Below, piece after piece: positions 1-64,000 of a stretch of DNA of 64,000 bases. The notes beneath the pieces are model-generated. The model did no database searches. It was not told the origin of the DNA and saw nothing but the letters and a program-made list of their open reading frames with translations. Position 1 is the first letter of the stretch; each line of letters begins with the position of its first letter. The DNA is from Sphingomonas melonis (GTDB lineage Bacteria > Pseudomonadota > Alphaproteobacteria > Sphingomonadales > Sphingomonadaceae). The stretch is from positions 496,001 to 560,000 of the forward strand of contig NZ_JACCBY010000002.1 in assembly GCF_013409985.1 (NCBI RefSeq), written 5' to 3'. Made by a program: the position numbers and the translations under genes.

Positions 1-1188
1 GTGCGCGCGGGCAATATGAGCGCGCTGCCCGACGATCCCGGTCATTTCGTCCGCTGGCTGGAGGCGCAGGGGCTTGGCGACGCCAAGACCTTCGTCTCGC
101 GCCGCACCTATGGCGCCTACCTGCGCGAGATGCTCGATGCCGCGGTGGCGGCGCATCCGGGGCGGATCACCATGATCGACGGCGCCGTCGCGGCGCTGGC
201 GAAGACCGACGGCGGCGTGACGCTGTCGCTTGCCGACGGCGGGACGATCGCGGCGGACGTGGCGGTGCTGGCGATCGGCAACCTGCCGCCGCATACGCCG
301 CCGGGACTCGATCCGGCGGCGCTGCCGACGGGCTGCTATCGCGCCGATCCGTGGGCGGGCGACATCGCCGAAGGGCTGCGACCCGACGACACGGTGGTGC
401 TGGTCGGCACCGGGCTGACCGCGGTCGACGCGGCGCTGCTGCTCGACGCCGCCGGCTTCGGCGGGCGGATCGCCGCGATCTCGCGGCGCGGGCTGGTGCC
501 GCGGCCGCATGCCGACACCCCGCCGCAGCCGGGGCTGCGCGAGCGGCCGGCGGGGACGCTGTCGCGGCTGGTGCGCCACGTGCGCCAGCGCGCCGCGGCG
601 GTCGGCTGGCGCGCCGCGGTCGACGAGTTGCGGCCGATCACGCAGATGATGTGGGGTGCGGCGGATGCGACGATGCGCGCCCGCTTCCTGCGCCATCTGC
701 GCCCCTATTGGGACGTGCACCGGCACCGGCTCGCGCCGTCGGTGGCGGCGCGGATCGACGCGCTGTGCGCCGCGGGACGACTGTCCTTCGCCGCGGGCAA
801 GCTGGTGTCGGCGACCGCGGACGGCAGCGGCGCGCGGCTGTGCTGGCGACCGCGCGGGTCGGAGGCACAGGTGGAGACGCGGGTGGCGCGGATCGTCAAT
901 TGCACCGGGCCGCAGGGCGATCTGATGCGCTCCGGCGAGCCGCTGTTGCGCAACCTGCTGGCCAAGGGACTGATCCGGCCCGACCCGCTGCGGATCGGCC
1001 TCGACGTCGACGCGCAGTCGCAGGTGATCGGCAGCGACGGCCGCGCCGACCCGCAGCTGTTCTGCATCGGGCCGATGACTCGCGGCGGATTGTGGGAAGT
1101 CGTCGCGGTGCCGGATATCCGCCAGCAGAACTGGACGCTCGCCCGGCGGCTGGCGCATGCGCAATGGGTCGGCGGCGAGGGACTCTAG
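1..1188 (+). CDS. FAD/NAD(P)-binding protein (COG4529-like), 5' end outside the window
   Basis: This is the C-terminal part of a putative flavoprotein of the FAD-NAD(P)-binding family (COG4529, PF13454-like). The reading frame is open from the first base. The usual N-terminal FAD Rossmann motif (GxGxxG) is absent, and the visible protein begins at the family's 'MSALPDDP' segment, so roughly the first 60-80 residues lie upstream of the window. A second dinucleotide-binding motif, VGTGLTAVD, is visible near residues 135-143 of the visible part. The end of the protein (NCTGP, then GLDVD...FCIGPMTRGGLWE) matches the terminal FAD-contact region of the family. The substrate is unknown. The TAG stop lies in the CTAG end of the mobile element that follows. 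The family call is fairly safe; the reaction is not known. Confidence 0.75.
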   Translation: MRAGNMSALPDDPGHFVRWLEAQGLGDAKTFVSRRTYGAYLREMLDAAVAAHPGRITMIDGAVAALAKTDGGVTLSLADGGTIAADVAVLAIGNLPPHTPPGLDPAALPTGCYRADPWAGDIAEGLRPDDTVVLVGTGLTAVDAALLLDAAGFGGRIAAISRRGLVPRPHADTPPQPGLRERPAGTLSRLVRHVRQRAAAVGWRAAVDELRPITQMMWGAADATMRARFLRHLRPYWDVHRHRLAPSVAARIDALCAAGRLSFAAGKLVSATADGSGARLCWRPRGSEAQVETRVARIVNCTGPQGDLMRSGEPLLRNLLAKGLIRPDPLRIGLDVDAQSQVIGSDGRADPQLFCIGPMTRGGLWEVVAVPDIRQQNWTLARRLAHAQWVGGEGL

Positions 1189-1452
1189 GCGGGATCGACA
1201 TTCAGGCTTCCGAGATAACGCCTGCCCCGGCAGGGCAAGGCTATCGTGTGGACGTTCGCTTGAGTCCGCCGCCTCTTATCCCACCCCGTCACCCCGGACG
1301 TGTTCCAATCTTTTGTGTCGTGGTGGACCCCGGAACGGGTCCGGGGTGACGGATACCAGGAGGATGCCGACACGAACCTCATTACCGGAGCCACAGGCGA
1401 CCGCCCTCCCGCTGGCGGGAGAGGAATTGGCCTGAATGTCGATCCGGCCTAG
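1185..1452. mobile_element. MITE-like element, copy 1 (268 bp)
   Basis: This non-coding element is bounded by near-perfect terminal inverted repeats of 22 nt (1185-1206 and 1431-1452, one mismatch). Each end begins with CTAG. Inside is a perfect 12-bp inverted repeat, GTCACCCCGGAC at 1288-1299 and its complement at 1339-1350, which would form a strong hairpin. The element is related over its whole length, in the opposite orientation, to 8519-8838. The left CTAG contains the stop codon of the upstream flavoprotein gene. It has no ORF of its own, so if mobile it would depend on a transposase elsewhere. IS5-type enzymes are candidates because many of them prefer CTAR/CTAG-like targets. That link is inference. 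Confidence 0.7.
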
Positions 1453-1550
1453 GCCGCCTGCGCCCCCGGATGGCGAAGGGTTACGAAGCTCCCGCCACCC
1501 CCGCCTGCACGAGACCTCCGCGAAAGCCTCGATGTTGCCCGGAACGCATC

Positions 1551-1644
1551 GTCACCCCGGACGTGGTCCGGGGCCCGCCGCGTCGCGAGATCAACAGCTT
1601 CCGCCTCTGCGGAACGGTGGATGCCGGAACACGTCCGGCATGAC
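1551..1644. repeat. REP-like hairpin related to the core of the MITE-like elements
   Basis: The left arm GTCACCCCGGAC (1551-1562) and the right arm GTCCGGCATGAC (1633-1644) form an imperfect inverted repeat like those inside the two MITE-like elements. No terminal CTAG repeats flank this copy, so it may be a solo palindrome or the worn remains of another element. It lies between the flavoprotein gene and the 3' end of the receptor at 1705. Nothing else is recognisable in the 1453-1704 gap. Confidence 0.55.
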
Positions 1645-1704
1645 GGGGGCGTTTTTCAGAGGTCGCGCCCGCACCGGGATGACGGAAGCGGGCGCGCCCG
1701 TCCC

Positions 1705-4131
1705 TTACCAGTTCAGGCCGGCGCGGGCGTAGAGATAGCGGCCGTTGAAGCCGAACGGCGAGTAATAGGGGAAGCCGATCACCCCCGTGGTGTTGTTCCG
1801 CGGGATGGTGCGATCGGGGTAGACGTCGAAGAGGTTGCTGACGCCCAGCGCGAATTGCGCGCCCCGCGGCGCCGAATAGCGGAATTCGAGGTCGGTGATC
1901 GCGTGGCGGCCGGTGCGCACGTCGTCGGCGGGCGTGCTGCCGGGCTGGTTGACGTCACCATAATAGGTCACGCGCGCCAGCGCGCCGAGCTGGTCGAGCG
2001 ACCAGTCAATCGTGCCCGTCAGCTTCTCGCCGGGCGTCCCCTGCTCGACGGTCAGCACGCGGCTGCGCGCGAACAGCGTCGGCGCCGGGTTGAGCGTCGC
2101 GGTCGAGGTCGGCACGTCGGTGATCTCGACCTTGTTGACGTTGCCGGCGAGCGTGAAGTCGAACGCCCCTGCCCCCGCGGTGCGCAGCCGGTAATGGGCG
2201 ACGGCATCGATGCCCTGCGTGTTCGAGCGCAGGCCGTTGATGAAGAAGCGCGCGGCGGTGACGCCATAGGGATCAAGCAGCGAGGCGACGGCCGGGCTGA
2301 ACGCGGCGTTGATGTTCTCCGACAGCGCCAACTGGTCACGCAGCTTGATATAATAACCGTCGATCGACAGGTCGAACCCGCCGAAGCGGATCACCGTGCC
2401 CGCCGAGAAGTTGGTCGACTTCTCCGGATCGAGCGGAACGCCGCCCAGCGCACTGCCGAGGCCGCTGGTCGACGGGGTGGTGGCGGTCAGGAACGGGATG
2501 CCGTTCTGCACCACCGACGCGGTCGAGGTGAAATATTGCTGCTGGAGCGAGGGTGCGCGGAAGCCGGTCGATACCGTGCCGCGCAGCGCCAGCCACTTGG
2601 CCACGTCGTAGCGCAACGACGCCTTGCCGTTGGCAGTCGAGCCGAAGTCCGAATAATCCTCGAACCGGCCGGCGATGCCGAACAGCAATGCGTCGGTGAG
2701 CTGCGCTTCGAGGTCGAGATAGGCGCTGCCGTTGCGGCGCGAACGCTCCAGTGCGTTGGCCGACGTCAGCGCCGGGAAGCCCTGCGCACCGGCCGAGACG
2801 CGGGACACCGGCTGGCCGGCGGGCTCGCCCGCCTCGATCTTATAGCCTTCGCGCCGGCCCTCGACACCGAAGGCGACATTGAGCGACTGGAACACGTCGA
2901 ACCGGCGGGTGACGTCGAGCCCGGCGACCCATTGGTCGTAGATCAGCCGGCCGTCGAAGAAGGATGTTTGAGAGGCATTGCCCGCGGCGAAATTGGCGCT
3001 GTTGCGCGTCCGGAACGCCAGCCGGTTGCGGCCATAGCTGACGTTGAAGTCGACGTTCCACCCCGCCACGTCGCCACGCAGGCCGAGCGCCGAGTTGAGG
3101 TCGACCGACTTGGTGTTGATGATCGGCAGGAAGCCGTTGGGATACAGCGTCCCCACATTGTAGCCGGTGGTGACGCCGGGCAGGCGCGGGAAGGCCGTGC
3201 CCTCGACGTTGCGGTCCTGATAGCCGACCCAGCCGTACAGGTTCCAGCTGTCGGTGAGCGAGGTGCCGGCATTGGCGAAGACGGTATATTGCTCCAGCGC
3301 CGGATCGCCGAACCGGCCGGTCACCCGCGTCGGGGTGACGCGCGGATCGAAATCGGCGCGGTTGGTCGGCTGGCGCCGGTTATATTCGCCGGTCACGGTC
3401 AGGAAGCCGTCGCTGCCGAAGCCGATGCCCTGCCACGCCGAGGCGGTGACGTTGTTCTCGCCGGTGACATGGCGGCTGCCGCGCGCGGTATCGACCTGCG
3501 TATCGTAGAAGCCGTAGGTGACCGAGGCGCCGCCGCCGCTGCGCGCCTCACGCAGCCGCAGATTGACGACGCCGGCGATCGCATCGGAGCCATATTGCGC
3601 CGACGCGCCGTCGCGCAGCACCTCGACCCGGTCGAGCGCGGCGACGGGAATCGTGTTGAGATCGACCGCCGCCGAACCGCGGCCGACCGAGCCGTTGGTG
3701 TTGAGCGAGGCGGAGGCATGACCGCGCACGCCGTTGATCAGCACCAGCGTCTGGTCAGGCGACAGGCCGCGCAGCGTCGCCGGGCGGACCGCGTCGGTGG
3801 CATCGGTCGCCGCCGCGCGCGGGAAGTTGATCGACGGCGCGACATTGGCGAGCGCCGCGGCGACCTCCGTCGTCCCCTGCCGCTGCAGGCTGGCGCCGCT
3901 CAGCACGTCGACCGGCGCGATGCTGTCGAGGCGGGTGCGGCCGGCGGTGCGGGTGCCGGTGACGATGATGTCGTCGCCCTCATTGGATTGGGTTGCGGCA
4001 TCGGCGACGGGCGCGACCTGCGCCGGCTCGGTGACGGCGGGGGGCTGGTCCTGCTGCGCCGGCGCGGGCGCGGCCTGCGTCGCGAGCGCGGCGGAACTCG
4101 CCGCGAGCAGAAGTTCGCTGATAATCGTCAC
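1705..4131 (-). CDS. TonB-dependent outer-membrane receptor
   Basis: An 808-residue outer-membrane receptor that would import a ligand (iron chelate or another nutrient) using TonB energy. The GTG start at 4131 was chosen because AAGGGG lies about 6 nt upstream and it begins a signal peptide ending near ATQAAPAPAQ. The frame stays open further upstream but with no sensible signal sequence. A TonB-box-like 'DDIIVTGTR' follows the signal peptide. The plug domain contains 'TLRGLSPDQTLVLINGVR' and 'DRVEVLRDGASAQYGSDAIAGVVN'. The barrel ends with the expected aromatic terminus (ARAGLNW). No STN domain is present, so it does not signal through a FecR. The porin gene at 4383 is divergent. The family is certain; the ligand is unknown. 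Confidence 0.9.
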   Translation of the reverse strand: MTIISELLLAASSAALATQAAPAPAQQDQPPAVTEPAQVAPVADAATQSNEGDDIIVTGTRTAGRTRLDSIAPVDVLSGASLQRQGTTEVAAALANVAPSINFPRAAATDATDAVRPATLRGLSPDQTLVLINGVRGHASASLNTNGSVGRGSAAVDLNTIPVAALDRVEVLRDGASAQYGSDAIAGVVNLRLREARSGGGASVTYGFYDTQVDTARGSRHVTGENNVTASAWQGIGFGSDGFLTVTGEYNRRQPTNRADFDPRVTPTRVTGRFGDPALEQYTVFANAGTSLTDSWNLYGWVGYQDRNVEGTAFPRLPGVTTGYNVGTLYPNGFLPIINTKSVDLNSALGLRGDVAGWNVDFNVSYGRNRLAFRTRNSANFAAGNASQTSFFDGRLIYDQWVAGLDVTRRFDVFQSLNVAFGVEGRREGYKIEAGEPAGQPVSRVSAGAQGFPALTSANALERSRRNGSAYLDLEAQLTDALLFGIAGRFEDYSDFGSTANGKASLRYDVAKWLALRGTVSTGFRAPSLQQQYFTSTASVVQNGIPFLTATTPSTSGLGSALGGVPLDPEKSTNFSAGTVIRFGGFDLSIDGYYIKLRDQLALSENINAAFSPAVASLLDPYGVTAARFFINGLRSNTQGIDAVAHYRLRTAGAGAFDFTLAGNVNKVEITDVPTSTATLNPAPTLFARSRVLTVEQGTPGEKLTGTIDWSLDQLGALARVTYYGDVNQPGSTPADDVRTGRHAITDLEFRYSAPRGAQFALGVSNLFDVYPDRTIPRNNTTGVIGFPYYSPFGFNGRYLYARAGLNW

Positions 4132-4382
4132 GGTCAACCCCTTGTATCGGTGCGCTCTGGCGCGTGCAGTGCAGCATAGCCGATCCCGTCTATGGTTACG
4201 GGCGAAGAAAAACTTTGCCGGGGGTGAGGCTGTGGCGAGGCGTGCCGCGGGACGAACGAAGCGCAAGCGCCCTTCCCGCCGCATTTTTTCACGCGGGCGC
4301 TCTGGCCGCGGGCGCGCGCACGTGGCTAGGATAGAGCGAAGGCGCGCGGGGGGCGTGGCCGAACGGGGGTGTCGGACGAACG

Positions 4383-5603
4383 ATGCGCGCAATCTCTTTC
4401 CTGTCGCTGCTGCCGGTCGTCGCGGCGACGGCCGGGCCGGCCGCGGCACAGACGCTGACGCCGCTGGTCGAGGCGCGGCTGCGCCACGAGCATGTCGCGC
4501 AGGACGGCCTGCCCGACCGGTCCGACGCGGTCACCGCCCGCGTCCGCGCCGGGCTCCAGGCGAGCGAAGGCCATTGGACCGCGCTGGCCGAGGCGCAGGG
4601 CAATCTGGCGATCGTCGGCGATTATTATGACGGGCTCGCCGGGTCGGCGGCGCTGCGCCCGCAGATCAGCGATCCCCAGAGCATCGCGCTCTACCGTGCG
4701 CAGCTGCAATATCGCAGCAGCGCGCTGACCGTGACCGCCGGGCGCCAGCGCATCCAGCTCGACGACGAACGCTTCGTCGGCGCGGCGGCGATCCGCAACA
4801 ACGGCCAGACGTTCGACGCGGTGCGCACCGAGCTGACGCCGATCAAGGGGGTCAAGGCCGACGTCACCTATGCCTGGGGGGTGCGGACGGTGTGGGGCAT
4901 CGACGGCGCCGGCGCGCGGCAGCAGGCGGTCAGCGGCGACAATGTGTTTGCGACGCTGGGCGTGGCGACGCCGGTGGGGACGCTGAGCGGCTATGCCTAT
5001 CTGGTCGATCAGGACGAGGCGGTCGTCCAGGGCTACCGGCTGTCGAGCCAGACCTATGGCGCGCGGCTGGCGGGGTCGCACGGCTTCGGCAAGGCGACGC
5101 TGGCGTGGACGGCGAGCCATGCGCGCCAGTCCGACTATCATCGCAATCCCAACGATTATGCCGCCGATTACTGGCTGGCGGATGTCGGGCTCGACCTGGC
5201 CGGACCGAAGCTCGGCGCGGGCTATGAGGTGCTGGGCGCCGGGACCGGGCGCAGCCGCGGCGCGACGCTGGCGAGCTTCCAGACACCGCTCGCCTCGATC
5301 TTCAAATTCCAGGGCTGGGCCGACAAGCTCACCACCACGCCGCCCGACGGCATCCGCGATCTCTACGGCAGCGCCGGCTGGGGCTGGAAGCAGCTCGGCG
5401 CGCTGAAGGCGGTGAGCCTGCAGGCGGTGTACCACCGTTTCGAGAGCGACCGGCTGGTGCGGCATTACGGCAACGAGATCGACCTGTTGGCGCAGGCGAA
5501 GATCGGGCGGACGGTCGCCAGCATCCGCTACGCCGACTACCGCGCCGACCGGTTCGCGACCGACACGCGCAAAATGTGGTTGCAGATGGACTGGACGCTG
5601 TAG
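4383..5603 (+). CDS. alginate export family outer-membrane porin
   Basis: A 406-residue predicted outer-membrane beta-barrel of the alginate-export (AlgE-like, PF13372) family. It begins with a signal peptide ending near GPAAAQ. The recognisable family core is 'RLRHEHV' near residue 36, 'VTAGRQRIQLDDERFVGA' and 'DAVRTE' in the middle, and a barrel terminus ending in 'QMDWTL'. Members elsewhere export or import polysaccharides or small hydrophobic molecules. No alginate biosynthesis gene is in this window, so alginate is not implied as the substrate. It is divergent from the receptor at 1705-4131 and may share its 250-bp promoter region. I see no clear operator there. Confidence 0.8.
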   Translation: MRAISFLSLLPVVAATAGPAAAQTLTPLVEARLRHEHVAQDGLPDRSDAVTARVRAGLQASEGHWTALAEAQGNLAIVGDYYDGLAGSAALRPQISDPQSIALYRAQLQYRSSALTVTAGRQRIQLDDERFVGAAAIRNNGQTFDAVRTELTPIKGVKADVTYAWGVRTVWGIDGAGARQQAVSGDNVFATLGVATPVGTLSGYAYLVDQDEAVVQGYRLSSQTYGARLAGSHGFGKATLAWTASHARQSDYHRNPNDYAADYWLADVGLDLAGPKLGAGYEVLGAGTGRSRGATLASFQTPLASIFKFQGWADKLTTTPPDGIRDLYGSAGWGWKQLGALKAVSLQAVYHRFESDRLVRHYGNEIDLLAQAKIGRTVASIRYADYRADRFATDTRKMWLQMDWTL

Positions 5604-5669
5604 GCCCACGCGCATCGGCGGGCGAGGAGACGAGCGGCATCGCCCCTCGCCTCTGCCCGCCGCCGCGGC

Positions 5670-6722
5670 TCAGCCGTTCAGCGTCGCATTGTCGATCACG
5701 AACCGGTATTTCACGTCGCTGCGCTGCATCCGGTCATAGGCGTCGTTGATCTGGTCGATGCGGATCATCTCGAAATCCGCGACGACGCCCTTCTCGGCGC
5801 AGAAGTCGAGCATTTCCTGCGTCTCGGCGATCCCGCCGATCAGCGAACCGGCGATCGCGCGGCGCTTGAACACCAGCGGGCCGACCGACGGCGAGGGATG
5901 CGGATGCTCTGGCACGCCGACCAGCGTCAGCGTGCCGTCGCGCTTCAGCAGATTGGTGAGCATGTCGAGATCGTGGCTCGCGGCGACGGTGTCGAGGATG
6001 AAGTCGAAGCTGTTGGCGTGCGCCGCCACCTCTTCCGCGTTGCGCGAGTTGATCACCTCGTCGGCGCCGAGCGCGCGGGCGGCCTCGCGCTTGCCCTCCG
6101 AGGTCGTGAAGGCGACGACGTGCGCGCCCATCGCATGCGCGAGCTTGACGCCCATATGGCCGAGGCCGCCGATCCCGACGATGCCGACCTTCTTGCCCGG
6201 CCCGACGTTCCAATGGCGCAGCGGCGAATAGGTGGTGATGCCGGCGCACAGCAGCGGCGCGACCGCGGCGAGCTGCTCCTCGGGATGGTTGATGCGCAGC
6301 ACGAACTTGTCGTCGACGACGATCGTCTCGGCATAGCCGCCGAGCGTGTGACCGGGCGCGTCGGGGGTCGGGCCGTTATAGGTGCCGACGAAGCCGTTCT
6401 CGCAATATTGCTCGAGCCCCTCGGCGCAGGACGGGCAATGCTGGCAACTGTCGACCATGCAGCCGACGCCGACCAGATCGCCGACGGCGAACTTGCCGAC
6501 CTCGGCCCCGACCGCGCTCACCCGGCCGACGATCTCGTGCCCCGGAACGCAGGGGTAGATGGTCCCGGCCCATTCCCCGCGGACCTGATGCAAATCGGAA
6601 TGGCAGACGCCGCAATAGGCGATGTCGATCTGCACGTCGTGCGCGCCGGGCGTACGGCGCTCGATCGCGAGCGGTGCGAGCGGCTTGTCGCCGGCAGTGG
6701 CGCCATAGGCTTTGACGGTCAT
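5670..6722 (-). CDS. zinc-dependent NAD(P)-dependent alcohol dehydrogenase
   Basis: A 350-residue cytoplasmic medium-chain dehydrogenase of the cinnamyl-alcohol/YahK-like class that interconverts aldehydes and alcohols. The catalytic zinc site is visible as 'YCGVCHSDLH' near residue 37 with the 'PGHEIVG' segment. The structural zinc site is the four-cysteine loop 'CQHCPSCAEGLEQYC'. The cofactor site is 'GIGGLGHMGVKLA'. Length is normal. The start at 6722 gives the typical 'MTVKAYGA' terminus. It lies 109 bp downstream of the LysR gene on the same strand and may be controlled by it. The exact substrate cannot be read from sequence. Confidence 0.92.
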   Translation of the reverse strand: MTVKAYGATAGDKPLAPLAIERRTPGAHDVQIDIAYCGVCHSDLHQVRGEWAGTIYPCVPGHEIVGRVSAVGAEVGKFAVGDLVGVGCMVDSCQHCPSCAEGLEQYCENGFVGTYNGPTPDAPGHTLGGYAETIVVDDKFVLRINHPEEQLAAVAPLLCAGITTYSPLRHWNVGPGKKVGIVGIGGLGHMGVKLAHAMGAHVVAFTTSEGKREAARALGADEVINSRNAEEVAAHANSFDFILDTVAASHDLDMLTNLLKRDGTLTLVGVPEHPHPSPSVGPLVFKRRAIAGSLIGGIAETQEMLDFCAEKGVVADFEMIRIDQINDAYDRMQRSDVKYRFVIDNATLNG

Positions 6723-6831
6723 CGGTTGGTCCCCTGATCTGCAAGCGCCGCTTGGGCGCGTCGTGCGGAAGATAGGGTCCGCGCCGGGCCGACGGCACCG
6801 CCGCGCCGGTACATGGAACGATGAGCCGGCT

Positions 6832-7755
6832 TCATCCATGCTGCCAGTCGCCGAGCGGGCGCAGCTCGCGGATCAGGTCGACGAGCAGGCGCAGCCCGGT
6901 CGGCATCTGGCGGCGGCCGGGATGATAGAGGCAGAAGCCGGGGCCGGCGACGGCATGGTCGGTCAGCACCAGCCGCAGCGCGCCGCTCGCCAGATGGGGC
7001 GCGAAGATCGGCTCGGTGCCATAGACGAGCCCGGCGCCGTGCACCGCCATCGCGGTCATGCTCGCGGTCTCGTTGGCGATGATCTGGCTGTCGACGGTGA
7101 TCGCGGTCTCGCCGTCGGGGCCGTCGAACTCCCAGCGGTAGATGCGGTCGTCGCCCAGCCGGATGCCGATGCAGCGATGCCGCACGAGATCCTCGGGCCG
7201 CTGCGGCGTGCCGAACCGGTCGAGATAGGCCGGGGACGCCGCGACCACCCAGCGCAGGTCCGGCGACAGCCGCTGCGCGATCATATCCTCCGGCACGGTG
7301 CCGCCGTAGCGGATGCCGGCGTCGAACCCCTCGGCGACGACATCGACCATGCGGTTGCTGGCGACGATATCGACGTGCACGTCGGGATAGCGGTCCATGA
7401 ACACCGGCATCACCGGGCCGAGCAGCAGCGGCGCGGCATCGGCGACGACGTTCAGCCGGATGTGGCCGGCGGGTGCGTCGCGGAAGCGGTTGAGCTGTTC
7501 GACCGCCTCGCCGATCGCGGCGAACGGCGCATCGATGGCGGCGAGCAACTGGTCGCCGGCGGCGGTCGGCGTCACCGAGCGCGCGGTGCGGTTGAACAGC
7601 CGCACGCCGAGCCGCGTCTCCAGCGCCTTGAGCGCGTGGCTGAGCGCCGAGGCGCTGACGCCGAGCTCGAGTCCGGCACGGCGGAAGCTGCGATGTCGCG
7701 CGATCGCGAGGACATAGGTGAAGTCGGCCAGATCGGCCCGATTGGGCAATGCCAT
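6832..7755 (-). CDS. LysR-family transcriptional regulator
   Basis: A 307-residue LysR-type regulator. The N-terminal winged helix-turn-helix is clear ('FRRAGLELGVSASALSHALKALE', about residues 24-46, then 'RLGVRLFNRT'). A substrate-binding domain occupies the rest. The start at 7755 (MALPNR) puts the helix-turn-helix at its usual distance from the N-terminus. It is followed on the same strand by the alcohol dehydrogenase, its most likely target. The LysE exporter at 7896 is transcribed away from it across a 140-bp gap, so the regulator could also act there. The inducer is unknown. Confidence 0.9.
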   Translation of the reverse strand: MALPNRADLADFTYVLAIARHRSFRRAGLELGVSASALSHALKALETRLGVRLFNRTARSVTPTAAGDQLLAAIDAPFAAIGEAVEQLNRFRDAPAGHIRLNVVADAAPLLLGPVMPVFMDRYPDVHVDIVASNRMVDVVAEGFDAGIRYGGTVPEDMIAQRLSPDLRWVVAASPAYLDRFGTPQRPEDLVRHRCIGIRLGDDRIYRWEFDGPDGETAITVDSQIIANETASMTAMAVHGAGLVYGTEPIFAPHLASGALRLVLTDHAVAGPGFCLYHPGRRQMPTGLRLLVDLIRELRPLGDWQHG

Positions 7756-7895
7756 GGTGCAAACCCCTGTTGCCGGTAGCGCCGCGCCTAGGTCCACGGG
7801 ACGGCGGCGTCCAGCCGGGCGGCCCATTGCCTCCGCCGCCGCGCCGGGGCAGAGCGGCCGCACCCGCGGCGCGGGGTCCGGACGAGGAGGATGAC

Positions 7896-8522
7896 GTGAC
7901 GCTTCATGGCTGGTGGCTGTTCGTCGGCGCGGTGTTCCTGCTGTGCGGCACGCCGGGACCGAACATGCTGCACATCCTGTCGCGCAGCGTCGAGCTGGGG
8001 CCGAAGCGCAGCGTCGCCGCGATGGCGGGTTGCCTGACCGCGCTGGTGCTGGTGCTTGCCGCCTCGGCCGCCGGGCTGACGACCTTGCTGCTCGCGCTGC
8101 CGGGCGCGTTCGAGGTGCTGCGCTATGCCGGCGTCGCCTATCTGATCTTCCTCGGCATCAAGGCCTGGCGCGCCGATGTCGCCCCGATCGACGTCGGGAC
8201 GGGCGCGCTGCCGCGCACGGTGTCGCTCGCGGCGCTGTTCCGCGGCGGCTTCGCGATCGGCATCAGCAACCCCAAGCTGCTGCTGTTCGCCGCCGCCTTC
8301 CTGCCGCAATTCGTCAATCCCGCGCAGCCGCAGGCACCGCAGTTCGCGATCCTGGTCGCGACCTTCGCGGCGCTCGAGTGCTTCTGGTACGGCGTCTATG
8401 CGATGGGCGGACGGTCGCTGTCGGCGCATCTCGCCCGCCCGTCGGTGAAGCGCGCGTTCAACCGCGTCACCGGCCTCATCTTCGTCGGCTTCGGCGCGGC
8501 ACTGCTCCGCGCCAAGGCCTAG
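7896..8522 (+). CDS. LysE/RhtB-family translocator
   Basis: A 208-residue inner-membrane exporter of the LysE/RhtB family with about six hydrophobic segments. The hallmark 'GTPGPNML' lies near residue 18, and 'AYLIFLGIKAWR' and 'GISNPKLLLFAAAFLPQF' follow in the usual order. Members export amino acids or related metabolites. The GTG start at 7896 is supported by GAGGAGG ending 5 nt upstream; the nearby ATG at 7891 is out of frame. The TAG stop is part of the CTAG end of the mobile element at 8519. The specific substrate is unknown. Confidence 0.9.
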   Translation: MTLHGWWLFVGAVFLLCGTPGPNMLHILSRSVELGPKRSVAAMAGCLTALVLVLAASAAGLTTLLLALPGAFEVLRYAGVAYLIFLGIKAWRADVAPIDVGTGALPRTVSLAALFRGGFAIGISNPKLLLFAAAFLPQFVNPAQPQAPQFAILVATFAALECFWYGVYAMGGRSLSAHLARPSVKRAFNRVTGLIFVGFGAALLRAKA

Positions 8523-8838
8523 GCCGGATCGCCGTTCAGCTGGTGGAGTATGACACTTCCTCTCCCCGGCTTGGGGGGGCAGCCGCCTACAATTGCGGTG
8601 GTGAGGTTCGATCGGCATCCTCCTCTAACCCGTCACCCTGGACTCGTTCCGGGGTCCACCGGGCCGCGAGAGAACGGTGTCGCACCACGCCTTTCTTCTC
8701 GCCGCAGAGTGGACCCCGGAACGAGTCCGGGGTGACGGGGTGGGATTGGAAGGCGGCGGACCCAAGCGAATGTGCCTATGCGATAGGACTGATCTGGCGA
8801 GACAGGCGTTTCCTCTTATGCTTGAATGTCCCGCCTAG
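8519..8838. mobile_element. MITE-like element, copy 2 (320 bp, inverted relative to copy 1)
   Basis: A non-coding element homologous in reverse orientation to 1185-1452. Ends are CTAGGCCGGATCGCC at the left (8519 onward) and a diverged complementary end at 8821-8838, both closing on CTAG. The core is a long inverted repeat: 28 nt at 8632-8659 pair with 8709-8736 with one mismatch. Both flanking genes converge on it. The LysE stop codon lies in the left CTAG and the TonB stop codon (minus strand) lies in the right CTAG. The hairpin probably acts as a bidirectional terminator; this is inference. Confidence 0.7.
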
Positions 8839-9593
8839 CTGCGCACCGACGACAGCGAGAAACTGACCGGCACGGTCAGCTCGATCCGGTCCGGTCGTGC
8901 CGGCGGGATCGGGGGAAACGGCGCAGCGCGGGTGACGGCGGCGGTCGCGGCATGGTCGAGCATCGGCGAACCGGACGAGGCGGCGAGCGCGACGCCGAGC
9001 AGCGCGCCGTCGCGCACCACGGTGAAGCGGACCAGCACGATGCCCTCGATCCCCGCGCGGCGGGCGGCTTCGGGATAGGCCTTCACCTTGGCGAGGCGGG
9101 CGAGCACCTGCCCCTCCCAGCTCGTCGCGCTCGATCCCGCCGCAGCGGGTGCCGGCGGCGCATCGGGGACCGGCGGCGCGGCGGGTGGCGGCGCGGGTTG
9201 CGGCGACGGCGGCGTCGGCGGTGCACGCTCGATCGCGGCGGCGACCGGCACGACGGTGCGGACGACCGGCACCGGCGCGTCCAGGGACGTCGCGACCACC
9301 GGCCGCACCGGCGGGCTCGCCGGATGCGGTGGCGTCACCTGCTTGGCCTGCTTCGGCTGCACGGGCACCGGCGGAGAGGCCGGTGGCGCCGCGTCGATGT
9401 TGAACAGCATCAGCGTCGGCGGCGGCGTGCGGACGGGGTCGGGCTCGCGCAGCCGCAGCTGCACCGCGACCGCCACGCCGAGCAGCAGCATCGCGGTGCA
9501 CAGCCGCCCTGCCTGGCGGCAGCGGGGGCAGCCGCCGTAGCGTGACGGTGCGGACGGGATCATGCGATCCCGCCCCTCGCCGGCCCCGCTCAC
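8835..9593 (-). CDS. tonB: energy transducer TonB, dedicated to the upstream receptor
   Basis: A 252-residue TonB-type protein. One membrane anchor lies near the N-terminus (AMLLLGVAVAV), followed by a long proline-rich periplasmic stretch and a C-terminal TonB domain ('YPEAARRAGIEGIVLVRFTVVRDGALLGV'-type core, about residues 172-201). It would carry proton-motive energy to outer-membrane receptors. The GTG at 9593 overlaps the receptor stop as GTGA, suggesting translational coupling; an ATG ten codons downstream (9563) is an alternative start. It is the last gene of the fecI-fecR-receptor-tonB unit. The cysteine-rich N-terminus (GGCPRCRQAGRLC) is unusual for TonB. Confidence 0.85.
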   Translation of the reverse strand: MSGAGEGRDRMIPSAPSRYGGCPRCRQAGRLCTAMLLLGVAVAVQLRLREPDPVRTPPPTLMLFNIDAAPPASPPVPVQPKQAKQVTPPHPASPPVRPVVATSLDAPVPVVRTVVPVAAAIERAPPTPPSPQPAPPPAAPPVPDAPPAPAAAGSSATSWEGQVLARLAKVKAYPEAARRAGIEGIVLVRFTVVRDGALLGVALAASSGSPMLDHAATAAVTRAAPFPPIPPARPDRIELTVPVSFSLSSVRS

Positions 9594-12121
9594 AACCGCT
9601 GGGTGAGCGTCAGCCGGATCGTCCGGCCCGAAGCGGGCACCCAGGTCGTCGACATGATGTCATAGTAGAAGCGGTCGCCGATATTCTCCGCGCTGAGGTC
9701 GAGCCGCGTCGTCGCCCACGGCTGGAACTGGACGAAGGCGCCCCAGATCGTCTCGCGGTCGAACGTCCGCGCCGCCTCCGTCGTGACGCGTGCGCCGAAG
9801 ACGTTGACGCGGCCACCGAGCGTCAACGCGCGGTCGAACAGGCGCACGCCGAGCGTGCCGCTGCCCGAATAGCGCGGTGGGACATAGACGCGTTGGTAGT
9901 CGGAGACGAACGGCTTCTCGTCGCACTGATCCTCCGTCATGCAATATTCGACATGATCGTAGCGGGTATAGGCGCCCTCGGCGAAGAGCCGCCCCGTGTC
10001 ATAGCTGCCGCTCACCTCATAGCCACGGAAGTCGGCGTGATCGATATTGTACGGCGTGCGCCACCATTTGTAGCCGCCCTCGGTGCAGACATGCTTCTTG
10101 CACTCGGTGCGGATGACATAGTCCGTGTTGTGATTGTCGAACCGCGCCACCTTCAGCCGCAGATGGTCGTCGCTGAACAGCAGGCCGTTGCGCAGGACGT
10201 TGACGCCGATCTCGACGTTATGCGCGCGTTCGGGCCGCAGGTTCGGATTGGGGACGAGATACAGGCCTGCCATCCCCATCGTCCATTCGCGCAGGCTGAC
10301 CGGGCGAAAGCCCTCGGCGTAGCTGGCATAGAGGCCGATCCCGCGGAACGGCGACAGGGTGATCGCGCCCGACAGCGTCGTGCCGTGGCCGCTGCCGATC
10401 CGGCGCACGGCGCGCATCTCGGGGGTGCCGCGGGGGTCGTCATCGGCAAGGTCGCGGCGGAGATGATAATAGAGGTAGCGGGCGCTACCATCGAGCTTCA
10501 GCCAGTCGGCGACCGCGATGCTGGTGTCGCTGAACAGGCTGGTCATCCGTCGCTCGCCGTTGGGGTTGACCAGCTCCTCGGGTTCGGTGGCATCGTCGCG
10601 CCCCCTCTCCAGCGACATCGACACGCCGTTGCTGGTGGTCAGCACCGCCTCGCCCGGCAGTTCGGCGACGGACCGGTTGACGATCGAGGCGTCGGTGTTG
10701 CGGGTGTGGAACGGTCCGTCAGAGGCGATGCTGGTCTCGATCTTGTCGACCACCGCCGCCTGCGCGGTGAGATCGATCAGCGACTGACCGGACGGCTTGA
10801 AATGGTATTTGGCGGTGTAGGTATCCGTCTTGGCCATCTGCTCCGCCTTCTGGTTCTTGCCCGAACGCCAGAAGAGTTCGCTTTCCCAGGATTCGCCGTA
10901 CGTGCTGTCGTACCGGATATAGCCAAGCTCCAGGCTGTGTGCCGGCGCCAGGTGCAGCACCGTCTTGATCAGGCCAGAGGTGGTGTGCTGGCTGGTGTTG
11001 AGCACCTCCTCGCCCAGCGCATATTCGCCGGCGCGCTCTTCGCCTTGGCGCCCGGAATAGTAATTGCCCTGATCGCGCTGCGAGATCGCCACGACCATGT
11101 CGACGCGATCGGACCGCATGCCGAGCGCGATGCTGCCGAAGTGGTTGCGGAACGCCGGCCAGTCGCTGTCGCGGAAGCGCGGCAGGAACGTCTGATCCTT
11201 CTCGCCGAAGATGCCGCATGCTGCGCCGATTGGCGGCGGCGCCACGGTGTTGCTGCCGATGCTCCCGCGCAGCCGCAGCGCATAATGCTGGCCTTCCGGC
11301 ACGAGATCGTCGGCGCGCAGCGTCGAGACATTGACCACGCCGCCGGTATAGCCAGCACCCATCGCGCCGCCGGTCGGCCCCTTGTCGATCTCGATACCGC
11401 CGATCAGTTCCGGGTCCACCGACAGCCGGTTGTTGCTGCCGGTATAGCCGCGATAGTCGGAGCTGGCCGATTGCGCGCCGTCGACCAGCATCGCGACGCG
11501 GCTGGCGCCCTGCAGGCCGCGGATGTTGATGTCGAGCGTGTTGCCGATGTTGGCGCCGCTGGAGATCACGCCGGGCGCGGTCTTGAGGATGTCGCCGAGC
11601 GCGGTCGGCGGGATACGCTCGATATCGTCCCGCGAGACGTACGCGGCGGAGGCGGGGGTACGGAACGGACGGTCCGCCTCCTCCCGCCGGGCCCCCGAGG
11701 TACCATGGCCGGCGGCATCGTCCGGTGCGCCGGCGACGTGGAGCGTGGCGAGCGCGACATGGTCGCCGTCAGTATCCGCCTGTGCCGTCGTGTCAGGCAG
11801 CAATGTCAGCGATCGGCCCTCGAGCCGGCCGTGCAGGCCGGTGCCCGCGAGCAGCCGCGCCAGCGCCTCCTCGCGCGGCAACGTGCCGCTCACCCCGGCG
11901 CTCTGCTTGCCGCGCGCGAGTTCGGCCGGATAGGAGAGTTGCACGTCCGCCTGCTCGGCGTACCGGCGCATCGCCTGCGCCAGCGGCCCGGCGGCGACAT
12001 GAAAGGCGCGCGGCTGTTCCGCCGCCTGCTGCGCCTGCGCCACCCCTGCCGACATCGTCGCCGACGTCGCGAGCACCGCCGGCACCAACGCCCCGCGGAT
12101 CACTCTACCAAATCGTGTCAT
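9590..12121 (-). CDS. TonB-dependent receptor with N-terminal STN signalling domain (heme/hemophore-like)
   Basis: An 843-residue outer-membrane transducer. It has a signal peptide ending near AGVAQAQ, then an STN (secretin/TonB short N-terminal) domain over about residues 38-110, then plug and barrel. The STN domain is the part that talks to a FecR anti-sigma factor in FecA-type signalling, and fecR and fecI lie immediately upstream. The plug segment 'INIRGLQG...LVDGAQSASSDYRGYTGS' and the sequence 'GPTGGAMGAGYTGGVVNVSTLRADD' recall the HasR/heme-receptor group, so heme or a hemophore is a reasonable guess, not shown. Extracellular loop regions carry paired cysteines (CKKHVC; CMTEDQC). A Fur-like palindrome lies 17 bp upstream of the start. 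Confidence 0.9.
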   Translation of the reverse strand: MTRFGRVIRGALVPAVLATSATMSAGVAQAQQAAEQPRAFHVAAGPLAQAMRRYAEQADVQLSYPAELARGKQSAGVSGTLPREEALARLLAGTGLHGRLEGRSLTLLPDTTAQADTDGDHVALATLHVAGAPDDAAGHGTSGARREEADRPFRTPASAAYVSRDDIERIPPTALGDILKTAPGVISSGANIGNTLDINIRGLQGASRVAMLVDGAQSASSDYRGYTGSNNRLSVDPELIGGIEIDKGPTGGAMGAGYTGGVVNVSTLRADDLVPEGQHYALRLRGSIGSNTVAPPPIGAACGIFGEKDQTFLPRFRDSDWPAFRNHFGSIALGMRSDRVDMVVAISQRDQGNYYSGRQGEERAGEYALGEEVLNTSQHTTSGLIKTVLHLAPAHSLELGYIRYDSTYGESWESELFWRSGKNQKAEQMAKTDTYTAKYHFKPSGQSLIDLTAQAAVVDKIETSIASDGPFHTRNTDASIVNRSVAELPGEAVLTTSNGVSMSLERGRDDATEPEELVNPNGERRMTSLFSDTSIAVADWLKLDGSARYLYYHLRRDLADDDPRGTPEMRAVRRIGSGHGTTLSGAITLSPFRGIGLYASYAEGFRPVSLREWTMGMAGLYLVPNPNLRPERAHNVEIGVNVLRNGLLFSDDHLRLKVARFDNHNTDYVIRTECKKHVCTEGGYKWWRTPYNIDHADFRGYEVSGSYDTGRLFAEGAYTRYDHVEYCMTEDQCDEKPFVSDYQRVYVPPRYSGSGTLGVRLFDRALTLGGRVNVFGARVTTEAARTFDRETIWGAFVQFQPWATTRLDLSAENIGDRFYYDIMSTTWVPASGRTIRLTLTQRL

Positions 12122-12137
12122 ACAACCCCCATAACGC

Positions 12138-12152
12138 TAATGATTGTCATTA
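12138..12152 (-). promoter_or_regulatory. putative Fur-type operator upstream of the STN receptor
   Basis: TAATGATTGTCATTA is a 15-bp palindrome (TAATGA/TCATTA around a 3-nt centre) and close to the classical 7-1-7 Fur box. It sits 17-31 bp ahead of the receptor start codon. Iron repression of the receptor is the natural reading. The match to Fur is from general knowledge of the consensus; it was not computed. Confidence 0.5.
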
Positions 12153-12206
12153 CCGTTACGGAAGACGAACGAGGGGCGGATCACCCGACCTTGCGGCGCG
12201 CAAAAA

Positions 12207-13154
12207 TCAGTCGGCGTAGACGATCGTCACCGCGCCGAGGTCCAGGCGGTGCAGCGACAGCGATCCGGTGAGCAGCGCCAGCGCCGCCTGCGGATGATCG
12301 AGATCGTAGACGCCGTTGACGCGCCGCGCCGCTGCAGCCGGCGACAGCAGGATGCGTCCATGCAGATAGGGGCGCAGCGCCTCGATCACGCTGCCGAGCG
12401 GCTGATCGTCGGCGATCAGGCGGCCACGCAGCAGCGCGGCGGCGGCGTCGCGATCGAACCGCTCATCGGGCGCGAGCGTGCCGTCGGCGGCATAGCGCCC
12501 TCGCCACCCCTCGCGCAGCAACGTCCCGCCGCGACCGGTGCGCAGTTCGACGCGATGCTGGAGGACATCGACCTCGGTCGCGGCGGTGCCGCGCCGCACG
12601 ATGAAGGCGGTGCCACGCGCGATGGCGCGGCCGGCGCCGCTCTCGACCGCGAAGGGACGTGCGGGATCGCGACGGACGGCGAACTCCGCGGTGCCGCGCA
12701 ACAGGCGGATGTCACGGCGGTCGGCGTGCATCTGCCATGCCAGGGCGGTCTGTGGCGAGAGCCAGGCTCGGGAGCCATCGGGCAGCCGGATCACGCGCCG
12801 TTCGCCGGTCGCGGTGATTGCATCCGCCTGCATGCGCAGCCGGAGCATGTCGCCGGCGGGGATCAGCACCGCCAGCGCGGCGGCGGCGGCGCTGGCCACA
12901 AGTGCGAGACGCCGCGGCCGCCATGGCGCAGCACGGGCATTGCGGCGCGAGCGGCGTGGCGGCACCTGCCTGGCGCGCTCCGGCAGCAGGACTGCCGCGA
13001 ACCGATAATAGGCCGCGGCATGCGCAGGGTCCGCGGCCAGCCATGCGGCCAAGGCGCGGGTCTCGCGGCGCGACAGCGGCCCCGCATCGACGCGGACCAC
13101 CCAATGCGCGGCGGCGTCGTCGAGCGCTGCGTCGCGTGGCGTCTGGCGCGTCAT
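12207..13154 (-). CDS. fecR: FecR-family anti-sigma factor
   Basis: A 315-residue inner-membrane regulator. The N-terminal cytoplasmic region (about residues 1-80, with the 'DDAAAHWVVRVDAG...TRALAAWLAADPAHAAAY' pattern of the FecR N-terminal domain) would bind FecI. A single membrane segment (LALVASAAAAALAVLIPA) follows near residue 85. The periplasmic FecR domain ('ERRVIRLPDGSRAWLSPQTAL', 'RGTAFIVR') would read the STN domain of the receptor. It lies 76 bp after fecI and 85 bp before the receptor. The ligand sensed is presumably the receptor's cargo. Confidence 0.9.
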   Translation of the reverse strand: MTRQTPRDAALDDAAAHWVVRVDAGPLSRRETRALAAWLAADPAHAAAYYRFAAVLLPERARQVPPRRSRRNARAAPWRPRRLALVASAAAAALAVLIPAGDMLRLRMQADAITATGERRVIRLPDGSRAWLSPQTALAWQMHADRRDIRLLRGTAEFAVRRDPARPFAVESGAGRAIARGTAFIVRRGTAATEVDVLQHRVELRTGRGGTLLREGWRGRYAADGTLAPDERFDRDAAAALLRGRLIADDQPLGSVIEALRPYLHGRILLSPAAAARRVNGVYDLDHPQAALALLTGSLSLHRLDLGAVTIVYAD

Positions 13155-13230
13155 GATCCCGGTCCTTCCGATCCTGCTCCCTGCAAGACCAGACGGCCGA
13201 ACGCGGCAAAACCCGACCTCGTCGTGCCCG

Positions 13231-13719
13231 TCACGGATCAGATTCGTCGAGGTGGCGCGCGATATGGGCGAGCGCGAGGCGCAGGTGCTTCTCGACCATG
13301 CCGCGGCTGATGTTCATCCGCTGCGCGATCGTTGCCTGATCGAGATCCTCGAAACGGCGCATCAGGAACGCCTCGCGGGCGCGGGGCGGCAAGGTGTCGG
13401 CAAGCGCGCGGATGCGGGCGATCTGGTCGCGGGCCAGCGCCTGCGTTTCGGGCGAGGCGGTGCAGTCGGCGACCTCCTCCAGCCGGTCGCCGCCGTCGAC
13501 CAGCAGTTGCGCGGCGCGGCGCTGCCTGGCGCTGCGGTCGATGACGACGCTGCGCACGACGCGGAACAGATAGGCGGCGGGATCGAGGACATGCCCACGG
13601 CACAGGCCCGGCAGCGCGCGCACCCACGCCTCCTGGACGATGTCGGCCGGCTCTTCGCGCGGCGCGAGCCGGCCGACGAAGCGGCGCAGGCGGCCATCAA
13701 GTTCAGCAAGGTCACGCAC
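13231..13719 (-). CDS. fecI: FecI-type ECF sigma factor
   Basis: A 162-residue extracytoplasmic-function sigma factor. Sigma region 2 is seen as 'EPADIVQEAWVRAL' and 'PAAYLFRVVRSVVIDR' in the first 65 residues. Region 4 is 'LPPRAREAFLMRRFEDLDQATIAQRMNISRGMVEKHLRLAL' around residues 109-149. The GTG at 13719 is the first start in the frame; the ribosome site is weak. Together with FecR and the STN receptor it forms a classical cell-surface signalling circuit that would switch on the receptor and TonB when ligand binds outside. A Fur-like palindrome lies just upstream. Confidence 0.92.
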   Translation of the reverse strand: MRDLAELDGRLRRFVGRLAPREEPADIVQEAWVRALPGLCRGHVLDPAAYLFRVVRSVVIDRSARQRRAAQLLVDGGDRLEEVADCTASPETQALARDQIARIRALADTLPPRAREAFLMRRFEDLDQATIAQRMNISRGMVEKHLRLALAHIARHLDESDP

Positions 13720-13741
13720 GATGACATGCTCGTAACGCTAT

Positions 13742-13756
13742 TGCGAGTCATGCGCA
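13742..13756 (-). promoter_or_regulatory. putative Fur-type operator upstream of fecI
   Basis: Read on the minus strand this is TGCGCATGACTCGCA. It lies within a wider inverted repeat, ATTGCG...CGCAAT (13740-13758). It starts 23 bp upstream of the fecI GTG and shares the pattern TGCGnATGnyTnGCA with the site at 17390-17404 ahead of another receptor. This supports a common iron-responsive regulator. The site could also serve the divergent small gene at 13860. Confidence 0.5.
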
Positions 13757-13859
13757 ATCAAGAAGCGTCCGAAACGGTAATGAACCGAACCACCGCCGCG
13801 GAGTTGATGCGGGTCGGCCGGCCCCGTGCGGGTGCCGGGCGCACTCGGAAGGACATCAG

Positions 13860-14147
13860 ATGAAACTCCAGCATATCGCCGCCGCCACCGCCGCCCTCGC
13901 CCTGACCTGCGGCGTTCCGGCCATGGCGCAGACCGTGCGCGAAACGAAGGTCGATCATGACACCAAGGTGCATGACGGCGTCGCCACCACCACGACCAAG
14001 GTAACCGAGACCAGCAAGCGCAAGACGCACCGGCCGAAGAAGGTGCTCGGCGTCAAGGTCGGCCACAAGACGGTCAAGCACAAGGTCGTGCGCGAGACCT
14101 CGGTCAGCTCGAACGGCGATCGCAAGGTGGCGGTGAAGACCAACTGA
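13860..14147 (+). CDS. small basic exported protein of unknown function
   Basis: A 95-residue protein with a clear signal peptide (MKLQHIAAATAALALTC...AMAQ, cleavage near residue 24). The mature part is about 71 residues, rich in lysine, threonine and valine, with repeated 'ETK/TKV' spacing and no cysteine. GGAAGGAC just upstream of the ATG is a strong ribosome site, so I take it as a real gene. It probably resides in the periplasm. It is divergent from fecI, with the Fur-like site between them. I do not recognise a family. Confidence 0.7.
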   Translation: MKLQHIAAATAALALTCGVPAMAQTVRETKVDHDTKVHDGVATTTTKVTETSKRKTHRPKKVLGVKVGHKTVKHKVVRETSVSSNGDRKVAVKTN

Positions 14148-14280
14148 CCCGCGGCCGCCGACGCTCGCAAGGACCGTCGGCGGCACGAGTCCCGCGTCAT
14201 CCTTGCGAGGGATGATCGAGCGGACGGCGTTGCGCCCCTCCCCCGCTGTTCCAATATGGGCGGCGAAACGGGAGATCCAG

Positions 14281-15150
14281 ATGAGCGACGACGCGACCGC
14301 GAACCAGCCTGCCGGCTATGTCCCCCCCGAGGTGTGGAGCTGGAACCAGAGCAACGGCGGCCAGTTCGCCAGTATCAACCGTCCGGTGTCCGGTGCGACG
14401 CACGACAAGGACCTGCCGGTCGGACCGCATCCGCTGCAACTTTATTCCTTGGGCACGCCGAACGGGCAGAAGGTGACCATCCTGCTCGAGGAATTGCTCG
14501 CGGCGGGACACAAGGGCGCCGAATATGACGCCTGGCTGATCGAGATCGGCAAGGGCGACCAGTTCGGCAGCGGCTTCGTCGCGGTGAACCCCAATTCGAA
14601 GATCCCCGCGCTGGTCGATCGCTCAGTCGACCCCGCCATCCATCTGTTCGAAAGCGGCTCGATCCTCTTCTATCTCGCCGAGAAGTTCGGCGCCTTCCTG
14701 CCGACCGAGCCGCACGCGCGGGCCGAGACGATGAACTGGCTGATGTGGCAGATGGGCTCAGCGCCGTTCGTCGGCGGCGGCTTCGGCCATTTCTATGCCT
14801 ATGCGCCGTTCCGCATCCAATATGCGATCGATCGCTATGCGATGGAGACCAAGCGGCAGCTGCACGTGCTCGACACGCACCTTGCCGAGCGCCGCTACAT
14901 GGTCGGCGACACCTATACGATCGCCGACATGGCGATCTTCCCTTGGTATGGCGGGTTGTTCGACGGCATCTACGATGCGCGCACGTTCCTGGCGCTCGAC
15001 GACTATCCCAATCTGGCCCGTTGGCACGCCGAGATCGGCGCGCGCGATGCGGTGCGGCGGGGCCGCGTCGTCAACAAAGCGACCGGCGAGCCGGGCACCG
15101 TGCTGCGCGAGCGACACTCCGCCAAGGATTTCGAGGCGATCGCCTACTGA
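14281..15150 (+). CDS. yghU: glutathione-dependent disulfide-bond oxidoreductase (YghU-like)
   Basis: A 289-residue cytoplasmic glutathione-transferase-fold enzyme. The thioredoxin-like N-terminal half carries 'LYSLGTPNGQKVTILLEELL' (about residues 56-75) and 'NPNSKIPALVD', followed by the 'ESGSILFYLAEKFG' glutathione-contact region. The all-helical C-terminal half ends with 'YMVGDTYTIADMAIFPW'. E. coli YghU binds two glutathiones and reduces disulfides and organic peroxides; the same role is inferred here. The start at 14281 follows GGGAGATCCAG. The 3' end meets that of the receptor at 15161 with only 10 bp between. Confidence 0.9.
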   Translation: MSDDATANQPAGYVPPEVWSWNQSNGGQFASINRPVSGATHDKDLPVGPHPLQLYSLGTPNGQKVTILLEELLAAGHKGAEYDAWLIEIGKGDQFGSGFVAVNPNSKIPALVDRSVDPAIHLFESGSILFYLAEKFGAFLPTEPHARAETMNWLMWQMGSAPFVGGGFGHFYAYAPFRIQYAIDRYAMETKRQLHVLDTHLAERRYMVGDTYTIADMAIFPWYGGLFDGIYDARTFLALDDYPNLARWHAEIGARDAVRRGRVVNKATGEPGTVLRERHSAKDFEAIAY

Positions 15151-15160
15151 CGCGGTCAGC

Positions 15161-17359
15161 TCAGAGGGCGAACCGGATGGTGCCGATCGCGCGACGCGGG
15201 TCGCCGATCGCCACCCCGTAGCTGTTGACCGCCGACGTATAATAGGTGTGGTCGAAGACGTTCTTGAGGTTGAACTGGAACGACACGGTGCGTCCGGCGA
15301 GCCGCGTGTCGTAGCTGACGAAGGCGTCGGCGACGGTATAGGCCGGCAGCCAGAACGTGTTGGCACTGTCGCCCGGCCGCCGCCCGACGTGGCGACCGCC
15401 GCCGCCGATCCGGAGCCCGTCGTCGCCGGCGAGCGCACCGACGTCATAGGCGAGCGACAGCGAACCGGTGTCGCGGGCGACGTTGGCGAGCTGGCGACCG
15501 GCGAATTGCGGGTCTTCCGTGGTGCGGGCGGCGGTGTGGGCGTAGCTGCCGATCAGGCTGAGCGTGCGGGTCACCTGCCCCGCCACGTCGAGCTCAACGC
15601 CGCGCGAGGCGGCGCGGCCGGCGGTGCGATAGTCGGTGAGGCCGGTCTTCGCATCGAACTGGCGGACCAGCACGTTGCGCTTGTCGATATCGTAAAGCGC
15701 CAAGGTCGCGGTGAGTCGATCGGGCATGTCGAGCTTGGCGCCGACCTCGAACGAGCGGCCGCGCTCGGGCGGCATGGCGGAGGTGATCACCGTGCCGCCG
15801 TCGAGCGGTGCGACGGTCGAATTGGGCTTCAGCGACCGCGTGTAGCTGGCGTAGAGCGAGACGATATCCACCGCCCTCCACACCAGCCCGGCCTGCGGCA
15901 CGAACGCCCAGCCGTCGAGATCGGTGTTGGTCGTGAACGGCCGCCCCTTGCCGGCGCGCTGGCGGAAGCCGATCAGGCGGCCGCCGGCGGTGACGATCCA
16001 GCGCGCGCCGAGGTGGATCGCGTCCTGTCCGAACATCGAGACATTGTGCAGCCGGTCGGTCTGGTCGCTGTCGAGCGCGGATACCGCAGTCGGGAACGGC
16101 ACGCGACCATAGACCGGGCGTCGATAGTTGAAGACGGAGGCCAGCTTCTGCCGGATGAGGTCGCGGCGGTAGTAGCGGCGATATTCGCCCTCTACCCCGA
16201 CGATGACGTGATGCTCGGCGCCCAGCAGGCCGAAATGGCCGTCGGCATAGGCCTGGACATAGGCGTCGGTGCTGAGCGATCCGCGCGTGGCGTCGTTGCT
16301 CCGCGCGACGATCGTCTTGACCGGGTCGATGCCGGTCACGCGTAATTGGCCGGCGTCATAATCCTCGCTGTTGAAGCTGCTCGCCAGATGCGCTGCCCAG
16401 CCGCCGCCGAGCTGATGATCGACCGCGAGCTGGACCAGATGGCTGTCGCCCCACATGCGGTTGACGGGATCGTCGAGCCGGCGGCGGCGCGGGATCGCGA
16501 GCGGCGTCAGCGTGCGCGGATCGAGGGCGGTGCCGCGGTCGAACGGATAATCGAAGCGGCGATATTCATACCACAGCACCGCCTGCGTGGTGCGGCCGTA
16601 CCAGCCGAGCGATGGCGCGATCAACGTGTCGCGACGCGTGCCGAAGACGCGCCAATAATCCTCGTCCTGATGATCCAGCACGATCCTGCCGGCAAGGTTG
16701 CCGGCGATGGCGCCGGTGAGGTCGGCGGTCGCCTGCAGGCCGGCGCGCCCCGCGGCATAGCTCGAACCGGTCAGGGCGACCGACCCGCCGGCGACGAGCA
16801 GCGGCTTGCGGCTGACGATGTTGATGACGCCGCCCGGGTCCATGATGCCGTAGAGCAGCGAGCTTGGCCCCTTCAGCACCTCGACGCTCTGCGCGGCGGC
16901 GTTGACGCCCCTGCCCTGCACCAGCGGCATGCCGTTGTGCATCACCGATCCGTCGCGGTTGCCGCCGAAGCCGCGCTTCAGGACGGTATCCTGCGTCGCG
17001 GCGAGCGTATTGCCCTGCGTGATGCCGCTGACGTTGGCGAGCACGTCGTCGAGATAGCGCGGACGCTGATCGCGGATCACCTGCGCGGGGACGATGTTGA
17101 CCGCCTGGGGCGTGTCGAGCGTTGCCGCCGACGAGCGCAACGTCGAGGCATCGGGGGTGGGCTTGTAGCGGTCGTCGGAAGCCTTCGGCGCGGGCGACGC
17201 GCGGCCGGTGACGACGATATCCTGCCCCATGTCGGCCGCCGCCGGACGATCGTCCGTGGGCGCGAGGCCCGCCGCCGCTCCGGCCGTTGCCGCAGTCGGC
17301 GACGCCAGCGCCAAGCCCGCGACCACCAGGCCGCCGCCCCACATGTTCATTCCTGCCAT
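15161..17359 (-). CDS. TonB-dependent siderophore receptor
   Basis: A 732-residue receptor of the FhuA/FpvA-like siderophore class. A signal peptide is followed by 'QDIVVTG', a plug with 'DTPQAVNIVPAQVIRDQ', 'LKRGFGGNRDG', 'QSVEVLKGPSSLLYGIMDPGGVINIVSRKP', and a barrel with the class-typical 'SLYASYTRSLKPN' and 'VFDHTYYTS', ending in a C-terminal phenylalanine segment (GTIRFAL). No STN domain. The ATG at 17359 follows GGGGGA; an ATG three codons later is possible. A Fur-like palindrome 31 bp upstream fits ferric-siderophore uptake. The particular siderophore cannot be told. Confidence 0.92.
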   Translation of the reverse strand: MAGMNMWGGGLVVAGLALASPTAATAGAAAGLAPTDDRPAAADMGQDIVVTGRASPAPKASDDRYKPTPDASTLRSSAATLDTPQAVNIVPAQVIRDQRPRYLDDVLANVSGITQGNTLAATQDTVLKRGFGGNRDGSVMHNGMPLVQGRGVNAAAQSVEVLKGPSSLLYGIMDPGGVINIVSRKPLLVAGGSVALTGSSYAAGRAGLQATADLTGAIAGNLAGRIVLDHQDEDYWRVFGTRRDTLIAPSLGWYGRTTQAVLWYEYRRFDYPFDRGTALDPRTLTPLAIPRRRRLDDPVNRMWGDSHLVQLAVDHQLGGGWAAHLASSFNSEDYDAGQLRVTGIDPVKTIVARSNDATRGSLSTDAYVQAYADGHFGLLGAEHHVIVGVEGEYRRYYRRDLIRQKLASVFNYRRPVYGRVPFPTAVSALDSDQTDRLHNVSMFGQDAIHLGARWIVTAGGRLIGFRQRAGKGRPFTTNTDLDGWAFVPQAGLVWRAVDIVSLYASYTRSLKPNSTVAPLDGGTVITSAMPPERGRSFEVGAKLDMPDRLTATLALYDIDKRNVLVRQFDAKTGLTDYRTAGRAASRGVELDVAGQVTRTLSLIGSYAHTAARTTEDPQFAGRQLANVARDTGSLSLAYDVGALAGDDGLRIGGGGRHVGRRPGDSANTFWLPAYTVADAFVSYDTRLAGRTVSFQFNLKNVFDHTYYTSAVNSYGVAIGDPRRAIGTIRFAL

Positions 17360-17389
17360 TCCCCCTGCAAACGGCGCGCCCTACTCCGA

Positions 17390-17404
17390 TGCTAAGCATT
17401 CGCA
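17390..17404 (-). promoter_or_regulatory. putative Fur-type operator upstream of the siderophore receptor
   Basis: Minus-strand TGCGAATGCTTAGCA is an imperfect 15-bp palindrome, 31-45 bp ahead of the receptor start. It matches the fecI-upstream site in 11 of 15 positions, including both TGC/GCA ends. It is inferred to be an iron-responsive operator. Confidence 0.5.
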
Positions 17405-17482
17405 ATAGCGGACAGCGCGTCACGGCGGCGGATTGGGGGCAAGGCGCGGCGGCGACTGGAAAGTTTTTTGTACATTTAAGCG

Positions 17483-17497
17483 GGAATGTCACATTCC
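17483..17497 (+). promoter_or_regulatory. perfect 7-1-7 palindrome upstream of the receptor at 17570
   Basis: GGAATGTCACATTCC is a perfect inverted repeat (GGAATGT, C, ACATTCC) located 73-87 bp before the receptor start. Its sequence differs from the Fur-like sites in this window, so a different regulator is more likely. It is short for a terminator and well placed for an operator. Confidence 0.45.
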
Positions 17498-17569
17498 TTG
17501 ACCAAGGGGGCGCTGCACGCCGCAACGGCGGCGACGATCAGCCGATCAATAGATTATCAGTGGGGATCC

Positions 17570-20146
17570 ATGTCCAAATCCGTTCTCGCCACCAGCACGG
17601 CGCTCGCCGCGCTCTGCGTGGCTTTTGCCGCCCCGGCCCGGGCCCAGACCGAGACGCCGCAGACCACGACTCCCCAGACCAGCGATGCGGCACCGAGCGA
17701 CACGTCCGCGACGACAGCGGCGAGCGAGCAGGCCGGGGCCACTACGCCGGAGCCGGCGGATCGCGACATCATCGTGACCGGATCGACCCGCGCGCAGCGC
17801 CGCTTCGACGCCTCCTATGCGATCAACACGGTCACGCAGACCGACATGGAGAAGATCGCCCCGGTCAATTTCGCCGACCTGATCGGCCAGTTGCCGGGTT
17901 TCCAGACCGAGATCACCGGCGGCGAGGTGCAGAATATCTATCGCATCCGCGGTCTGCCGAACGACGGCGGCTTCGTCAGCTTCCAGCAGGACGGCCTGCC
18001 GCTGTTCCACGAGAATGACGGCGTCTTCTTCCGCGGCGACGCGCTCCTCAAGCCCGACCTGATGACCGAGCGCGTCGAGGTGGTCCGCGGCGGCCCCGCG
18101 CCCGTCTATGCCAGCTATTCGGGCGCGATCGTCAACGCGATCGAGGTTACAGGGCGCGATACGATGCGCGGCAAGGCCCAGCTGACGCTCGGCGACACCG
18201 GCCTGTATCGCGGCGACTTCGTCCAGTCCGGCCCGCTCGGCAACCGCACCTATTATGCGCTCGGCGGGTTCGTCCGCTATCACGACGGCTACCGCGACAA
18301 TGGCTTCCCCAACGACAAGGGCGGCCAGTTCCGCGCCAACATCAAGCACGACCTCGACAACGGCTCGCTGCGCGTCAGCGTCAACTACGTCAACGACCAC
18401 AACGTCTTCTATCTGCCGATCCCGACCGCCGACCCGCGCAACCCGTCGGTGTCGCTCGATCGCTACATCGACTATTTCCACGGCACGCTGAACTCGCCGG
18501 CGTTGCGCAACGTCAACCTGCGCTACCGCAATGGTGCCGGCGTCGTGCAGAACGAGGCAAGCGACCTGGGCGACGGCCGCCATATGCAGATGTTCAACGT
18601 CGGCACGCAATATGACGCCGAGTTCGACGGCTGGCTGGTCTCCGCCAAGGCCGGTTTCACGATGGGCAAGCTCGATTTCACGGCCTTGTACTCGACGACC
18701 AATCCGGCCGACGCGAATGCGTTTCCGAGTTCAAACGCGCCGCGGCCGAATGATTATCTGAGCCGAGCGATTCAGGCATTCGGCCCGGTCGCGTCGTTCC
18801 GCTATTTCCTCGCCGGTACCAACACGATCTACGACCCGTACGCTGCATCCGGTCTTGTGATGCAGGCGCAATACCGTGACATCCACTCCAAATTCTACTC
18901 GAACCAGATCAATCTGTCGGTCGCCAAGAAGTTCGAAACGGGCTTCGGCAGTCACGACCTCAAGTTGGGCGTGTACGGCAGCCTGTATGGCGAAAGCAGC
19001 CGGACCATCTATCAGGACTATCTGTTCGAAGTCGCGAGCCGGCCGCGCACGCTCGACCTCGTCGTCTACAATGCCGCGCGGGAGGCGATCGGTCGCATCA
19101 CCGACAATGGCGCACTCAACTATGCCGGAACGCTCTCCCAGGGGAATTCCGACGCGAAGATGATCGCGGTGTTCGCCAACGACACGTGGGAGATCGTCCC
19201 CGGCCTGCGCATCGACGCCGGCATCCGTCACGAGCGCTACGACTACAAGGGCTATGCGCTGCCGACCGCTCTCGCGAACCTTGGCGATCCGACGACGATC
19301 GCCGACGATCTCACCCGTTCGTTCACCGGCGGCATCATCAACCAGCGGCTCAAGCCCCACGCGACCAACTGGACGGTCGGTGCGAATTACGATTTCAACA
19401 CGCATATCGGCGTCTATGGCCGCGCCGCGCACCTCGAAACACCGCCGAGCGTGCAGACCGTCATGAACATCACGCCGACGATCATCACGACCGTCGCCGA
19501 CCAATATGAAGCGGGACTGAAGCTCGCCGCCGGCCGATCCTACCTGTACGTTACAGGTTTCTACACCAATTTCGACCCGCTAAACGCCTCTTTCCTGGCG
19601 CGGGACCCGACGACCGGGCGTAGCGACGTCAACGTCCCCTTCATCGGCGAGGCACAGGTCAAGGGCATAGAGTTCGACGGTGCACTCGCCGTGACGCCGT
19701 GGTTCACTCTCAACGGCGCGCTCACCATCAGCGATCCCAAGTACAAGAATTTCCAGAATTCGAACGGGGCCGATCCGGCAAGGGCCGAAGGCAAGCAGAT
19801 CGTCCGTCAGCCGAAGATCTACGGCAATATCCGCCCGAGCTTCGACTTCGATCTGGGTGACAACGCTATCTCCGTCTACGGTCGCTATACGTATATGGGG
19901 AAACGCTATGTCGATTTTTACAATTACACGGCGCTTCCTGCATATGGCACCACCGGCGCGGGCGTGACGGTGCAGCACGGGACGTGGCAGTTGCAGGTGG
20001 TCGGCGACAATCTGTTCAACGCGCATGGCCTGACCGAAGGCAATACCCGTACCGACCAGGTGGATGGCCAGGGCAACCCCGAGGCGATCTACGGCCGCCC
20101 GATCTTCGGCCGCAACGTCCGCCTCGTCGTCGGCAAGTCGTGGTGA
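17570..20146 (+). CDS. TonB-dependent receptor linked to a YdcF-like protein
   Basis: An 858-residue outer-membrane receptor. The ATG at 17570 follows TGGGGA and opens a signal peptide ending near AAPARAQ; the longer frame from 17486 adds only leader without a signal. Features are a Thr/Glu/Pro-rich linker, a TonB box 'RDIIVTGSTR', a plug ('ADLIGQLPGFQTEITGGE', 'IRGLPNDGG', 'ERVEVVRGGPAPVYASYSGAIVNAIE') and a barrel ending in 'VRLVVGKSW'. The plug lacks the usual 'RG...LVLIDG' wording, placing it outside the common siderophore classes. The YdcF-like gene begins 2 nt after its stop. The ligand is unknown. Confidence 0.88.
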   Translation: MSKSVLATSTALAALCVAFAAPARAQTETPQTTTPQTSDAAPSDTSATTAASEQAGATTPEPADRDIIVTGSTRAQRRFDASYAINTVTQTDMEKIAPVNFADLIGQLPGFQTEITGGEVQNIYRIRGLPNDGGFVSFQQDGLPLFHENDGVFFRGDALLKPDLMTERVEVVRGGPAPVYASYSGAIVNAIEVTGRDTMRGKAQLTLGDTGLYRGDFVQSGPLGNRTYYALGGFVRYHDGYRDNGFPNDKGGQFRANIKHDLDNGSLRVSVNYVNDHNVFYLPIPTADPRNPSVSLDRYIDYFHGTLNSPALRNVNLRYRNGAGVVQNEASDLGDGRHMQMFNVGTQYDAEFDGWLVSAKAGFTMGKLDFTALYSTTNPADANAFPSSNAPRPNDYLSRAIQAFGPVASFRYFLAGTNTIYDPYAASGLVMQAQYRDIHSKFYSNQINLSVAKKFETGFGSHDLKLGVYGSLYGESSRTIYQDYLFEVASRPRTLDLVVYNAAREAIGRITDNGALNYAGTLSQGNSDAKMIAVFANDTWEIVPGLRIDAGIRHERYDYKGYALPTALANLGDPTTIADDLTRSFTGGIINQRLKPHATNWTVGANYDFNTHIGVYGRAAHLETPPSVQTVMNITPTIITTVADQYEAGLKLAAGRSYLYVTGFYTNFDPLNASFLARDPTTGRSDVNVPFIGEAQVKGIEFDGALAVTPWFTLNGALTISDPKYKNFQNSNGADPARAEGKQIVRQPKIYGNIRPSFDFDLGDNAISVYGRYTYMGKRYVDFYNYTALPAYGTTGAGVTVQHGTWQLQVVGDNLFNAHGLTEGNTRTDQVDGQGNPEAIYGRPIFGRNVRLVVGKSW

Positions 20147-20148
20147 GG

Positions 20149-21306
20149 ATGCGGCTGGCGGCGGCGGCGCTGATGCTGGCGAGCGTGCCGGCCGCCGCCA
20201 CACCGGCTGGCGACGTGCCGGCCGGCGACCGGGTCGCCGCGGCTCTGTCGCACCGGCTGTTTCCCTTGCTCGACACGATCGGCGCCGATCCGGGGGCGAT
20301 CGAACGGGTGAAGACGCAGCCGGGGGTCGCGGCGATGCTCGCCGCCCGTGCCGCACGGCGCACCGCCTGCGCGGAGGACCTCGCTTGCGCCGCGCAGGCG
20401 ATGGTCTGGACCCCGGCCGAAAGCGCGACGCTCGTCGCGGCGATGCCGGCCGGTGCCACCCGGGCCGACGACGGGGCGGGTGCGCAGGCGGCGCGTGAGA
20501 TCGACGGCATCAACACGATCCTGCGCACCTATGCGCTCAACCAGGTGCCACGCTATCCGCAGATCGACGGCCCCGGCGCGCTCGACCCGCTCGAATGGCG
20601 CGCGCGGGTGCAGGCGGCGGACTGGCTGGCACGCACGCCTCGCACGCGGTCGATCCAGCCGCTGGACCCCAGCGCCGAATTCGCACTGGCGCTGCTCGAT
20701 GTCAGCGACCGCACCGACGCGATCGGTTTCGAGCCGATCACCGGCGGGCTCAACGCCGCCGCCGCCCGGCGCGCGCGCGGCCTCGACTGGTCGCGCTGGC
20801 GGTATAGCGCGCTGATCCTGACGGGTGTCGGCCCGGAGACGCCGGACACGGCGCTGAGCCCCTATGGCAAATATCATGTCCGCCTCGCCGCCGACCGGTT
20901 CGCGCGCGGCGACATCGCCTTCATCCTGCTCACCGGCGGCCGCGCGCATCCGCGCGCGACGCGCTTCACCGAGGCCGAACAGATGCGCAGCGCGCTGATC
21001 GACCGCTATGGCGTGCCCGCCGAGGCGATCCTGATCGAACCCTATGCGCGCCACACCACCACCAATTTGCGCAACGCGACGCGCGTGCTCGCCGCGGTCG
21101 GCGCGCCGCTCGACCGCGACACGCTTATCGTCTGCAATCCCGGCCAGAGCGAGACGATCGCCAGCCCTGCCTTCGCCCAGCGGAACCGCAGCGAGCTCGG
21201 CTACGAGCCGGGCACCGTGGGTCGCCGCCTATCGCCCACCGAACTGGAGTTCCGTCCCTCTGCCCGGTCGCTGCGGGTCGATCCGCGCGATCCGCTCGAC
21301 CCGTAA
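20149..21306 (+). CDS. exported YdcF/ElyC-family (DUF218) protein
   Basis: A 385-residue protein with an N-terminal signal peptide (MRLAAAALMLASVPAAATPA). The C-terminal half (about residues 215-345) is a DUF218/YdcF-type domain: 'ALILTGVGPETP', 'RFARGDIAFILLTGGRAHP', 'EAEQM...LIDRYGVPAEAILIEPYARHTTTNLRNA'. The N-terminal 200 residues are not recognised, and the protein is much longer than simple YdcF (about 265 residues). It starts 2 nt after the receptor stop, or overlaps it as GTGA if the in-frame GTG at 20143 is used. The tight link to a receptor suggests a periplasmic role with the imported compound. The reaction is unknown. Confidence 0.8.
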   Translation: MRLAAAALMLASVPAAATPAGDVPAGDRVAAALSHRLFPLLDTIGADPGAIERVKTQPGVAAMLAARAARRTACAEDLACAAQAMVWTPAESATLVAAMPAGATRADDGAGAQAAREIDGINTILRTYALNQVPRYPQIDGPGALDPLEWRARVQAADWLARTPRTRSIQPLDPSAEFALALLDVSDRTDAIGFEPITGGLNAAAARRARGLDWSRWRYSALILTGVGPETPDTALSPYGKYHVRLAADRFARGDIAFILLTGGRAHPRATRFTEAEQMRSALIDRYGVPAEAILIEPYARHTTTNLRNATRVLAAVGAPLDRDTLIVCNPGQSETIASPAFAQRNRSELGYEPGTVGRRLSPTELEFRPSARSLRVDPRDPLDP

Positions 21307-21467
21307 CCGGAACGCCGCGCGTCCGGCCGATACCCGGGTGAACAAACCGCTTGAGAGAGGCCATGTGCGACGCGGCCGATCCGAGGGAGCATCCGTGCGC
21401 GATTCGGAAACGCTGCCATTCCGCCGGCAGCCTTGCGGCATCCGCCGATCATGGCCAGCTAGCGGGC

Positions 21468-22484
21468 ATGAAGAACATCGGCTTTCTCTCCTTCGGCCAT
21501 TGGTCGGACGCCCCCGGATCGGCGACGCGCTCGGCGCAGGACGTGCTGCTCCAATCGATCGACCTTGCGGTCGCGGCAGAGGAACTGGGTGCGGACGGCG
21601 CCTATTTCCGCGTGCATCACTTCGCGCAGCAACTCGCCTCGCCCTTCCCGCTGCTCGCCGCGGTCGGCGCGCGCACCAAGCGGATCGAGATCGGCACCGG
21701 CGTGATCGACATGCGCTACGAAAACCCCTTCTACATGGTCGAGGATGCCGGCGCGGCTGATCTCATCAGTGGCGGGCGGCTGCAACTCGGGATCAGTCGC
21801 GGCTCGCCCGAACAGGTGATCGAGGGCTGGCGCCATTTCGGCTATGCGCCGGCAGAGGGCGAGAGCGATGCGGACATGGGCCGCCGCCACGGCGAATTGT
21901 TCTTCGAACTGCTCGCCGGCAAGGGCTTCGCCAAGCCCAATCCGCGCCCGATGTTCGCGAACCCGCCGGGCCTGCTGCGCCTCGAACCGCATGCGGAAGG
22001 ATTGCGCGAGCGCATCTGGTGGGGCTCGGGCAACGACGCCACCGCGGTCTGGGCGGCGCGCAAGGGCATGAACCTGCAAAGCTCGACGCTCAAGGCGGAC
22101 GAAAGCGGCGAACCGTTCCACGTCCAGCAGGCCAAGCAGATCCGCGCCTATCGCGCCGCCTGGGCAGAGGCAGGCCATGCCCGCACCCCGCGCGTATCGG
22201 TCTCGCGCTCGATCTTCGCAATGATGGACGATCGCGACCGCCAGTATTTCGGCCGCGGCGACAGCAGCGACCAGATCGGCGTCATCGACAATATGCGCGC
22301 GGTGTTCGGCCGCTCCTATGCCGCGGAGCCGGAGACGCTGATCGAGCAGCTCCGCGCGGACGAGGCGATCGCCGAGGCGGATACGCTGCTGCTGACGGTG
22401 CCGAACCAGCTCGGCGTCGCGTACAACGCGCATGTGATCGAGTCGGTGCTGCGGCACGTCGCCCCGGCGCTCGGCTGGCGCTGA
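21468..22484 (+). CDS. LLM-class flavin-dependent oxidoreductase
   Basis: A 338-residue luciferase-like monooxygenase-family protein (TIM barrel using reduced flavin). Recognisable parts are 'AAEELGADGAYFRVHHF' near residue 36, 'TKRIEIGTGVIDMRYENPFYMVEDAGAADLISGGR' near residues 69-103 and 'LQLGISRGSPEQVIEGWRHFGY'. The ATG at 21468 starts the usual 'MKNIGFLSFG' terminus; the frame is open upstream but without a good start. It lies 161 bp after the YdcF-like gene on the same strand and may belong to the same unit. The 3' end faces nhaA across 3 bp. The substrate is unknown. Confidence 0.87.
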   Translation: MKNIGFLSFGHWSDAPGSATRSAQDVLLQSIDLAVAAEELGADGAYFRVHHFAQQLASPFPLLAAVGARTKRIEIGTGVIDMRYENPFYMVEDAGAADLISGGRLQLGISRGSPEQVIEGWRHFGYAPAEGESDADMGRRHGELFFELLAGKGFAKPNPRPMFANPPGLLRLEPHAEGLRERIWWGSGNDATAVWAARKGMNLQSSTLKADESGEPFHVQQAKQIRAYRAAWAEAGHARTPRVSVSRSIFAMMDDRDRQYFGRGDSSDQIGVIDNMRAVFGRSYAAEPETLIEQLRADEAIAEADTLLLTVPNQLGVAYNAHVIESVLRHVAPALGWR

Positions 22485-22487
22485 CGG

Positions 22488-23873
22488 TCAGTCGCTTTTG
22501 GCCGAAGCGGTGCGCCAGAAGATGACATAGCCGAACAGGCCAGACAGGACCGACGCGACGAGGATGCCGAGCGAAGCCTGTTCGGTCTGCGCGACATCGG
22601 CGAAGGCGAGTTCGGCGATGAACAGCGAGATGGTGAAGCCGATGCCGGCGACGCCCCCGATGCCGAGCACCATCGGCCAGGTCACGCCCTCGGGCAGCGT
22701 CGCGCGTCCCAGCCGCGTCGCGAGCCACGTCGCGCCGAGGAAGCCGAGCGGCTTGCCGAGGACCAGCCCGACGACGACGCCCGCGCTGAGCGGCGAGCGC
22801 AGCGCCTCTCCGACCAGATCGGCCGAGAAGTGGATGCGGACGTTCGAGATCGCGAACAGCGGCAGGACGATATAGGAGACCCAAGGGGTCAGCACCCGGA
22901 CGAGGCGTTCGGCGGCCTCGTCGGTCGCGGCGGCCATTTCGTGGATATAGCCGAGGCGGCGTTGGGCGTTGTCGCGCTCCTCCTCCTCGATGGCGGGATC
23001 GTCGGTTTCCTCGGCGGCGGCATGCGCTTCCTTGAATCGGTCGACGGGCGCCTGGACGCGTTCGGCGAACAGCCCCTCGGACAGGCGTGAGCTGGTCGGC
23101 AGCAGCAGGCCGACGGCGACGCCCGCGATCGTCGGATGGACGCCCGACCCGAACACGCCGATCCATACGACGACGCCGAGCAGGACATAGGGGATGGCGG
23201 CGACCCAACGCAGCCGCAGCAGCCCGACGATGCCGAGATAGCCGACCGCCGCCACCGCCAGGAACCACCAGTCGATCGAGGCGGTGTACGCGACCGCGAT
23301 GACGAGCAGGCCGAACACGTCATCGATCGCGGCGAAGGCGAGCAGCACCGCGCGCACCGCCGGCGGCAGCCGGGTGGTGAACATCGCGACGATCGCGAGG
23401 CTGAACGCGGTGTCCATCGCCGCGACGACGCCCCAGCCGTGCTGCGTCGGCGTGCCGTAGTTGAAGGCGAGGTAGAGTGCGACGGGCACCACCAGCCCGC
23501 CGATCGCGCCGGCGACCGGGAAGATCGCGGTCTGCAACGAGGCCAGCGACCCCTTGACGAACTCGCGCTTCACTTCCGTCCCGATGATCAGGAAGAACAA
23601 TGGCATCAGCGCATCATTGACCCATTCGGCGGCGGGGCGGCCGAACGTCCATGCGCCATAGCTGAAACGGATCGGCCGGTCCCACAAGCGTACATAATCG
23701 GCGCCGATGGGAGAATTGACGATGATCAGCGCCAGGATCGTCGCGATCAGCAGCGGCCCACCCGAAACCTGGCCGATCGCAAAAAACGGCTCGATTTTCT
23801 GAAGGATAGCGGCCGCCGGCGAGTGGTGCGCCCGCGCCGCGACGCGTCCGGACAGGCGTGGGTTGAGAGCCAT
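22488..23873 (-). CDS. nhaA: Na+/H+ antiporter NhaA
   Basis: A 461-residue inner-membrane antiporter that expels sodium in exchange for protons. The essential aspartate pair is present in 'AFAAIDDVFGLLVIA' (Asp184-Asp185). 'LMPLFFLIIGTEVKREF' and 'GVAGIGFTISLFIAELAF' mark the N- and C-terminal cores. The ATG at 23873 follows AGGAAATCC. Compared with E. coli NhaA (388 residues) it is long. Much of the excess is a charged cytoplasmic insert after about residue 260 (ERVQAPVDRFKEAHAAAEET...EEEERDNAQ), just before the 'LTPWVSYIVLPLFAISN' helix. The gene is divergent from mucR. Confidence 0.95.
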   Translation of the reverse strand: MALNPRLSGRVAARAHHSPAAAILQKIEPFFAIGQVSGGPLLIATILALIIVNSPIGADYVRLWDRPIRFSYGAWTFGRPAAEWVNDALMPLFFLIIGTEVKREFVKGSLASLQTAIFPVAGAIGGLVVPVALYLAFNYGTPTQHGWGVVAAMDTAFSLAIVAMFTTRLPPAVRAVLLAFAAIDDVFGLLVIAVAYTASIDWWFLAVAAVGYLGIVGLLRLRWVAAIPYVLLGVVVWIGVFGSGVHPTIAGVAVGLLLPTSSRLSEGLFAERVQAPVDRFKEAHAAAEETDDPAIEEEERDNAQRRLGYIHEMAAATDEAAERLVRVLTPWVSYIVLPLFAISNVRIHFSADLVGEALRSPLSAGVVVGLVLGKPLGFLGATWLATRLGRATLPEGVTWPMVLGIGGVAGIGFTISLFIAELAFADVAQTEQASLGILVASVLSGLFGYVIFWRTASAKSD

Positions 23874-24192
23874 GGATTTCCTGTTCACTAAGCCTTGGGA
23901 TTGAGACGGATAACACTCTGCCGTGTTCCCGATCCGTCCGACCGGCACGAAGTCTCGAACCATGGGTCAAATCGACTGACGCTTCGAGTTGTTAACTGGT
24001 GTTCGCAACGCCGGCTAGCTGCACAACGCACGCCGCGCGGTTCGGGCACCGCCGCAGAAGTGATAAAATCAATCTGGCACACTAATCGGAAAATGTTTCT
24101 TTGACTTTCGCGTGCAAAACCGCATGTAGGTTAAAGCCGAGCCTTCCCCCAGGCGTCCGGCACATATTGTCCGACTAAGCGAGTACCCCCCG
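23874..24192. promoter_or_regulatory. divergent promoter region between nhaA and mucR
   Basis: This 319-bp gap holds no convincing gene. Its mucR-proximal half is AT-rich for this genome (around 24058-24140) and contains TTGACT at 24101-24106 with TGTAGG downstream at 24125-24130, a weak -35/-10 candidate for mucR. MucR-type proteins often repress their own promoters at AT-rich sites, so autoregulation is plausible. I checked the nhaA leader for a known ion-sensing RNA by eye and saw nothing convincing. Confidence 0.35.
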
Positions 24193-24723
24193 ATGACGAC
24201 GGAAACCAATACGGTCGAACTGGCCACCGAGCTGACGATTGCGTGGCTGAGCAATCCCAACACGCGCACCAATGCCGATGACGTGCCGGCCTTCCTGCAG
24301 TCGATGCATGCCGCGGTCGGCCGTCTGGCCAGCCCCGACGCCGCCGAGCCCGAGCAGGCGGCGCAGGAGTTCACGCCTGCCGTCTCGGTGCGCAAGTCGC
24401 TCGCGTCGCGTGACCACATCATCTCGATGATCGACGGCAAGCCGTATCGCACGCTGCGCCGCCACCTGACGACGCACGGCCTGACCCCCGACGAATATCG
24501 TCAGCGCTATGGCCTGAAGCCCGATTATCCGATGGTCGCGCCGTCCTACAGCGAGAGCCGCAGCGCGATGGCCAAGACGATCGGCCTCGGTCGCAAGGCC
24601 GGCCAGAAGGTCGATCAGGGTGCCGGCAACGGCAATGGCAACGGTGGCGCCGCCAAGGCACCGCGCAAGGGCGGCAAGGCCGCGCTGCAGGCGGCCAAGG
24701 ATACGCTCGGCACCGAGGAATAA
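24193..24723 (+). CDS. mucR: MucR/Ros-family transcriptional regulator lacking the zinc cysteine
   Basis: A 176-residue DNA-binding regulator. In other alphaproteobacteria MucR/Ros proteins control exopolysaccharide, motility and cell-cycle genes. The DNA-binding core is 'SLASRDHIISMIDGKPYRTL' followed by 'RRHLTTHGLTPDEYRQRYGL' (about residues 74-112). In classical Ros/MucR the equivalent of 'IISMIDGK' reads 'IxCLEDGK', with cysteine as a zinc ligand. Here that cysteine is serine, while the two histidines (RRHLTTHG) remain. Zinc-free MucR homologues are known in Mesorhizobium. The tail is Gly/Asn/Lys-rich (GNGNGNGG). It lies beside the polysaccharide-type genes at 25-30 kb. Confidence 0.9.
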   Translation: MTTETNTVELATELTIAWLSNPNTRTNADDVPAFLQSMHAAVGRLASPDAAEPEQAAQEFTPAVSVRKSLASRDHIISMIDGKPYRTLRRHLTTHGLTPDEYRQRYGLKPDYPMVAPSYSESRSAMAKTIGLGRKAGQKVDQGAGNGNGNGGAAKAPRKGGKAALQAAKDTLGTEE

Positions 24724-24737
24724 TCCTCCGTCGAACG

Positions 24738-24765
24738 GCAGGCGGCCTCCACCGAGGCCGCCTGC
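24738..24765. terminator. bidirectional hairpin between mucR and the DUF1488-like gene
   Basis: A perfect 12-bp stem, GCAGGCGGCCTC (24738-24749), loop CACC, then its complement (24754-24765). It is 14 nt after the mucR stop and 19 nt from the stop of the convergent gene at 24785. The following sequence is only mildly T-rich. It is well placed to terminate both transcripts. Confidence 0.7.
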
Positions 24766-24784
24766 TGATCTTCCAATCTTCGAA

Positions 24785-25060
24785 CTATTCCAGATCGTTT
24801 TCGCTGATCACGATCAGCGTCTGGTCCGGATTGCGTGCCAATGCCGCTAGCCCCGCCTCGGCAATCTCGTCCGAGAAGCGGTTGAACATCTCGACCGCAT
24901 CATCTTCCTCGGGCGCATCGCCGCTCAGCGCCTCAAGCACGTCATATTGCACGGCGAACTGCAATTCTTCTGCATCGACCTCGCCGGAGAACTCCACCTG
25001 CCGCTCGTTGGGGTTGTCGAGGATGGAAGCGGTGTCGATATCGAGCTTGTCTGCGGCCAC
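24785..25060 (-). CDS. small acidic DUF1488-like protein
   Basis: A 91-residue acidic protein. The arrangement 'RQVEFSGEVDAEELQFAVQY...LEAL', an acidic stretch, then 'MFNRFSDEIAEAGLAALAR' and a terminal 'LIVISENDLE' resembles the DUF1488 family, small cytoplasmic proteins of unknown role. I chose the GTG at 25060 because AGAGGT lies about 5 nt upstream. An in-frame ATG at 25084 adds eight residues but has no ribosome site. It converges on mucR across a shared hairpin. The family assignment is from memory of the pattern and moderately sure. Confidence 0.65.
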   Translation of the reverse strand: MAADKLDIDTASILDNPNERQVEFSGEVDAEELQFAVQYDVLEALSGDAPEEDDAVEMFNRFSDEIAEAGLAALARNPDQTLIVISENDLE

Positions 25061-25182
25061 GGGGTACCTCTTTCGTAAAACCATCCAGCGATTGGCGGGT
25101 CAGATCGGATAGCGCAAGGCGCACGATGATGTTCCGTGCCGACGCGCCGTGTCTACACAGCGCGGCGGCATCGGCGGCATGA

Positions 25183-27549
25183 TCAGGCGGCGGTCGTCCC
25201 GGTCATCGCGGTACGCAGCACCGGCCGCGGCGCTGCCAGCAGCGGCGCGAGTCGGCGATAGGTCGCCAGCGCCTGTCCGACCACCTGGTCCATATTATAG
25301 TAGCGGTAGGTCGCCAGACGCCCGACGAAGCTGACGTTGGGCTCCGCCACCGCAAGCGCCTCATAGCGCTTGTAGAGCGCCTGATTCTCGTCGCGCGGGA
25401 TCGGATAATAAGGATCGCCCGTCTCGCTCGGGAATTCGTAGGTCAGGCTGGTCCGCTCGGCGCTCTGGCCGGTGAGATGCTTGTATTCGGTGATGCGGGT
25501 GTGAGGCACGGACTCATTGGGATAGTTCACGACGGCGACCGGCTGGTGCCATTGCGTGTCCATCGTGCGATGTTCGAAGCGGAGCGAGCGATATGGGAGC
25601 TTCCCGTATCGGTGGTCGAAATATTCGTCGACCGGCCCGGTGAAGACGAGATGGTCGTGCGGATAGGCGTCGCGCACATCCTTATAGTCGACGCCGAGCA
25701 GCAGATCGATGTTGGGATGATCGAGCATCGCCGCGAACATCTTGGTATAGCCGTCGCGCGGCATCGCCTGGAACTTGTCGGTGAAATAGCGGTCGTCGGT
25801 GTCGCTGCGCGTCGGCACGCGCGCCGTCACCGACTTGTCGAGCTCCGAGGGGTCCATGCCCCATTGCTTGCGGGTATAGCCCTGGAAGAAGGTCTCGTAG
25901 AGTTCGCGGCCGACCTTCGACACCACGACATCGGCGGACGTGCGGATCGGATCGACCGGCTCGGCGCGGCTGGCGAGGAAGGCGTCGACCTCCGCCTCGG
26001 TCGACAGGTCGAGGCCATAGAGCATGTTGAGCGTCGTGCGGTTGATCGGCATCGGCAGCAACTGTCCCTCGACGTCGGCGAGCACGCGATGCTCGTACGG
26101 CCGCCAGGCGGTGAAGCGCGAGAGATAGTCGACGATCTCGGATGAGTTGGTGTGGAAGATGTGTGGGCCATATTGATGGATCAGGATCCCCGCCGCATCG
26201 AGATGGTCGAAGGCGTTGCCGGCGATATGCGGGCGACGATCGACGACCAGCACGCGCTTGTTGCCGTCCGCGGCCAGCCGCTCGGCCATCACCGCGCCGG
26301 CAAAGCCGGCACCGACGACCATCACGTCATAGCGTTCGCGCGCCGCCGGCCAGGCGATCGGCGACACCACCGGCTCATGCCGGTTGCGGCCGGCGATCTC
26401 GGCCTCGATCAGCGCCGCCATGTCGCTGGCGGTGCGGGTCCACGAACCACGCGCGATCTGCGCGTCGGCCGCGTCGCGCCAGCCGGAGCCGGCGCCGCGC
26501 ATCGCCAGCGCGGCGTCGCATGCGGCGACGAAGGCGGCGGGCGTGTCGGCGATCGCCACCGCCTCCAGCTCGCCATAATGGCGCACGACGTCGACGATCG
26601 GCGTCGACACCACCGGACAGCCGGCGGCAAGATATTCGGGCGTCTTCGTCGGGCTGATGAAGCGCGTCGCCTCGTTGATCGCGAACGGCATCAGCGCGAC
26701 ATCCCAGCCGGCCATATAATCCGGCAACTCGGCATAGGATTTGCCGCCGAGATAATGGATGTTGGCGCGGCGCGGCAGATCGTTCGCATCGATCTTGACC
26801 ACCGGACCGACGACGACCAGCGACCATTCGGGGCGAGCATCCGCCACTGCGGCGAGCAGGTCGAGGTCCATCCGCTCGTCCACCACCCCGGAGAAGCCGA
26901 GCCGCGGCGTGGCGATGCCGGCCTGATCGGCGGGCGCGGCGACCGGGCCGCGCGCGCGGGAGAAATGCGCCGCGTCGATGCTCGACGGAAAGGCATGGAC
27001 GTTGGAATGGCGGCCGCGCTTCGCCTCGTACAGGCTGGTGCCGCCAGTAAAGACGATGTCGGCGCGCTCGATCAGCCGCTGTTCGCGCTCGAGCAGTTCC
27101 GGCGGTGCGCCCTTGAAGGCCGACAATTCGTCCATGCAATCGTAGACGATGCAATCCGCCGCGACATGGTCGGAGAAGGGCAGCATCATCGGCGTATAAT
27201 ACCAGCGCAGGACGCGGCCGGTGGTGCCGGCAAGCGCCGCGTCGAGCAGACGGGCAAGCTCCGGCTCGTCGCGGCCGCGCAGCGTCTCGTCGAGCAGCGG
27301 CGTCAGCACGGTGACGCCACTGTCGGGGCAGACATGGTCACGGACCTGCGAGGCACCGAGCCCCGCCGCATATTCCGGCTCTTCCCAGAACAGGACGCGG
27401 TGCGTCTGCGCGAAGCGCGTCATGAGATGCTGGGGACGCTGGAAGACAAAGGCCCAGCGCAAATGACTAAAACAGATCAGCGTCGGTCGCTCGCCCGCCC
27501 GTGCATTTATAGTGGAAACGATGTCGGCGGACGAAACCAATACGGCCAC
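25183..27549 (-). CDS. fusion: GT4-like glycosyltransferase + UDP-galactopyranose mutase
   Basis: A 788-residue two-domain protein. Residues 1-395 are a GT-B glycosyltransferase ('FSHLRWAFVFQRPQHLMTRFA' at the start; donor-site region 'ISPTKTPEYLAAGCPVVSTP'). Residues 407-770 are a complete UDP-galactopyranose mutase: FAD site 'VVGAGFAGAVMAERLA' (glycines 413/415/418), 'GPHIFHTNS', 'YTRKQWGMDP', 'RVPTRSDTDDRYFTDKFQ' and 'YPIPRDENQALYKRYEAL'. The mutase interconverts UDP-Galp and UDP-Galf; the transferase may use the product directly. The GTG start at 27549 follows AAGGGG. It is divergent from the GH1-RmlD fusion. The domains are clear; the acceptor and glycan are unknown. Confidence 0.9.
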   Translation of the reverse strand: MAVLVSSADIVSTINARAGERPTLICFSHLRWAFVFQRPQHLMTRFAQTHRVLFWEEPEYAAGLGASQVRDHVCPDSGVTVLTPLLDETLRGRDEPELARLLDAALAGTTGRVLRWYYTPMMLPFSDHVAADCIVYDCMDELSAFKGAPPELLEREQRLIERADIVFTGGTSLYEAKRGRHSNVHAFPSSIDAAHFSRARGPVAAPADQAGIATPRLGFSGVVDERMDLDLLAAVADARPEWSLVVVGPVVKIDANDLPRRANIHYLGGKSYAELPDYMAGWDVALMPFAINEATRFISPTKTPEYLAAGCPVVSTPIVDVVRHYGELEAVAIADTPAAFVAACDAALAMRGAGSGWRDAADAQIARGSWTRTASDMAALIEAEIAGRNRHEPVVSPIAWPAARERYDVMVVGAGFAGAVMAERLAADGNKRVLVVDRRPHIAGNAFDHLDAAGILIHQYGPHIFHTNSSEIVDYLSRFTAWRPYEHRVLADVEGQLLPMPINRTTLNMLYGLDLSTEAEVDAFLASRAEPVDPIRTSADVVVSKVGRELYETFFQGYTRKQWGMDPSELDKSVTARVPTRSDTDDRYFTDKFQAMPRDGYTKMFAAMLDHPNIDLLLGVDYKDVRDAYPHDHLVFTGPVDEYFDHRYGKLPYRSLRFEHRTMDTQWHQPVAVVNYPNESVPHTRITEYKHLTGQSAERTSLTYEFPSETGDPYYPIPRDENQALYKRYEALAVAEPNVSFVGRLATYRYYNMDQVVGQALATYRRLAPLLAAPRPVLRTAMTGTTAA

Positions 27550-27611
27550 GTTGATCCCCTTAACTGTGGTTATTCACCATCGGGAAACATGACGCGGGAC
27601 TTGAAGGTTCC

Positions 27612-27639
27612 TGTAAATCCCTGATTCACAATGTAAATC
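27612..27639. promoter_or_regulatory. TGTAAATC direct repeat in the divergent promoter of the two sugar-fusion genes
   Basis: TGTAAATC occurs at 27612-27619 and again at 27632-27639, 20 bp apart, or about two helical turns. The 27550-27657 gap is the AT-rich promoter region for both flanking genes. The spacing suits a regulator bound on one face of the helix. MucR favours AT-rich targets and its gene is 3 kb away, but no direct evidence links it here. Confidence 0.4.
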
Positions 27640-27696
27640 AACACGATTTTAGGAACGTTGTCCGGGCGCAGCCGTTGGGCGCGACGGGAGACGCAC

Positions 27697-29883
27697 ATGC
27701 ATGATCTGGAGCTTTGGGGCGGTGTCGAGTGCACCGTCAACCGAACCGATGCGGGCTATCTCGACCAGCTGCGGCTGAGCGGCCATCATGTCCGTGACGG
27801 CGATCTCGACCTGTTTGCCGGCCTCGGCCTCGCGGCGATCCGATATCCCGTGCTGTGGGAACGGGTGTCGCCCGATCCGGCGGCGGCGCCGGACTGGCGC
27901 TGGTCCGACGCACGGCTGGGGCGCCTGCGCGAGCTCGGCATGCGACCGATCGTCGGGCTGGTCCATCACGGCAGCGGGCCGCGTCATACCCATCTGCTCG
28001 ACGACGGCTTTGCGCCGGGCCTCGGCGAACACGCGCGGCAGGTCGCCGAACGCTATCCCTGGGTCGAGGCGTGGACGCCGGTCAACGAACCGCTGACCAC
28101 CGCGCGCTTCGCCGCGCTCTACGGCCATTGGTATCCCCATGCCGCCGACGAAGGTTCGTTCTGGCGGGCGCTGCTCAATCAGGTGGACGGCACGCGGGCG
28201 GCGATGCGCGCGATCCGCCGGGTCAATCCCGCGGCACAGCTGATCCAGACCGACGATCTCGGCCGCACCTATGCGACGACGCGGCTCGGCGAGCAGGCGG
28301 CGTTCGACAATTTGCGCCGCTGGGCCGGGTGGGACCTGCTGTTCGGCCGGATCGTGCCGCATCACCCGCTCTGGGCACGGATCGCGCGCTACGGTCTGGG
28401 CGACCGGTTGCGTGCGATCGCCGACGATCCCTGCCCGCCCGACGTGATCGGGGTGAACCATTATCTGACCAGCGACCGCTTCCTCGACCACCGGCTGCAA
28501 CGCTATGCCGTCGAGACGCATGGCGGCAACGACCGGCTCGCTTATGCCGATACCGAGTCGGTACGGGTGCTCGATCCGGCGCCGGCGGGGCTCGCCGGTG
28601 TGATGCGCGAGGCGTGGCAGCGGTACGGCGTGCCACTGGCGATGACCGAGATCCACAATGGCTGCACCCGCGAGGAACAGCTGCGCTGGGCGGCGGAGGC
28701 GTGGGATACCGCGGTGACGCTGCGCGGCGAGGGCGTGGCGGTGCAGGCGGTCACCGCCTGGTCGCTGCTCGGCAGCCATGGCTGGAACAGCCTGTTGACC
28801 CGCCCGCCGACCGGCCCCGATGCCTATGAACCCGGCGTGTTCGACGTCGCGACCGGTACGCCGCGGCCGACGGCGCTGGCGGCGCTGTGGCGCGGGCTGC
28901 CGCGGGGCGACGCCCGTCATCCGGTGACCGCGGACGAGGGCTGGTGGCGGCGGCCCGAACGGCTGATCTATCCGCCCCTGCCCCGCCCGGCCGGACCGCG
29001 CGCTGCCGCCGATGCCGACCCGGCGCCGATGCTGCTGATATGCGGCGCGACCGGGACGCTCGGCCAAGCCTTTGCCCGCGCCTGTACCCAGCGCGGCATC
29101 CGCCACCAGCTCATCGGGCGCGCGACACTCGATCTGCTCGACACCGGCCGGATCGGTGCGGCGCTCGACCGACTCCGGCCCTGGGCGGTGGTGAATGCCA
29201 CCGGCTGGGTGCGGGTCGACGACGCCGAGGGTGAGGAAGCGACCTGCCACGCGATCAACGCCACCGCGGCGATCGCTCTGGCCGAGGCATGTGCCGCGCG
29301 CGGCATCGGCTGCCTCAGCGTGTCGAGCGACCTCGTCTTCGACGGCGACGCGGGGCGGTCCTATGTCGAGTCCGACCCGCCGCGGCCGCTCGGCGCCTAC
29401 GGGCGCAGCAAGGCGGCGATGGAGGCGGGCTGCGCCGCCTTGCCGGGCTCGCTGGTGATCCGCACCGCGGCCTTCTTCTCCGCGCTGGACGATCACAATT
29501 TCGCAATTGCCGCCGCCGATACGCTGGCGCGCGGCCAGACCTTTCCGGCAGCGGACGACCAGATCGTCACGCCCAGCTTCGTGCCCGCGCTGGTCGACAC
29601 CGCACTCGACCTGTTGATCGACGGCATGGACGGCATCTGCCACGTGTCGGGCGGCGAGGCGTTGAGCTGGGCCGCCTTTGCCGAGCGGGTGGCTGTGGCC
29701 TGTGGCCTCGACCCGCGGCTGGTGCGTCCGGTGGCGGGGGCAACGCTGGGCTGGCGCGCGCCGCGGCCGGCCGCGGCGGGGCTGGCGAGCACGCGGATCG
29801 CGCTGCCCCAGTCGCTCGACGCCGCGCTTGCCCGCTTCGCCGGCGATCGGCGCCAGCGCTGCGCGGGGTCGCGCGCCGCCTGA
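27697..29883 (+). CDS. fusion: GH1-like glycosidase + RmlD-like dTDP-4-dehydrorhamnose reductase
   Basis: A 728-residue two-domain protein without signal peptide. Residues 1-410 resemble a family-1 glycoside hydrolase; both catalytic acids are present, the acid/base in 'TPVNEPL' (Glu131) and the nucleophile in 'AMTEIHNG' (Glu318). Residues 445-715 are an extended short-chain reductase of RmlD type: 'GATGTLGQ' (Gly450/453/456), 'VNATGWVRVDDAE', 'SSDLVFDG' and the catalytic pair in 'YGRSK' (Tyr568/Lys572). The start at 27697 follows GGGAG. RmlD makes dTDP-rhamnose in the cytosol, an odd partner for a glycosidase, so the GH1 half may act on an intracellular sugar conjugate. The function of the whole protein is unknown. 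Confidence 0.85.
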   Translation: MHDLELWGGVECTVNRTDAGYLDQLRLSGHHVRDGDLDLFAGLGLAAIRYPVLWERVSPDPAAAPDWRWSDARLGRLRELGMRPIVGLVHHGSGPRHTHLLDDGFAPGLGEHARQVAERYPWVEAWTPVNEPLTTARFAALYGHWYPHAADEGSFWRALLNQVDGTRAAMRAIRRVNPAAQLIQTDDLGRTYATTRLGEQAAFDNLRRWAGWDLLFGRIVPHHPLWARIARYGLGDRLRAIADDPCPPDVIGVNHYLTSDRFLDHRLQRYAVETHGGNDRLAYADTESVRVLDPAPAGLAGVMREAWQRYGVPLAMTEIHNGCTREEQLRWAAEAWDTAVTLRGEGVAVQAVTAWSLLGSHGWNSLLTRPPTGPDAYEPGVFDVATGTPRPTALAALWRGLPRGDARHPVTADEGWWRRPERLIYPPLPRPAGPRAAADADPAPMLLICGATGTLGQAFARACTQRGIRHQLIGRATLDLLDTGRIGAALDRLRPWAVVNATGWVRVDDAEGEEATCHAINATAAIALAEACAARGIGCLSVSSDLVFDGDAGRSYVESDPPRPLGAYGRSKAAMEAGCAALPGSLVIRTAAFFSALDDHNFAIAAADTLARGQTFPAADDQIVTPSFVPALVDTALDLLIDGMDGICHVSGGEALSWAAFAERVAVACGLDPRLVRPVAGATLGWRAPRPAAAGLASTRIALPQSLDAALARFAGDRRQRCAGSRAA

Positions 29884-29925
29884 GGGGCCTTGTCAGCGCG
29901 GCGGCGAATGCGCAGATGCTGGGCG

Positions 29926-31740
29926 ATGAGCTCTCCTTCCCGCCGCGGCTTCCTGCGCGACGCCGGTTTGGGTCTCGGCGCGCTGACCGTGCCGTGGCTG
30001 CCGGCCTGGGCGCAGCCGGTGTCCGCCGGCCTCGCGCCGGCGCTGCCGACGCTGACCGGCCCCGATATCGCGCTGACCGTCGATCACCTGATGGCGACGA
30101 TCGATGGCAGGCGCACGCATGCGATCGGCGTCAACGGCACGCTGCCCGCCCCGCTGCTGCGGCTGCGCGAGGGGCAGACGGTGCGGCTGTCGGTCACCAA
30201 CCGGCTTGCCGAGGAGACCTCGATCCACTGGCACGGGCTGCTCGTCCCGTTCCAGATGGACGGGGTGCCGGGGATCAGCTTTCCCGGCATCACGCCGGGC
30301 ACCACCTTCACCTACGAATTTCCGGTCGTGCAGGCGGGGACCTACTGGTACCACAGCCATTCCGGGTTGCAGGAGCAGATGGGGCATTACGGCCCGATCG
30401 TCATCGATCCCGCCGGTCCCGATCCGGTCGCGGCGGATCGCGAGCATGTCATCGTCCTGTCCGACCACAGCCCGCTCCACCCGCATGCGATCTTCACCAA
30501 GCTGAAGCAGCAGGGCGGCTATTTCAATTATCAGAAGCAGACCCTTGCCGGGCTGCTCGCCGGGCGCGACCAGGCGGCGAAGGATCGGCTCGCCTGGGGC
30601 GGGATGCGGATGGACCCGACCGACGTCTCCGACGTGACCGGCGCCACCTATACCTATCTGGTCAACGGCCATGGCCCGGCGGACGATTGGACCGCGCTGT
30701 TCGCGCCGTGCGAGCGGGTGCGGCTGCGCGTCGTCAACGCCTCCGCCATGACCAATTTCAATTTGCGCATCCCCGGCCTCGCGCTGACCGTGGTGCAGGC
30801 GGACGGACAGAATGTGCGGCCGGTGACGGTCGATGAGCTTCAGGTCGCGGTGGCCGAGACCTATGACCTGATCGTCGCGCCGGCGGATCGCGCCTATAGC
30901 CTGGTCGCCGAGGCGTGGGACCGGTCGGGCATGGCGCGGGCGACGCTGACGCCGCGGGTCGGGCTGACCGCGCCGGTGCCGCCGCTGCGCAAGCGGCCGC
31001 TCGCGACGATGCGCGACATGGGCATGGGCGCGATGGGCGCGATGGGCGAGGACAAGATGGCTCCTGCCCCCTGCCCGCCCGAACATGCCGCGATGGGCCA
31101 TTGCCAGCCGGGCGGCGAGATGGCGGGCATGCAGCACGCGATGCCGCACACGATGCCGGGCGAGATGCAGCACCGGATGCGCGACTTCGCCGCCGCGCCC
31201 GAACTGCCGAAGACCCCGGTGGTGCAGACGATCGCGCCGATGCCGACGGACCGCACCGGCGAGCCGCCGCAGGGCCTTGCCGATGCCGGCCATCGCGTGC
31301 TGGTCTATCGCGATCTGGTCGCGCTCGCCGCCAATCCGGATACCCGTGCGCCATCACGGCAGCTGCGCATCCATCTGACCGGCAATATGGAACGCTATAT
31401 GTGGGCGTTCGACGGGGTGAAGCTCAACGCGGTCACCGCGCCGATCCCGTTCCGCGAGGGCGAGCGCGTCCGCGTCACTTTGGTCAACGACACGATGATG
31501 GCGCATCCCATCCATCTGCACGGCCATTTCTTCGAACTGGTCACCGGCCACGGCGACCATGCGCCGCGCAAGCATACGATCAACGTCGCGCCGGGCGGCA
31601 CCGCGACGTTCGACCTTACCGCCGACGCGCCGGGCGACTGGGCGTTCCACTGCCACATGCTCTACCATATGCACGCCGGGATGATGCAGGTGGTCAGCGT
31701 CCGTCCCGACACCGGGACCGGCAGCGGAGCGGGGGCATGA
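29926..31740 (+). CDS. copA: copper-resistance multicopper oxidase CopA
   Basis: A 604-residue periplasmic oxidase that oxidises cuprous ions and binds copper. A Tat signal, 'SRRGFLRDAGLGLGALTVP', starts at residue 5; the ATG at 29926 was chosen to open this signal. Copper ligands are visible: 'HWHG' (His101/103), 'HSHSG' (His143), 'HPIHLHGHFFE', and 'HCHMLYHMHAGM' (His575-Cys576-His577). Between cupredoxin domains lies a Met/His-rich region (about residues 365-420) with MGMGAMGAMG- and MQHAMPHTMPGEM-type runs, the usual CopA copper sponge. copB overlaps its stop as ATGA. No CueR/CopRS regulator lies nearby. Confidence 0.95.
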   Translation: MSSPSRRGFLRDAGLGLGALTVPWLPAWAQPVSAGLAPALPTLTGPDIALTVDHLMATIDGRRTHAIGVNGTLPAPLLRLREGQTVRLSVTNRLAEETSIHWHGLLVPFQMDGVPGISFPGITPGTTFTYEFPVVQAGTYWYHSHSGLQEQMGHYGPIVIDPAGPDPVAADREHVIVLSDHSPLHPHAIFTKLKQQGGYFNYQKQTLAGLLAGRDQAAKDRLAWGGMRMDPTDVSDVTGATYTYLVNGHGPADDWTALFAPCERVRLRVVNASAMTNFNLRIPGLALTVVQADGQNVRPVTVDELQVAVAETYDLIVAPADRAYSLVAEAWDRSGMARATLTPRVGLTAPVPPLRKRPLATMRDMGMGAMGAMGEDKMAPAPCPPEHAAMGHCQPGGEMAGMQHAMPHTMPGEMQHRMRDFAAAPELPKTPVVQTIAPMPTDRTGEPPQGLADAGHRVLVYRDLVALAANPDTRAPSRQLRIHLTGNMERYMWAFDGVKLNAVTAPIPFREGERVRVTLVNDTMMAHPIHLHGHFFELVTGHGDHAPRKHTINVAPGGTATFDLTADAPGDWAFHCHMLYHMHAGMMQVVSVRPDTGTGSGAGA

Positions 31741-32789
31741 GCGCGCTGCTGATGCTGGCGCTCGCCGCCGGGGCGTCGCCGCAGATGCACGATATGCATG
31801 GCATGGGCGGCATGCACATGCCCGGCATGGCGATGCCGCCGCGTGCCAAGCCGGCGCCAAAGCCCAAAGCGAAGGCGAAGCCGCGGCCGGCGCGCGCGGC
31901 GAAACCTGCTGCTGCGTCTGCCGCGCCCGCCTGCGCACCGAAGCATCAAGCGATGGGGCATTGCACCCCGGCGGCCCCCGGCGCTGCGATGCACGACATG
32001 CACGACATGCCCGGCATGACGATGCCCGCCCCGTCCGCCGAGGCCCTTCCGGTAGCCGGCCCCACGGGCACCGACCAGCCCGCCGGCAATGCGCCGCCAC
32101 CCGCCCCGCCGACCGATCGTGCGGCGGCGCGTTTCTACGATCCAATGGCGATGGCGGCGGCGGACCGGCGGATGCGCGCCGAACATGGCGGCATGACCTT
32201 CGGGCAGATCCTGTTCGACCTTGCCGAGGTGCAGGTTCGCAGCGGCCGCGACGGGCTGCGCTGGGACGGCGAAGGCTGGTATGGCGGCGACCGCGACCGG
32301 CTCGTCGTCAAGACCGAAGGCGACGGCAGCCGCGACCGGATCGACCGTGCCGAGGTGCAGGCGCTCTATTCGCGCGCGATCGGTCCCTATACCGATCTGC
32401 AGGGCGGTCTGCGCCAGGACCTCGGCGCCGGGGCGCGGCGGACCTATGCGACGATCGGCGTCGAGGGCCTCGCGCCCTATTGGTTCCAGTTCGAGGGTGC
32501 GCTGTTCGTGTCCGACAAGGGCGATGTGCTCGCCCGCGTCCAGGGCTATTACGACCAGCGCATCACTCAGCGGCTGATCCTGCAACCGCGCGTCGAACTC
32601 AATCTCGCCGCGCAGGACGTGCCGGCGAGCCGCATCGCCGCCGGCCTGTCGGAGACGGAAGTCGGCGTCCGCCTGCGCTACGAGATCCGCCGTGAGTTCG
32701 CCCCCTATGTCGGCGCGACGTGGCAGCATCGCCGCCGCGACGACGACAGCGGCGGCGCGATCGTCCTGGGGGTGCGCAGCTGGTTCTGA
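31737..32789 (+). CDS. copB: copper-resistance outer-membrane protein CopB
   Basis: A 350-residue protein partner of CopA. The N-terminal third after the signal segment is Met/His-rich (MHDMHGMGGMHMPGM near residues 17-31, a second cluster near 82-96) with a Lys/Pro/Ala linker. The C-terminal 220 residues are the CopB beta-barrel: 'MTFGQILFDLAEVQVRSGRDGLRWDGEGWYGGD', 'LYSRAIGPYTDLQGGLR' and a terminal 'GGAIVLGVRSWF'. Such proteins bind excess copper at the outer membrane. The start codon overlaps the copA stop (ATGA), so the pair is translationally coupled. Confidence 0.93.
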   Translation: MSALLMLALAAGASPQMHDMHGMGGMHMPGMAMPPRAKPAPKPKAKAKPRPARAAKPAAASAAPACAPKHQAMGHCTPAAPGAAMHDMHDMPGMTMPAPSAEALPVAGPTGTDQPAGNAPPPAPPTDRAAARFYDPMAMAAADRRMRAEHGGMTFGQILFDLAEVQVRSGRDGLRWDGEGWYGGDRDRLVVKTEGDGSRDRIDRAEVQALYSRAIGPYTDLQGGLRQDLGAGARRTYATIGVEGLAPYWFQFEGALFVSDKGDVLARVQGYYDQRITQRLILQPRVELNLAAQDVPASRIAAGLSETEVGVRLRYEIRREFAPYVGATWQHRRRDDDSGGAIVLGVRSWF

Positions 32790-32871
32790 TCGGCGCGACC
32801 GATCACTGTAAGAAATCTTGCGACTAACGTATTTTAAGCAGTCCTCAATGTGATCGGGGCCATGGAGCGGC

Positions 32872-35800
32872 ATGCGGTGGCGGTGGTGCTCCTTTGCTGT
32901 GGTTCTGGCGGGTGCGGCGTGCGGGTTGACGGGCTCGGCAGCGCGGCCCTCGTCTGCGCCTGCCGTCGCCGCACCGACGCGCGCTGCCGATGATCCGTGG
33001 GCAGCGGCCGCGGACCTGTTCTTCAAGGTCGCCGCGCGCGACGACGGCATCCCCGATGCCGGCCTGCCGCGTGCGGTGGCGCAGGACCGCGACGGCTTCA
33101 TCTGGCTCGGCACCGACGGCGGCCTGGCGCGCTGGGACGGCACCGGCTTCAAGACCTATTCGACCGAGCCGAGCGACGGTGCCGGCGCGCTGCCCGAACT
33201 GATGGTCAACACGCTGTTCACGGATCGCGCCGGCCGGCTGTGGCTGGGGATGAGCGCCGAGGGGCTGCTGTGGCGCGATCCGCTCACCGACACCTTCCAT
33301 CGCCCGCCCAACCGCACCCCGCTCGATCGCGCCCATGTCACCGCGATCACCGACGACGGCGGCGGCGGCCTGTGGGTCGGCAGCGAGGCCGGGCTGAGCC
33401 ATGTCCGCGGATCGGATCATCGTGCGACGCTGATCACCGGCCTGCCACCGGGGCGGGTCGGCGCGGTCCACCGCGATGCCGCCGGCCGGCTGTGGATCGC
33501 CGATGAAGGGCAGCTGTTCCGCCGCGACGCCGCCGGCCGCCTCACCGCGGTGCCGGTGCCGGGCGTGGTCGGGACGATCACCGCGCTCATCACCGACGGC
33601 TATGGCCGGCTGTGGATCACCACCAGCGGATCGGGCTTCCATGTCATCGCACCCGACGGCAGCATCCGCCACCTGCCGATCATCGTCGACGGCCATGCGC
33701 CGCCGATCAGCACGATCATCGATGCGGGGCACGGCATGCTGTGGGCCGCATCGCGCGCCGGCATCCTGATCATCGATCCGGCGACGCTGCGCATCCGCCG
33801 CCTGGCCCATGACCCGCAGCTGCCCGCCAGCCCGGCGGAGAACGGCCTCAACCACCTGATGCGCGACCGCTCCGGGCTGGTGTGGATCGTCGGCGATGCG
33901 ACGCTGAGCTATGTCGATCCGGCGCCGCGCCGCGTGCTCGGCCTCGTCAGCGCGTTGCGCCCCAGCCCGCGCCAGCAGCCCGACGTGGTCTGGTCGCTCG
34001 GCATCGCGCCCGACGGTGCGCTCTGGTACGGCTCGCCCGATATCCCCGCCTCGCGCATCGCCCCTGCCGGGGCGACCGGGCTGACACCGCCGCAGCGGCT
34101 GCCGGGCGCGCTTCGCAACGTCCAGTCCTTCACCTTCGCCGCCGATGCCGCCTATACCGCGGGCGAAAGCGGGCTGTTCCGCCTGTCGCTCGATGGCCGA
34201 CGCGCGCAGCGGCTGTCGGCGGAGTCCTGGTCGCGGGTGCTGATGCACGGGCCGCAGCTTTATGCCGGGAACGGCCTCGGCGTCGCATTGCTCGACACGC
34301 GCCGTCCGGGCGTGCCGCAGCGCCTGCCCTGGTCGAAATCGCTCACTGATTTGCGCGTCCGCTCGCTCGCCTTCACCCCCGACGGGCTGCTGTGGGTCGG
34401 CACGGCGCGCGGGCTCAACCGCGTCGACCTGGCCAGCGGCCGCGTCGTCGGCATCCGCCCGGGCGACGGCGGCGAGGCCGGGCTGAAGGCGAATTTCGTC
34501 GGCACCCTGCTCGCCGATCGCGAAGGCCGGCTGTGGGCGGGAACGATCGGCGGCGGCATCACCATCTTCGCGCGCCGCAACGGCGGCTGGCACGCCATCG
34601 CGCATCTCGGCCGGCGCGAGGGATTGCCGCACGACACCGTGGACAAGCTGCTGCTCGGCAGCGACGGCGCGATCTGGGCGAGCACCGATAGCGGCATCGC
34701 GCGGATCGATGCCGCCAGCCTGGCCGTCGCGCCGCTGCATGCCGCCGACGGCGTCCCCTTCACTGCCTATTGGACCGGCGCGGGCGGCACGCTCCCCGAC
34801 GGACGGCTGGTGTTCGCGGGCTTCGGCGGGTTGACGATGGTCGATCCGGCGGCGCCGTCGCGCGCGGCGGCGGACGTGCCGCTGCGCTTCACGTCGGTGC
34901 GCGGCAACGGCAAGGCGTTCATCCCGGTGCCCGGCCGGATGCTGACCATCGGATCGGGCGAGCGCAGCCTGACCGCCGAGTTCGCGCGGCTCGACTTCGC
35001 CGCGGCGCGTGACCAGGTCTATGTCTACCGGCTGTTCCCGCGCGAGACGAACTGGACGCGGGTCGACGCGCTGCACCGGATCGCGCGCTACACCAACCTG
35101 CCGCCGGGCCGGTCGACGCTGGTGGTCCGCGCGCTCGGCCCGGTCGATCGCGGCGGCACGCGCCTTCTCGGCACTCCGCTGACGCTGGATATCGACGTGC
35201 AGACGCGGTGGTTCGAAACCACCGTGTTCCGCATCGTCGGCGCCGCGACGATCGTCGCGATCCTGCTCGCGCTGCTCAACCTGCGGCTGCGCGCGGCGCG
35301 CCAGCGCGAGAAGCAGCTCGAACGGCTCGTCGAGCGGCGCACCGCCGAACTGCTCGTCAGCCAGTCCGAGCTGGAGAAGCTCGCCTATACCGACACGCTG
35401 ACCGGGCTCGGCAACCGGCGGCTGTATGGCGAGATGCTGAGCCGCCACCTGGGCGAGGCGCGGCATGCGCCGTTCGGGCTGCTGCTGATCGATCTCGACC
35501 GGTTCAAGCAGGTCAACGATGCGCTCGGCCACGATGTCGGCGACGCGCTGCTGGTCGAGGTCGCCGACCGGCTGAGCGCGACGATCCGCCAGCACGACAG
35601 CATCTTCCGCCTCGGCGGCGACGAGTTCGCGGTGATCATCGCCGGGCTCGACGGCAGGGGCGCGATCGACGAGACCTGCCGCCGGCTCTACGCCGCCTTT
35701 GCGACGCCGGTGACCGTCGGCCTCCACCGCCTGCATGTCGAACTCAGCATCGGCGCGGTCGTCGCGCGCGCGGAGGGGCTGTCGACCGAAGCGGTGTACA

Positions 35801-35883
35801 AGCTGGCCGACCTCGCGCTCTACGACGCCAAGCGCGCCGGCCGCGGCACCTGGCGCCTGTCGCCGAGCGACCCCGAGGCGTAG
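32872..35883 (+). CDS. membrane diguanylate cyclase with periplasmic beta-propeller sensor
   Basis: A 1003-residue c-di-GMP synthase. After a signal or anchor segment comes a long periplasmic two-propeller region built of repeated 'DRxGxLWxGT'-type blades (Reg_prop, about residues 60-670), then a Y_Y_Y-type beta domain (about 685-770), one membrane helix near 785-806, a short coiled coil, and a GGDEF domain. The active motif GGDEF is intact at 915-919. An RxxD inhibitory site (Arg906-Asp909) lies five residues upstream, so product inhibition is expected. This layout is well known in carbohydrate-sensing hybrid regulators of Bacteroidetes; here the output is c-di-GMP. The signal sensed is unknown. 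Confidence 0.92.
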   Translation: MRWRWCSFAVVLAGAACGLTGSAARPSSAPAVAAPTRAADDPWAAAADLFFKVAARDDGIPDAGLPRAVAQDRDGFIWLGTDGGLARWDGTGFKTYSTEPSDGAGALPELMVNTLFTDRAGRLWLGMSAEGLLWRDPLTDTFHRPPNRTPLDRAHVTAITDDGGGGLWVGSEAGLSHVRGSDHRATLITGLPPGRVGAVHRDAAGRLWIADEGQLFRRDAAGRLTAVPVPGVVGTITALITDGYGRLWITTSGSGFHVIAPDGSIRHLPIIVDGHAPPISTIIDAGHGMLWAASRAGILIIDPATLRIRRLAHDPQLPASPAENGLNHLMRDRSGLVWIVGDATLSYVDPAPRRVLGLVSALRPSPRQQPDVVWSLGIAPDGALWYGSPDIPASRIAPAGATGLTPPQRLPGALRNVQSFTFAADAAYTAGESGLFRLSLDGRRAQRLSAESWSRVLMHGPQLYAGNGLGVALLDTRRPGVPQRLPWSKSLTDLRVRSLAFTPDGLLWVGTARGLNRVDLASGRVVGIRPGDGGEAGLKANFVGTLLADREGRLWAGTIGGGITIFARRNGGWHAIAHLGRREGLPHDTVDKLLLGSDGAIWASTDSGIARIDAASLAVAPLHAADGVPFTAYWTGAGGTLPDGRLVFAGFGGLTMVDPAAPSRAAADVPLRFTSVRGNGKAFIPVPGRMLTIGSGERSLTAEFARLDFAAARDQVYVYRLFPRETNWTRVDALHRIARYTNLPPGRSTLVVRALGPVDRGGTRLLGTPLTLDIDVQTRWFETTVFRIVGAATIVAILLALLNLRLRAARQREKQLERLVERRTAELLVSQSELEKLAYTDTLTGLGNRRLYGEMLSRHLGEARHAPFGLLLIDLDRFKQVNDALGHDVGDALLVEVADRLSATIRQHDSIFRLGGDEFAVIIAGLDGRGAIDETCRRLYAAFATPVTVGLHRLHVELSIGAVVARAEGLSTEAVYKLADLALYDAKRAGRGTWRLSPSDPEA

Positions 35884-35912
35884 ACAGGCGCGGCGAGCGG
35901 CGCAACGGGGTG

Positions 35913-35937
35913 GGCGCGGAGGTATGACCTCCACGCC
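35913..35937 (+). terminator. hairpin after the diguanylate cyclase gene
   Basis: An 11-bp stem with one mismatch (35913-35923 with 35927-35937) and loop ATG, 30 nt after the stop. A short run, ATCTTT, occurs further on, but no classical U-tract follows directly. Probably a terminator. Confidence 0.5.
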
Positions 35938-36022
35938 GCCCGCAGCTCACATCTTTAAGGCGTGGGACACAGCGTTACACGGTCTCTAGCAACACGTCTC
36001 CGCGTGGCCACTGACCCAGCAG

Positions 36023-36042
36023 GCTCCTGCCGAGGCAGGAGC
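36023..36042. terminator. perfect GC hairpin between convergent genes
   Basis: GCTCCTGCC (36023-36031) and its exact complement (36034-36042) are separated by GA. It lies 38 nt beyond the stop of the minus-strand SMP-30 gene and 139 nt after the diguanylate cyclase stop. It has no T-run; it may serve either transcript. Confidence 0.45.
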
Positions 36043-36080
36043 GAAGAGACCGACCCAACTGCGGCTAAGCACGCCAGGCC

Positions 36081-37154
36081 TTACCCCTGCCAGCCGGGCC
36101 GGAGCGCCAGGCGCAGGATACGGTCATTCGCGGTCATGTAGAGCGCGCGACCACTCTCGCCGAACGCGCAATTGGCGATCGGAGCGCCGCTTTCGACGAT
36201 GCCGAGCGGCTCCGCCTCGGGCGTCATGAACATCATCCCGCCAGGCACCGAACAAACCAGCGTTCCGTCGCGCGCCACCTTCATGCCGTCGGGCAGGCCA
36301 GCCCCGCCGGCTTCCTTCATCGTCTTGGCATCAAACAGCATGCGCCCCGCTCCCGGACGGCCGTCAGGATCGAGATCGTAGGCCATGATCCGCGGCGCGG
36401 CCTCGTCGGAGACGGAGACGTAGAGCCGCCGCTCGTCGGGGGACAGCGCGATGCCGTTGGGACCGGTCAGGCCGCCTTCGATCAGCGTGACCTTTCCGTC
36501 CGGGTGTAATCGATAGACGCCGTTGACCGATTGCTCCTTGAGCGGCGATTTATCGTAACCGATGAGGCCATAGGGCGGATCGGTGAACCAGATGCTGCCG
36601 TCGCGGGCGACATGCATGTCATTGCAACTGTTGAAGCGTTTGCCGTCATAGTGGTCGGCGAGGACCGTGCGCTTCTTGGTGGTGAGATCAAGCCGGTCAA
36701 TGCTGCGTCCGCCGCTATTGGCGATCAGTAGATGCCCGTTTCGGTCGAGCGCCAAGCCGTTCGATCCGGCTTCGCGGACCAGCTTGGGATCCGTCCCGAC
36801 CGCCCCCGATGGGCTTAGAAATCGCGTCAAACCGCGGCCGCGCTGCCAGCGCCAGATAAGATTCTCTTTCGGGTCGGAGAAGAGAAGATAATCCCCTGCC
36901 GGTACCCACACGGGTCCTTCGGCCCAAGTGATGCCGGTCGCGATCACCTCGGGCTGCGTACCCGGCACGATCATGCGGTCAAGCGCTGGCGCGAGGCGGC
37001 GCAGGCGCGGTGCCTGCGGCGTCTGTGCGCGAGCTCCGGTGGCGAGCAGGGCAAGCCCACCGGCTAGAACGATGCGACGATCCGGGCGCATCATCCCGGT
37101 GTCACCCGGGCAGTGCGCGCGCGCGTCAGCGTCGGGATAGGACGATCTCGGCAT
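36081..37154 (-). CDS. exported SMP-30/gluconolactonase-family protein
   Basis: A six-bladed propeller lactonase of the SMP-30/gluconolaconase/LRE family. Markers are 'EGPVWVPAGDYLLFSDP', 'GSNGLALDRNGHLLIANSGGRSI', 'NDMHVARDGSIWFTDPPYG' and 'GPNGIALSPDERRLYVSVSD', which carry the metal-binding and catalytic residues of the family. It would hydrolyse sugar lactones in the periplasm. The ATG at 37154 has GGAG 8 nt upstream and gives 357 residues. Internal ATGs at 37094/37091 would start closer to the hydrophobic signal (RRIVLAGGLALLATGARAQ) and may be the true start. It borders the degraded IS region upstream. Confidence 0.85.
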   Translation of the reverse strand: MPRSSYPDADARAHCPGDTGMMRPDRRIVLAGGLALLATGARAQTPQAPRLRRLAPALDRMIVPGTQPEVIATGITWAEGPVWVPAGDYLLFSDPKENLIWRWQRGRGLTRFLSPSGAVGTDPKLVREAGSNGLALDRNGHLLIANSGGRSIDRLDLTTKKRTVLADHYDGKRFNSCNDMHVARDGSIWFTDPPYGLIGYDKSPLKEQSVNGVYRLHPDGKVTLIEGGLTGPNGIALSPDERRLYVSVSDEAAPRIMAYDLDPDGRPGAGRMLFDAKTMKEAGGAGLPDGMKVARDGTLVCSVPGGMMFMTPEAEPLGIVESGAPIANCAFGESGRALYMTANDRILRLALRPGWQG

Positions 37155-37871
37155 TGTATCAGCTCCAGTTTAACAGGTCGGGTGCGGTGAAGTCGCCCAA
37201 CGGGAGGATGTGACTAGATAGACGGCAGGTCGTGCCGACAGCGCTGCGATTGATGCCGCTCGTTGGCTCGCCGGATTGGATCGCCGCGGTATCGAAGAAG
37301 AGCAGCGGTGTCTGTAGGATGTCCAACGCCTTTGGTTTGCAGGCTCTGCGCCAAGATCACGACATCATCGGAGCAGTGAAAATGGGCCCGAACCCTCTTT
37401 CTTGACAGCAGCGCCAGACGTAAGTGCCCCGATACCATGCCCCGCTCTCTGGGCGTGTTCCGTCGCCCCTACCCTTTATAGCACGTCGGCGCCCTCTTTG
37501 GTTAACACCTGAACGTCTGTCGGTTGGCTAGCCCGACCAAAGTCGATGCCGGCTGGGCCGGCTCGGCAGTCACCTCCTGTGAAAGCGAATGACAGCACTA
37601 GGAGATTTTGGCTCGCGCCGACGCGCGGAAACGCAGAGGTATATTATGCAGCACAGCGTGTTCCTGTCACCGGCAGCATTTGGCGGGAAAAAAAACAGCG
37701 CAAAACCTCTCCCTCTCCGCGTCTAGCGCGCCGCCCGTTTCTCGTATCCGGGCAGCGGCCGATCTAAACGTCCAAGTGCCTTGGCATTACTTGGGCGGAC
37801 AAGTGATTTTCGAGATTCCGCTGGGGCTGATTGTATGGTTAATGGGGAGCCAGCTTTAGCCCGGGCTTGCG
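37155..37871. other. 717-bp region with no recognisable gene, part of a degraded segment
   Basis: Base composition by eye is lower in GC than the flanks, and the short open frames here have no ribosome sites, no family resemblance and no codon pattern like the neighbours. Together with the transposase remnants that follow, it reads as decayed horizontally acquired DNA. I could not find the outer terminal repeat of an insertion sequence by eye. Confidence 0.4.
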
Positions 37872-38481
37872 ATGGGTAATGAGTGGCAGGCGGATCGTAC
37901 GCGTTGGCTTGCCCCGTATCTGCAGCGGGTGGGTAACATGGCGCGAAATCGAATGTGTCCGACGCACGTCGCCGGCCTGATCGGGCCGGACGATCGAAAA
38001 AGCATTCAGCCCAACGCGATCGCTTATGACCAGCTCCATCATCTCAGCGTGCCCGGCCGGTAGGACAGCAACCCGCTAAAAGGTACCTTGTGAAGCCACA
38101 CAGGCACTTGTCGGCGGCAACGAGGCCTGGCCGATCATCGACGGACACCTTGCCGAAGAAGTCAAGGCGTCCGTCTGCGTCGTGCCCCAATATGCCACGG
38201 CGCTGGACAAGATCGCGAACTGTCAGAAGCTGGTATTGGTGACGCTGGCCTCGGACGAAGGTCTGCACATGCTAAGCTTGCGGCTTGTTCCTGCCGAAAG
38301 CTGGATGAGCGATGCTGCGCGCAGGGACAAGGCCAGCGTGCCAGCCCCCGTGCGGGAATACCGCACGGGGCCAGACGCGATCGAGGAGATCGATCGTGTT
38401 GTCACTGCCGGGGTGCGCTTCTGCTGCGTGCTCGCAAATACCGGTTATGGCCTGTCTGTTCCCTCGATACGGCAACGGCTG
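37872..38481 (+). pseudogene. IS701-family transposase remnant (N-terminal part, frameshifted)
   Basis: The first frame (37872-38063) reads '...RWLAPYLQRVGNMARNRMCPTHVAGLIGP' and 'DDRKSIQPNAIAYDQLHHL', closely like the N-terminus of IS701-type transposases. It ends at a TAG. A second frame, open from 38080, continues with 'QALVGGNEAWPIIDGHLAEE', 'VVPQYATALDKIANCQKLV', 'LRLVPAESWMSDAARRDKA', 'AIEEIDRVVTAGVRFCCVLA' and 'GYGLSVPSIRQRL'. In these proteins the corresponding words are EAWLIIDDTALPKKG, PQYA..LGK.ANCQ and VLADAGYG. The DDE catalytic region beyond this point is gone. The match is from memory of the family, but it is extensive. Confidence 0.8.
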
Positions 38482-38485
38482 AAAT

Positions 38486-38620
38486 CGCGGCCGCCACCTG
38501 GTCGAGAACGCCTTCTGTCGCTTCAAGAATCTTCACCACGTGGCCACTCGCTACGACAAACTCGCGACCAACTTCCTACCAGCCGTAGCCATTGTAATCG
38601 TGCTCGCCTTCCAGCGCTGA
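38486..38620 (+). pseudogene. IS5-family transposase C-terminal remnant
   Basis: In a frame different from the IS701-like fragment, this segment reads 'RHLVENAFCRFKNLHHVATRYDKLATNFL' in two overlapping parts and ends 'AIVIVLAFQR' at a TGA (38618-38620). This is the characteristic end of IS5-family transposases (HLVENAFCRLK...ATRYDKLARNFL). A stop at 38480-38482 closes the frame upstream, so only about 45 codons remain. It is fused directly to the IS701-like remnant and stops 13 bp from the glpD stop codon. Confidence 0.8.
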
Positions 38621-38633
38621 TTGAGGCTCCACT

Positions 38634-40115
38634 CTAGGCAAGATAGGCCGCAAGCCGGTCCGCCGTGCCGGGCGGTACGTGCAGGCCGAGCTTGCTGCGC
38701 CGCCACAGCACGTCCTCGGCGGTGCGCGCCCATTCCTGCGCGACGAGATAGTCGACCTCGCCGGTGTACAGACCGCCGCCGAGATCCTGGCCGAGATCGC
38801 GGTCGAGGATCACAGTCGCGCGCGTGCCGTAGGCGTGCGCCAGCCGGCGCAGCAGATCGCGCGACATTTCGGGATAGCGCTGCTGCAGGTCCGCCAGAAA
38901 GCGCGCGAAGTCGCCGTGCGGCATGTCGCCGCCGGGCAGCGCCGCGCCCGCGGTCCATGCCGGGGCGCTGATCCCCAGCAGCGGCGCGAGATCGCGCAGC
39001 GCATGTTCGGCGAGCTTGCGGTAGGTGGTGATCTTGCCGCCATAGACGCTGAGCATCGGCGCGCGCCCCTCGCCCGCGTCGAGGTCGAGGACGTAGTCGC
39101 GCGTCACCGCCGAGGCGTTCGCCGCCCGGTCGTCGTAGAGCGGCCGGATGCCGGCGTAGCTCCACACGATATCGGCCTCCCCAACCCGATGCTCGAAATA
39201 GCGGTTGATCGTGTCGAGCAGGTAGCGCGTCTCCGCCGGCCCGATCGCCGCGCGGGCCGGCGGATCGGTCCAGGGCTCGTCCGTCGTCCCGACCAGGGTG
39301 AACCGCCCCTCGTAGGGAATGGCGAAGACGATGCGGCGATCCGCATTCTGCAACATGAAGGCATGGTCGCCCTCGTAGAGCTGCGGCACGACGATATGGC
39401 TGCCCTTGACCAGCCGCACGCCGCGGTCGTTGCGCCCGCCGGCGGTACGCCCGAGCACGTCGGCGACCCACGGCCCCGCCGCATTGACCAGCGCGCGGGC
39501 AGTCACCATGCGGACATGGCCGTCCTTGTCGGCGATCTCGGCGATCCAGTGGCCGGTGCCGCGCTCGGCGCCGACCAGCTTCGTCCGGGTGGCGATCGTC
39601 GCGCCGCGCTCCGCCGCGTCGCGCGCGTTGAGCACGACGAGCCGGCTGTCCTCGACCCAGCAATCCGAATAGACGAACGCCTTGCCCGTCCGCGGCGCCA
39701 GCCCCTGCCCCAGCGGCGAGCGGGCCAGCGCGACGGTCTCCGTCCCCGGCAGGGTCTTGCGGCCGCCGAGATGGTCGTAGAGGAACAGCCCCATCCGCAC
39801 CATCCAGGCCGGTCGCGGCGAATGGGTCTGCGGCAAGACGAAGCGCAACGGCCAGATGATGTGCGGTGCCATGCGCCACAATCGCTCACGCTCGATCAGC
39901 GCCTCGCGCACCAGCCGGATCTCGCCATATTCAAGGTAGCGCAGCCCGCCGTGGATCAGCTTGGTCGAGGCGGAGGAGGTATGGCCGGCGAGATCGTCCT
40001 GCTCGACCAGCAACACCGACAGGCCCCGTCCCGCGGCATCGCGCGCGATGCCGGTGCCGTTGATGCCGCCGCCGACGACCAGCACGTCGACACTCTCGCC
40101 TGCCCCCCGCTCCAT
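38634..40115 (-). CDS. glpD: glycerol-3-phosphate dehydrogenase (FAD), aerobic
   Basis: A 493-residue membrane-associated flavoprotein oxidising glycerol-3-phosphate to dihydroxyacetone phosphate and feeding electrons to quinone. The FAD motif 'VLVVGGGINGTGIARDAA' is at residues 11-28. The family signature 'STKLIHGGLRYLE' follows, with 'GVRLVKGSHIVVP' and 'YGGKITTYRKLAEH' further on. The ATG at 40115 with AAGGA upstream fits this N-terminus. It is divergent from glpK across 103 bp. Its 3' end lies against the IS remnants but the coding sequence appears complete. Confidence 0.95.
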   Translation of the reverse strand: MERGAGESVDVLVVGGGINGTGIARDAAGRGLSVLLVEQDDLAGHTSSASTKLIHGGLRYLEYGEIRLVREALIERERLWRMAPHIIWPLRFVLPQTHSPRPAWMVRMGLFLYDHLGGRKTLPGTETVALARSPLGQGLAPRTGKAFVYSDCWVEDSRLVVLNARDAAERGATIATRTKLVGAERGTGHWIAEIADKDGHVRMVTARALVNAAGPWVADVLGRTAGGRNDRGVRLVKGSHIVVPQLYEGDHAFMLQNADRRIVFAIPYEGRFTLVGTTDEPWTDPPARAAIGPAETRYLLDTINRYFEHRVGEADIVWSYAGIRPLYDDRAANASAVTRDYVLDLDAGEGRAPMLSVYGGKITTYRKLAEHALRDLAPLLGISAPAWTAGAALPGGDMPHGDFARFLADLQQRYPEMSRDLLRRLAHAYGTRATVILDRDLGQDLGGGLYTGEVDYLVAQEWARTAEDVLWRRSKLGLHVPPGTADRLAAYLA

Positions 40116-40218
40116 CCTCAAAATCCTTCGCTTTTGCTGCGATCGCGCATAGCCTGTTCGCCGCCAGATCGAAACGTTCGCGCTCCGGCCGCAGCGTGAC
40201 AGTAACCGGAGGGATCGC

Positions 40219-41712
40219 TTGGCCAAGACGCATATTCTGGTCATCGATCAGGGCACGACCTCGACGCGCAGCATCGTCTTCGACGGCGAGGCGCGCCGCG
40301 TCGGCATCGCCCAGGCCGAGTTCGCCCAACATTATCCCGAACCCGGCTGGGTCGAGCACGATCCCGAAGACATCTGGCGCGATGCACGCGCCACCGCCCG
40401 CGCGGCGCTGGCGAACAGCGGCCTTGCCGCTGCGGACCTCGCCGCGATCGGCATCACCAACCAGCGCGAGACCGCCGTCGTCTGGGACCGCGCCACCGGC
40501 GTGCCGATCCACCGCGCGATCGTCTGGCAGGACCGCCGCGGCGCGGCGCGCTGCCAGCACCTCAAGGACGATGGCGCCGAGGATCTGGTCCGCGCCCGCA
40601 CCGGGCTGCTGATCGACCCCTATTTCTCCGCGACCAAGATCGCCTGGCTGCTCGATCACGTCGCGGGCGCGCGCGACCGGGCCGAGCGCGGTGAACTCGC
40701 CTTCGGCACGATCGACTCCTTCCTGCTCTGGCGGCTCACCGGCGGTGCCGTGCATGCGACCGACATCACCAATGCGTCGCGCACGATGCTCTACGACATC
40801 CACCGCCAATGCTGGGATGCCGAGCTATGCCGGTTACTGCGCGTGCCGGAGGCGATGCTGCCGCAGGTCCACGATAATGCGCATCTCTACGGCGCCACCG
40901 TGCCCGATCTGCTCGGCGCGGCGGTGCCCGTCGCGGGGATCGCCGGCGACCAGCAGGCGGCGCTGTTCGGACAGGCGTGTTTCGCGCCCGGCATGGCCAA
41001 GTCGACCTATGGCACCGGCTGTTTCATGCTGCTGAACACCGGCACGGAGGCGGTCGCGTCGCAGCATCGCCTGCTCACCACCCCCGCCTATCGGCTCGAC
41101 GGCCGCACCGTCTATGCGCTGGAAGGCTCGATCTTCGTCGCCGGCGCGGCGGTGAAATGGCTGCGCGACGGCATCGGGGTCATCACCCACGCCAGCCAGA
41201 CCGACGACCTCGCCACCCGCGTTCCCGACAACCACGGCGTCTATATGGTCCCCGCCTTCACCGGCCTCGGCGCACCGCATTGGGACCCGGAGGCGCGTGG
41301 CGCGATCTATGGCCTGACGCTCGGCGCCGGGGCGGCGCATCTCGCCCGCGCCGCCTTGGAGGCGGTGGCGTTCCAGACGATGGACCTTGCCGAGGCGATG
41401 GCGGCAGACGGCGGCGGCCATCCGGCGATCCTGCGCGTCGATGGCGGCATGGCGGCGAACGACTGGCTGTGCGGCTTCCTCGCCGACATGATCGATACGC
41501 CGGTCGAGCGCCCCGCCGATCTGGAGACGACGGCACGCGGCGCGGCCTTTCATGCCGGGCTGGCGACGGGCGTCTGGTCGGGGCTCGACCACCTCTCGCG
41601 CTTGTGGTCGCGGGATCGCTGCTTCGAGCCCACCATGACCGCCGAGGAGCGCGCGCCGCTCGCCGCCGGCTGGCACGATGCGGTGCGGCGCACGCTTGGC
41701 CCACGCGGCTGA
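40219..41712 (+). CDS. glpK: glycerol kinase
   Basis: A 497-residue FGGY-family kinase that phosphorylates glycerol. Signatures are '[15 protein letters not shown]' at residue 8, '[28 protein letters not shown]', '[15 protein letters not shown]', '[12 protein letters not shown]'-like '[12 protein letters not shown]' and '[19 protein letters not shown]'. Translation starts at TTG (40219); no ATG or GTG fits, and GGAGG lies 6 nt upstream, so the rare start seems real. Paired with glpD it allows use of glycerol. No glpF facilitator or glp repressor is in the neighbourhood. Confidence 0.95.
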
Positions 41713-41727
41713 TGCGATGGCGGTGCC

Positions 41728-41744
41728 GATCTGTCCGACAGATC
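41728..41744. promoter_or_regulatory. perfect 7-3-7 palindrome after glpK
   Basis: GATCTGT, CCG, ACAGATC. It lies 16 nt past the glpK stop and 265 nt before the GFOR-like gene. It could be a small terminator stem or an operator. Nothing else is recognisable in the 296-bp gap 41713-42008. Confidence 0.35.
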
Positions 41745-42008
41745 ATCGTGGGCCGCACGTTAGCGGCAGCAAGTTTCGCAAATATCACGACAATCCCGCT
41801 TGAGTCTGTCCGACCGCTTCGCCTACCACCATGGCTGCCGTGATTCGCGGCACCGACAGATCGCCCGTCGCGGCGGCGCAGGACGGGGAGGATGAGGCGA
41901 TGATCGGAACGCTTGCTAATTGCATCCCGCCGTCGATGCGTCGACCGTCGTCGATCGCCCCGGCCGCGCCGTTCCGCGTGCCGGCCCTCCTGCCCATCGG
42001 AGCCTGAC

Positions 42009-43115
42009 ATGGATATCGGACGTCGTGACCTTCTGCTGTCTGCGGCGGCGCTGACCGTCGGCTCCAGCGCGATCGGGCGGGCGGCGCCTGACCGGCCGCT
42101 CGGCTATGCGATCGTCGGTCTCGGCAGCTACGGCCTGGGCGTCATCATCCCGCAATTCGCCAATTGCACGCACAGCCGCCTCGCCGCGGTGGTCAGCGGC
42201 GATGCCGCCAAGGCGCAGCGCGTCGCGGCGGAGCACGGTCTGCCGGCACGATCGGTCTATTCCTACGCCAATTTCGACACGATCCGCGACAATCCCGATG
42301 TCGACATCGTCTATGTCTGCCTGCCCAATTCGATGCATGCCGAATATACCATCCGCGCCGCACAGGCCGGCAAGCATGTGATGTGCGAGAAGCCGATGGC
42401 GGTGTCGGTCGCCGAATGCGAGGCGATGATCGCCGCCTGCAAGAAGGCCAATCGCAAGCTGATGATCGGCTATCGCTGCCATTTCGAGCCGTTCAACCTG
42501 GAGGCGATGCGCCTCGCGCGGACCGGTGCGGCGGGCAAGATCCGCTACGTCCGCACCGAGCATGGGTTCACCCAGGGCAGCCCGTCGGCGTGGCGGCTCA
42601 AACGTGCCTTGGCGGGCGGCGGCTCGCTGATGGACATGGGCGTCTACAGCCTGCAGGCGGCGCGCTACATGACCGGCGAGGAGCCCATCGCGGTCACCGC
42701 GCGCGAATCCACCGACCGGCGCGATCCGCGCTTCACCGAGGTCGAGGACATGATCGAATGGACGCTGGAATTCCCGTCCGGCGCGATCGCCGGCTGCCAG
42801 TCGATGTACAGCGCCAACCAGAACCATATCCTGCTGATGGGCGACAAGGGCCGTATCGAGCTGGAGCCGGCGACGCGCTATGACGGCAATCATATGTGGC
42901 TCGGCCGCGATGGTCGCGAGCGTGAGGTGACGCCGCCGCCCGGCCCGGCCAAGACGCAGTTCGCCGGCCAGCTCGATCACCTCGCGCAATGCGTGCGGAG
43001 CGGGCGCGAGCCGATCGTCTCCGGCGAAGAGGGATTGCGCGACATGCGGATCGTCGAGGCGATCTATCGCTCGGCCCGCGAGGGGCGGACGATCCGGCTG
43101 GACGGACGCGCATGA
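42009..43115 (+). CDS. exported Gfo/Idh/MocA oxidoreductase (glucose-fructose oxidoreductase-like)
   Basis: A 368-residue NAD(P)-dependent sugar oxidoreductase with a Tat-type signal (GRRDLLLSAAALTVGSSAIG). The Rossmann motif is 'YAIVGLGSYGLGVI' at about residues 35-48. The family's 'GKHVMCEKPMAV' and 'GYRCHFEPFN' follow, as does a C-terminal sheet domain. This is the arrangement of periplasmic GFOR of Zymomonas, a relative of sphingomonads, in which tightly bound NADP oxidises glucose and reduces fructose. That activity is inferred from overall similarity. The cupin gene overlaps the stop as ATGA. Confidence 0.88.
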   Translation: MDIGRRDLLLSAAALTVGSSAIGRAAPDRPLGYAIVGLGSYGLGVIIPQFANCTHSRLAAVVSGDAAKAQRVAAEHGLPARSVYSYANFDTIRDNPDVDIVYVCLPNSMHAEYTIRAAQAGKHVMCEKPMAVSVAECEAMIAACKKANRKLMIGYRCHFEPFNLEAMRLARTGAAGKIRYVRTEHGFTQGSPSAWRLKRALAGGGSLMDMGVYSLQAARYMTGEEPIAVTARESTDRRDPRFTEVEDMIEWTLEFPSGAIAGCQSMYSANQNHILLMGDKGRIELEPATRYDGNHMWLGRDGREREVTPPPGPAKTQFAGQLDHLAQCVRSGREPIVSGEEGLRDMRIVEAIYRSAREGRTIRLDGRA

Positions 43116-43594
43116 CCGTCGTGCGCCGCCGCCTCGCCCTGACGCTCACCCTGCTGCTCGCCGCGCCGACCGCAGCGCAGACCCACGCGCCCGCCCGCTT
43201 CGCCACCGCCGCCGACGTCCGCGCGCAGATCGCGACCATGGCCAAGGCGATGAAGCCCGGCCAGGGCTTCGCCTATCAGCCGCTCGTGGAGGCCGACGGC
43301 CATGTCGCGGCGCTGGAGATCTGGAAATCGCCCGGCCGCCCCGCGGTCCATCCCGGCGAGGCGGAATATGTCATGGTCGTCGACGGCGCCGGCACGATGA
43401 TCTCGGGCGGCACGCTGATCGACGGCAAGGCCACCCGCCCCGACCTGACCGAGGGCAGCCGCATCGAGGGCGGCACGACACGCACGCTGAAGCCCGGCGA
43501 CATCTTCCTGGTACCGGCGGGCGTCCCGCACTGGTTCGGCATTACCGGGCCGCGGCTCGTCCTGCTCGGCACGAAGCTGCCCACTGCACGCTGA
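43112..43594 (+). CDS. exported cupin-domain protein
   Basis: A 160-residue protein with a signal peptide (RRLALTLTLLLAAPTAAQ). A single cupin barrel follows: motif 1 near 'HPGEAEYVMVVDGAGTMISGG' and motif 2 'LKPGDIFLVPAGVPHWFGIT' (His in PHWF). The ATG at 43112 overlaps the GFOR-like stop codon, so the two are co-translated and probably both periplasmic, perhaps acting on the same sugar acid or lactone. The reaction is unknown. Confidence 0.82.
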   Translation: MTVVRRRLALTLTLLLAAPTAAQTHAPARFATAADVRAQIATMAKAMKPGQGFAYQPLVEADGHVAALEIWKSPGRPAVHPGEAEYVMVVDGAGTMISGGTLIDGKATRPDLTEGSRIEGGTTRTLKPGDIFLVPAGVPHWFGITGPRLVLLGTKLPTAR

Positions 43595-43600
43595 ACGTCC

Positions 43601-43624
43601 CCGGCGGCGCTCCTGCGTCGCCGG
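43601..43624 (+). terminator. hairpin after the cupin gene
   Basis: CCGGCGGCG (43601-43609) pairs with 43616-43624 with one G-T pair around a 6-nt loop, 6 nt past the stop codon. It has no T-tract. It separates the sugar operon from the chemosensory operon. Confidence 0.45.
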
Positions 43625-43861
43625 TCGGGCCCGCGCGGCGCACATGCGGATCATGCGCACCAATCTAGTTGCAGCCTCTATATTACAGAGGGGTGCTCCG
43701 CCGCGTCCGACGGCGGCAGCAAAATATGTCACGCCCGGCGCTTTTGCGCCCTGCACCCGCGCGCCATTAACGGCTTTTAAATCCATTACTGACCAAAAGG
43801 CCGTCGTTAGCTGTCTCGCCCCGCTTTAGCATCGGCATGCCGGCGAACGGCATTCTTGCGC

Positions 43862-43867
43862 TATAAT
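43862..43867 (+). promoter_or_regulatory. TATAAT, candidate -10 of the chemosensory operon
   Basis: A perfect TATAAT lies 20-25 bp before the first gene of the operon, in an unusually AT-rich 292-bp gap. No good -35 is found 17 bp upstream. If used, the leader would be only about 14 nt, with GAGG (43873-43876) at its very 5' end. A hairpin with a GGCGC/GCGCC stem and TTTT loop lies upstream near 43738-43751. Confidence 0.35.
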
Positions 43868-43886
43868 ATAGTGAGGCGATCGACTG

Positions 43887-44201
43887 ATGACCACCATGAC
43901 ATTGGTGCTCGATGAACAGGCGTGTCTGAAGACGGTCGGCATCATTGCCGAGCGGATGATCGATGCTGCCGCAGAGCATGGTGATATTTGCCTCGATCTT
44001 GCCGCGGCGGACAATATCGATCTCAGCGTCTTGCAAGTGATCGAGTCTGCACGTCGACATGCCGCGGACAGCGGCGCCAGGCTGACCCTGGCGCAGCCCG
44101 CGTCGCTGGCGCTGACGGCGCTGCTCGACCGTGCCGGTTTCCTCGCCGCGGCCTCGCCGGCCGACATAACATTCTGGTTTCACGGAGAATTGCCGCAATG
44201 A
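43887..44201 (+). CDS. STAS-domain protein of the chemosensory operon
   Basis: A 104-residue single-domain STAS (anti-anti-sigma-like) protein. The fold is suggested by 'DICLDLAAADNIDLSVLQVIESARRHAADSGARLTLA'; the serine in 'DLSVL' lines up with the phosphorylated serine of SpoIIAA-type proteins. In chemosensory clusters such proteins may pass the signal to a non-flagellar output. It is the first gene of the operon, with cheY overlapping its stop as ATGA. The partner kinase is not evident here. Confidence 0.8.
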   Translation: MTTMTLVLDEQACLKTVGIIAERMIDAAAEHGDICLDLAAADNIDLSVLQVIESARRHAADSGARLTLAQPASLALTALLDRAGFLAAASPADITFWFHGELPQ

Positions 44202-44566
44202 CCGCTTCCATCCTCACCGTCGACGACAGCGCCAGTCTCCGCATGGCGATCCGCATCGCGCTGACGGGAGCGGGCTATAGCGTCACCGAGGCCGGTGACG
44301 GCGTGGAGGGTCTTGCCAAGGCGGCGGAGACGCGCTTCGACCTGATCGTCACCGATCTCAACATGCCCAACATGGACGGGCTGACGATGATCCGCGAGCT
44401 GCGCAAGCAGCCCGAGCAGGCCGGCGTGCCGATCCTGTTCCTGACCACCGAGTCGGACGGCGACATCAAGGCGCAGGCCAAGGCGGCGGGCGCGACGGGC
44501 TGGCTGGTCAAGCCGTTCGTCCCCGAACAACTCGTCAAGACCGCACGCAAGGTGCTCGGAAGATGA
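44198..44566 (+). CDS. cheY: CheY-type single-domain response regulator
   Basis: A 122-residue receiver domain. The acidic pair is in 'TVDDSAS' (Asp9/Asp10) and the phosphorylation site is Asp53 in 'VTDLNMPNMDG'. 'LTTES' and 'GWLVKPFVPEQL' (Lys in KPF) complete the active site. It has ATGA overlaps with the STAS gene before it and cheA after it. CheA below is the obvious phosphodonor. Whether it binds a flagellar motor or another output cannot be told; no motility gene is nearby. Confidence 0.95.
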   Translation: MTASILTVDDSASLRMAIRIALTGAGYSVTEAGDGVEGLAKAAETRFDLIVTDLNMPNMDGLTMIRELRKQPEQAGVPILFLTTESDGDIKAQAKAAGATGWLVKPFVPEQLVKTARKVLGR

Positions 44567-46527
44567 GCGAGGATCCCGCCGCCGCCTTCCGGGTCGAGGC
44601 CGCCGAACTGCTCGACCAGGTCGAACAGGGGCTGCTCGATCTCGGCCACCAGCTCGGCGACATGACGCTGGTCAACGCCGTGTTCCGCGGGCTGCACACG
44701 CTGAAGGGCTCGGGCGCGATGTTCGGGTTCGATGCGCTCGCCGCCTTCACCCACCATTGCGAAAGCGCATTCGACAAGGTCCGCAAGGGCGAGGTACCGG
44801 CAACGGAGGAACTGGTCGCCGTCATCCTGTCGGCGGGCGACCATATGCGCGCGCTCGTCGATGGCGAGGCGATTCCCGCCGAGGGTGATGCCATCCTGGC
44901 GCAGCTCGCCGAGGCGGTGGCCGCGGCACAGACCGGGGGCGCCGCGGCTGCGGCCGCACCGGCGGCGGTGCCGCGCGGCTGGAAGCTGTTCTTCCGCCTG
45001 CCCGTCGACGCGATGCGCAACGGAACCAACCCGCTGACGCTGCTCGACGAATTGCGCGAGCTGGGCGAGTGCACGATCGCGGTGCGGACCGATACGGTGC
45101 CGCCGCTGCCGGCACTGGTCCCCACCGACTGCCATCTCGGCTGGGATGTCACGCTGGTCGGCGACGTCAGCCGCGAGGCGATCGAAGATGTCTTCATCTT
45201 CGTGATGGACGACATGACGCTCGAGATCGAGCCGATCGCGGTGGAGGCGGACGCCCCGCCCGTGATCGCCGAGGAAGCGCCGGCCGCCGTGATCGTGCCA
45301 CCTGCCGCGGAAGACGACGGACAGCCCGCCGGCAAGCTGCCGGTCAAGCCCGCGGCGGAAAGCGTCCGCGTGCCCGCCGAGCGGCTCGACGTGCTGATGG
45401 ATCGCGTCGGCGAGCTGGTGATCGCGCAGAGCCGGCTGTCGCAGCTCGCGCATCAGGACGGCGGCGTCGCGCTGCGCTCGGTGTCCGAGGAGATCGAGCG
45501 GCTGTCGGGCGAATTGCGCGACACGATGATGGGGCTGCGCATGGTGCCGGTCGGCACGCTGTTCGGCCGCTTCCGTCGCCTCGTCCACGATCTCGCCCGC
45601 GACACCGGCAAGGCGATCGAACTGGTCACCGACGGCGAGGCGACCGAGATCGACAAGACGGTGGTCGAGCGCCTGTTCGACCCGCTCGTCCATATCGTCC
45701 GCAACAGCTGCGACCATGGCCTGGAGGCGGCGGACGTGCGCCTCGCGGCAGGCAAACCCGAGACGGGGACGGTGCGGATGTCGGCGCATCAGGCGGGTGG
45801 CGAGGTCGTGATCACCATCCGCGACGACGGCCGCGGCATCGATCGCACCCGCGTCCGTGCCAAGGCGGAGGCGAGCGGCCTCATCCAGCCCGGCGAGGTG
45901 CTGACCGATGGCGAGCTGCTCGGCATGATCTTCGCGCCCGGCTTCTCCACCGCGGCGCAGGTCACGAGCCTGTCCGGCCGCGGCGTCGGCATGGACGTCG
46001 TCAAGCGCACGATCGAGATGCTGCGCGGGACGATCGACGTCGCCTCGGTCGACGGCGAGGGCTCGACGATCACGCTGCGCATCCCGCTGACGCTGGCGAT
46101 CATCGACGGCCTGCTCGTCCGCGTCGGCGAGGGGCGCTACGTGCTGCCGCTCGCCGCGGTCGAGGAATGCCTCGAACTGAGCCCGGAAGAGGATCTGCGC
46201 TCGCGCGGGCGGAGCCTGATCACCCTGCGCGACCGGCTGGTGCCGTTCGTCCGGCTGCGCGACCTGTTCGCCACCGGCACCGCCCCCGATCCCTATCAGA
46301 AGATCGTCGTCGTCTCGATCGGCGCCGAGCGTGTCGGGCTGGTCGTCGACCAGATCATCGGCAACCACCAGACCGTGATCAAGTCGATGTCGGCGCTGCA
46401 CCGCGACATCGGCTCCTTCTCGGGCGCCACCATCCTCGGCGACGGCAACGTCGCCCTCATCCTCGACATCGGCCACCTCGTCGATCTCGCCCAGCCCCGG
46501 GAGGAGCGGCTGCAGGCCGCGGGATAA
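44563..46527 (+). CDS. cheA: chemotaxis histidine kinase CheA
   Basis: A 654-residue kinase. The Hpt domain is N-terminal with the phosphorylated histidine at His45 in '[14 protein letters not shown]'. A P2-like domain (about residues 138-225) and linker follow. The dimerisation helix pair begins near 265 with '[24 protein letters not shown]'. The ATPase has an N box '[12 protein letters not shown]' and G boxes 'IRDDGRGID' and '[10 protein letters not shown]'. A CheW-like P5 domain ends the protein. It is complete for a CheA. The start overlaps cheY (ATGA); cheW follows after 3 nt. Confidence 0.96.
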
Positions 46528-46530
46528 GCC

Positions 46531-47007
46531 ATGACCGATCACGCATCCCTGCCCTGGACCGCCGATGGCGCGCTCGAGGTGCTGTCCTTCAACGTCGGCG
46601 GCGAGACCTTCGCGATCGAGGCCGTGCTGGTGCAGGAAATCCTCGACCTGATGCCGGAAACCGCGGTGCCCGGTGCCGACCCGCTGGTCGGCCATGTCAT
46701 CAACTTCCGCGGCCGCGTCATCCCCCTCGCCGACCTGCGCCGTGCCTTCGACATGGAGCCGGCGGAGGCGACGCGCGACAGCCGCATCGTCGTCATCGAG
46801 CGGCCGATCGGCGAGACGGTCGAGCTGATCGGGCTGCGCGCCGACCGGGTCAACGAGGTCGCGACGCTGTCCGCGGCCGATTGCGAGGCGACGCCGACGA
46901 TCGGCATGCGCTGGCGCCGCGATCATGTCCGCGGGCTGATCCAGCACGGCGGCGAGATCGTCGTCATGCCCGACCTCGATGCGATCTTCGCGACCGTCCT
47001 ACACTGA
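46531..47007 (+). CDS. cheW: CheW coupling protein (first copy)
   Basis: A 158-residue adaptor linking CheA to receptors. The typical core is '[19 protein letters not shown]' (residues 20-38), '[21 protein letters not shown]' and '[15 protein letters not shown]'. It is placed between cheA and the first receptor gene and differs clearly from the second CheW at 50930. Two CheW proteins in one operon suggest division of labour between the two receptors or between array and signalling roles. Confidence 0.92.
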
Positions 47008-47063
47008 TCCCAGCCGCGGCTGCCGGCCGCTCCATCCATAAGAACAAGGGGGAGAAACCTGTC

Positions 47064-49010
47064 ATGAATGCCTTCACCAACCTCTCGATACCGAAGAAGC
47101 TGATCGTCTGCTTCACGATCCTGCTGCTCTTCGCGATCGGCGCCAACGCGGTCATCTACAACAAGTCGAACGACCTGAAGGCGGCGACCGCGATGAACCA
47201 GCATACGTTCGCGGTGATCGGCGCCGCCAACCGGATTCAGGAGAATGCGGTCAATCAGGAAACCGGCTATCGCGGCTATCTGCTGTCGGGTGACCCCAAG
47301 TTCCTCGAACCCTATCGCAAGGGCGCGAGCGGCCTCGCCGCTGCCTGGGAAGAGGCGCGCAAGCTAACCACGGACAACCCGCGCCAGCAGGAGCGGTTGC
47401 AGCGGATCAAGTCGCTGGTCGACGACTGGCACGACCGCGTCTCCGAACGCGCCATCCACCTGATGGGCAATCCGCAGACCGTCGCCGCAGCGCGCCAGAT
47501 CGAGATCAGCGGTGCGGGCAAGCAGGTGTTCGACAGCCTGCGTGCCGAGATCGGTGCGGTGACCGACGAGGAAAACCGCCTGATGGCCGAGCGCCAGACG
47601 GCACAGACCGTCGCCTTCGACATGATCGAGCGCTCGATCTTCATCGGCACGGCGCTGACGCTGGTGCTGTTGATCGCGATCGGCTTCGGCATGACGGTGA
47701 CGATCGCACGGCCGGTCGGCCGCGTCGCCGAACTGCTCGGCAAGCTCGCCACGCCGCTGGTCAGCGACCGGCGCGACGAGGTCGGGCGGATGCTCGGCAG
47801 CGCACAGGCGGTCGAGGCTGCATTCCGCGACATTTCCAACGTCGTTGCGGCTGTGTCGATCGGCGACCTCTCGCAGCGGCTCGATCGCGACTATGGCGGC
47901 CTGAGCAGCGAGGTCGGCCGGTTGCTGACCACGATGACCGTCAACCTCAACACGATGGCGACGCTGGCCGACCGGATCGCCGGCGGTGATCTCGCCGTCG
48001 AGCACACGCCGCTGTCGGACAAGGACACGCTGGGCCGCGCGCTGGAGACGATGATCGCGCGTCTCACCACCGTCGTCGCCGACGCCATCGCCGCGGCGCA
48101 GAGCGTCAGCGCGGGCAGCCAGCAGCTGTCGTCGGCGTCCGAGCAGGTCAGCCAGGGCGCGACCGAACAGGCCGCCGCCGCCGAGGAAGCCTCGGCCTCG
48201 ATGGAGCAGATGGCCGCCAACATCAAACAGAACGCCGACAATGCCGCGCAGACCGAGAAGATCGCGCGCCAGTCGTCGAGCGAGGCCGAGCGCAGCGGTG
48301 CCGCCGTCCAGCGCGCGGTGGGTGCGATGCGCACGATCGCCGAGAAGATCGGCTTCGTCCAGGAGATCGCGCGCCAGACCGATCTGCTCGCGCTCAACGC
48401 CGCGGTCGAGGCGGCACGGGCCGGCGACCACGGCAAGGGCTTTGCCGTCGTCGCAGCCGAAGTGCGCAAGCTCGCCGAGCGCAGCCAGGCCGCCGCGACC
48501 GAGATCAGCACGATGTCGTCGGACACCGTCGGTGCCGCCACCGAAGCGGGCGACATGCTGATCCGCCTCGTCCCCGACATCCGCCGCACCGCGGAACTGG
48601 TCGCCGAGATCAGCGCCGCCTGCCGCGAGCAGGATATCGGCGCCTCGCAGATCAACCAGGCGATCCAGCAGCTCGATCAGGTCACCCAGCAGAACGCCTC
48701 GGCATCCGAGCAGATCTCCTCGACCTCGGACTCGCTCGCCGATCAGGCGGAGGAATTGCAGCACAGCATCGCCTTCTTCCGCCTCGGCGACGACGAACGG
48801 CCTGCCCCCACGCCATCCGCCGTGCGCAAGCCGGTGCCGGCCGCTCCGGCTCGCCGCCGTCCGTCGATCAAGGGCACCAAGAACGCCAGCCTGTCCAAAG
48901 TGAAGCCGGGCTCGGTTGCCGACCAGCAGACCCGTGTCCGCGGCTTCGCACTCGACCTGACCAATGGCGGTCCGGATGCCGAAGACGCGGATTTCGGTCG
49001 CGCCGCCTGA
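47064..49010 (+). CDS. methyl-accepting chemotaxis protein with CHASE3 sensor
   Basis: A 648-residue receptor. The ATG at 47064, with GGGGGAG upstream, opens '[21 protein letters not shown]', the first membrane helix. The periplasmic domain is CHASE3-like ('[21 protein letters not shown]', residues 70-90). The second membrane helix is near 193-213, then HAMP-like segments, and the signalling hairpin with tip '[20 protein letters not shown]'. The 36-class-like hairpin domain is nearly identical at DNA level to the next gene. The protein ends in a distinctive tail, '[17 protein letters not shown]'. Confidence 0.93.
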
Positions 49011-49019
49011 ACGATCCCT

Positions 49020-49046
49020 CCGGATGGCGACCCGATCGCCATCCGG
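49020..49046 (+). terminator. hairpin 1 between the two receptor genes
   Basis: CCGGATGGCGA (49020-49030) and its exact complement (49036-49046) are separated by 5 nt, 9 nt after the first receptor stop. It has no T-run. It may act as partial terminator, attenuator or mRNA stabiliser inside the operon. Confidence 0.5.
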
Positions 49047-49050
49047 GCCG

Positions 49051-49069
49051 GCAGACCAGTCCGGTCTGC
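49051..49069 (+). terminator. hairpin 2 between the two receptor genes
   Basis: GCAGACC (49051-49057), loop AGTCC, GGTCTGC (49063-49069). A second perfect stem directly follows hairpin 1 and lies 46 nt ahead of the next start codon. Together the two stems occupy most of the 105-bp gap. Confidence 0.45.
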
Positions 49070-49115
49070 ATAATCACCACGCTCCACCAAGCGTTTTCGT
49101 TTTAGGATTTACGCT

Positions 49116-50933
49116 ATGCGCGCAACGATCAAGATGAAGCTCGGCATCGCATTTGCGATCCTGACGGCGATGCTGCTGATGGTGATCGGCCTTGGCATCG
49201 CCAAGTCGAACACACTCAATGACGCGATCACCGACATCATCGCCGGCCCGGCCAAACAGTTGCAGACTGCGCAGCAGGTCGAGGCCCAGCTCGGCTATAT
49301 GCTGTCGAACCAGAAGGCGCTCGCGCTCAACACCGACCAGCAGATCATGGCCGGTTATAACAACGACACGGCGCGCCGCGTTCGTCTGTTCGAAAGCCTG
49401 CTCAACGACGGCGAAGCGCGCTCCGCTGCGGAAGACAAGCCGCTTTGGCGGCAGGTGCGACAGGACTGGGGCACGCTGAAGCCCGTCTACGAGCGGATCA
49501 GCGCGCTCGGCACCGCCAACGAGAACGAGAAGGCAGGCAATCTCACTGAAACCGAGCAGAAGACGATGGTCGAAGCGATCACCCGCGACATCGGCAGCAT
49601 CGTCGATCGGCAGAGCACGCATATGCATGAGGCGGACGAAGAGACGAACGTGCTTTATGCCAACACGCGCAATCTGCTGATCGGGGTCGGCATTGCCGCG
49701 ACGCTGCTCGCAATCGGATGCGCTGTCTGGATTTCGATGCTGGTGTCGCGCGGACTGAAGCGGATCGGGGCCGCCGTAGACGCGGTGGCGATCGGCGATC
49801 TCGACCATGACGCCGTCGTGACCAACAACGATGAGATCAAGGATCTGGTCGACACCGTCAACCGGATGACCGCCAATCTGCGGCAGAGCGCGCAGCTCGC
49901 CCAGTCGGTCGCGGGCGGGGACCTCACCATCGATCACAAGCCGCTGTCCGACAAGGATACGCTTGGCCACGCCTTGGTGACGATGATCGAGAAGCTGCGG
50001 ATGGTGGTCGGCGATGCGACGCAGGCCTCGGCCAGCGTCGCGGCGGGCAGCCAGCAGCTGTCGTCGGCGTCCGAGCAGGTCAGCCAGGGCGCGACCGAAC
50101 AGGCCGCCGCCGCCGAGGAAGCCTCGGCCTCGATGGAGCAGATGGCCGCCAACATCAAACAGAATGCCGACAATGCCGCGCAGACCGAGAAGATCGCGCG
50201 CCAGTCGTCGAGCGAGGCCGAGCGCAGCGGTGCCGCCGTCCAGCGCGCGGTCGGCGCGATGCGCACGATCGCCGACAAGATCGGCTTCGTCCAGGAGATC
50301 GCGCGCCAGACCGACCTGCTCGCGCTCAACGCCGCGGTCGAAGCGGCGCGGGCCGGCGATCACGGCAAGGGCTTCGCCGTGGTGGCGGCCGAGGTGCGCA
50401 AGCTCGCCGAGCGCAGTCAGGCCGCCGCGACCGAGATCAGCACGATGTCGGCCGATACCGTCGGCACTGCCACCGAAGCGGGCGATATGCTGATCCGCCT
50501 CGTCCCCGACATCCGCCGCACCGCGGAACTGGTCGCCGAGATCAGCGCCGCCTGCCGCGAGCAGGATATCGGCGCCTCGCAGATCAACCAGGCGATCCAG
50601 CAGCTCGATCAGGTCACCCAGCAGAACGCCTCGGCCTCCGAGCAGATCTCGTCGACCTCCGAGTCGCTCGCCGACCAGGCCGAAGAATTGCAGCAGAGCA
50701 TCGCCTTCTTCCGCCTTGCGGAGGATCGCGCGACATCCACACCGACCACCCGTCGGCCGGCGGGCGCCGCGCCGGCGCGGGGCGCTACCACCAAGGGAAC
50801 CAAGATGGCGAAGCTGGCAAGGCCCAAGCCTGGGACGATCATCGATCAGCAGGCGCGGGTCCGCGGTTTCGCGCTCGACCTCGCCAATGGCGGTCCGGAT
50901 GCGGAAGACGCCGATTTCGGACGCGCGGCATGA
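49116..50933 (+). CDS. methyl-accepting chemotaxis protein with four-helix-bundle sensor
   Basis: A 605-residue receptor. An N-terminal membrane helix ([21 protein letters not shown]) is followed by a 4HB_MCP-type periplasmic domain of about 160 residues, a second helix near 188-208, HAMP segments, and a signalling hairpin almost identical to that of the preceding receptor (tip '[20 protein letters not shown]'). The tail '[17 protein letters not shown]' is conserved too, but its DNA shows several synonymous changes. The sensor halves are unrelated, so the pair arose by domain shuffling or by gene conversion of the tail half. The second CheW overlaps the stop as ATGA. Confidence 0.93.
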
Positions 50934-51433
50934 GCGGCGGGGATAGCGCGCTGCAGACGATCGTCTTCGGCATCGGAGACGAGCTGTTCGCCCTGCCGAT
51001 CGGCGTGGTTCGGGAAATCCTGGATCATGGCCCGGCGTTCCGCGTGCCAAACGCGCCGGACTGGCTGATCGGCCTGTGCGACGTGCGCGGCCTGTCGGTG
51101 CCGATGGTGGACTTCCGCATCTGCCTCGGCCTGCCGACGGTCGAGGTCACGCCGGCGACGCGCGTGCTGGTGGTCGAATCGGACACCGGCGGCGCCCGTC
51201 CGCTCGTCATCGGCCTCGTCGTCGACCGGGTGCTCGACGTCAGCACCTGGCCGCGCGAGGCGGTCGAGCCGCTGCCCGACACCGGCACCGCCTGGCATTC
51301 GCGCCATGTCGTCAGCGTCCTGCGCCGCGACGGCGGCTTCGTCGGCCTGCTCGAACTCGGCGGCATCCTCCAGGGCATGGAGCAGGTCCTGACCGAGCAG
51401 CCTACGGCGCCCCGCGCCGCGGCGGTGTCGTGA
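50930..51433 (+). CDS. cheW: CheW coupling protein (second copy)
   Basis: A 167-residue CheW-family adaptor: '[19 protein letters not shown]' (residues 13-31), '[23 protein letters not shown]', '[15 protein letters not shown]'. It diverges substantially from the CheW at 46531. It overlaps the second receptor (ATGA) and cheR (GTGA) and so is translated as part of a coupled block. It may serve the second receptor specifically; that is inference from order. Confidence 0.9.
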
Positions 51434-52281
51434 GCGACTTCAGCTATGACCTGATCACCGAGGATCTGCTGTCGGCGAGGGACTTTGCCCGCATCTCGGC
51501 CTACATCACCGAGGTGTCGGGCATTAAAATGCCCTCCAACAAATCGTCGATGCTCAGCGGCCGCCTGCGCCGCCGGGTGCGCGCGGTCGGTTTCGAGACG
51601 CTCTCCGAATATTGCGCCTGGCTGTTCGAGGCGGGCGGTCTCGATGCCGAGGCCGAGCATCTGATCAACGCGGTCACCACCAACAAGACCGACTTCTTCC
51701 GCGAGCCCGGCCATTTCGACTATCTCACCGGCACGCTGCTGCCGGCGCTGAAAGCGGAAGGCCGCAACCGCCTGCGCGTGTGGAGCGCGGGCTGTTCGAC
51801 CGGTGCGGAGCCGTATACGCTCGCGATGCTGCTCGATGCCTACGCGCAGGATCGCGGCGGGCCGGATTTCGGCATCCTCGCCACCGATCTCGACACCGAC
51901 GTGCTGGCGGTCGCCCGGCGCGGCGTCTTCCCGCGCGCGGCGATCGAGCCGGTGCCGGCGATGCTGCAACAGCGGTACGTGCTGCGCCCGATCACCCCGG
52001 GCCGCGACGAGGTGCGGATCGCGCCGGCACTGCGGTCGGCGATCGGCTTCGCACCGCTCAACCTGATGGACGATCATTATCCCGTCGGCGCGCCGATGGA
52101 CATGATCTTCTGCCGCAACGTGCTGATCTACTTCGATCGCCCGACGCAGGAACAGGTCGTCCGGCGCCTGATCGCCAACCTGAAGCCGGGCGGCCACCTG
52201 TTCCTCGGCCATTCGGAATCGATCGCCGACCTCGACCTTCCTCTCACCCTGGTGGGCAACACCATCTTCAGGCGTCACTGA
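51430..52281 (+). CDS. cheR: chemotaxis protein methyltransferase CheR
   Basis: A 283-residue enzyme that methylates receptor glutamates using S-adenosylmethionine. The N-terminal helical domain is followed by '[19 protein letters not shown]', the SAM-binding '[17 protein letters not shown]' near residue 118, and '[13 protein letters not shown]', all typical CheR wording. The GTG start (51430) overlaps the cheW stop as GTGA. cheB follows after 1 nt. Confidence 0.95.
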
Positions 52282-52282
52282 C

Positions 52283-53359
52283 ATGCCGGCCAAGAAAGTC
52301 CGTGTCCTGATCATCGACGACAGCGCCAGCGTGCGCCAGGCGATGACCCAGATCCTCTCCGCCGATCCCGAGATCGAGGTGATCGCCGCCGCCGCCGATC
52401 CCTTCGCCGCGGCGCGCTATATCCAGGCCGAGGTGCCCGACGTCATCACCCTCGACGTCGAGATGCCGCGGATGGACGGCATCACCTTCCTGCGCCGGAT
52501 GATGGCGCAATGCCCGACGCCGGTCGTGATGTGTTCGTCGTTGGTCGAGGAGGGGTCGGAGACGCTGCTCCAGGCGCTGGAGGCGGGCGCGGTGGACGTC
52601 ATCCTCAAGCCGCGGGTCGGCGTCGCCGATCATCTGGTCGAGGCGCATCTCCACATCTGCGAAGTGGTGAAGGGCGCCGCCAAGGCCAAGCTCGGCCGCC
52701 GCCAGCCCGCCCCGACCGCGCCGCAGCAGCGGCTGACCGCCGATGCGGTCCTGCCGCCGCCCAGCGGCCGCGCGATGAGCCGCACGACCGAGATGGTGGT
52801 CTGCATCGGCGCCTCGACCGGCGGCACCGAGGCGCTGCGCGAGGTGCTCACCGCCCTGCCCGCCAATTCGCCCGGCATCGTCGTCGTCCAGCATATGCCC
52901 GAAAGCTTCACCCGCGCCTTCGCCAAGCGGCTCGACGGGATGTGCGAGGTCGACGTCAAGGAAGCCGAGGATGGCGACACGGTGATGCGCGGCCGGGTGC
53001 TGATCGCGCCGGGCGGGTTGCGCCACATGATGCTCGAACGCCAGGGCGCACGCTACGTCGCGGCGGTGCGCGAAGGACCGCTGGTGTCGCGGCATCGCCC
53101 GTCGGTCGACGTGCTGTTCCGCTCCGCCGCGCGCAATGCCGGATCGAACGCGGTCGGCATCATCATGACCGGCATGGGCGACGACGGTGCGCGCGGCCTG
53201 CTCGAGATGAAACAGGCCGGCGCACGCACGCTGGCGCAGGACGAGGCGACGTCGATCGTCTTCGGCATGCCCAAGGAAGCGATCGCGCGCGGCGCCGCCG
53301 ATCGCGTCGTGCCGCTCAACGCGATCGCCCGTGAACTGCTGCTCGCCGCTACACGATAA
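52283..53359 (+). CDS. cheB: chemotaxis methylesterase/deamidase CheB
   Basis: A 358-residue enzyme removing methyl groups from receptors. The N-terminal receiver has Asp58 in '[11 protein letters not shown]'. The C-terminal esterase carries the catalytic serine Ser178 in 'IGASTGG', His204 in 'VVQHMPESF' and the aspartate near residue 300 in '[11 protein letters not shown]'. All catalytic residues are present. It pairs with CheR for adaptation, so the receptors in this operon are expected to be methylated. Confidence 0.96.
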
Positions 53360-53371
53360 CAAGGACAAACC

Positions 53372-55042
53372 ATGTTCCAGGAGAGTAACCTCGTGGTAGC
53401 GGAAACCTCCGCGGAATGCCCGATCCGCCGTGAGCTGGCGCAGCTCGCCGCCAATCTCGACACGCGCTTCCTGCGCGCCGGCACGACGCTTGCCGAGGCG
53501 ATCGGGATGATCGACCGGATCGTCGGCGGCCTCGACACGATCGTCGATGCACTTGACGCGAGCCATGCCGGCGCCGCCGCCGCCGACCTCGCCCATGTCG
53601 CCGAACGGGTCACCACCTTGCCCGCGACGCTCGCCGCGCGGACCGAGCGGGTGAAGACGATCGCCGGCATCGCCGCGCTGCTGCGCCAGCACGTGCTCGA
53701 CATGCACCGCTCGCTGCGCGTGCTCGGCATCTATGGCATGAACATCAAGATCGCCGCCTCGGGCGAGCCGCAGTTCGTCGGCTTCGTCAACGGCATGAAC
53801 GGCAAGCTCGCCGCCGGCGAAACCTTGCTGACCGAGGTGATCGCCAAGCTGAAGGATCTGGAGACCGGCCTTGCCAGCGTGCAGCAGGTCGACCGCCTGC
53901 TCACCACCGAATGCGCCAAGGCGGTGCCGGCGGTGCCGCAGCGGCTGGCGGCGGATGCGGCGGCGCTCGGCGTCCACCTGCAAGGCGCGGCGCAGCTCGC
54001 CCGGCGCGTCGCGGAGATCGCGCGCAGCATCCAGACCAAGGTCGGCGTGCTGCTCGGCGCCTTGCAGGTCGGCGACAGCACGCGCCAGCGGCTCGAACAT
54101 GTCGTCGCCGCGCTGCAACTGGTCGAATCGCATGGCTGCGGCCCGGCGGCGGCGGCGCATGTCGACCGCATGCTCGCCGCGCAGCTCGATGCCGTCGTGC
54201 AGGATTTCGGGCGCGAGACCGGCGCGCTGGTCGCCTCGCTCGAAGCACTCATCCCCGACGGGCGGGCGCTGCTCGACCTGATCGCCGAACAGGCGGGCGA
54301 GGACAATCGCGGCTTCCTCACCCGGCTGGAGGAAAGCGTGACCGGCATGGACCGGATCATCGTCCAGCTCCAGTCCGCGCACCAGCAGGCGGAGGGGATG
54401 ACCGGACTGATCGACGCGACGGTCACCGACCTGACGCAGCGCGTCGGCCGGCTGAGCGCGATCCGCACCGACGTGCAGGACATCGCGACCAACACCCGCC
54501 TGCTCTGCCGCCGCCACGGCGCGGTCGGCCGCGCCGTCGCGGTGGTCGCGCAGGAGGTCGATGCCTATGCGCGCGATCTCGGCGCGACGACGGTCGAGGT
54601 CGGCCATACCATCGGCCGGCTCGGTGACGCCGAGGTGTCGCTGGCGCTGAGCGACGACGAGCCCGACATCGCGACGATGCTGGCACGCGCACTGGCGGTG
54701 ATCCGCGAGGCCTGCCGCCGCACCGAACAGGTGGTGTTGCAGGGCGGCGACGACGCGCAACGACTGGTCGAGCTGGTCGAGGCGACGACGGTCGATCTGG
54801 GGCAGGAACTGGCGCTGACCGGGACGATGGAGGTCGCCGCGGTCATGCTGTCGAGCCGCGCCAGCGACGTACCCGCCGTCACCGGCGACGAGGAAGGCGA
54901 GTTGCACGCGGTGCTGCCGGCGATCGCCAAACTCTACACGATGGCCGGCGAACGCGATGTCCACGCCCGCTTCCTGCTGCCGGGCATGGCGCCGACCGTC
55001 CATGCCGCCAACGACGATGACGACGACGACGGGCTGTTCTGA
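53372..55042 (+). CDS. soluble coiled-coil protein resembling a degenerate chemoreceptor
   Basis: A 556-residue protein, last in the chemosensory operon, 12 nt after cheB. It has no signal peptide or membrane helix and is mostly predicted helix. Around residues 370-400 it reads 'DIATNTRLLCRRHGAVGRAVAVVAQEV', which follows the receptor tip wording '[20 protein letters not shown]...GFAVVAAEV' of the neighbours, but is seven residues shorter and lacks the conserved [11 protein letters not shown]. The C-terminus is a run of aspartates (NDDDDDDGLF). It may be a receptor-derived scaffold, an array modulator or an adaptation-system partner. I know of no characterised family for it. Confidence 0.8.
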   Translation: MFQESNLVVAETSAECPIRRELAQLAANLDTRFLRAGTTLAEAIGMIDRIVGGLDTIVDALDASHAGAAAADLAHVAERVTTLPATLAARTERVKTIAGIAALLRQHVLDMHRSLRVLGIYGMNIKIAASGEPQFVGFVNGMNGKLAAGETLLTEVIAKLKDLETGLASVQQVDRLLTTECAKAVPAVPQRLAADAAALGVHLQGAAQLARRVAEIARSIQTKVGVLLGALQVGDSTRQRLEHVVAALQLVESHGCGPAAAAHVDRMLAAQLDAVVQDFGRETGALVASLEALIPDGRALLDLIAEQAGEDNRGFLTRLEESVTGMDRIIVQLQSAHQQAEGMTGLIDATVTDLTQRVGRLSAIRTDVQDIATNTRLLCRRHGAVGRAVAVVAQEVDAYARDLGATTVEVGHTIGRLGDAEVSLALSDDEPDIATMLARALAVIREACRRTEQVVLQGGDDAQRLVELVEATTVDLGQELALTGTMEVAAVMLSSRASDVPAVTGDEEGELHAVLPAIAKLYTMAGERDVHARFLLPGMAPTVHAANDDDDDDGLF

Positions 55043-55099
55043 ACGGGCGACGGGGTCACCGTCACCGCACTGACCCAATCCGCGGCTAGCGCGCGGCGG

Positions 55100-56317
55100 A
55101 TGAAGATCGTTCGCCTGCTGTCCGTCGTCACTCTGGTCCTGGCCGCCGGCGCCTCGTCCGCGCCGTCCGCGGCGGCGCCGGTACTCACCGTCGAGCGGGT
55201 GGTAATGCTGGTCCGGCACGGCGTCCGCGCGCCGATCGACGGCGAGGTGCCGCAGGGCACGCGGACGGCGGCGCCCTGGCCGCGCTGGCCGGTGCCGGCG
55301 GAGCACCTCACCGGCCACGGCGCGCAGGCGATGACGATCCTTGGTGCGGAGGATCGCCGTATCCTGATTGCCGCCGGGCTGTTGCCGCCGAACGACTGCC
55401 CGGCGACGCAGACGGTAGAGATCCAGACCAATACCGCCGAGCGCACCATCGCCAGCGGCGCGGCCTTGGCCGCCGGCCTCGCGCCGGGCTGCACGATAAC
55501 GGTCGATCATCGCGCGGCCGGCGAGGTCGATCCGCTGTTCGAGCCGCTGCGCGCGGGCGCGACCCGGTTCGACCCACGCGCCGCCATCGCCGATATCCAG
55601 CGCTACACCGGCGGTGTCGATGCGCTCGCCCGGCGGCACGCTGCGGCGATCGCCAAGCTCGACATGTTGCTCGGCTGCGGGGTGCCGCAGGGGTGCAGCC
55701 CCCTCACCCCGTCACGCGTCCTGCCCTCCGCCGACGGGCGCGGCATCGATCTGAGCGGGCCGATCCGCACCACCTCGGGCACCGCACAGGTGTTGCTGCT
55801 GCAATATGCCGAGGGGCTGGAGGCGCCAGGCTGGCAGCACGTCGATGCCGCGACGCTGCGCGAGGTCGGCACGCTGCATGCCGCATTGTTCGACGTGTTC
55901 AGCCGCCCGCCCTATATGGCCGCGCATCAGGCCGCCGCCTTCGGGCGCCATATGCTCGCCGCGCTGACCGCCCCCCGCGCCGCGCCGATCGACGTGCTGG
56001 TCGGCCACGATACCAACGTCACCGCGCTCGCCGCCGTCCTGCATGTCCCGCTGCGCGCGCCGGGCTATGCCGAGGGCGATGTCGCCCCCGGCGGCGCGAT
56101 CTGGCTGGAACGGCTGTACGATCCGGCGAGCGGACGCCGCTTCGTTCGTGCCTCCTACCACAGCCAGTCGCCCGAGGCGCTGCGCACGCTGTCGCCGGTC
56201 GTGACGGTCACGCCGCTGCCGATCCCCGGCTGCAACGCGGACGGCATCTGCGACCTTGCCGCCTTCGACCGGATGATCCGGTCCCGGCTCGCCGCGCTGC
56301 GCCAGCCGGATCAATAA
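55100..56317 (+). CDS. periplasmic histidine acid phosphatase (AppA/phytase-like)
   Basis: A 405-residue exported phosphatase of histidine-phosphatase clade 2. The signal peptide ends near SSAPSAAA. The catalytic motif 'VRHGVRAP' (Arg39-His40-Gly41) and the proton-donor motif 'GHDTN' (His303-Asp304) are both intact. Cysteines at 'NDCPA', 'PGCTI', 'LGCGVPQGCS' and 'PGCNADGICD' suggest disulfides as in AppA. Likely substrates are glucose-1-phosphate, phytate or other phosphomonoesters. It begins 57 bp after the chemosensory operon and is probably separate from it. The 3' end overlaps that of the reductase at 56311. Confidence 0.9.
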   Translation: MKIVRLLSVVTLVLAAGASSAPSAAAPVLTVERVVMLVRHGVRAPIDGEVPQGTRTAAPWPRWPVPAEHLTGHGAQAMTILGAEDRRILIAAGLLPPNDCPATQTVEIQTNTAERTIASGAALAAGLAPGCTITVDHRAAGEVDPLFEPLRAGATRFDPRAAIADIQRYTGGVDALARRHAAAIAKLDMLLGCGVPQGCSPLTPSRVLPSADGRGIDLSGPIRTTSGTAQVLLLQYAEGLEAPGWQHVDAATLREVGTLHAALFDVFSRPPYMAAHQAAAFGRHMLAALTAPRAAPIDVLVGHDTNVTALAAVLHVPLRAPGYAEGDVAPGGAIWLERLYDPASGRRFVRASYHSQSPEALRTLSPVVTVTPLPIPGCNADGICDLAAFDRMIRSRLAALRQPDQ

Positions 56318-56919
56318 GCCGCGGTGAAGCGGCTCCGGCTGTGCTGCGGCCGTTCGAGTTCGTCGACCATCGCGATCGCATAATCCGCGAAGCTGATCCT
56401 GCTCTCGCCGGCGTCGTCGACGACCAGTCGGTCGCCGCCGGTGCGGTAATGGCCGGTTCGCGGCCCTTCGAAGATCAGCGCGGCGGGCGAGAAGAAGGTC
56501 CAGTCGACCTCCTGCTCGTCGCGCAGCGCATCGAGGAAGGCGATCCCGCCCGCCGCAAACGGCTTCCACTCCGCCGGAAAGTCGGGCGAGTCGAACAATC
56601 GCTGGCCCGGCGCGACCTCCAGGCTCGCTGCGCCGCCCGTCACCAGCAGCCGCGGCACGCCGGCGCGCTTGACCGCGGACAGCAACGTCTCCGCCGAAAT
56701 GTCGAAATGCAGCGGGCTGATCACCGCATCGCTGCCGCGGATCCGCTCGGCGAGCGCAACCGGGTCGGCTGCATCGCCGGCCACCGGCTCGACGCCTTCC
56801 GCCTGGGGAATCGCCTCCGGCCGGCGCGCGATCGCCCGAACCTGATGACCGCGCGCGGCAAGTTCCCTGGTGATCTCCGACCCGGCATGACCGCTCGCGC
56901 CCAGCACTGCTACCTTCAT
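56311..56919 (-). CDS. NAD(P)H-binding SDR-like reductase (NmrA/YwnB-type)
   Basis: A 202-residue atypical short-chain dehydrogenase. The Rossmann motif 'VAVLGASGHAGSEITRELAARGHQV' opens the protein. 'RLLVTGGAASLEVAPG' and 'WTFFSPAALIFEGPRTGHYR' match the NAD(P)H-binding (PF13460) family. Such proteins are often quinone or flavin reductases, or redox sensors. It is divergent from the HxlR regulator at 56973 with a 53-bp shared promoter, a common pairing. Its stop lies inside the phosphatase gene by 7 nt. Confidence 0.87.
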   Translation of the reverse strand: MKVAVLGASGHAGSEITRELAARGHQVRAIARRPEAIPQAEGVEPVAGDAADPVALAERIRGSDAVISPLHFDISAETLLSAVKRAGVPRLLVTGGAASLEVAPGQRLFDSPDFPAEWKPFAAGGIAFLDALRDEQEVDWTFFSPAALIFEGPRTGHYRTGGDRLVVDDAGESRISFADYAIAMVDELERPQHSRSRFTAAY

Positions 56920-56972
56920 GTCGCACCTCCATGGTTTCCAACGGTGACCAAGGTCGGTAAAGGTGACCGCCG

Positions 56973-57392
56973 ATGCAAGACGGCACCTTCGACTCCCTTG
57001 GTCACCGCGTGGAAACCGCCTCCGCCCGCGGCGATGCCTATGCGCGCGACTGCCCGACCCGACAGCTGCTCGACCGGATCGGCGACAAATGGAGCGTGCT
57101 GATCCTGCTGCTGCTCGGCGACGGCAAGTGGCGCTTCGGACAGCTCAAGCAGCGGATCGGCGGCATTTCGCAGAAGATGCTGAGCCAGACGTTGCGCGCG
57201 CTGGAACGCGACGGGCTGGTGACGCGCCACGCCGTCGCGACCGTGCCGGTCAGCGTCAGCTATCGTGTCACCCCGCTCGGCCGGGACCTGCTGGCGGCGC
57301 TCAGGCTGATGATCGACTGGGCAGAGACGCGCATGCCAGAGGTGATCGAGGCGCAGCGCCGCTACGACACGCGCGTCGCCGCCAGCCATTGA
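56973..57392 (+). CDS. HxlR-family transcriptional regulator
   Basis: A 139-residue winged-helix regulator. 'CPTRQLLDRIGDKWSVLILLLLGDG' (residues 27-51) with a conserved cysteine, followed by 'RFGQLKQRIGGISQKMLSQTLRALERDGLVTR', is the HxlR signature. Members respond to aldehydes, quinones or oxidants through that cysteine. It most likely controls the divergent reductase gene. The intergenic region 56920-56972 contains repeated GGTGACC/GGTGACCG sequences that could be its operator. Confidence 0.92.
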   Translation: MQDGTFDSLGHRVETASARGDAYARDCPTRQLLDRIGDKWSVLILLLLGDGKWRFGQLKQRIGGISQKMLSQTLRALERDGLVTRHAVATVPVSVSYRVTPLGRDLLAALRLMIDWAETRMPEVIEAQRRYDTRVAASH

Positions 57393-57437
57393 TCGCCCGG
57401 CGTGCATCGGCGCGCCGGTCCGGTGCGTTGGGGCACG

Positions 57438-57941
57438 ATGGCCGTCTTCTTCACCGCCGACACGCATTTCGGCGACCACCGCACGATCAACATCCAGCGC
57501 CGGCCGTTCGCCGACACCGCGGCAATGGACGCGACGCTGATCGCGCGCTGGAACGATCGGGTCGCGCCCGACGACGAGGTCTGGCATCTCGGCGATGTCG
57601 CGCGGCGGGCTGCCGATGTCGCGCCGTTGCTCGGCCGGCTGCACGGTATCAAGCGGCTGCTGGCCGGCAACAACGATCCTGACGGCACGCGTACAGCGGC
57701 GGGCTGGGCGAGCGTCGGCGACTATGCGGAGATAATGCTCGACGGCCACGCGCTCGTCCTGTGCCATTATCCCTTCCGCAGCTGGAACGGCCAGCACCGC
57801 AAGGCGATCAACCTGCATGGGCACAGCCACGGCCGACTCAAGCCGCTGCCCCGCCAGTTCGACGTCGGCGTCGACGCGCGCGGTTTCGCGCCGGTGACGC
57901 TCGCCGAATTGCTGGCCCCGATGCCGCCGGCCGCTCGTTGA
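57438..57941 (+). CDS. metallophosphoesterase
   Basis: A 167-residue calcineurin-like phosphoesterase. The metal ligands are visible in order: 'TADTHFGD' (residues 6-13), 'WHLGDVA', 'AGNNDPDG', 'LCHYPFRSW' and 'NLHGHSHG'. The small size and the 'NQRKAINLHGHSHG'-type ending resemble phage-like or YfcE-like phosphoesterases. The ATG at 57438 was chosen because it starts the domain directly; an upstream GTG at 57402 is possible. The substrate is unknown. Confidence 0.87.
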   Translation: MAVFFTADTHFGDHRTINIQRRPFADTAAMDATLIARWNDRVAPDDEVWHLGDVARRAADVAPLLGRLHGIKRLLAGNNDPDGTRTAAGWASVGDYAEIMLDGHALVLCHYPFRSWNGQHRKAINLHGHSHGRLKPLPRQFDVGVDARGFAPVTLAELLAPMPPAAR

Positions 57942-57967
57942 GCGCAGACCATCGAGAGGATAGCATC

Positions 57968-58159
57968 ATGACCGACCAAGCCGATTCCGCCGTCGATCGC
58001 CCCGCCGGCCCCGAGGATACCAACGCCGCCGGCAAGACCCAGCGCGACATCGCGGAGTCCGGCAGCAGCGGCGCGGATGACAATGACGACGACAAGGCGC
58101 AAGACGATCTCGAGGCCGACGACCTCAAGGGCTTCGTCAAGGATCCGCTCGAACAATGA
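57968..58159 (+). CDS. small acidic protein of unknown function
   Basis: A 63-residue, very acidic protein (DDNDDDKAQDDLEADD in the second half) without signal or membrane segment. GAGAGGA 6 nt before the ATG gives a strong ribosome site, and the next small gene overlaps its stop as ATGA, so both are likely real. It is probably an intrinsically disordered cytoplasmic protein. No family is recognised. Confidence 0.6.
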   Translation: MTDQADSAVDRPAGPEDTNAAGKTQRDIAESGSSGADDNDDDKAQDDLEADDLKGFVKDPLEQ

Positions 58160-58317
58160 CCCGACCCGACACCCGCGACGCGCGACCGGAGCAACGGCAG
58201 CCCGCCACCACCGGCAATGCGCCGCTGGTGCGGCGGGTGATCGTCGTGATGATCGCCTTCCTCGCCGTGTCGATGGCGGGAATGCTCGCGCTCGGCATCG
58301 CGCTGTACCGCAGCTGA
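58156..58317 (+). CDS. 53-residue single-span membrane protein
   Basis: A short frame beginning with ATG that overlaps the stop of the acidic protein (ATGA). It reads MTRPDTRDARPEQRQ at the start, then a basic stretch (LVRRVIVV), then one hydrophobic helix (MIAFLAVSMAGMLALGIAL) and ends YRS. The positive-inside pattern puts the N-terminus in the cytoplasm. It is coupled to an acidic partner, so the two may work together. Real gene status rests on overlap and helix quality. Confidence 0.55.
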   Translation: MTRPDTRDARPEQRQPATTGNAPLVRRVIVVMIAFLAVSMAGMLALGIALYRS

Positions 58318-58323
58318 CGGCGC

Positions 58324-58590
58324 TCAGTCCGCGTCCGGCATCATCCGCGCGGACAGGTCCATCAGGTTGCGCGCCGCATCGCGATCCTCGGCATCGGTGA
58401 AGACCGCATCGAGCGCCGGCGCGGCGTCCAGCATGTAGAGCAAGGTCCAGAGTGCGAACCGGCGCGCGCGATCGCGCTCCAGCCCGAGGTCGACGGTCAT
58501 ATGCTCGATGCCCGCCGCGATCGTTTCCGCCGGCACGCTCGCCAGTTGGTCGGTGCCGAAATAGCGGCGCATCTGATCGTCGAGGTCCAT
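58324..58590 (-). CDS. small hypothetical protein
   Basis: An 88-residue helical protein beginning 'MDLDDQMRRYFGT', with 'RARRFALWTLLYMLDAAPALDAVF' in the middle and an acidic-hydrophobic end. No signal peptide. Codon pattern looks like the neighbours. It converges on the small membrane-protein gene with 6 bp between. No family is recognised. Confidence 0.6.
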   Translation of the reverse strand: MDLDDQMRRYFGTDQLASVPAETIAAGIEHMTVDLGLERDRARRFALWTLLYMLDAAPALDAVFTDAEDRDAARNLMDLSARMMPDAD

Positions 58591-58682
58591 GCCGGCGTCC
58601 TAACGAGCCGCGGCGACGCGGCAAGCCCACACCGTGCAGCCGAGGCAGCGGAACATGCGCTGCCCACCGGCGCTATGCGGGG

Positions 58683-59234
58683 ATGACCCTAGATCATCAG
58701 GCTCCGCGCCCGTCCCCGGCCCTCTCCCGCCTCGCCGCCGCCGGCATCGTCGCCGCGGTGCTCGGCACCAGCGCGTTGCTCGGCCGGCGCAACGCCCCGG
58801 CGCCCGACCATCCCCGCATCCGACGCTGGTACCGCCGCCTCGACAAGCCGTCCTACACGCCGCCCGATGCGGTGTTCGGCGCGGTCTGGCCGGTGCTGGA
58901 AACCGGCATGGCGCTGGGCGGCTATCGCGTCCTGCGCCAGCCGGCGAGTGCCGATCGCACCGCGGCGCTCGCCCTATGGCTCGGGACCAGCGCGATGATC
59001 GGCGGCTGGACGGAATTGTTCTTCCGCCGCCACGCGCTGACCGGCAGCACGGTCGCCGCCGGCGCGATGCTGGCGAGCGCCACCGGCTTCGCGGTAACGG
59101 CACGCCGCATCGATCGCCCCGCCGCCACTACCGCCCTTCCGCTGATCGGCTGGCTGGGTTTTGCAACGCTGCTCTCCGAACGCATCCGCGAAACCAACGA
59201 CGCTGAGGTGGCGCCAGCGGCTCAGGGCCGCTGA
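58683..59234 (+). CDS. tspO: TspO/MBR-family membrane protein
   Basis: A 183-residue five-helix membrane protein. The family signature 'WYRRLDKPSYTPPDAVFGAVWPVLE' spans about residues 40-64. Members bind tetrapyrroles and cholesterol-like ligands; in Rhodobacter TspO tunes pigment and stress responses. The N-terminus here is longer than usual, with an extra hydrophobic segment (LAAAGIVAAVLGTSALLG). The ATG at 58683 was chosen as the nearest start before that segment. Role in this organism unknown. Confidence 0.85.
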   Translation: MTLDHQAPRPSPALSRLAAAGIVAAVLGTSALLGRRNAPAPDHPRIRRWYRRLDKPSYTPPDAVFGAVWPVLETGMALGGYRVLRQPASADRTAALALWLGTSAMIGGWTELFFRRHALTGSTVAAGAMLASATGFAVTARRIDRPAATTALPLIGWLGFATLLSERIRETNDAEVAPAAQGR

Positions 59235-59302
59235 GCAAGCTTGGATCGTACGCCGTCCACCGCCGCATTAACGGTTGCGGATCAACTGCAAGCCCCCGGC
59301 CC

Positions 59303-59632
59303 TCACCCCCCGCGCAGCGACCAGGCCAGCCACAGCCATCCGCCGATCAGCAGCGCGCCGCCGATCGGCGTGACCGCGCCGAGCCAGCGCGGTGCGCCGA
59401 GCGCCATCAGGTACAGGGTCCCTGCGAACACCGCGCCGCCAGCGACGAACAGCCACGCCGGCCCGCGCGCCTCCACGCGCAGCGCGACCAGCGCCGCCAC
59501 CGCATGGACCAGCTGGTAATGGCCGCCGGTCTTGAGCCAGTCGACCGCGGGCCCGCTCGCGCCGTGCGCGCCGAACGCCCCCGCCGCCACCGCGATCGCC
59601 CCCGACAGCGCCGCCAGTATCGCTACCATCAT
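59303..59632 (-). CDS. DUF423 membrane protein
   Basis: A 109-residue membrane protein with about four helices and the DUF423 pattern: 'GAFGAHG' near residue 18, 'HYQLVHAVAALV', 'GTLYLMALG' and 'VTPIGGALLIGGWLWLAW'. Function unknown in all species. The start ATG overlaps the stop of the antiporter (ATGA), so it ends a minus-strand operon with that gene. The 68-bp gap to tspO carries nothing notable. Confidence 0.88.
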   Translation of the reverse strand: MMVAILAALSGAIAVAAGAFGAHGASGPAVDWLKTGGHYQLVHAVAALVALRVEARGPAWLFVAGGAVFAGTLYLMALGAPRWLGAVTPIGGALLIGGWLWLAWSLRGG

Positions 59633-61401
59633 CGCGGATCATTCCCCCAGGGCTGCTGCTCGGCGACGAGCGATCGCGCCGCGCGGATATCGCCCGCCTC
59701 GATCTGGATGCGCAGCCGTTCCTTGTCGCGCGCGCGATAGGTCTCCTCGGCGCGGTCGATCTCGGCACCGGCGATACCGAGGTCGCGCATCGCGACTCGC
59801 GCCATCTTCACCGCCGATTCGAGCACCTCGCGCACGACGAACACGCCCGAGGCCTTCTTGAGCTTGACCAGCGCCCGCCGGTCGAACGCGCGCACGTAGA
59901 TGGCTGCGTTGGGAAAGGCCTCGTGCACGCCCTCCAGCGTATCCGGCTGGATCTGATCGCCGTCGATGCAGAACAGGATCAGCTCCGCCTCCGCCGCGCC
60001 CGCCTGCCGCAGCAGGTCGAGCCGCGTGCCGTCGCCGTAGTAGACCTTGGCGCCGAACTCGCCGGCGATATCGATCATCTCGATGTCGTGGTCGATCAGC
60101 GTCACCGGGATCTTCTGCGCGAGCAGCATCTGCCCGACGGTCTGCCCGAAGCGCCCATAGCCGACGATGATCGCATTGGCGCCATCCGCCTTGGGCCCGT
60201 CGCGCGACTGATCCTTCGCCACCGGCTCCTCGCGGAAGCGGCGGGTCGCGCCCATCAGAAACGGCGTCGTCGCCATCGATACGGTGATGATCGCGCCGAA
60301 CAGGCTCGCCGCCTCCGGCGCGACGAGCAGCCCCTGCTGCGCCTGCGCGAACAGCACGAAGCCGAACTCGCCGCCCTGGCTGAGCAGCACGCCGAGCGCC
60401 AGTGCGCTGCGCCACGTCATCTTGAAGGCAAGGCCGATGCCCATGATCACCGCGGTCTTGGTCGCGATCAGCGCCAGCGCCATGCTGGCGACGAACAGCG
60501 GCCGCTCGGCGATCGCATGCAGGTCGAGCATCATGCCGACCGCGAGGAAGAACAGGCCGAGCAGGATCGAGCGGAACGGCTCGACATCCGCCTCCAGCTC
60601 GTGCCGATACGGGCTGTCCGCCAGCATCACGCCGGCGATGAACGCGCCGAGCGCGGTCGACAGGCCGAGCGATTCCATCACCGCGGCGCTGGCGATGACG
60701 GTGAACAGCGCGGCGAACACGAACATCTCGCGCTCGCCGAGATTGCCGATCAGCCGGAACAGCGGCCGCAGCAGGAAACGCCCGGCCAGCACCAGCCCGA
60801 CCACCGCGCCGACCGTGTAGAGCGCGAGCAGCCAGCCGGGCGGCCCACCGGCATCGGCGGGGTTGCGGCTCATCGCCGCGACGATCGTGATCAGCGGCAC
60901 GATCGAGAGATCCTGGAACAGCAGGATCGAAAAGGCGCGTTCGCCGAACGGCGTGCGCAGGCGCCCCGACGATTGCAGCAGGGGCAGCACCTGCGCGGTC
61001 GACGACAGCGCCAGCGGCAACCCGAGCGCGAGCGCGGCAGTCGGCGAGAAATGCGCAAAGCCCCATACGACCGCGGTGATCGCCAATCCGCACGCCACCA
61101 CCTGAATCAGGCCGAGCCCGAAAATCTCGTGCTTCATCCGCCACAAGCGCGTCGGGTTCAGCTCCAGCCCGACGATGAACAGCAGCAGGGTGATGCCGAG
61201 TTCGGCGACCCCGATCTTCGACTCGGCGTCGCCGACCAGGCCGAGCAGATGCGGCCCGACCACCGCGCCGGCGATCAGGAAGCCCAGCGTCGCACCCAGG
61301 CCGAGCCGCCGGAACAGCAGCACGAAGCCGAGGGCGAAGCCGAGCAGGATGACTCCGTCGCGCAGCATCGACGCGCCGCCCGCCGCCTCATGCATGGGCA
61401 T
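59629..61401 (-). CDS. KefC-type monovalent cation:proton antiporter (CPA2) with TrkA-N domain
   Basis: A 590-residue inner-membrane antiporter, probably for potassium efflux. About twelve helices form the exchanger ('LGATLGFLIAGAVVGPHLLG', 'ALPLALSSTAQVLPLLQ'-like 'GLPLALSSTAQVLPLL', 'FQDLSIVPLI'). A cytosolic TrkA-N/RCK domain follows with 'IIVGYGRFGQTVGQMLL' near residue 412 and 'VYYGDGTRLDLLRQAGA'. KefC homologues are gated by glutathione adducts. No KefF/KefG partner is adjacent. The start at 61401 overlaps the scaffold gene by 14 nt; ATGs at 61395 and 61368 are alternatives. Confidence 0.9.
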   Translation of the reverse strand: MPMHEAAGGASMLRDGVILLGFALGFVLLFRRLGLGATLGFLIAGAVVGPHLLGLVGDAESKIGVAELGITLLLFIVGLELNPTRLWRMKHEIFGLGLIQVVACGLAITAVVWGFAHFSPTAALALGLPLALSSTAQVLPLLQSSGRLRTPFGERAFSILLFQDLSIVPLITIVAAMSRNPADAGGPPGWLLALYTVGAVVGLVLAGRFLLRPLFRLIGNLGEREMFVFAALFTVIASAAVMESLGLSTALGAFIAGVMLADSPYRHELEADVEPFRSILLGLFFLAVGMMLDLHAIAERPLFVASMALALIATKTAVIMGIGLAFKMTWRSALALGVLLSQGGEFGFVLFAQAQQGLLVAPEAASLFGAIITVSMATTPFLMGATRRFREEPVAKDQSRDGPKADGANAIIVGYGRFGQTVGQMLLAQKIPVTLIDHDIEMIDIAGEFGAKVYYGDGTRLDLLRQAGAAEAELILFCIDGDQIQPDTLEGVHEAFPNAAIYVRAFDRRALVKLKKASGVFVVREVLESAVKMARVAMRDLGIAGAEIDRAEETYRARDKERLRIQIEAGDIRAARSLVAEQQPWGNDPR

Positions 61402-61825
61402 GCGCCTCGCGCGCCGCGAATGCCGCCTCGGCGGCCGCCTCGAACGCCAGCCGGATGGACGGATGCCGCGCGGTATAATCGAGCGCCGGCGTGAACACCT
61501 CCAGCCCCGGCCAGTCGGGCATGTCGCCCGTGCGTGCGAGCCATGCGGTCAGCGCGTCGCGCGCCGCCGCCAGGTCTTCGGGCGTCTTGCCCAGGATCTC
61601 GCGTGCGAGCAGCGACGACGACGCCTGCCCCAGTGCGCAGGCGCGCACCAGCATGCCGACCTCGCTGACCCGTCCGTCGTCACCGATGCCGACGTCCACC
61701 GTCACCCGGCTGCCGCAGATCGGCGAGCGTTTCTCCGCCGTCGCCTGAGCATGATCGAGCCGTGCATGATGCGGGATCGACGCGGCCAGCCGCAGGATGT
61801 CGGCATTGTAGAGAGGCGCATTCAT
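61388..61825 (-). CDS. NifU/IscU-N-like iron-sulfur cluster scaffold protein
   Basis: A 145-residue protein of the IscU/NifU N-terminal type. Two cluster-binding cysteines are visible, in 'RSPICGSRVTVDV' (near residue 37) and 'VRACALGQASSSLLA' (near residue 63). The third conserved cysteine of true IscU is not seen, so it may act as a carrier or belong to the short variant common in sphingomonads. It lies between cvpA (ATGA overlap) and the antiporter, away from any isc/suf operon. Function inferred. Confidence 0.8.
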   Translation of the reverse strand: MNAPLYNADILRLAASIPHHARLDHAQATAEKRSPICGSRVTVDVGIGDDGRVSEVGMLVRACALGQASSSLLAREILGKTPEDLAAARDALTAWLARTGDMPDWPGLEVFTPALDYTARHPSIRLAFEAAAEAAFAAREAHAHA

Positions 61826-62394
61826 CGTGGGCTGCTCGCATTATCGGAGGCGGTCTCGGGTCGGAGACTCTGGCGCGAGCCGAACACCGGTAGGCCGCGG
61901 CGCCGGCGATCGACGAAATCCGCGATCCCTGCGCTGGTCGCGTTGAGCAGGTTGTAGCAGCGCGAATGCGTCATCCATTCGGGCCGCTGCGCCGGGCCGC
62001 CGCGCGCGGTATCGACCAGCAGCGCCGCGACGAGAAAGCCGAGGCTGGCGATGATCAGCCCCTTGAGCGCGCCGAAGCCGAAGCCGAGTGCACGATCGAT
62101 CGGCCCCAGGATCGACTGGCGCGTCCGCTTGCCGATCGCGTTGGCGACGAGCTTGCCGCCGATATAGGTGCCGCCGGCGATCACCACGAAGGCCGCCACC
62201 GCCGCGCCCGATGCGGTGCCGATCGTGCCGGCGAGCTTCGCGGCGAGCGTGACGTGGAACAGCTTGAGCATCGCGACGATCGCCACCCAGGCGAACAGCG
62301 ACAGCACCTCGGTGACGAAGCCGCGCTTGAGGCCGAGCAGCGCCGCGCCCAGCACGGTGATGAGTACGATGATGTCGAGAGCGGTCAGCGCCAT
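61822..62394 (-). CDS. cvpA: CvpA-family inner-membrane protein
   Basis: A 190-residue membrane protein with four helices and the CvpA opening 'LTALDIIVLITVLGAALLGLKRGFVTEVLSLFAW'. 'LGFGFGALKGLI' marks the later signature. E. coli CvpA is linked to colicin V export and envelope resistance to bile salts. The C-terminal 50 residues are polar and low in conservation. It lies downstream of radA, with a hairpin repeat in the 163-bp gap. Confidence 0.9.
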   Translation of the reverse strand: MALTALDIIVLITVLGAALLGLKRGFVTEVLSLFAWVAIVAMLKLFHVTLAAKLAGTIGTASGAAVAAFVVIAGGTYIGGKLVANAIGKRTRQSILGPIDRALGFGFGALKGLIIASLGFLVAALLVDTARGGPAQRPEWMTHSRCYNLLNATSAGIADFVDRRRRGLPVFGSRQSLRPETASDNASSPR

Positions 62395-62487
62395 GTCAGA
62401 GGGAATAGGGGCGCACAGGCGGTGACGCTAGTCCCTGGTGGCCGAGGACTGCCCTTCCCCCCCTGCCGTCAGTCCACCCCCAACCGC

Positions 62488-62513
62488 GTCATCCCGGATT
62501 TCGTCGGGATGAC
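62488..62513. repeat. short REP-like hairpin between radA and cvpA
   Basis: GTCATCCCG (62488-62496) and its exact complement (62505-62513) with an 8-nt loop. It is related in wording to the GTCACCCCGG arms of the repeats near 1.3 and 8.7 kb, though shorter and without CTAG ends. It may stop or weaken read-through from radA. Confidence 0.5.
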
Positions 62514-62557
62514 GACAAGAAAAGATCAGGACGAAGCGACCGGGCGACGAGCCCCCG

Positions 62558-63928
62558 TCACCGCCCCAGCATATGATCCACGAACTCGCCGAGCGTCCGG
62601 AAGCCGGTCATCCGGAGCGCGCTGTCCTCCTTCGCCACGGCGGCGGGCACCAGCGCGCGTTCGAAGCCGAGCTTGCCGGCCTCCTTCAGCCGTAGCGCGC
62701 CATGCGCGACCGGCCGGATCTCGCCCGACAGCGCGACCTCGCCGAACGCCACCGCGTCGATCGGCACCGGCCGTTCCGACAGCGCCGAGACCAGCGCTGC
62801 CGCCACCGCCATGTCCGCCGCCGGGTCCTGCACCCGATACCCGCCGGCGATGTTGAGATAGACTTCGGCGTTGGAGAAGCTCAGCCCGCAGCGCGCCTCG
62901 AGCACCGCGAGGATCATCGCCAGCCGTCCGCTGTCCCAGCCGACCACCGCCCGTCGCGGCGTCGCCCCGCTCGCCAGGCGCACGACGAGCGCCTGGATCT
63001 CGACCAGCACCGGCCGCGTCCCCTCCAGCGCCGGGAACACCGTCGTCCCCGTCACGCTCTCGTCGCGCTGGGTCAGGAACAGCGCCGACGGGTTCGACAC
63101 CTCCGCGAGCCCCTCGCTCTGCATCGCGAAGACGCCGATCTCGTCGGTGCCGCCGAAGCGGTTCTTGATCGCGCGCAGGATGCGATATTGATGGCTGCGC
63201 TCGCCCTCGAACGCCAGCACCGTGTCGACCATATGTTCGAGCACGCGCGGGCCAGCGATCGATCCGTCCTTGGTGACGTGCCCGACCAGCACCAGCGCGG
63301 TGCCGCGCTCCTTGGCGAAGCGGATCAGCTCCTGGCTCGACGCGCGGACCTGGCTGACCGTGCCGGGCGCGCCCTCGATCAGGTCGGAATGCATCGTCTG
63401 GATCGAATCGATCACGAGCAGCGCCGGCGGCGGCCCCATCGACAGCGTCGTCAGGATGTCGCGCGTCGAGGTCGCCGCCGCCAGTTGCACCGGGGCATGG
63501 CCGATCCCCAGCCGCCGGGCGCGCAGCCGCACCTGATCGGTCGCCTCCTCGCCCGAGACATAGGCGACGCTCCTGCCGGCCAGCGCCAGCTTGGCGGCGG
63601 CCTGCAACAGCAAGGTCGACTTGCCGATGCCGGGATCGCCGCCGATCAGCGTCGCCGACCCCTCGACGAAGCCGCCGCCGAGCGCCCGGTCGAGCTCGGC
63701 AATGCCCGTCGCCATCCGTTCCGGCAGCACGATATCGGCATCCAGCCCGACGAGCTGGAACGATCGCCCGCCGGTGCGCAGGTCATGCTTCGCCTGGAAC
63801 GGGGTGACGGCCGCCGCCGCCTCCTCGACCAGCGTGTTCCATTCGGCGCAATCGCCACATTGCCCCGCCCAGCGATGCGACACCGATCCGCACGCCTGGC
63901 ACACATATCGTTTCTGCGGTTTCGCCAT
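62558..63928 (-). CDS. radA: DNA repair protein RadA (Sms)
   Basis: A 456-residue RecA-related ATPase that helps process recombination intermediates. The N-terminal zinc finger 'CQACGSVSHRWAGQCGDC' (residues 10-27) comes first. Walker A is 'GGDPGIGKSTLLLQ' near residue 98, and the RadA-specific 'IKNRFGGTDEIGVF' near residue 250 is intact. A Lon-like C-terminal domain (about 290-456) completes the protein. Length is normal. Its upstream region lies mostly outside the window; 63929-64000 shows nothing recognisable. Confidence 0.97.
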   Translation of the reverse strand: MAKPQKRYVCQACGSVSHRWAGQCGDCAEWNTLVEEAAAAVTPFQAKHDLRTGGRSFQLVGLDADIVLPERMATGIAELDRALGGGFVEGSATLIGGDPGIGKSTLLLQAAAKLALAGRSVAYVSGEEATDQVRLRARRLGIGHAPVQLAAATSTRDILTTLSMGPPPALLVIDSIQTMHSDLIEGAPGTVSQVRASSQELIRFAKERGTALVLVGHVTKDGSIAGPRVLEHMVDTVLAFEGERSHQYRILRAIKNRFGGTDEIGVFAMQSEGLAEVSNPSALFLTQRDESVTGTTVFPALEGTRPVLVEIQALVVRLASGATPRRAVVGWDSGRLAMILAVLEARCGLSFSNAEVYLNIAGGYRVQDPAADMAVAAALVSALSERPVPIDAVAFGEVALSGEIRPVAHGALRLKEAGKLGFERALVPAAVAKEDSALRMTGFRTLGEFVDHMLGR

Positions 63929-64000
63929 GTCACCTGATGTAGCGGCACGAGAACGGGAAGGGAACAGATTTCCGGCAAAGGCGGCTGCCAGCCGTCCTGC

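Follow-up and report, generated by a model that had tools for sequence, protein, structure and literature searches.

A glycosidase-reductase fusion gene of Sphingomonas melonis and its glycosyltransferase-mutase partner: a possible galactofuranose module

Two divergent fusion genes

The window, a stretch of 64,000 nucleotides from the genome of Sphingomonas melonis, holds two divergent fusion genes. One encodes a glycoside hydrolase family 1 (GH1)-like domain joined to an RmlD-like reductase domain (GH1-RmlD), and the other a glycosyltransferase (GT) joined to a UDP-galactopyranose mutase (UGM). The features of the locus are as follows.

27697-29883, + strand: GH1-RmlD fusion gene, 728 aa, assigned by open frame, domain matches and AlphaFold2 model
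27697-28986, + strand: GH1-fold half, about residues 1-430, with a weak PF00232 match and a structural match to 2j78
28087-28089, + strand: codon of Glu131, acid/base position, in NEP (130-132); Glu in 79/79 alignment rows
28648-28650, + strand: codon of Glu318, nucleophile position, in the TE of TEIHNG (at 317); Glu in 77/77 rows with a residue there (79 rows in all)
29023-29880, + strand: RmlD-fold half, about residues 443-728, with a PF04321 match of 178 bits and a match to 1vl0
29398-29412, + strand: Tyr568-x3-Lys572 of the reductase-like half (YGRSK at 568), present in the window copy; YxxxK (one YxxxR) in 55/84 scorable copies
27652-27676, + strand: EcfG-type motif GGAAC-N17-GTT (equal to GGAAC-N16-CGTT) ahead of GH1-RmlD, found by scan and conserved in relatives
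27586-27611, - strand: EcfG-type motif GGAAC-N18-GTT (equal to GGAAC-N17-TGTT) ahead of GT-UGM, found by scan and conserved in relatives
25183-27549, - strand: GT-UGM fusion gene, 788 aa, divergent from GH1-RmlD, with matches to PF03275 (269 bits), TIGR00031 and glycosyltransferase group 1
26356-27549, - strand: glycosyltransferase half of GT-UGM, about residues 1-398, with PF13692 at 39.7 bits and a TuaH-like match below cut-off
25246-26337, - strand: UDP-galactopyranose mutase half of GT-UGM, residues 405-768, with 536 bits to the solved UGM 3hdq

The GH1-RmlD gene and its divergent orientation to a mutase fusion had been described in an earlier note made from the sequence alone. Its frame and coordinates check out, and the four residues named there as catalytic, Glu131 and Glu318 in the first half and Tyr568 and Lys572 in the second, are in place. 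The N-terminus, MHDLELWGGVECT, which was read directly and not through a signal-peptide program, shows no export signal, in agreement with the same note. In Pfam, the C-terminal half matches RmlD_sub_bind (PF04321), whereas Glyco_hydro_1 (PF00232) is passed only marginally, at 22.7 bits versus a cut-off of 22.6, so that the GH1 half must be regarded as very divergent. Both halves score below the curated equivalog models: 33.7 versus 478.5 bits for the beta-glucosidase model TIGR03356, and 173.6 versus 224.05 bits for the RmlD model TIGR01214. An AlphaFold2 model, computed from an alignment of 65 window and locus proteins, has a mean pLDDT of 94.7 and a pTM of 0.93, which suggests that the two domains are firmly placed against each other. 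The best structural match of the GH1 half is the Thermotoga maritima enzyme 2j78 (Z 35.3, rmsd 3.0, 377 residues), and that of the RmlD half is 1vl0 (Z 36.4, rmsd 1.8, 275 residues, 24% identity). Relatives of GH1-RmlD were found at 77 loci in a scan of GTDB species genomes, and given this number the fusion is not a product of chance. In plasmid records these relatives are named 'family 1 glycosylhydrolase', 'sugar nucleotide-binding protein', 'SDR family oxidoreductase' or hypothetical, and the literature matches listed (open-licence PubMed Central papers, supplements excluded) contain no description of the GH1-RmlD/GT-UGM module.

The partner protein is more readily classified at its mutase end. 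GT-UGM reaches 384.7 bits in the UGM equivalog TIGR00031, above the cut-off of 303.75, and its C-terminal half resembles solved UDP-galactopyranose mutases (3hdq, 3hdy and 3he3), with the match of 536 bits extending over 364 residues. Unlike these enzymes, the partner mutase is fused to the glycosyltransferase at 32 of the 62 loci that have both; at 27 it is an adjacent separate gene. The glycosyltransferase half scores 77.5 bits against the 550 bits of the TuaH equivalog NF047676, a likeness only.

The two genes form a widespread module

The divergent pair is duplicated on another contig of the window's genome, where the two proteins are 70% and 79% identical to those of the window. Together with this second copy and nine plasmid loci, the 77 loci from GTDB genomes make 87, which span 12 phyla by record title, one probably mislabelled record being left out. 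That record (L009) bears the title Arthrobacter sp. TPD3018, but its cassette is of the Sphingomonas type and has EcfG motifs; its label is probably wrong, since it falls inside Sphingomonas in the tree, and it was counted as alphaproteobacterial. The module occurs in Alphaproteobacteria, cyanobacteria, Deinococcus, Acidobacteria, Bacteroidota and others, and relatives of the GH1 gene were found in 25 plasmid records.

At 69 of the 87 loci a GT and/or UGM gene lies in the same stretch as the GH1 gene (within 500 bases at 53 and within 3 kb at 67), counts that, like those of the promoter motifs below, were taken over related genomes and are thus not independent. For the 18 loci with no such gene nearby, a genome-wide search that left out L080, L086, L087 and L095 covered 14 genomes, 13 of which have GT/UGM elsewhere; the only searched genome with none anywhere is 1.6 Mb in size. 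Sampling 199 genomes evenly across the window's family gave a similar picture. The GH1 gene is present in 23 of them and a partner match in 43, with the 23 lying entirely within the 43, and both GT and UGM occur in 23/23 genomes with the GH1 gene versus 39/199 overall (hypergeometric 5e-20, relatedness ignored). Within these 23 genomes the pair is separated by no more than about 1.1 kb in 14 and by ~7 kb in one, and lies on other contigs or far apart in eight. The dependence is one-sided, as 16/199 family genomes have GT and UGM but no GH1 gene. In a class-wide sample the GH1 gene is rare, occurring in three of 385 genomes including the window's own, and the other two have GT/UGM as well.

The earlier note had proposed that both fusions serve one pathway, and had taken separate, unlinked occurrence in most genomes as the pattern that would speak against it. 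That pattern was not seen. Instead, the two genes co-occur, mostly co-localise across phyla, were duplicated together and have promoter motifs that match, and we hold with high confidence that GH1-RmlD and GT-UGM constitute one module.

EcfG-type promoter motifs

The two genes had also been suggested to share a promoter. What they share is the intergenic region, but this region contains two back-to-back EcfG-type motifs, one facing each gene, and the second copy of the pair in the same genome likewise has such a motif facing each gene. Elsewhere in the 64-kb window, GGAAC-N16..18-GTT is matched only at 14342 (+) and 8650 (-). The motifs are like the EcfG promoters of Sphingopyxis granuli and Sphingomonas melonis as given in the accessible portions of PMC7083833 and PMC6599016, where the consensus is GGAAC-N16-CGTT and a TGTT variant of the -10 element is also used (PMC7083833).

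Among alphaproteobacterial loci, the motif is found on the GT side in 26/41 and is absent from 15; dinucleotide shuffles gave a mean of 0.41 and a maximum of 2, and the reversed pattern gave 0. On the GH1 side it is found in 9/50 (shuffle mean 0.5, maximum 4) and is absent from 41, and all nine loci with a GH1-side motif have one on the GT side too. None of the five Methylobacterium loci has the motif. In non-alphaproteobacterial loci it occurs in 0/24 on the GT side and 1/35 on the GH1 side, the division into the two groups, here and in the identity comparison below, having been made by hand on the basis of record titles. The abstract of PMC3892343 describes EcfG as confined to Alphaproteobacteria. 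The genome encodes a PhyR sigma-like domain (95.2 bits, cut-off 27, at C3:296309) and, beside it, a NepR-like match (29.2 bits, cut-off 25.7, at C3:295851) in which one stop is read through. Judged by the motifs, the cassette is apparently stress-controlled through EcfG in Alphaproteobacteria.

The GH1-RmlD/GT-UGM pair was not recognised in the available text of the two EcfG studies (PMC7083833, PMC6599016). For S. melonis this text does list two neighbouring genes with EcfG motifs, 'Glycosyltransferase' and 'Glycosidases' (#1750/#1751); a search of 397 genomes of the family for the exact motif gave 0 matches that would equate this pair with our cassette.

Galactose genes beside the cassette

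The genes that recur near the cassette belong largely to galactose and glycoside metabolism. Among 89 loci, a galE-type gene was counted at 13, galK at 10, galT at 8, GH2 at 18, GH5 at 9 and GH43 at 5, the GH2 count including two perhaps unrelated Sphingomonas proteins (L007 and L008; 31-32% identity, hydrophobic N-terminus), so that 16 is the safer figure. Genes were called with a conservation-weighted ORF picker and not with a trained gene finder, and the neighbour lists may therefore omit or misplace genes. All tested galE (2/2), galK (2/2) and galT (2/2) neighbours pass their curated cut-offs. The single GH2 neighbour tested passes none, and its designation as a galactofuranosidase is thus a guess; GH2 includes beta-galactofuranosidases, in subfamilies GH2_18/19, according to the accessible part of PMC12243196. 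On a Gloeothece plasmid, GT-UGM, GH1-RmlD, galK, galT and GH2 lie within about 13 kb, and a caulobacteral locus (L064) has the order galE-GH1-GT-mutase. A dTDP-rhamnose pathway was also considered and set aside, the named neighbour clusters (~30 representative proteins scanned, under half of the 45 clusters) containing no rmlABC-type gene.

The earlier note had viewed the fusion as the pairing of a glycosidase with a dTDP-sugar reductase. From the UGM match and the gal neighbours, galactofuranose (Galf) and the Leloir pathway are indicated instead; the predicted chemistry points to these rather than to dTDP-sugars. That the chemistry of the module concerns Galf is likely, on the strength of the mutase. 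Our leading interpretation, still a tentative one, is that GH1-RmlD provides the glycosidase of a compact and widespread Galf module, in which the GH1 half turns over the product and the RmlD half is not the catalytic point.

It is also conceivable, if rather unlikely, that the module makes a surface Galf-glycolipid or a polysaccharide side chain, with the GH1 enzyme trimming or editing lipid-linked intermediates at the inner membrane face. It is mainly from surface glycans that UGM products are known, according to both the accessible part of PMC7278926 and general knowledge of the family. Moreover, at six loci (L060, L061, L062, L063, L083 and L090, in Methylobacterium and Azospirillum) the cassette is accompanied by an MsbA-like ABC half-transporter that follows a second, shorter GH1-like protein, itself without a Pfam match in the two cases tested. 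Such an exporter would suit an exported product and speaks against turnover in the cytosol. No polymerase or glycosyltransferase array, however, was found among the named recurring neighbour clusters, many clusters being unnamed.

The GH1 half has a conserved catalytic pair and an altered pocket

The two catalytic glutamates are invariant in the alignment of relatives (see the feature list). In common with established GH1 enzymes (BglA, 2j78/1od0; ancestral enzyme, 6z1h), the GH1 half has the barrel fold, the NEP and TE glutamates, the Asn and Tyr of the G-N-x-Y motif and the Trp of the WSLL motif. It differs from them in being only 13-23% identical (structural list) and in the motifs HWD and NFEW, which in GH1 enzymes belong to the sugar pocket. 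The HWD of solved enzymes is HHG in this family, and the position of the NFEW Glu is occupied by Asp in 48/77 relatives, by Gly in 25/77 and by Glu in 2/77, substitutions that make binding of ordinary glucosides or galactosides doubtful. The family also has conserved blocks of its own, around HHGSGP and TTARFxxLYGHWYPH.

This unusual pocket, unlike that of ordinary beta-glucosidases, together with the tie between the GH1 gene and the synthesising enzymes GT and UGM, would also suit a transglycosylase that builds the product by moving Galf or galactose between acceptors. A precedent for such logic is SFR2, a plant GH1 enzyme that acts as a transglycosylase. By analogy the GH1 half might do the same, which we consider unlikely: the recurrent galK, galT and GH2 neighbours suit turnover, while fold and sequence do not distinguish hydrolysis from transfer.

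The RmlD-like half retains its catalytic residues in some lineages and loses them in others

The RmlD half was scored in 87 copies (the window, the second copy, 77 genome loci and eight plasmid loci), three of which are truncated (L065, L077 and L080) and were left unscored. Among the 84 scorable copies, 55 have YxxxK (YxxxR in L041 only), four have FxxxK, 20 have lost the motif and five lack the domain altogether. Domains with YxxxK, that of the window included, also have the glycine-rich loop, and this combination, present in most copies, speaks for possible reductase activity in those lineages. The window's own copy may thus be an active reductase. Like RmlD proteins (1vl0, 3sc6, 1kbz), it has the fold, the glycine-rich loop and YxxxK; unlike them, it is fused and scores below the equivalog cut-off, and many of its relatives have lost the catalytic residues. 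A separate RmlD-like gene, 34% identical, is found elsewhere in the window's genome.

On a tree of the GH1 halves, the distribution of YxxxK versus the rest requires 17 changes when the four FxxxK rows are taken as losses (14 when they are taken as kept), as compared with 24.5 on average (range 19-28) for shuffled labels; the tree is a quick one, with 35/82 inner branches weakly supported and L077 and L080 left out. The losses therefore cluster partly by kinship, and yet are many. In 67 of the 68 loci with matches to both halves, identity to the window is lower for the RmlD half than for the GH1 half, a comparison that took only loci with an RmlD match and so passed over eroded copies. The eroded copies retain an LDLLIDG-type segment, and in a model of one of them (L030) a trimmed core of strands and helices remains, most of it at pLDDT 70-95; the loops are of low confidence and the tail is disordered. 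They fit a domain that is retained for structure or binding and not for reduction, at least in those lineages. MAT2B (2ydx, 4ktt), the beta subunit of methionine adenosyltransferase 2, is an RmlD-fold protein that matches GH1-RmlD by sequence and fold and is a non-catalytic regulatory subunit; in contrast to GH1-RmlD it is a separate subunit with no glycosidase fusion. GH1-RmlD may be a case of a fused reductase-like domain that outlives its own chemistry. Eroded domains occur in Sphingomonas copies L030, L032, L043, L055 and L081, beside species with intact ones, and these copies make a good set for the study of fused-domain loss.

A truly bifunctional enzyme, close to the idea of the earlier note, would free or transfer a sugar with its GH1 half and, with its RmlD half, reduce a keto sugar, 4-keto or other, from the same pathway. 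The YxxxK and loop of the 55 copies, the match to the RmlD family and to 1vl0, and the predicted firm packing of the domains would all agree with this. We nevertheless regard it as quite improbable, given that 25/84 copies have lost the catalytic motif or the domain and retain the GH1 residues, that the RmlD half is almost always the less identical one and falls below the NCBI equivalog cut-off, and that no dehydratase above cut-off appears among the named neighbour clusters (many being unnamed). Catalysis by both halves, as the note had it, does not hold as a general feature, the reductase residues being repeatedly lost and the GH1 residues invariant, and the supposed pairing of two activities weakens.

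A model for the module

A scavenging enzyme of the ordinary kind, a cytosolic beta-glucosidase or beta-galactosidase that came to lie beside GT-UGM by accident, would account for the GH1 fold and the catalytic pair, but it is hardly credible in view of the linkage across phyla, the near-obligate co-occurrence with GT-UGM, the changed pocket, the Pfam score barely above cut-off and the score far under the beta-glucosidase equivalog.

According to the interpretation that we favour, of a glycosidase arm in a Galf module, the mutase half of GT-UGM would convert UDP-Galp into UDP-Galf, as its family strongly suggests. The glycosyltransferase half would then transfer Galf, in the cytosol or at the inner membrane face, to an acceptor, and the GH1 half, presumably a retaining-type enzyme with an altered sugar pocket, would hydrolyse or remodel the GT-UGM product inside the cell. 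Galactose freed in this way could re-enter metabolism through GalK, GalT and GalE, whose genes neighbour the cassette in several lineages. For the RmlD-like domain the main role would be that of a rigid scaffold or an NAD(P)-binding regulator, and some lineages at least could do without its reductase chemistry. The motifs suggest that the general stress sigma factor EcfG switches the cassette on in Sphingomonadaceae and other Alphaproteobacteria. Counting against this reading are the unlinked copies (18/87 loci; 8/23 family genomes) and the 16 genomes with GT and UGM that have no GH1 gene.

With this in mind, one may speculate on a pan-bacterial cytosolic cycle of a Galf-glycoside, stress-induced in Alphaproteobacteria, hitherto undescribed, in which GT-UGM makes the compound. 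Its turnover would fall to a new subfamily of GH1 whose pocket has been reshaped, gated by the fused domain, an NAD(P)-binding pseudo-reductase now in decay in several lineages. In this full form the proposal is doubtful. Most work on Galf concerns its presence on pathogen surfaces; if environmental bacteria do have a Galf compound that is cytosolic or linked to stress, this would be a new role for the sugar. A Galf-making gene pair with what would be a dedicated intracellular glycosidase recurs across phyla, sometimes on plasmids.

Other features of the window

Directly after the stop of GH1-RmlD lies a gene for a CopA-type copper oxidase (29890-31740, +; TIGR01480, 813.6 bits). An operon with CopA was considered and rejected: tblastn (E <= 1e-10) gave no CopA match in 89 related loci, so that CopA appears unrelated and this neighbourhood of the window is not conserved. 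Further downstream, 32872-35883 (+) encodes a large protein with Reg_prop propeller repeats, a Y_Y_Y domain and a C-terminal GGDEF domain. A ROS/MucR-family regulator (24193-24723, +) lies near the cassette, and the same holds for the second copy in this genome and for the cassette at two other loci (labels L084, L018 and L031).
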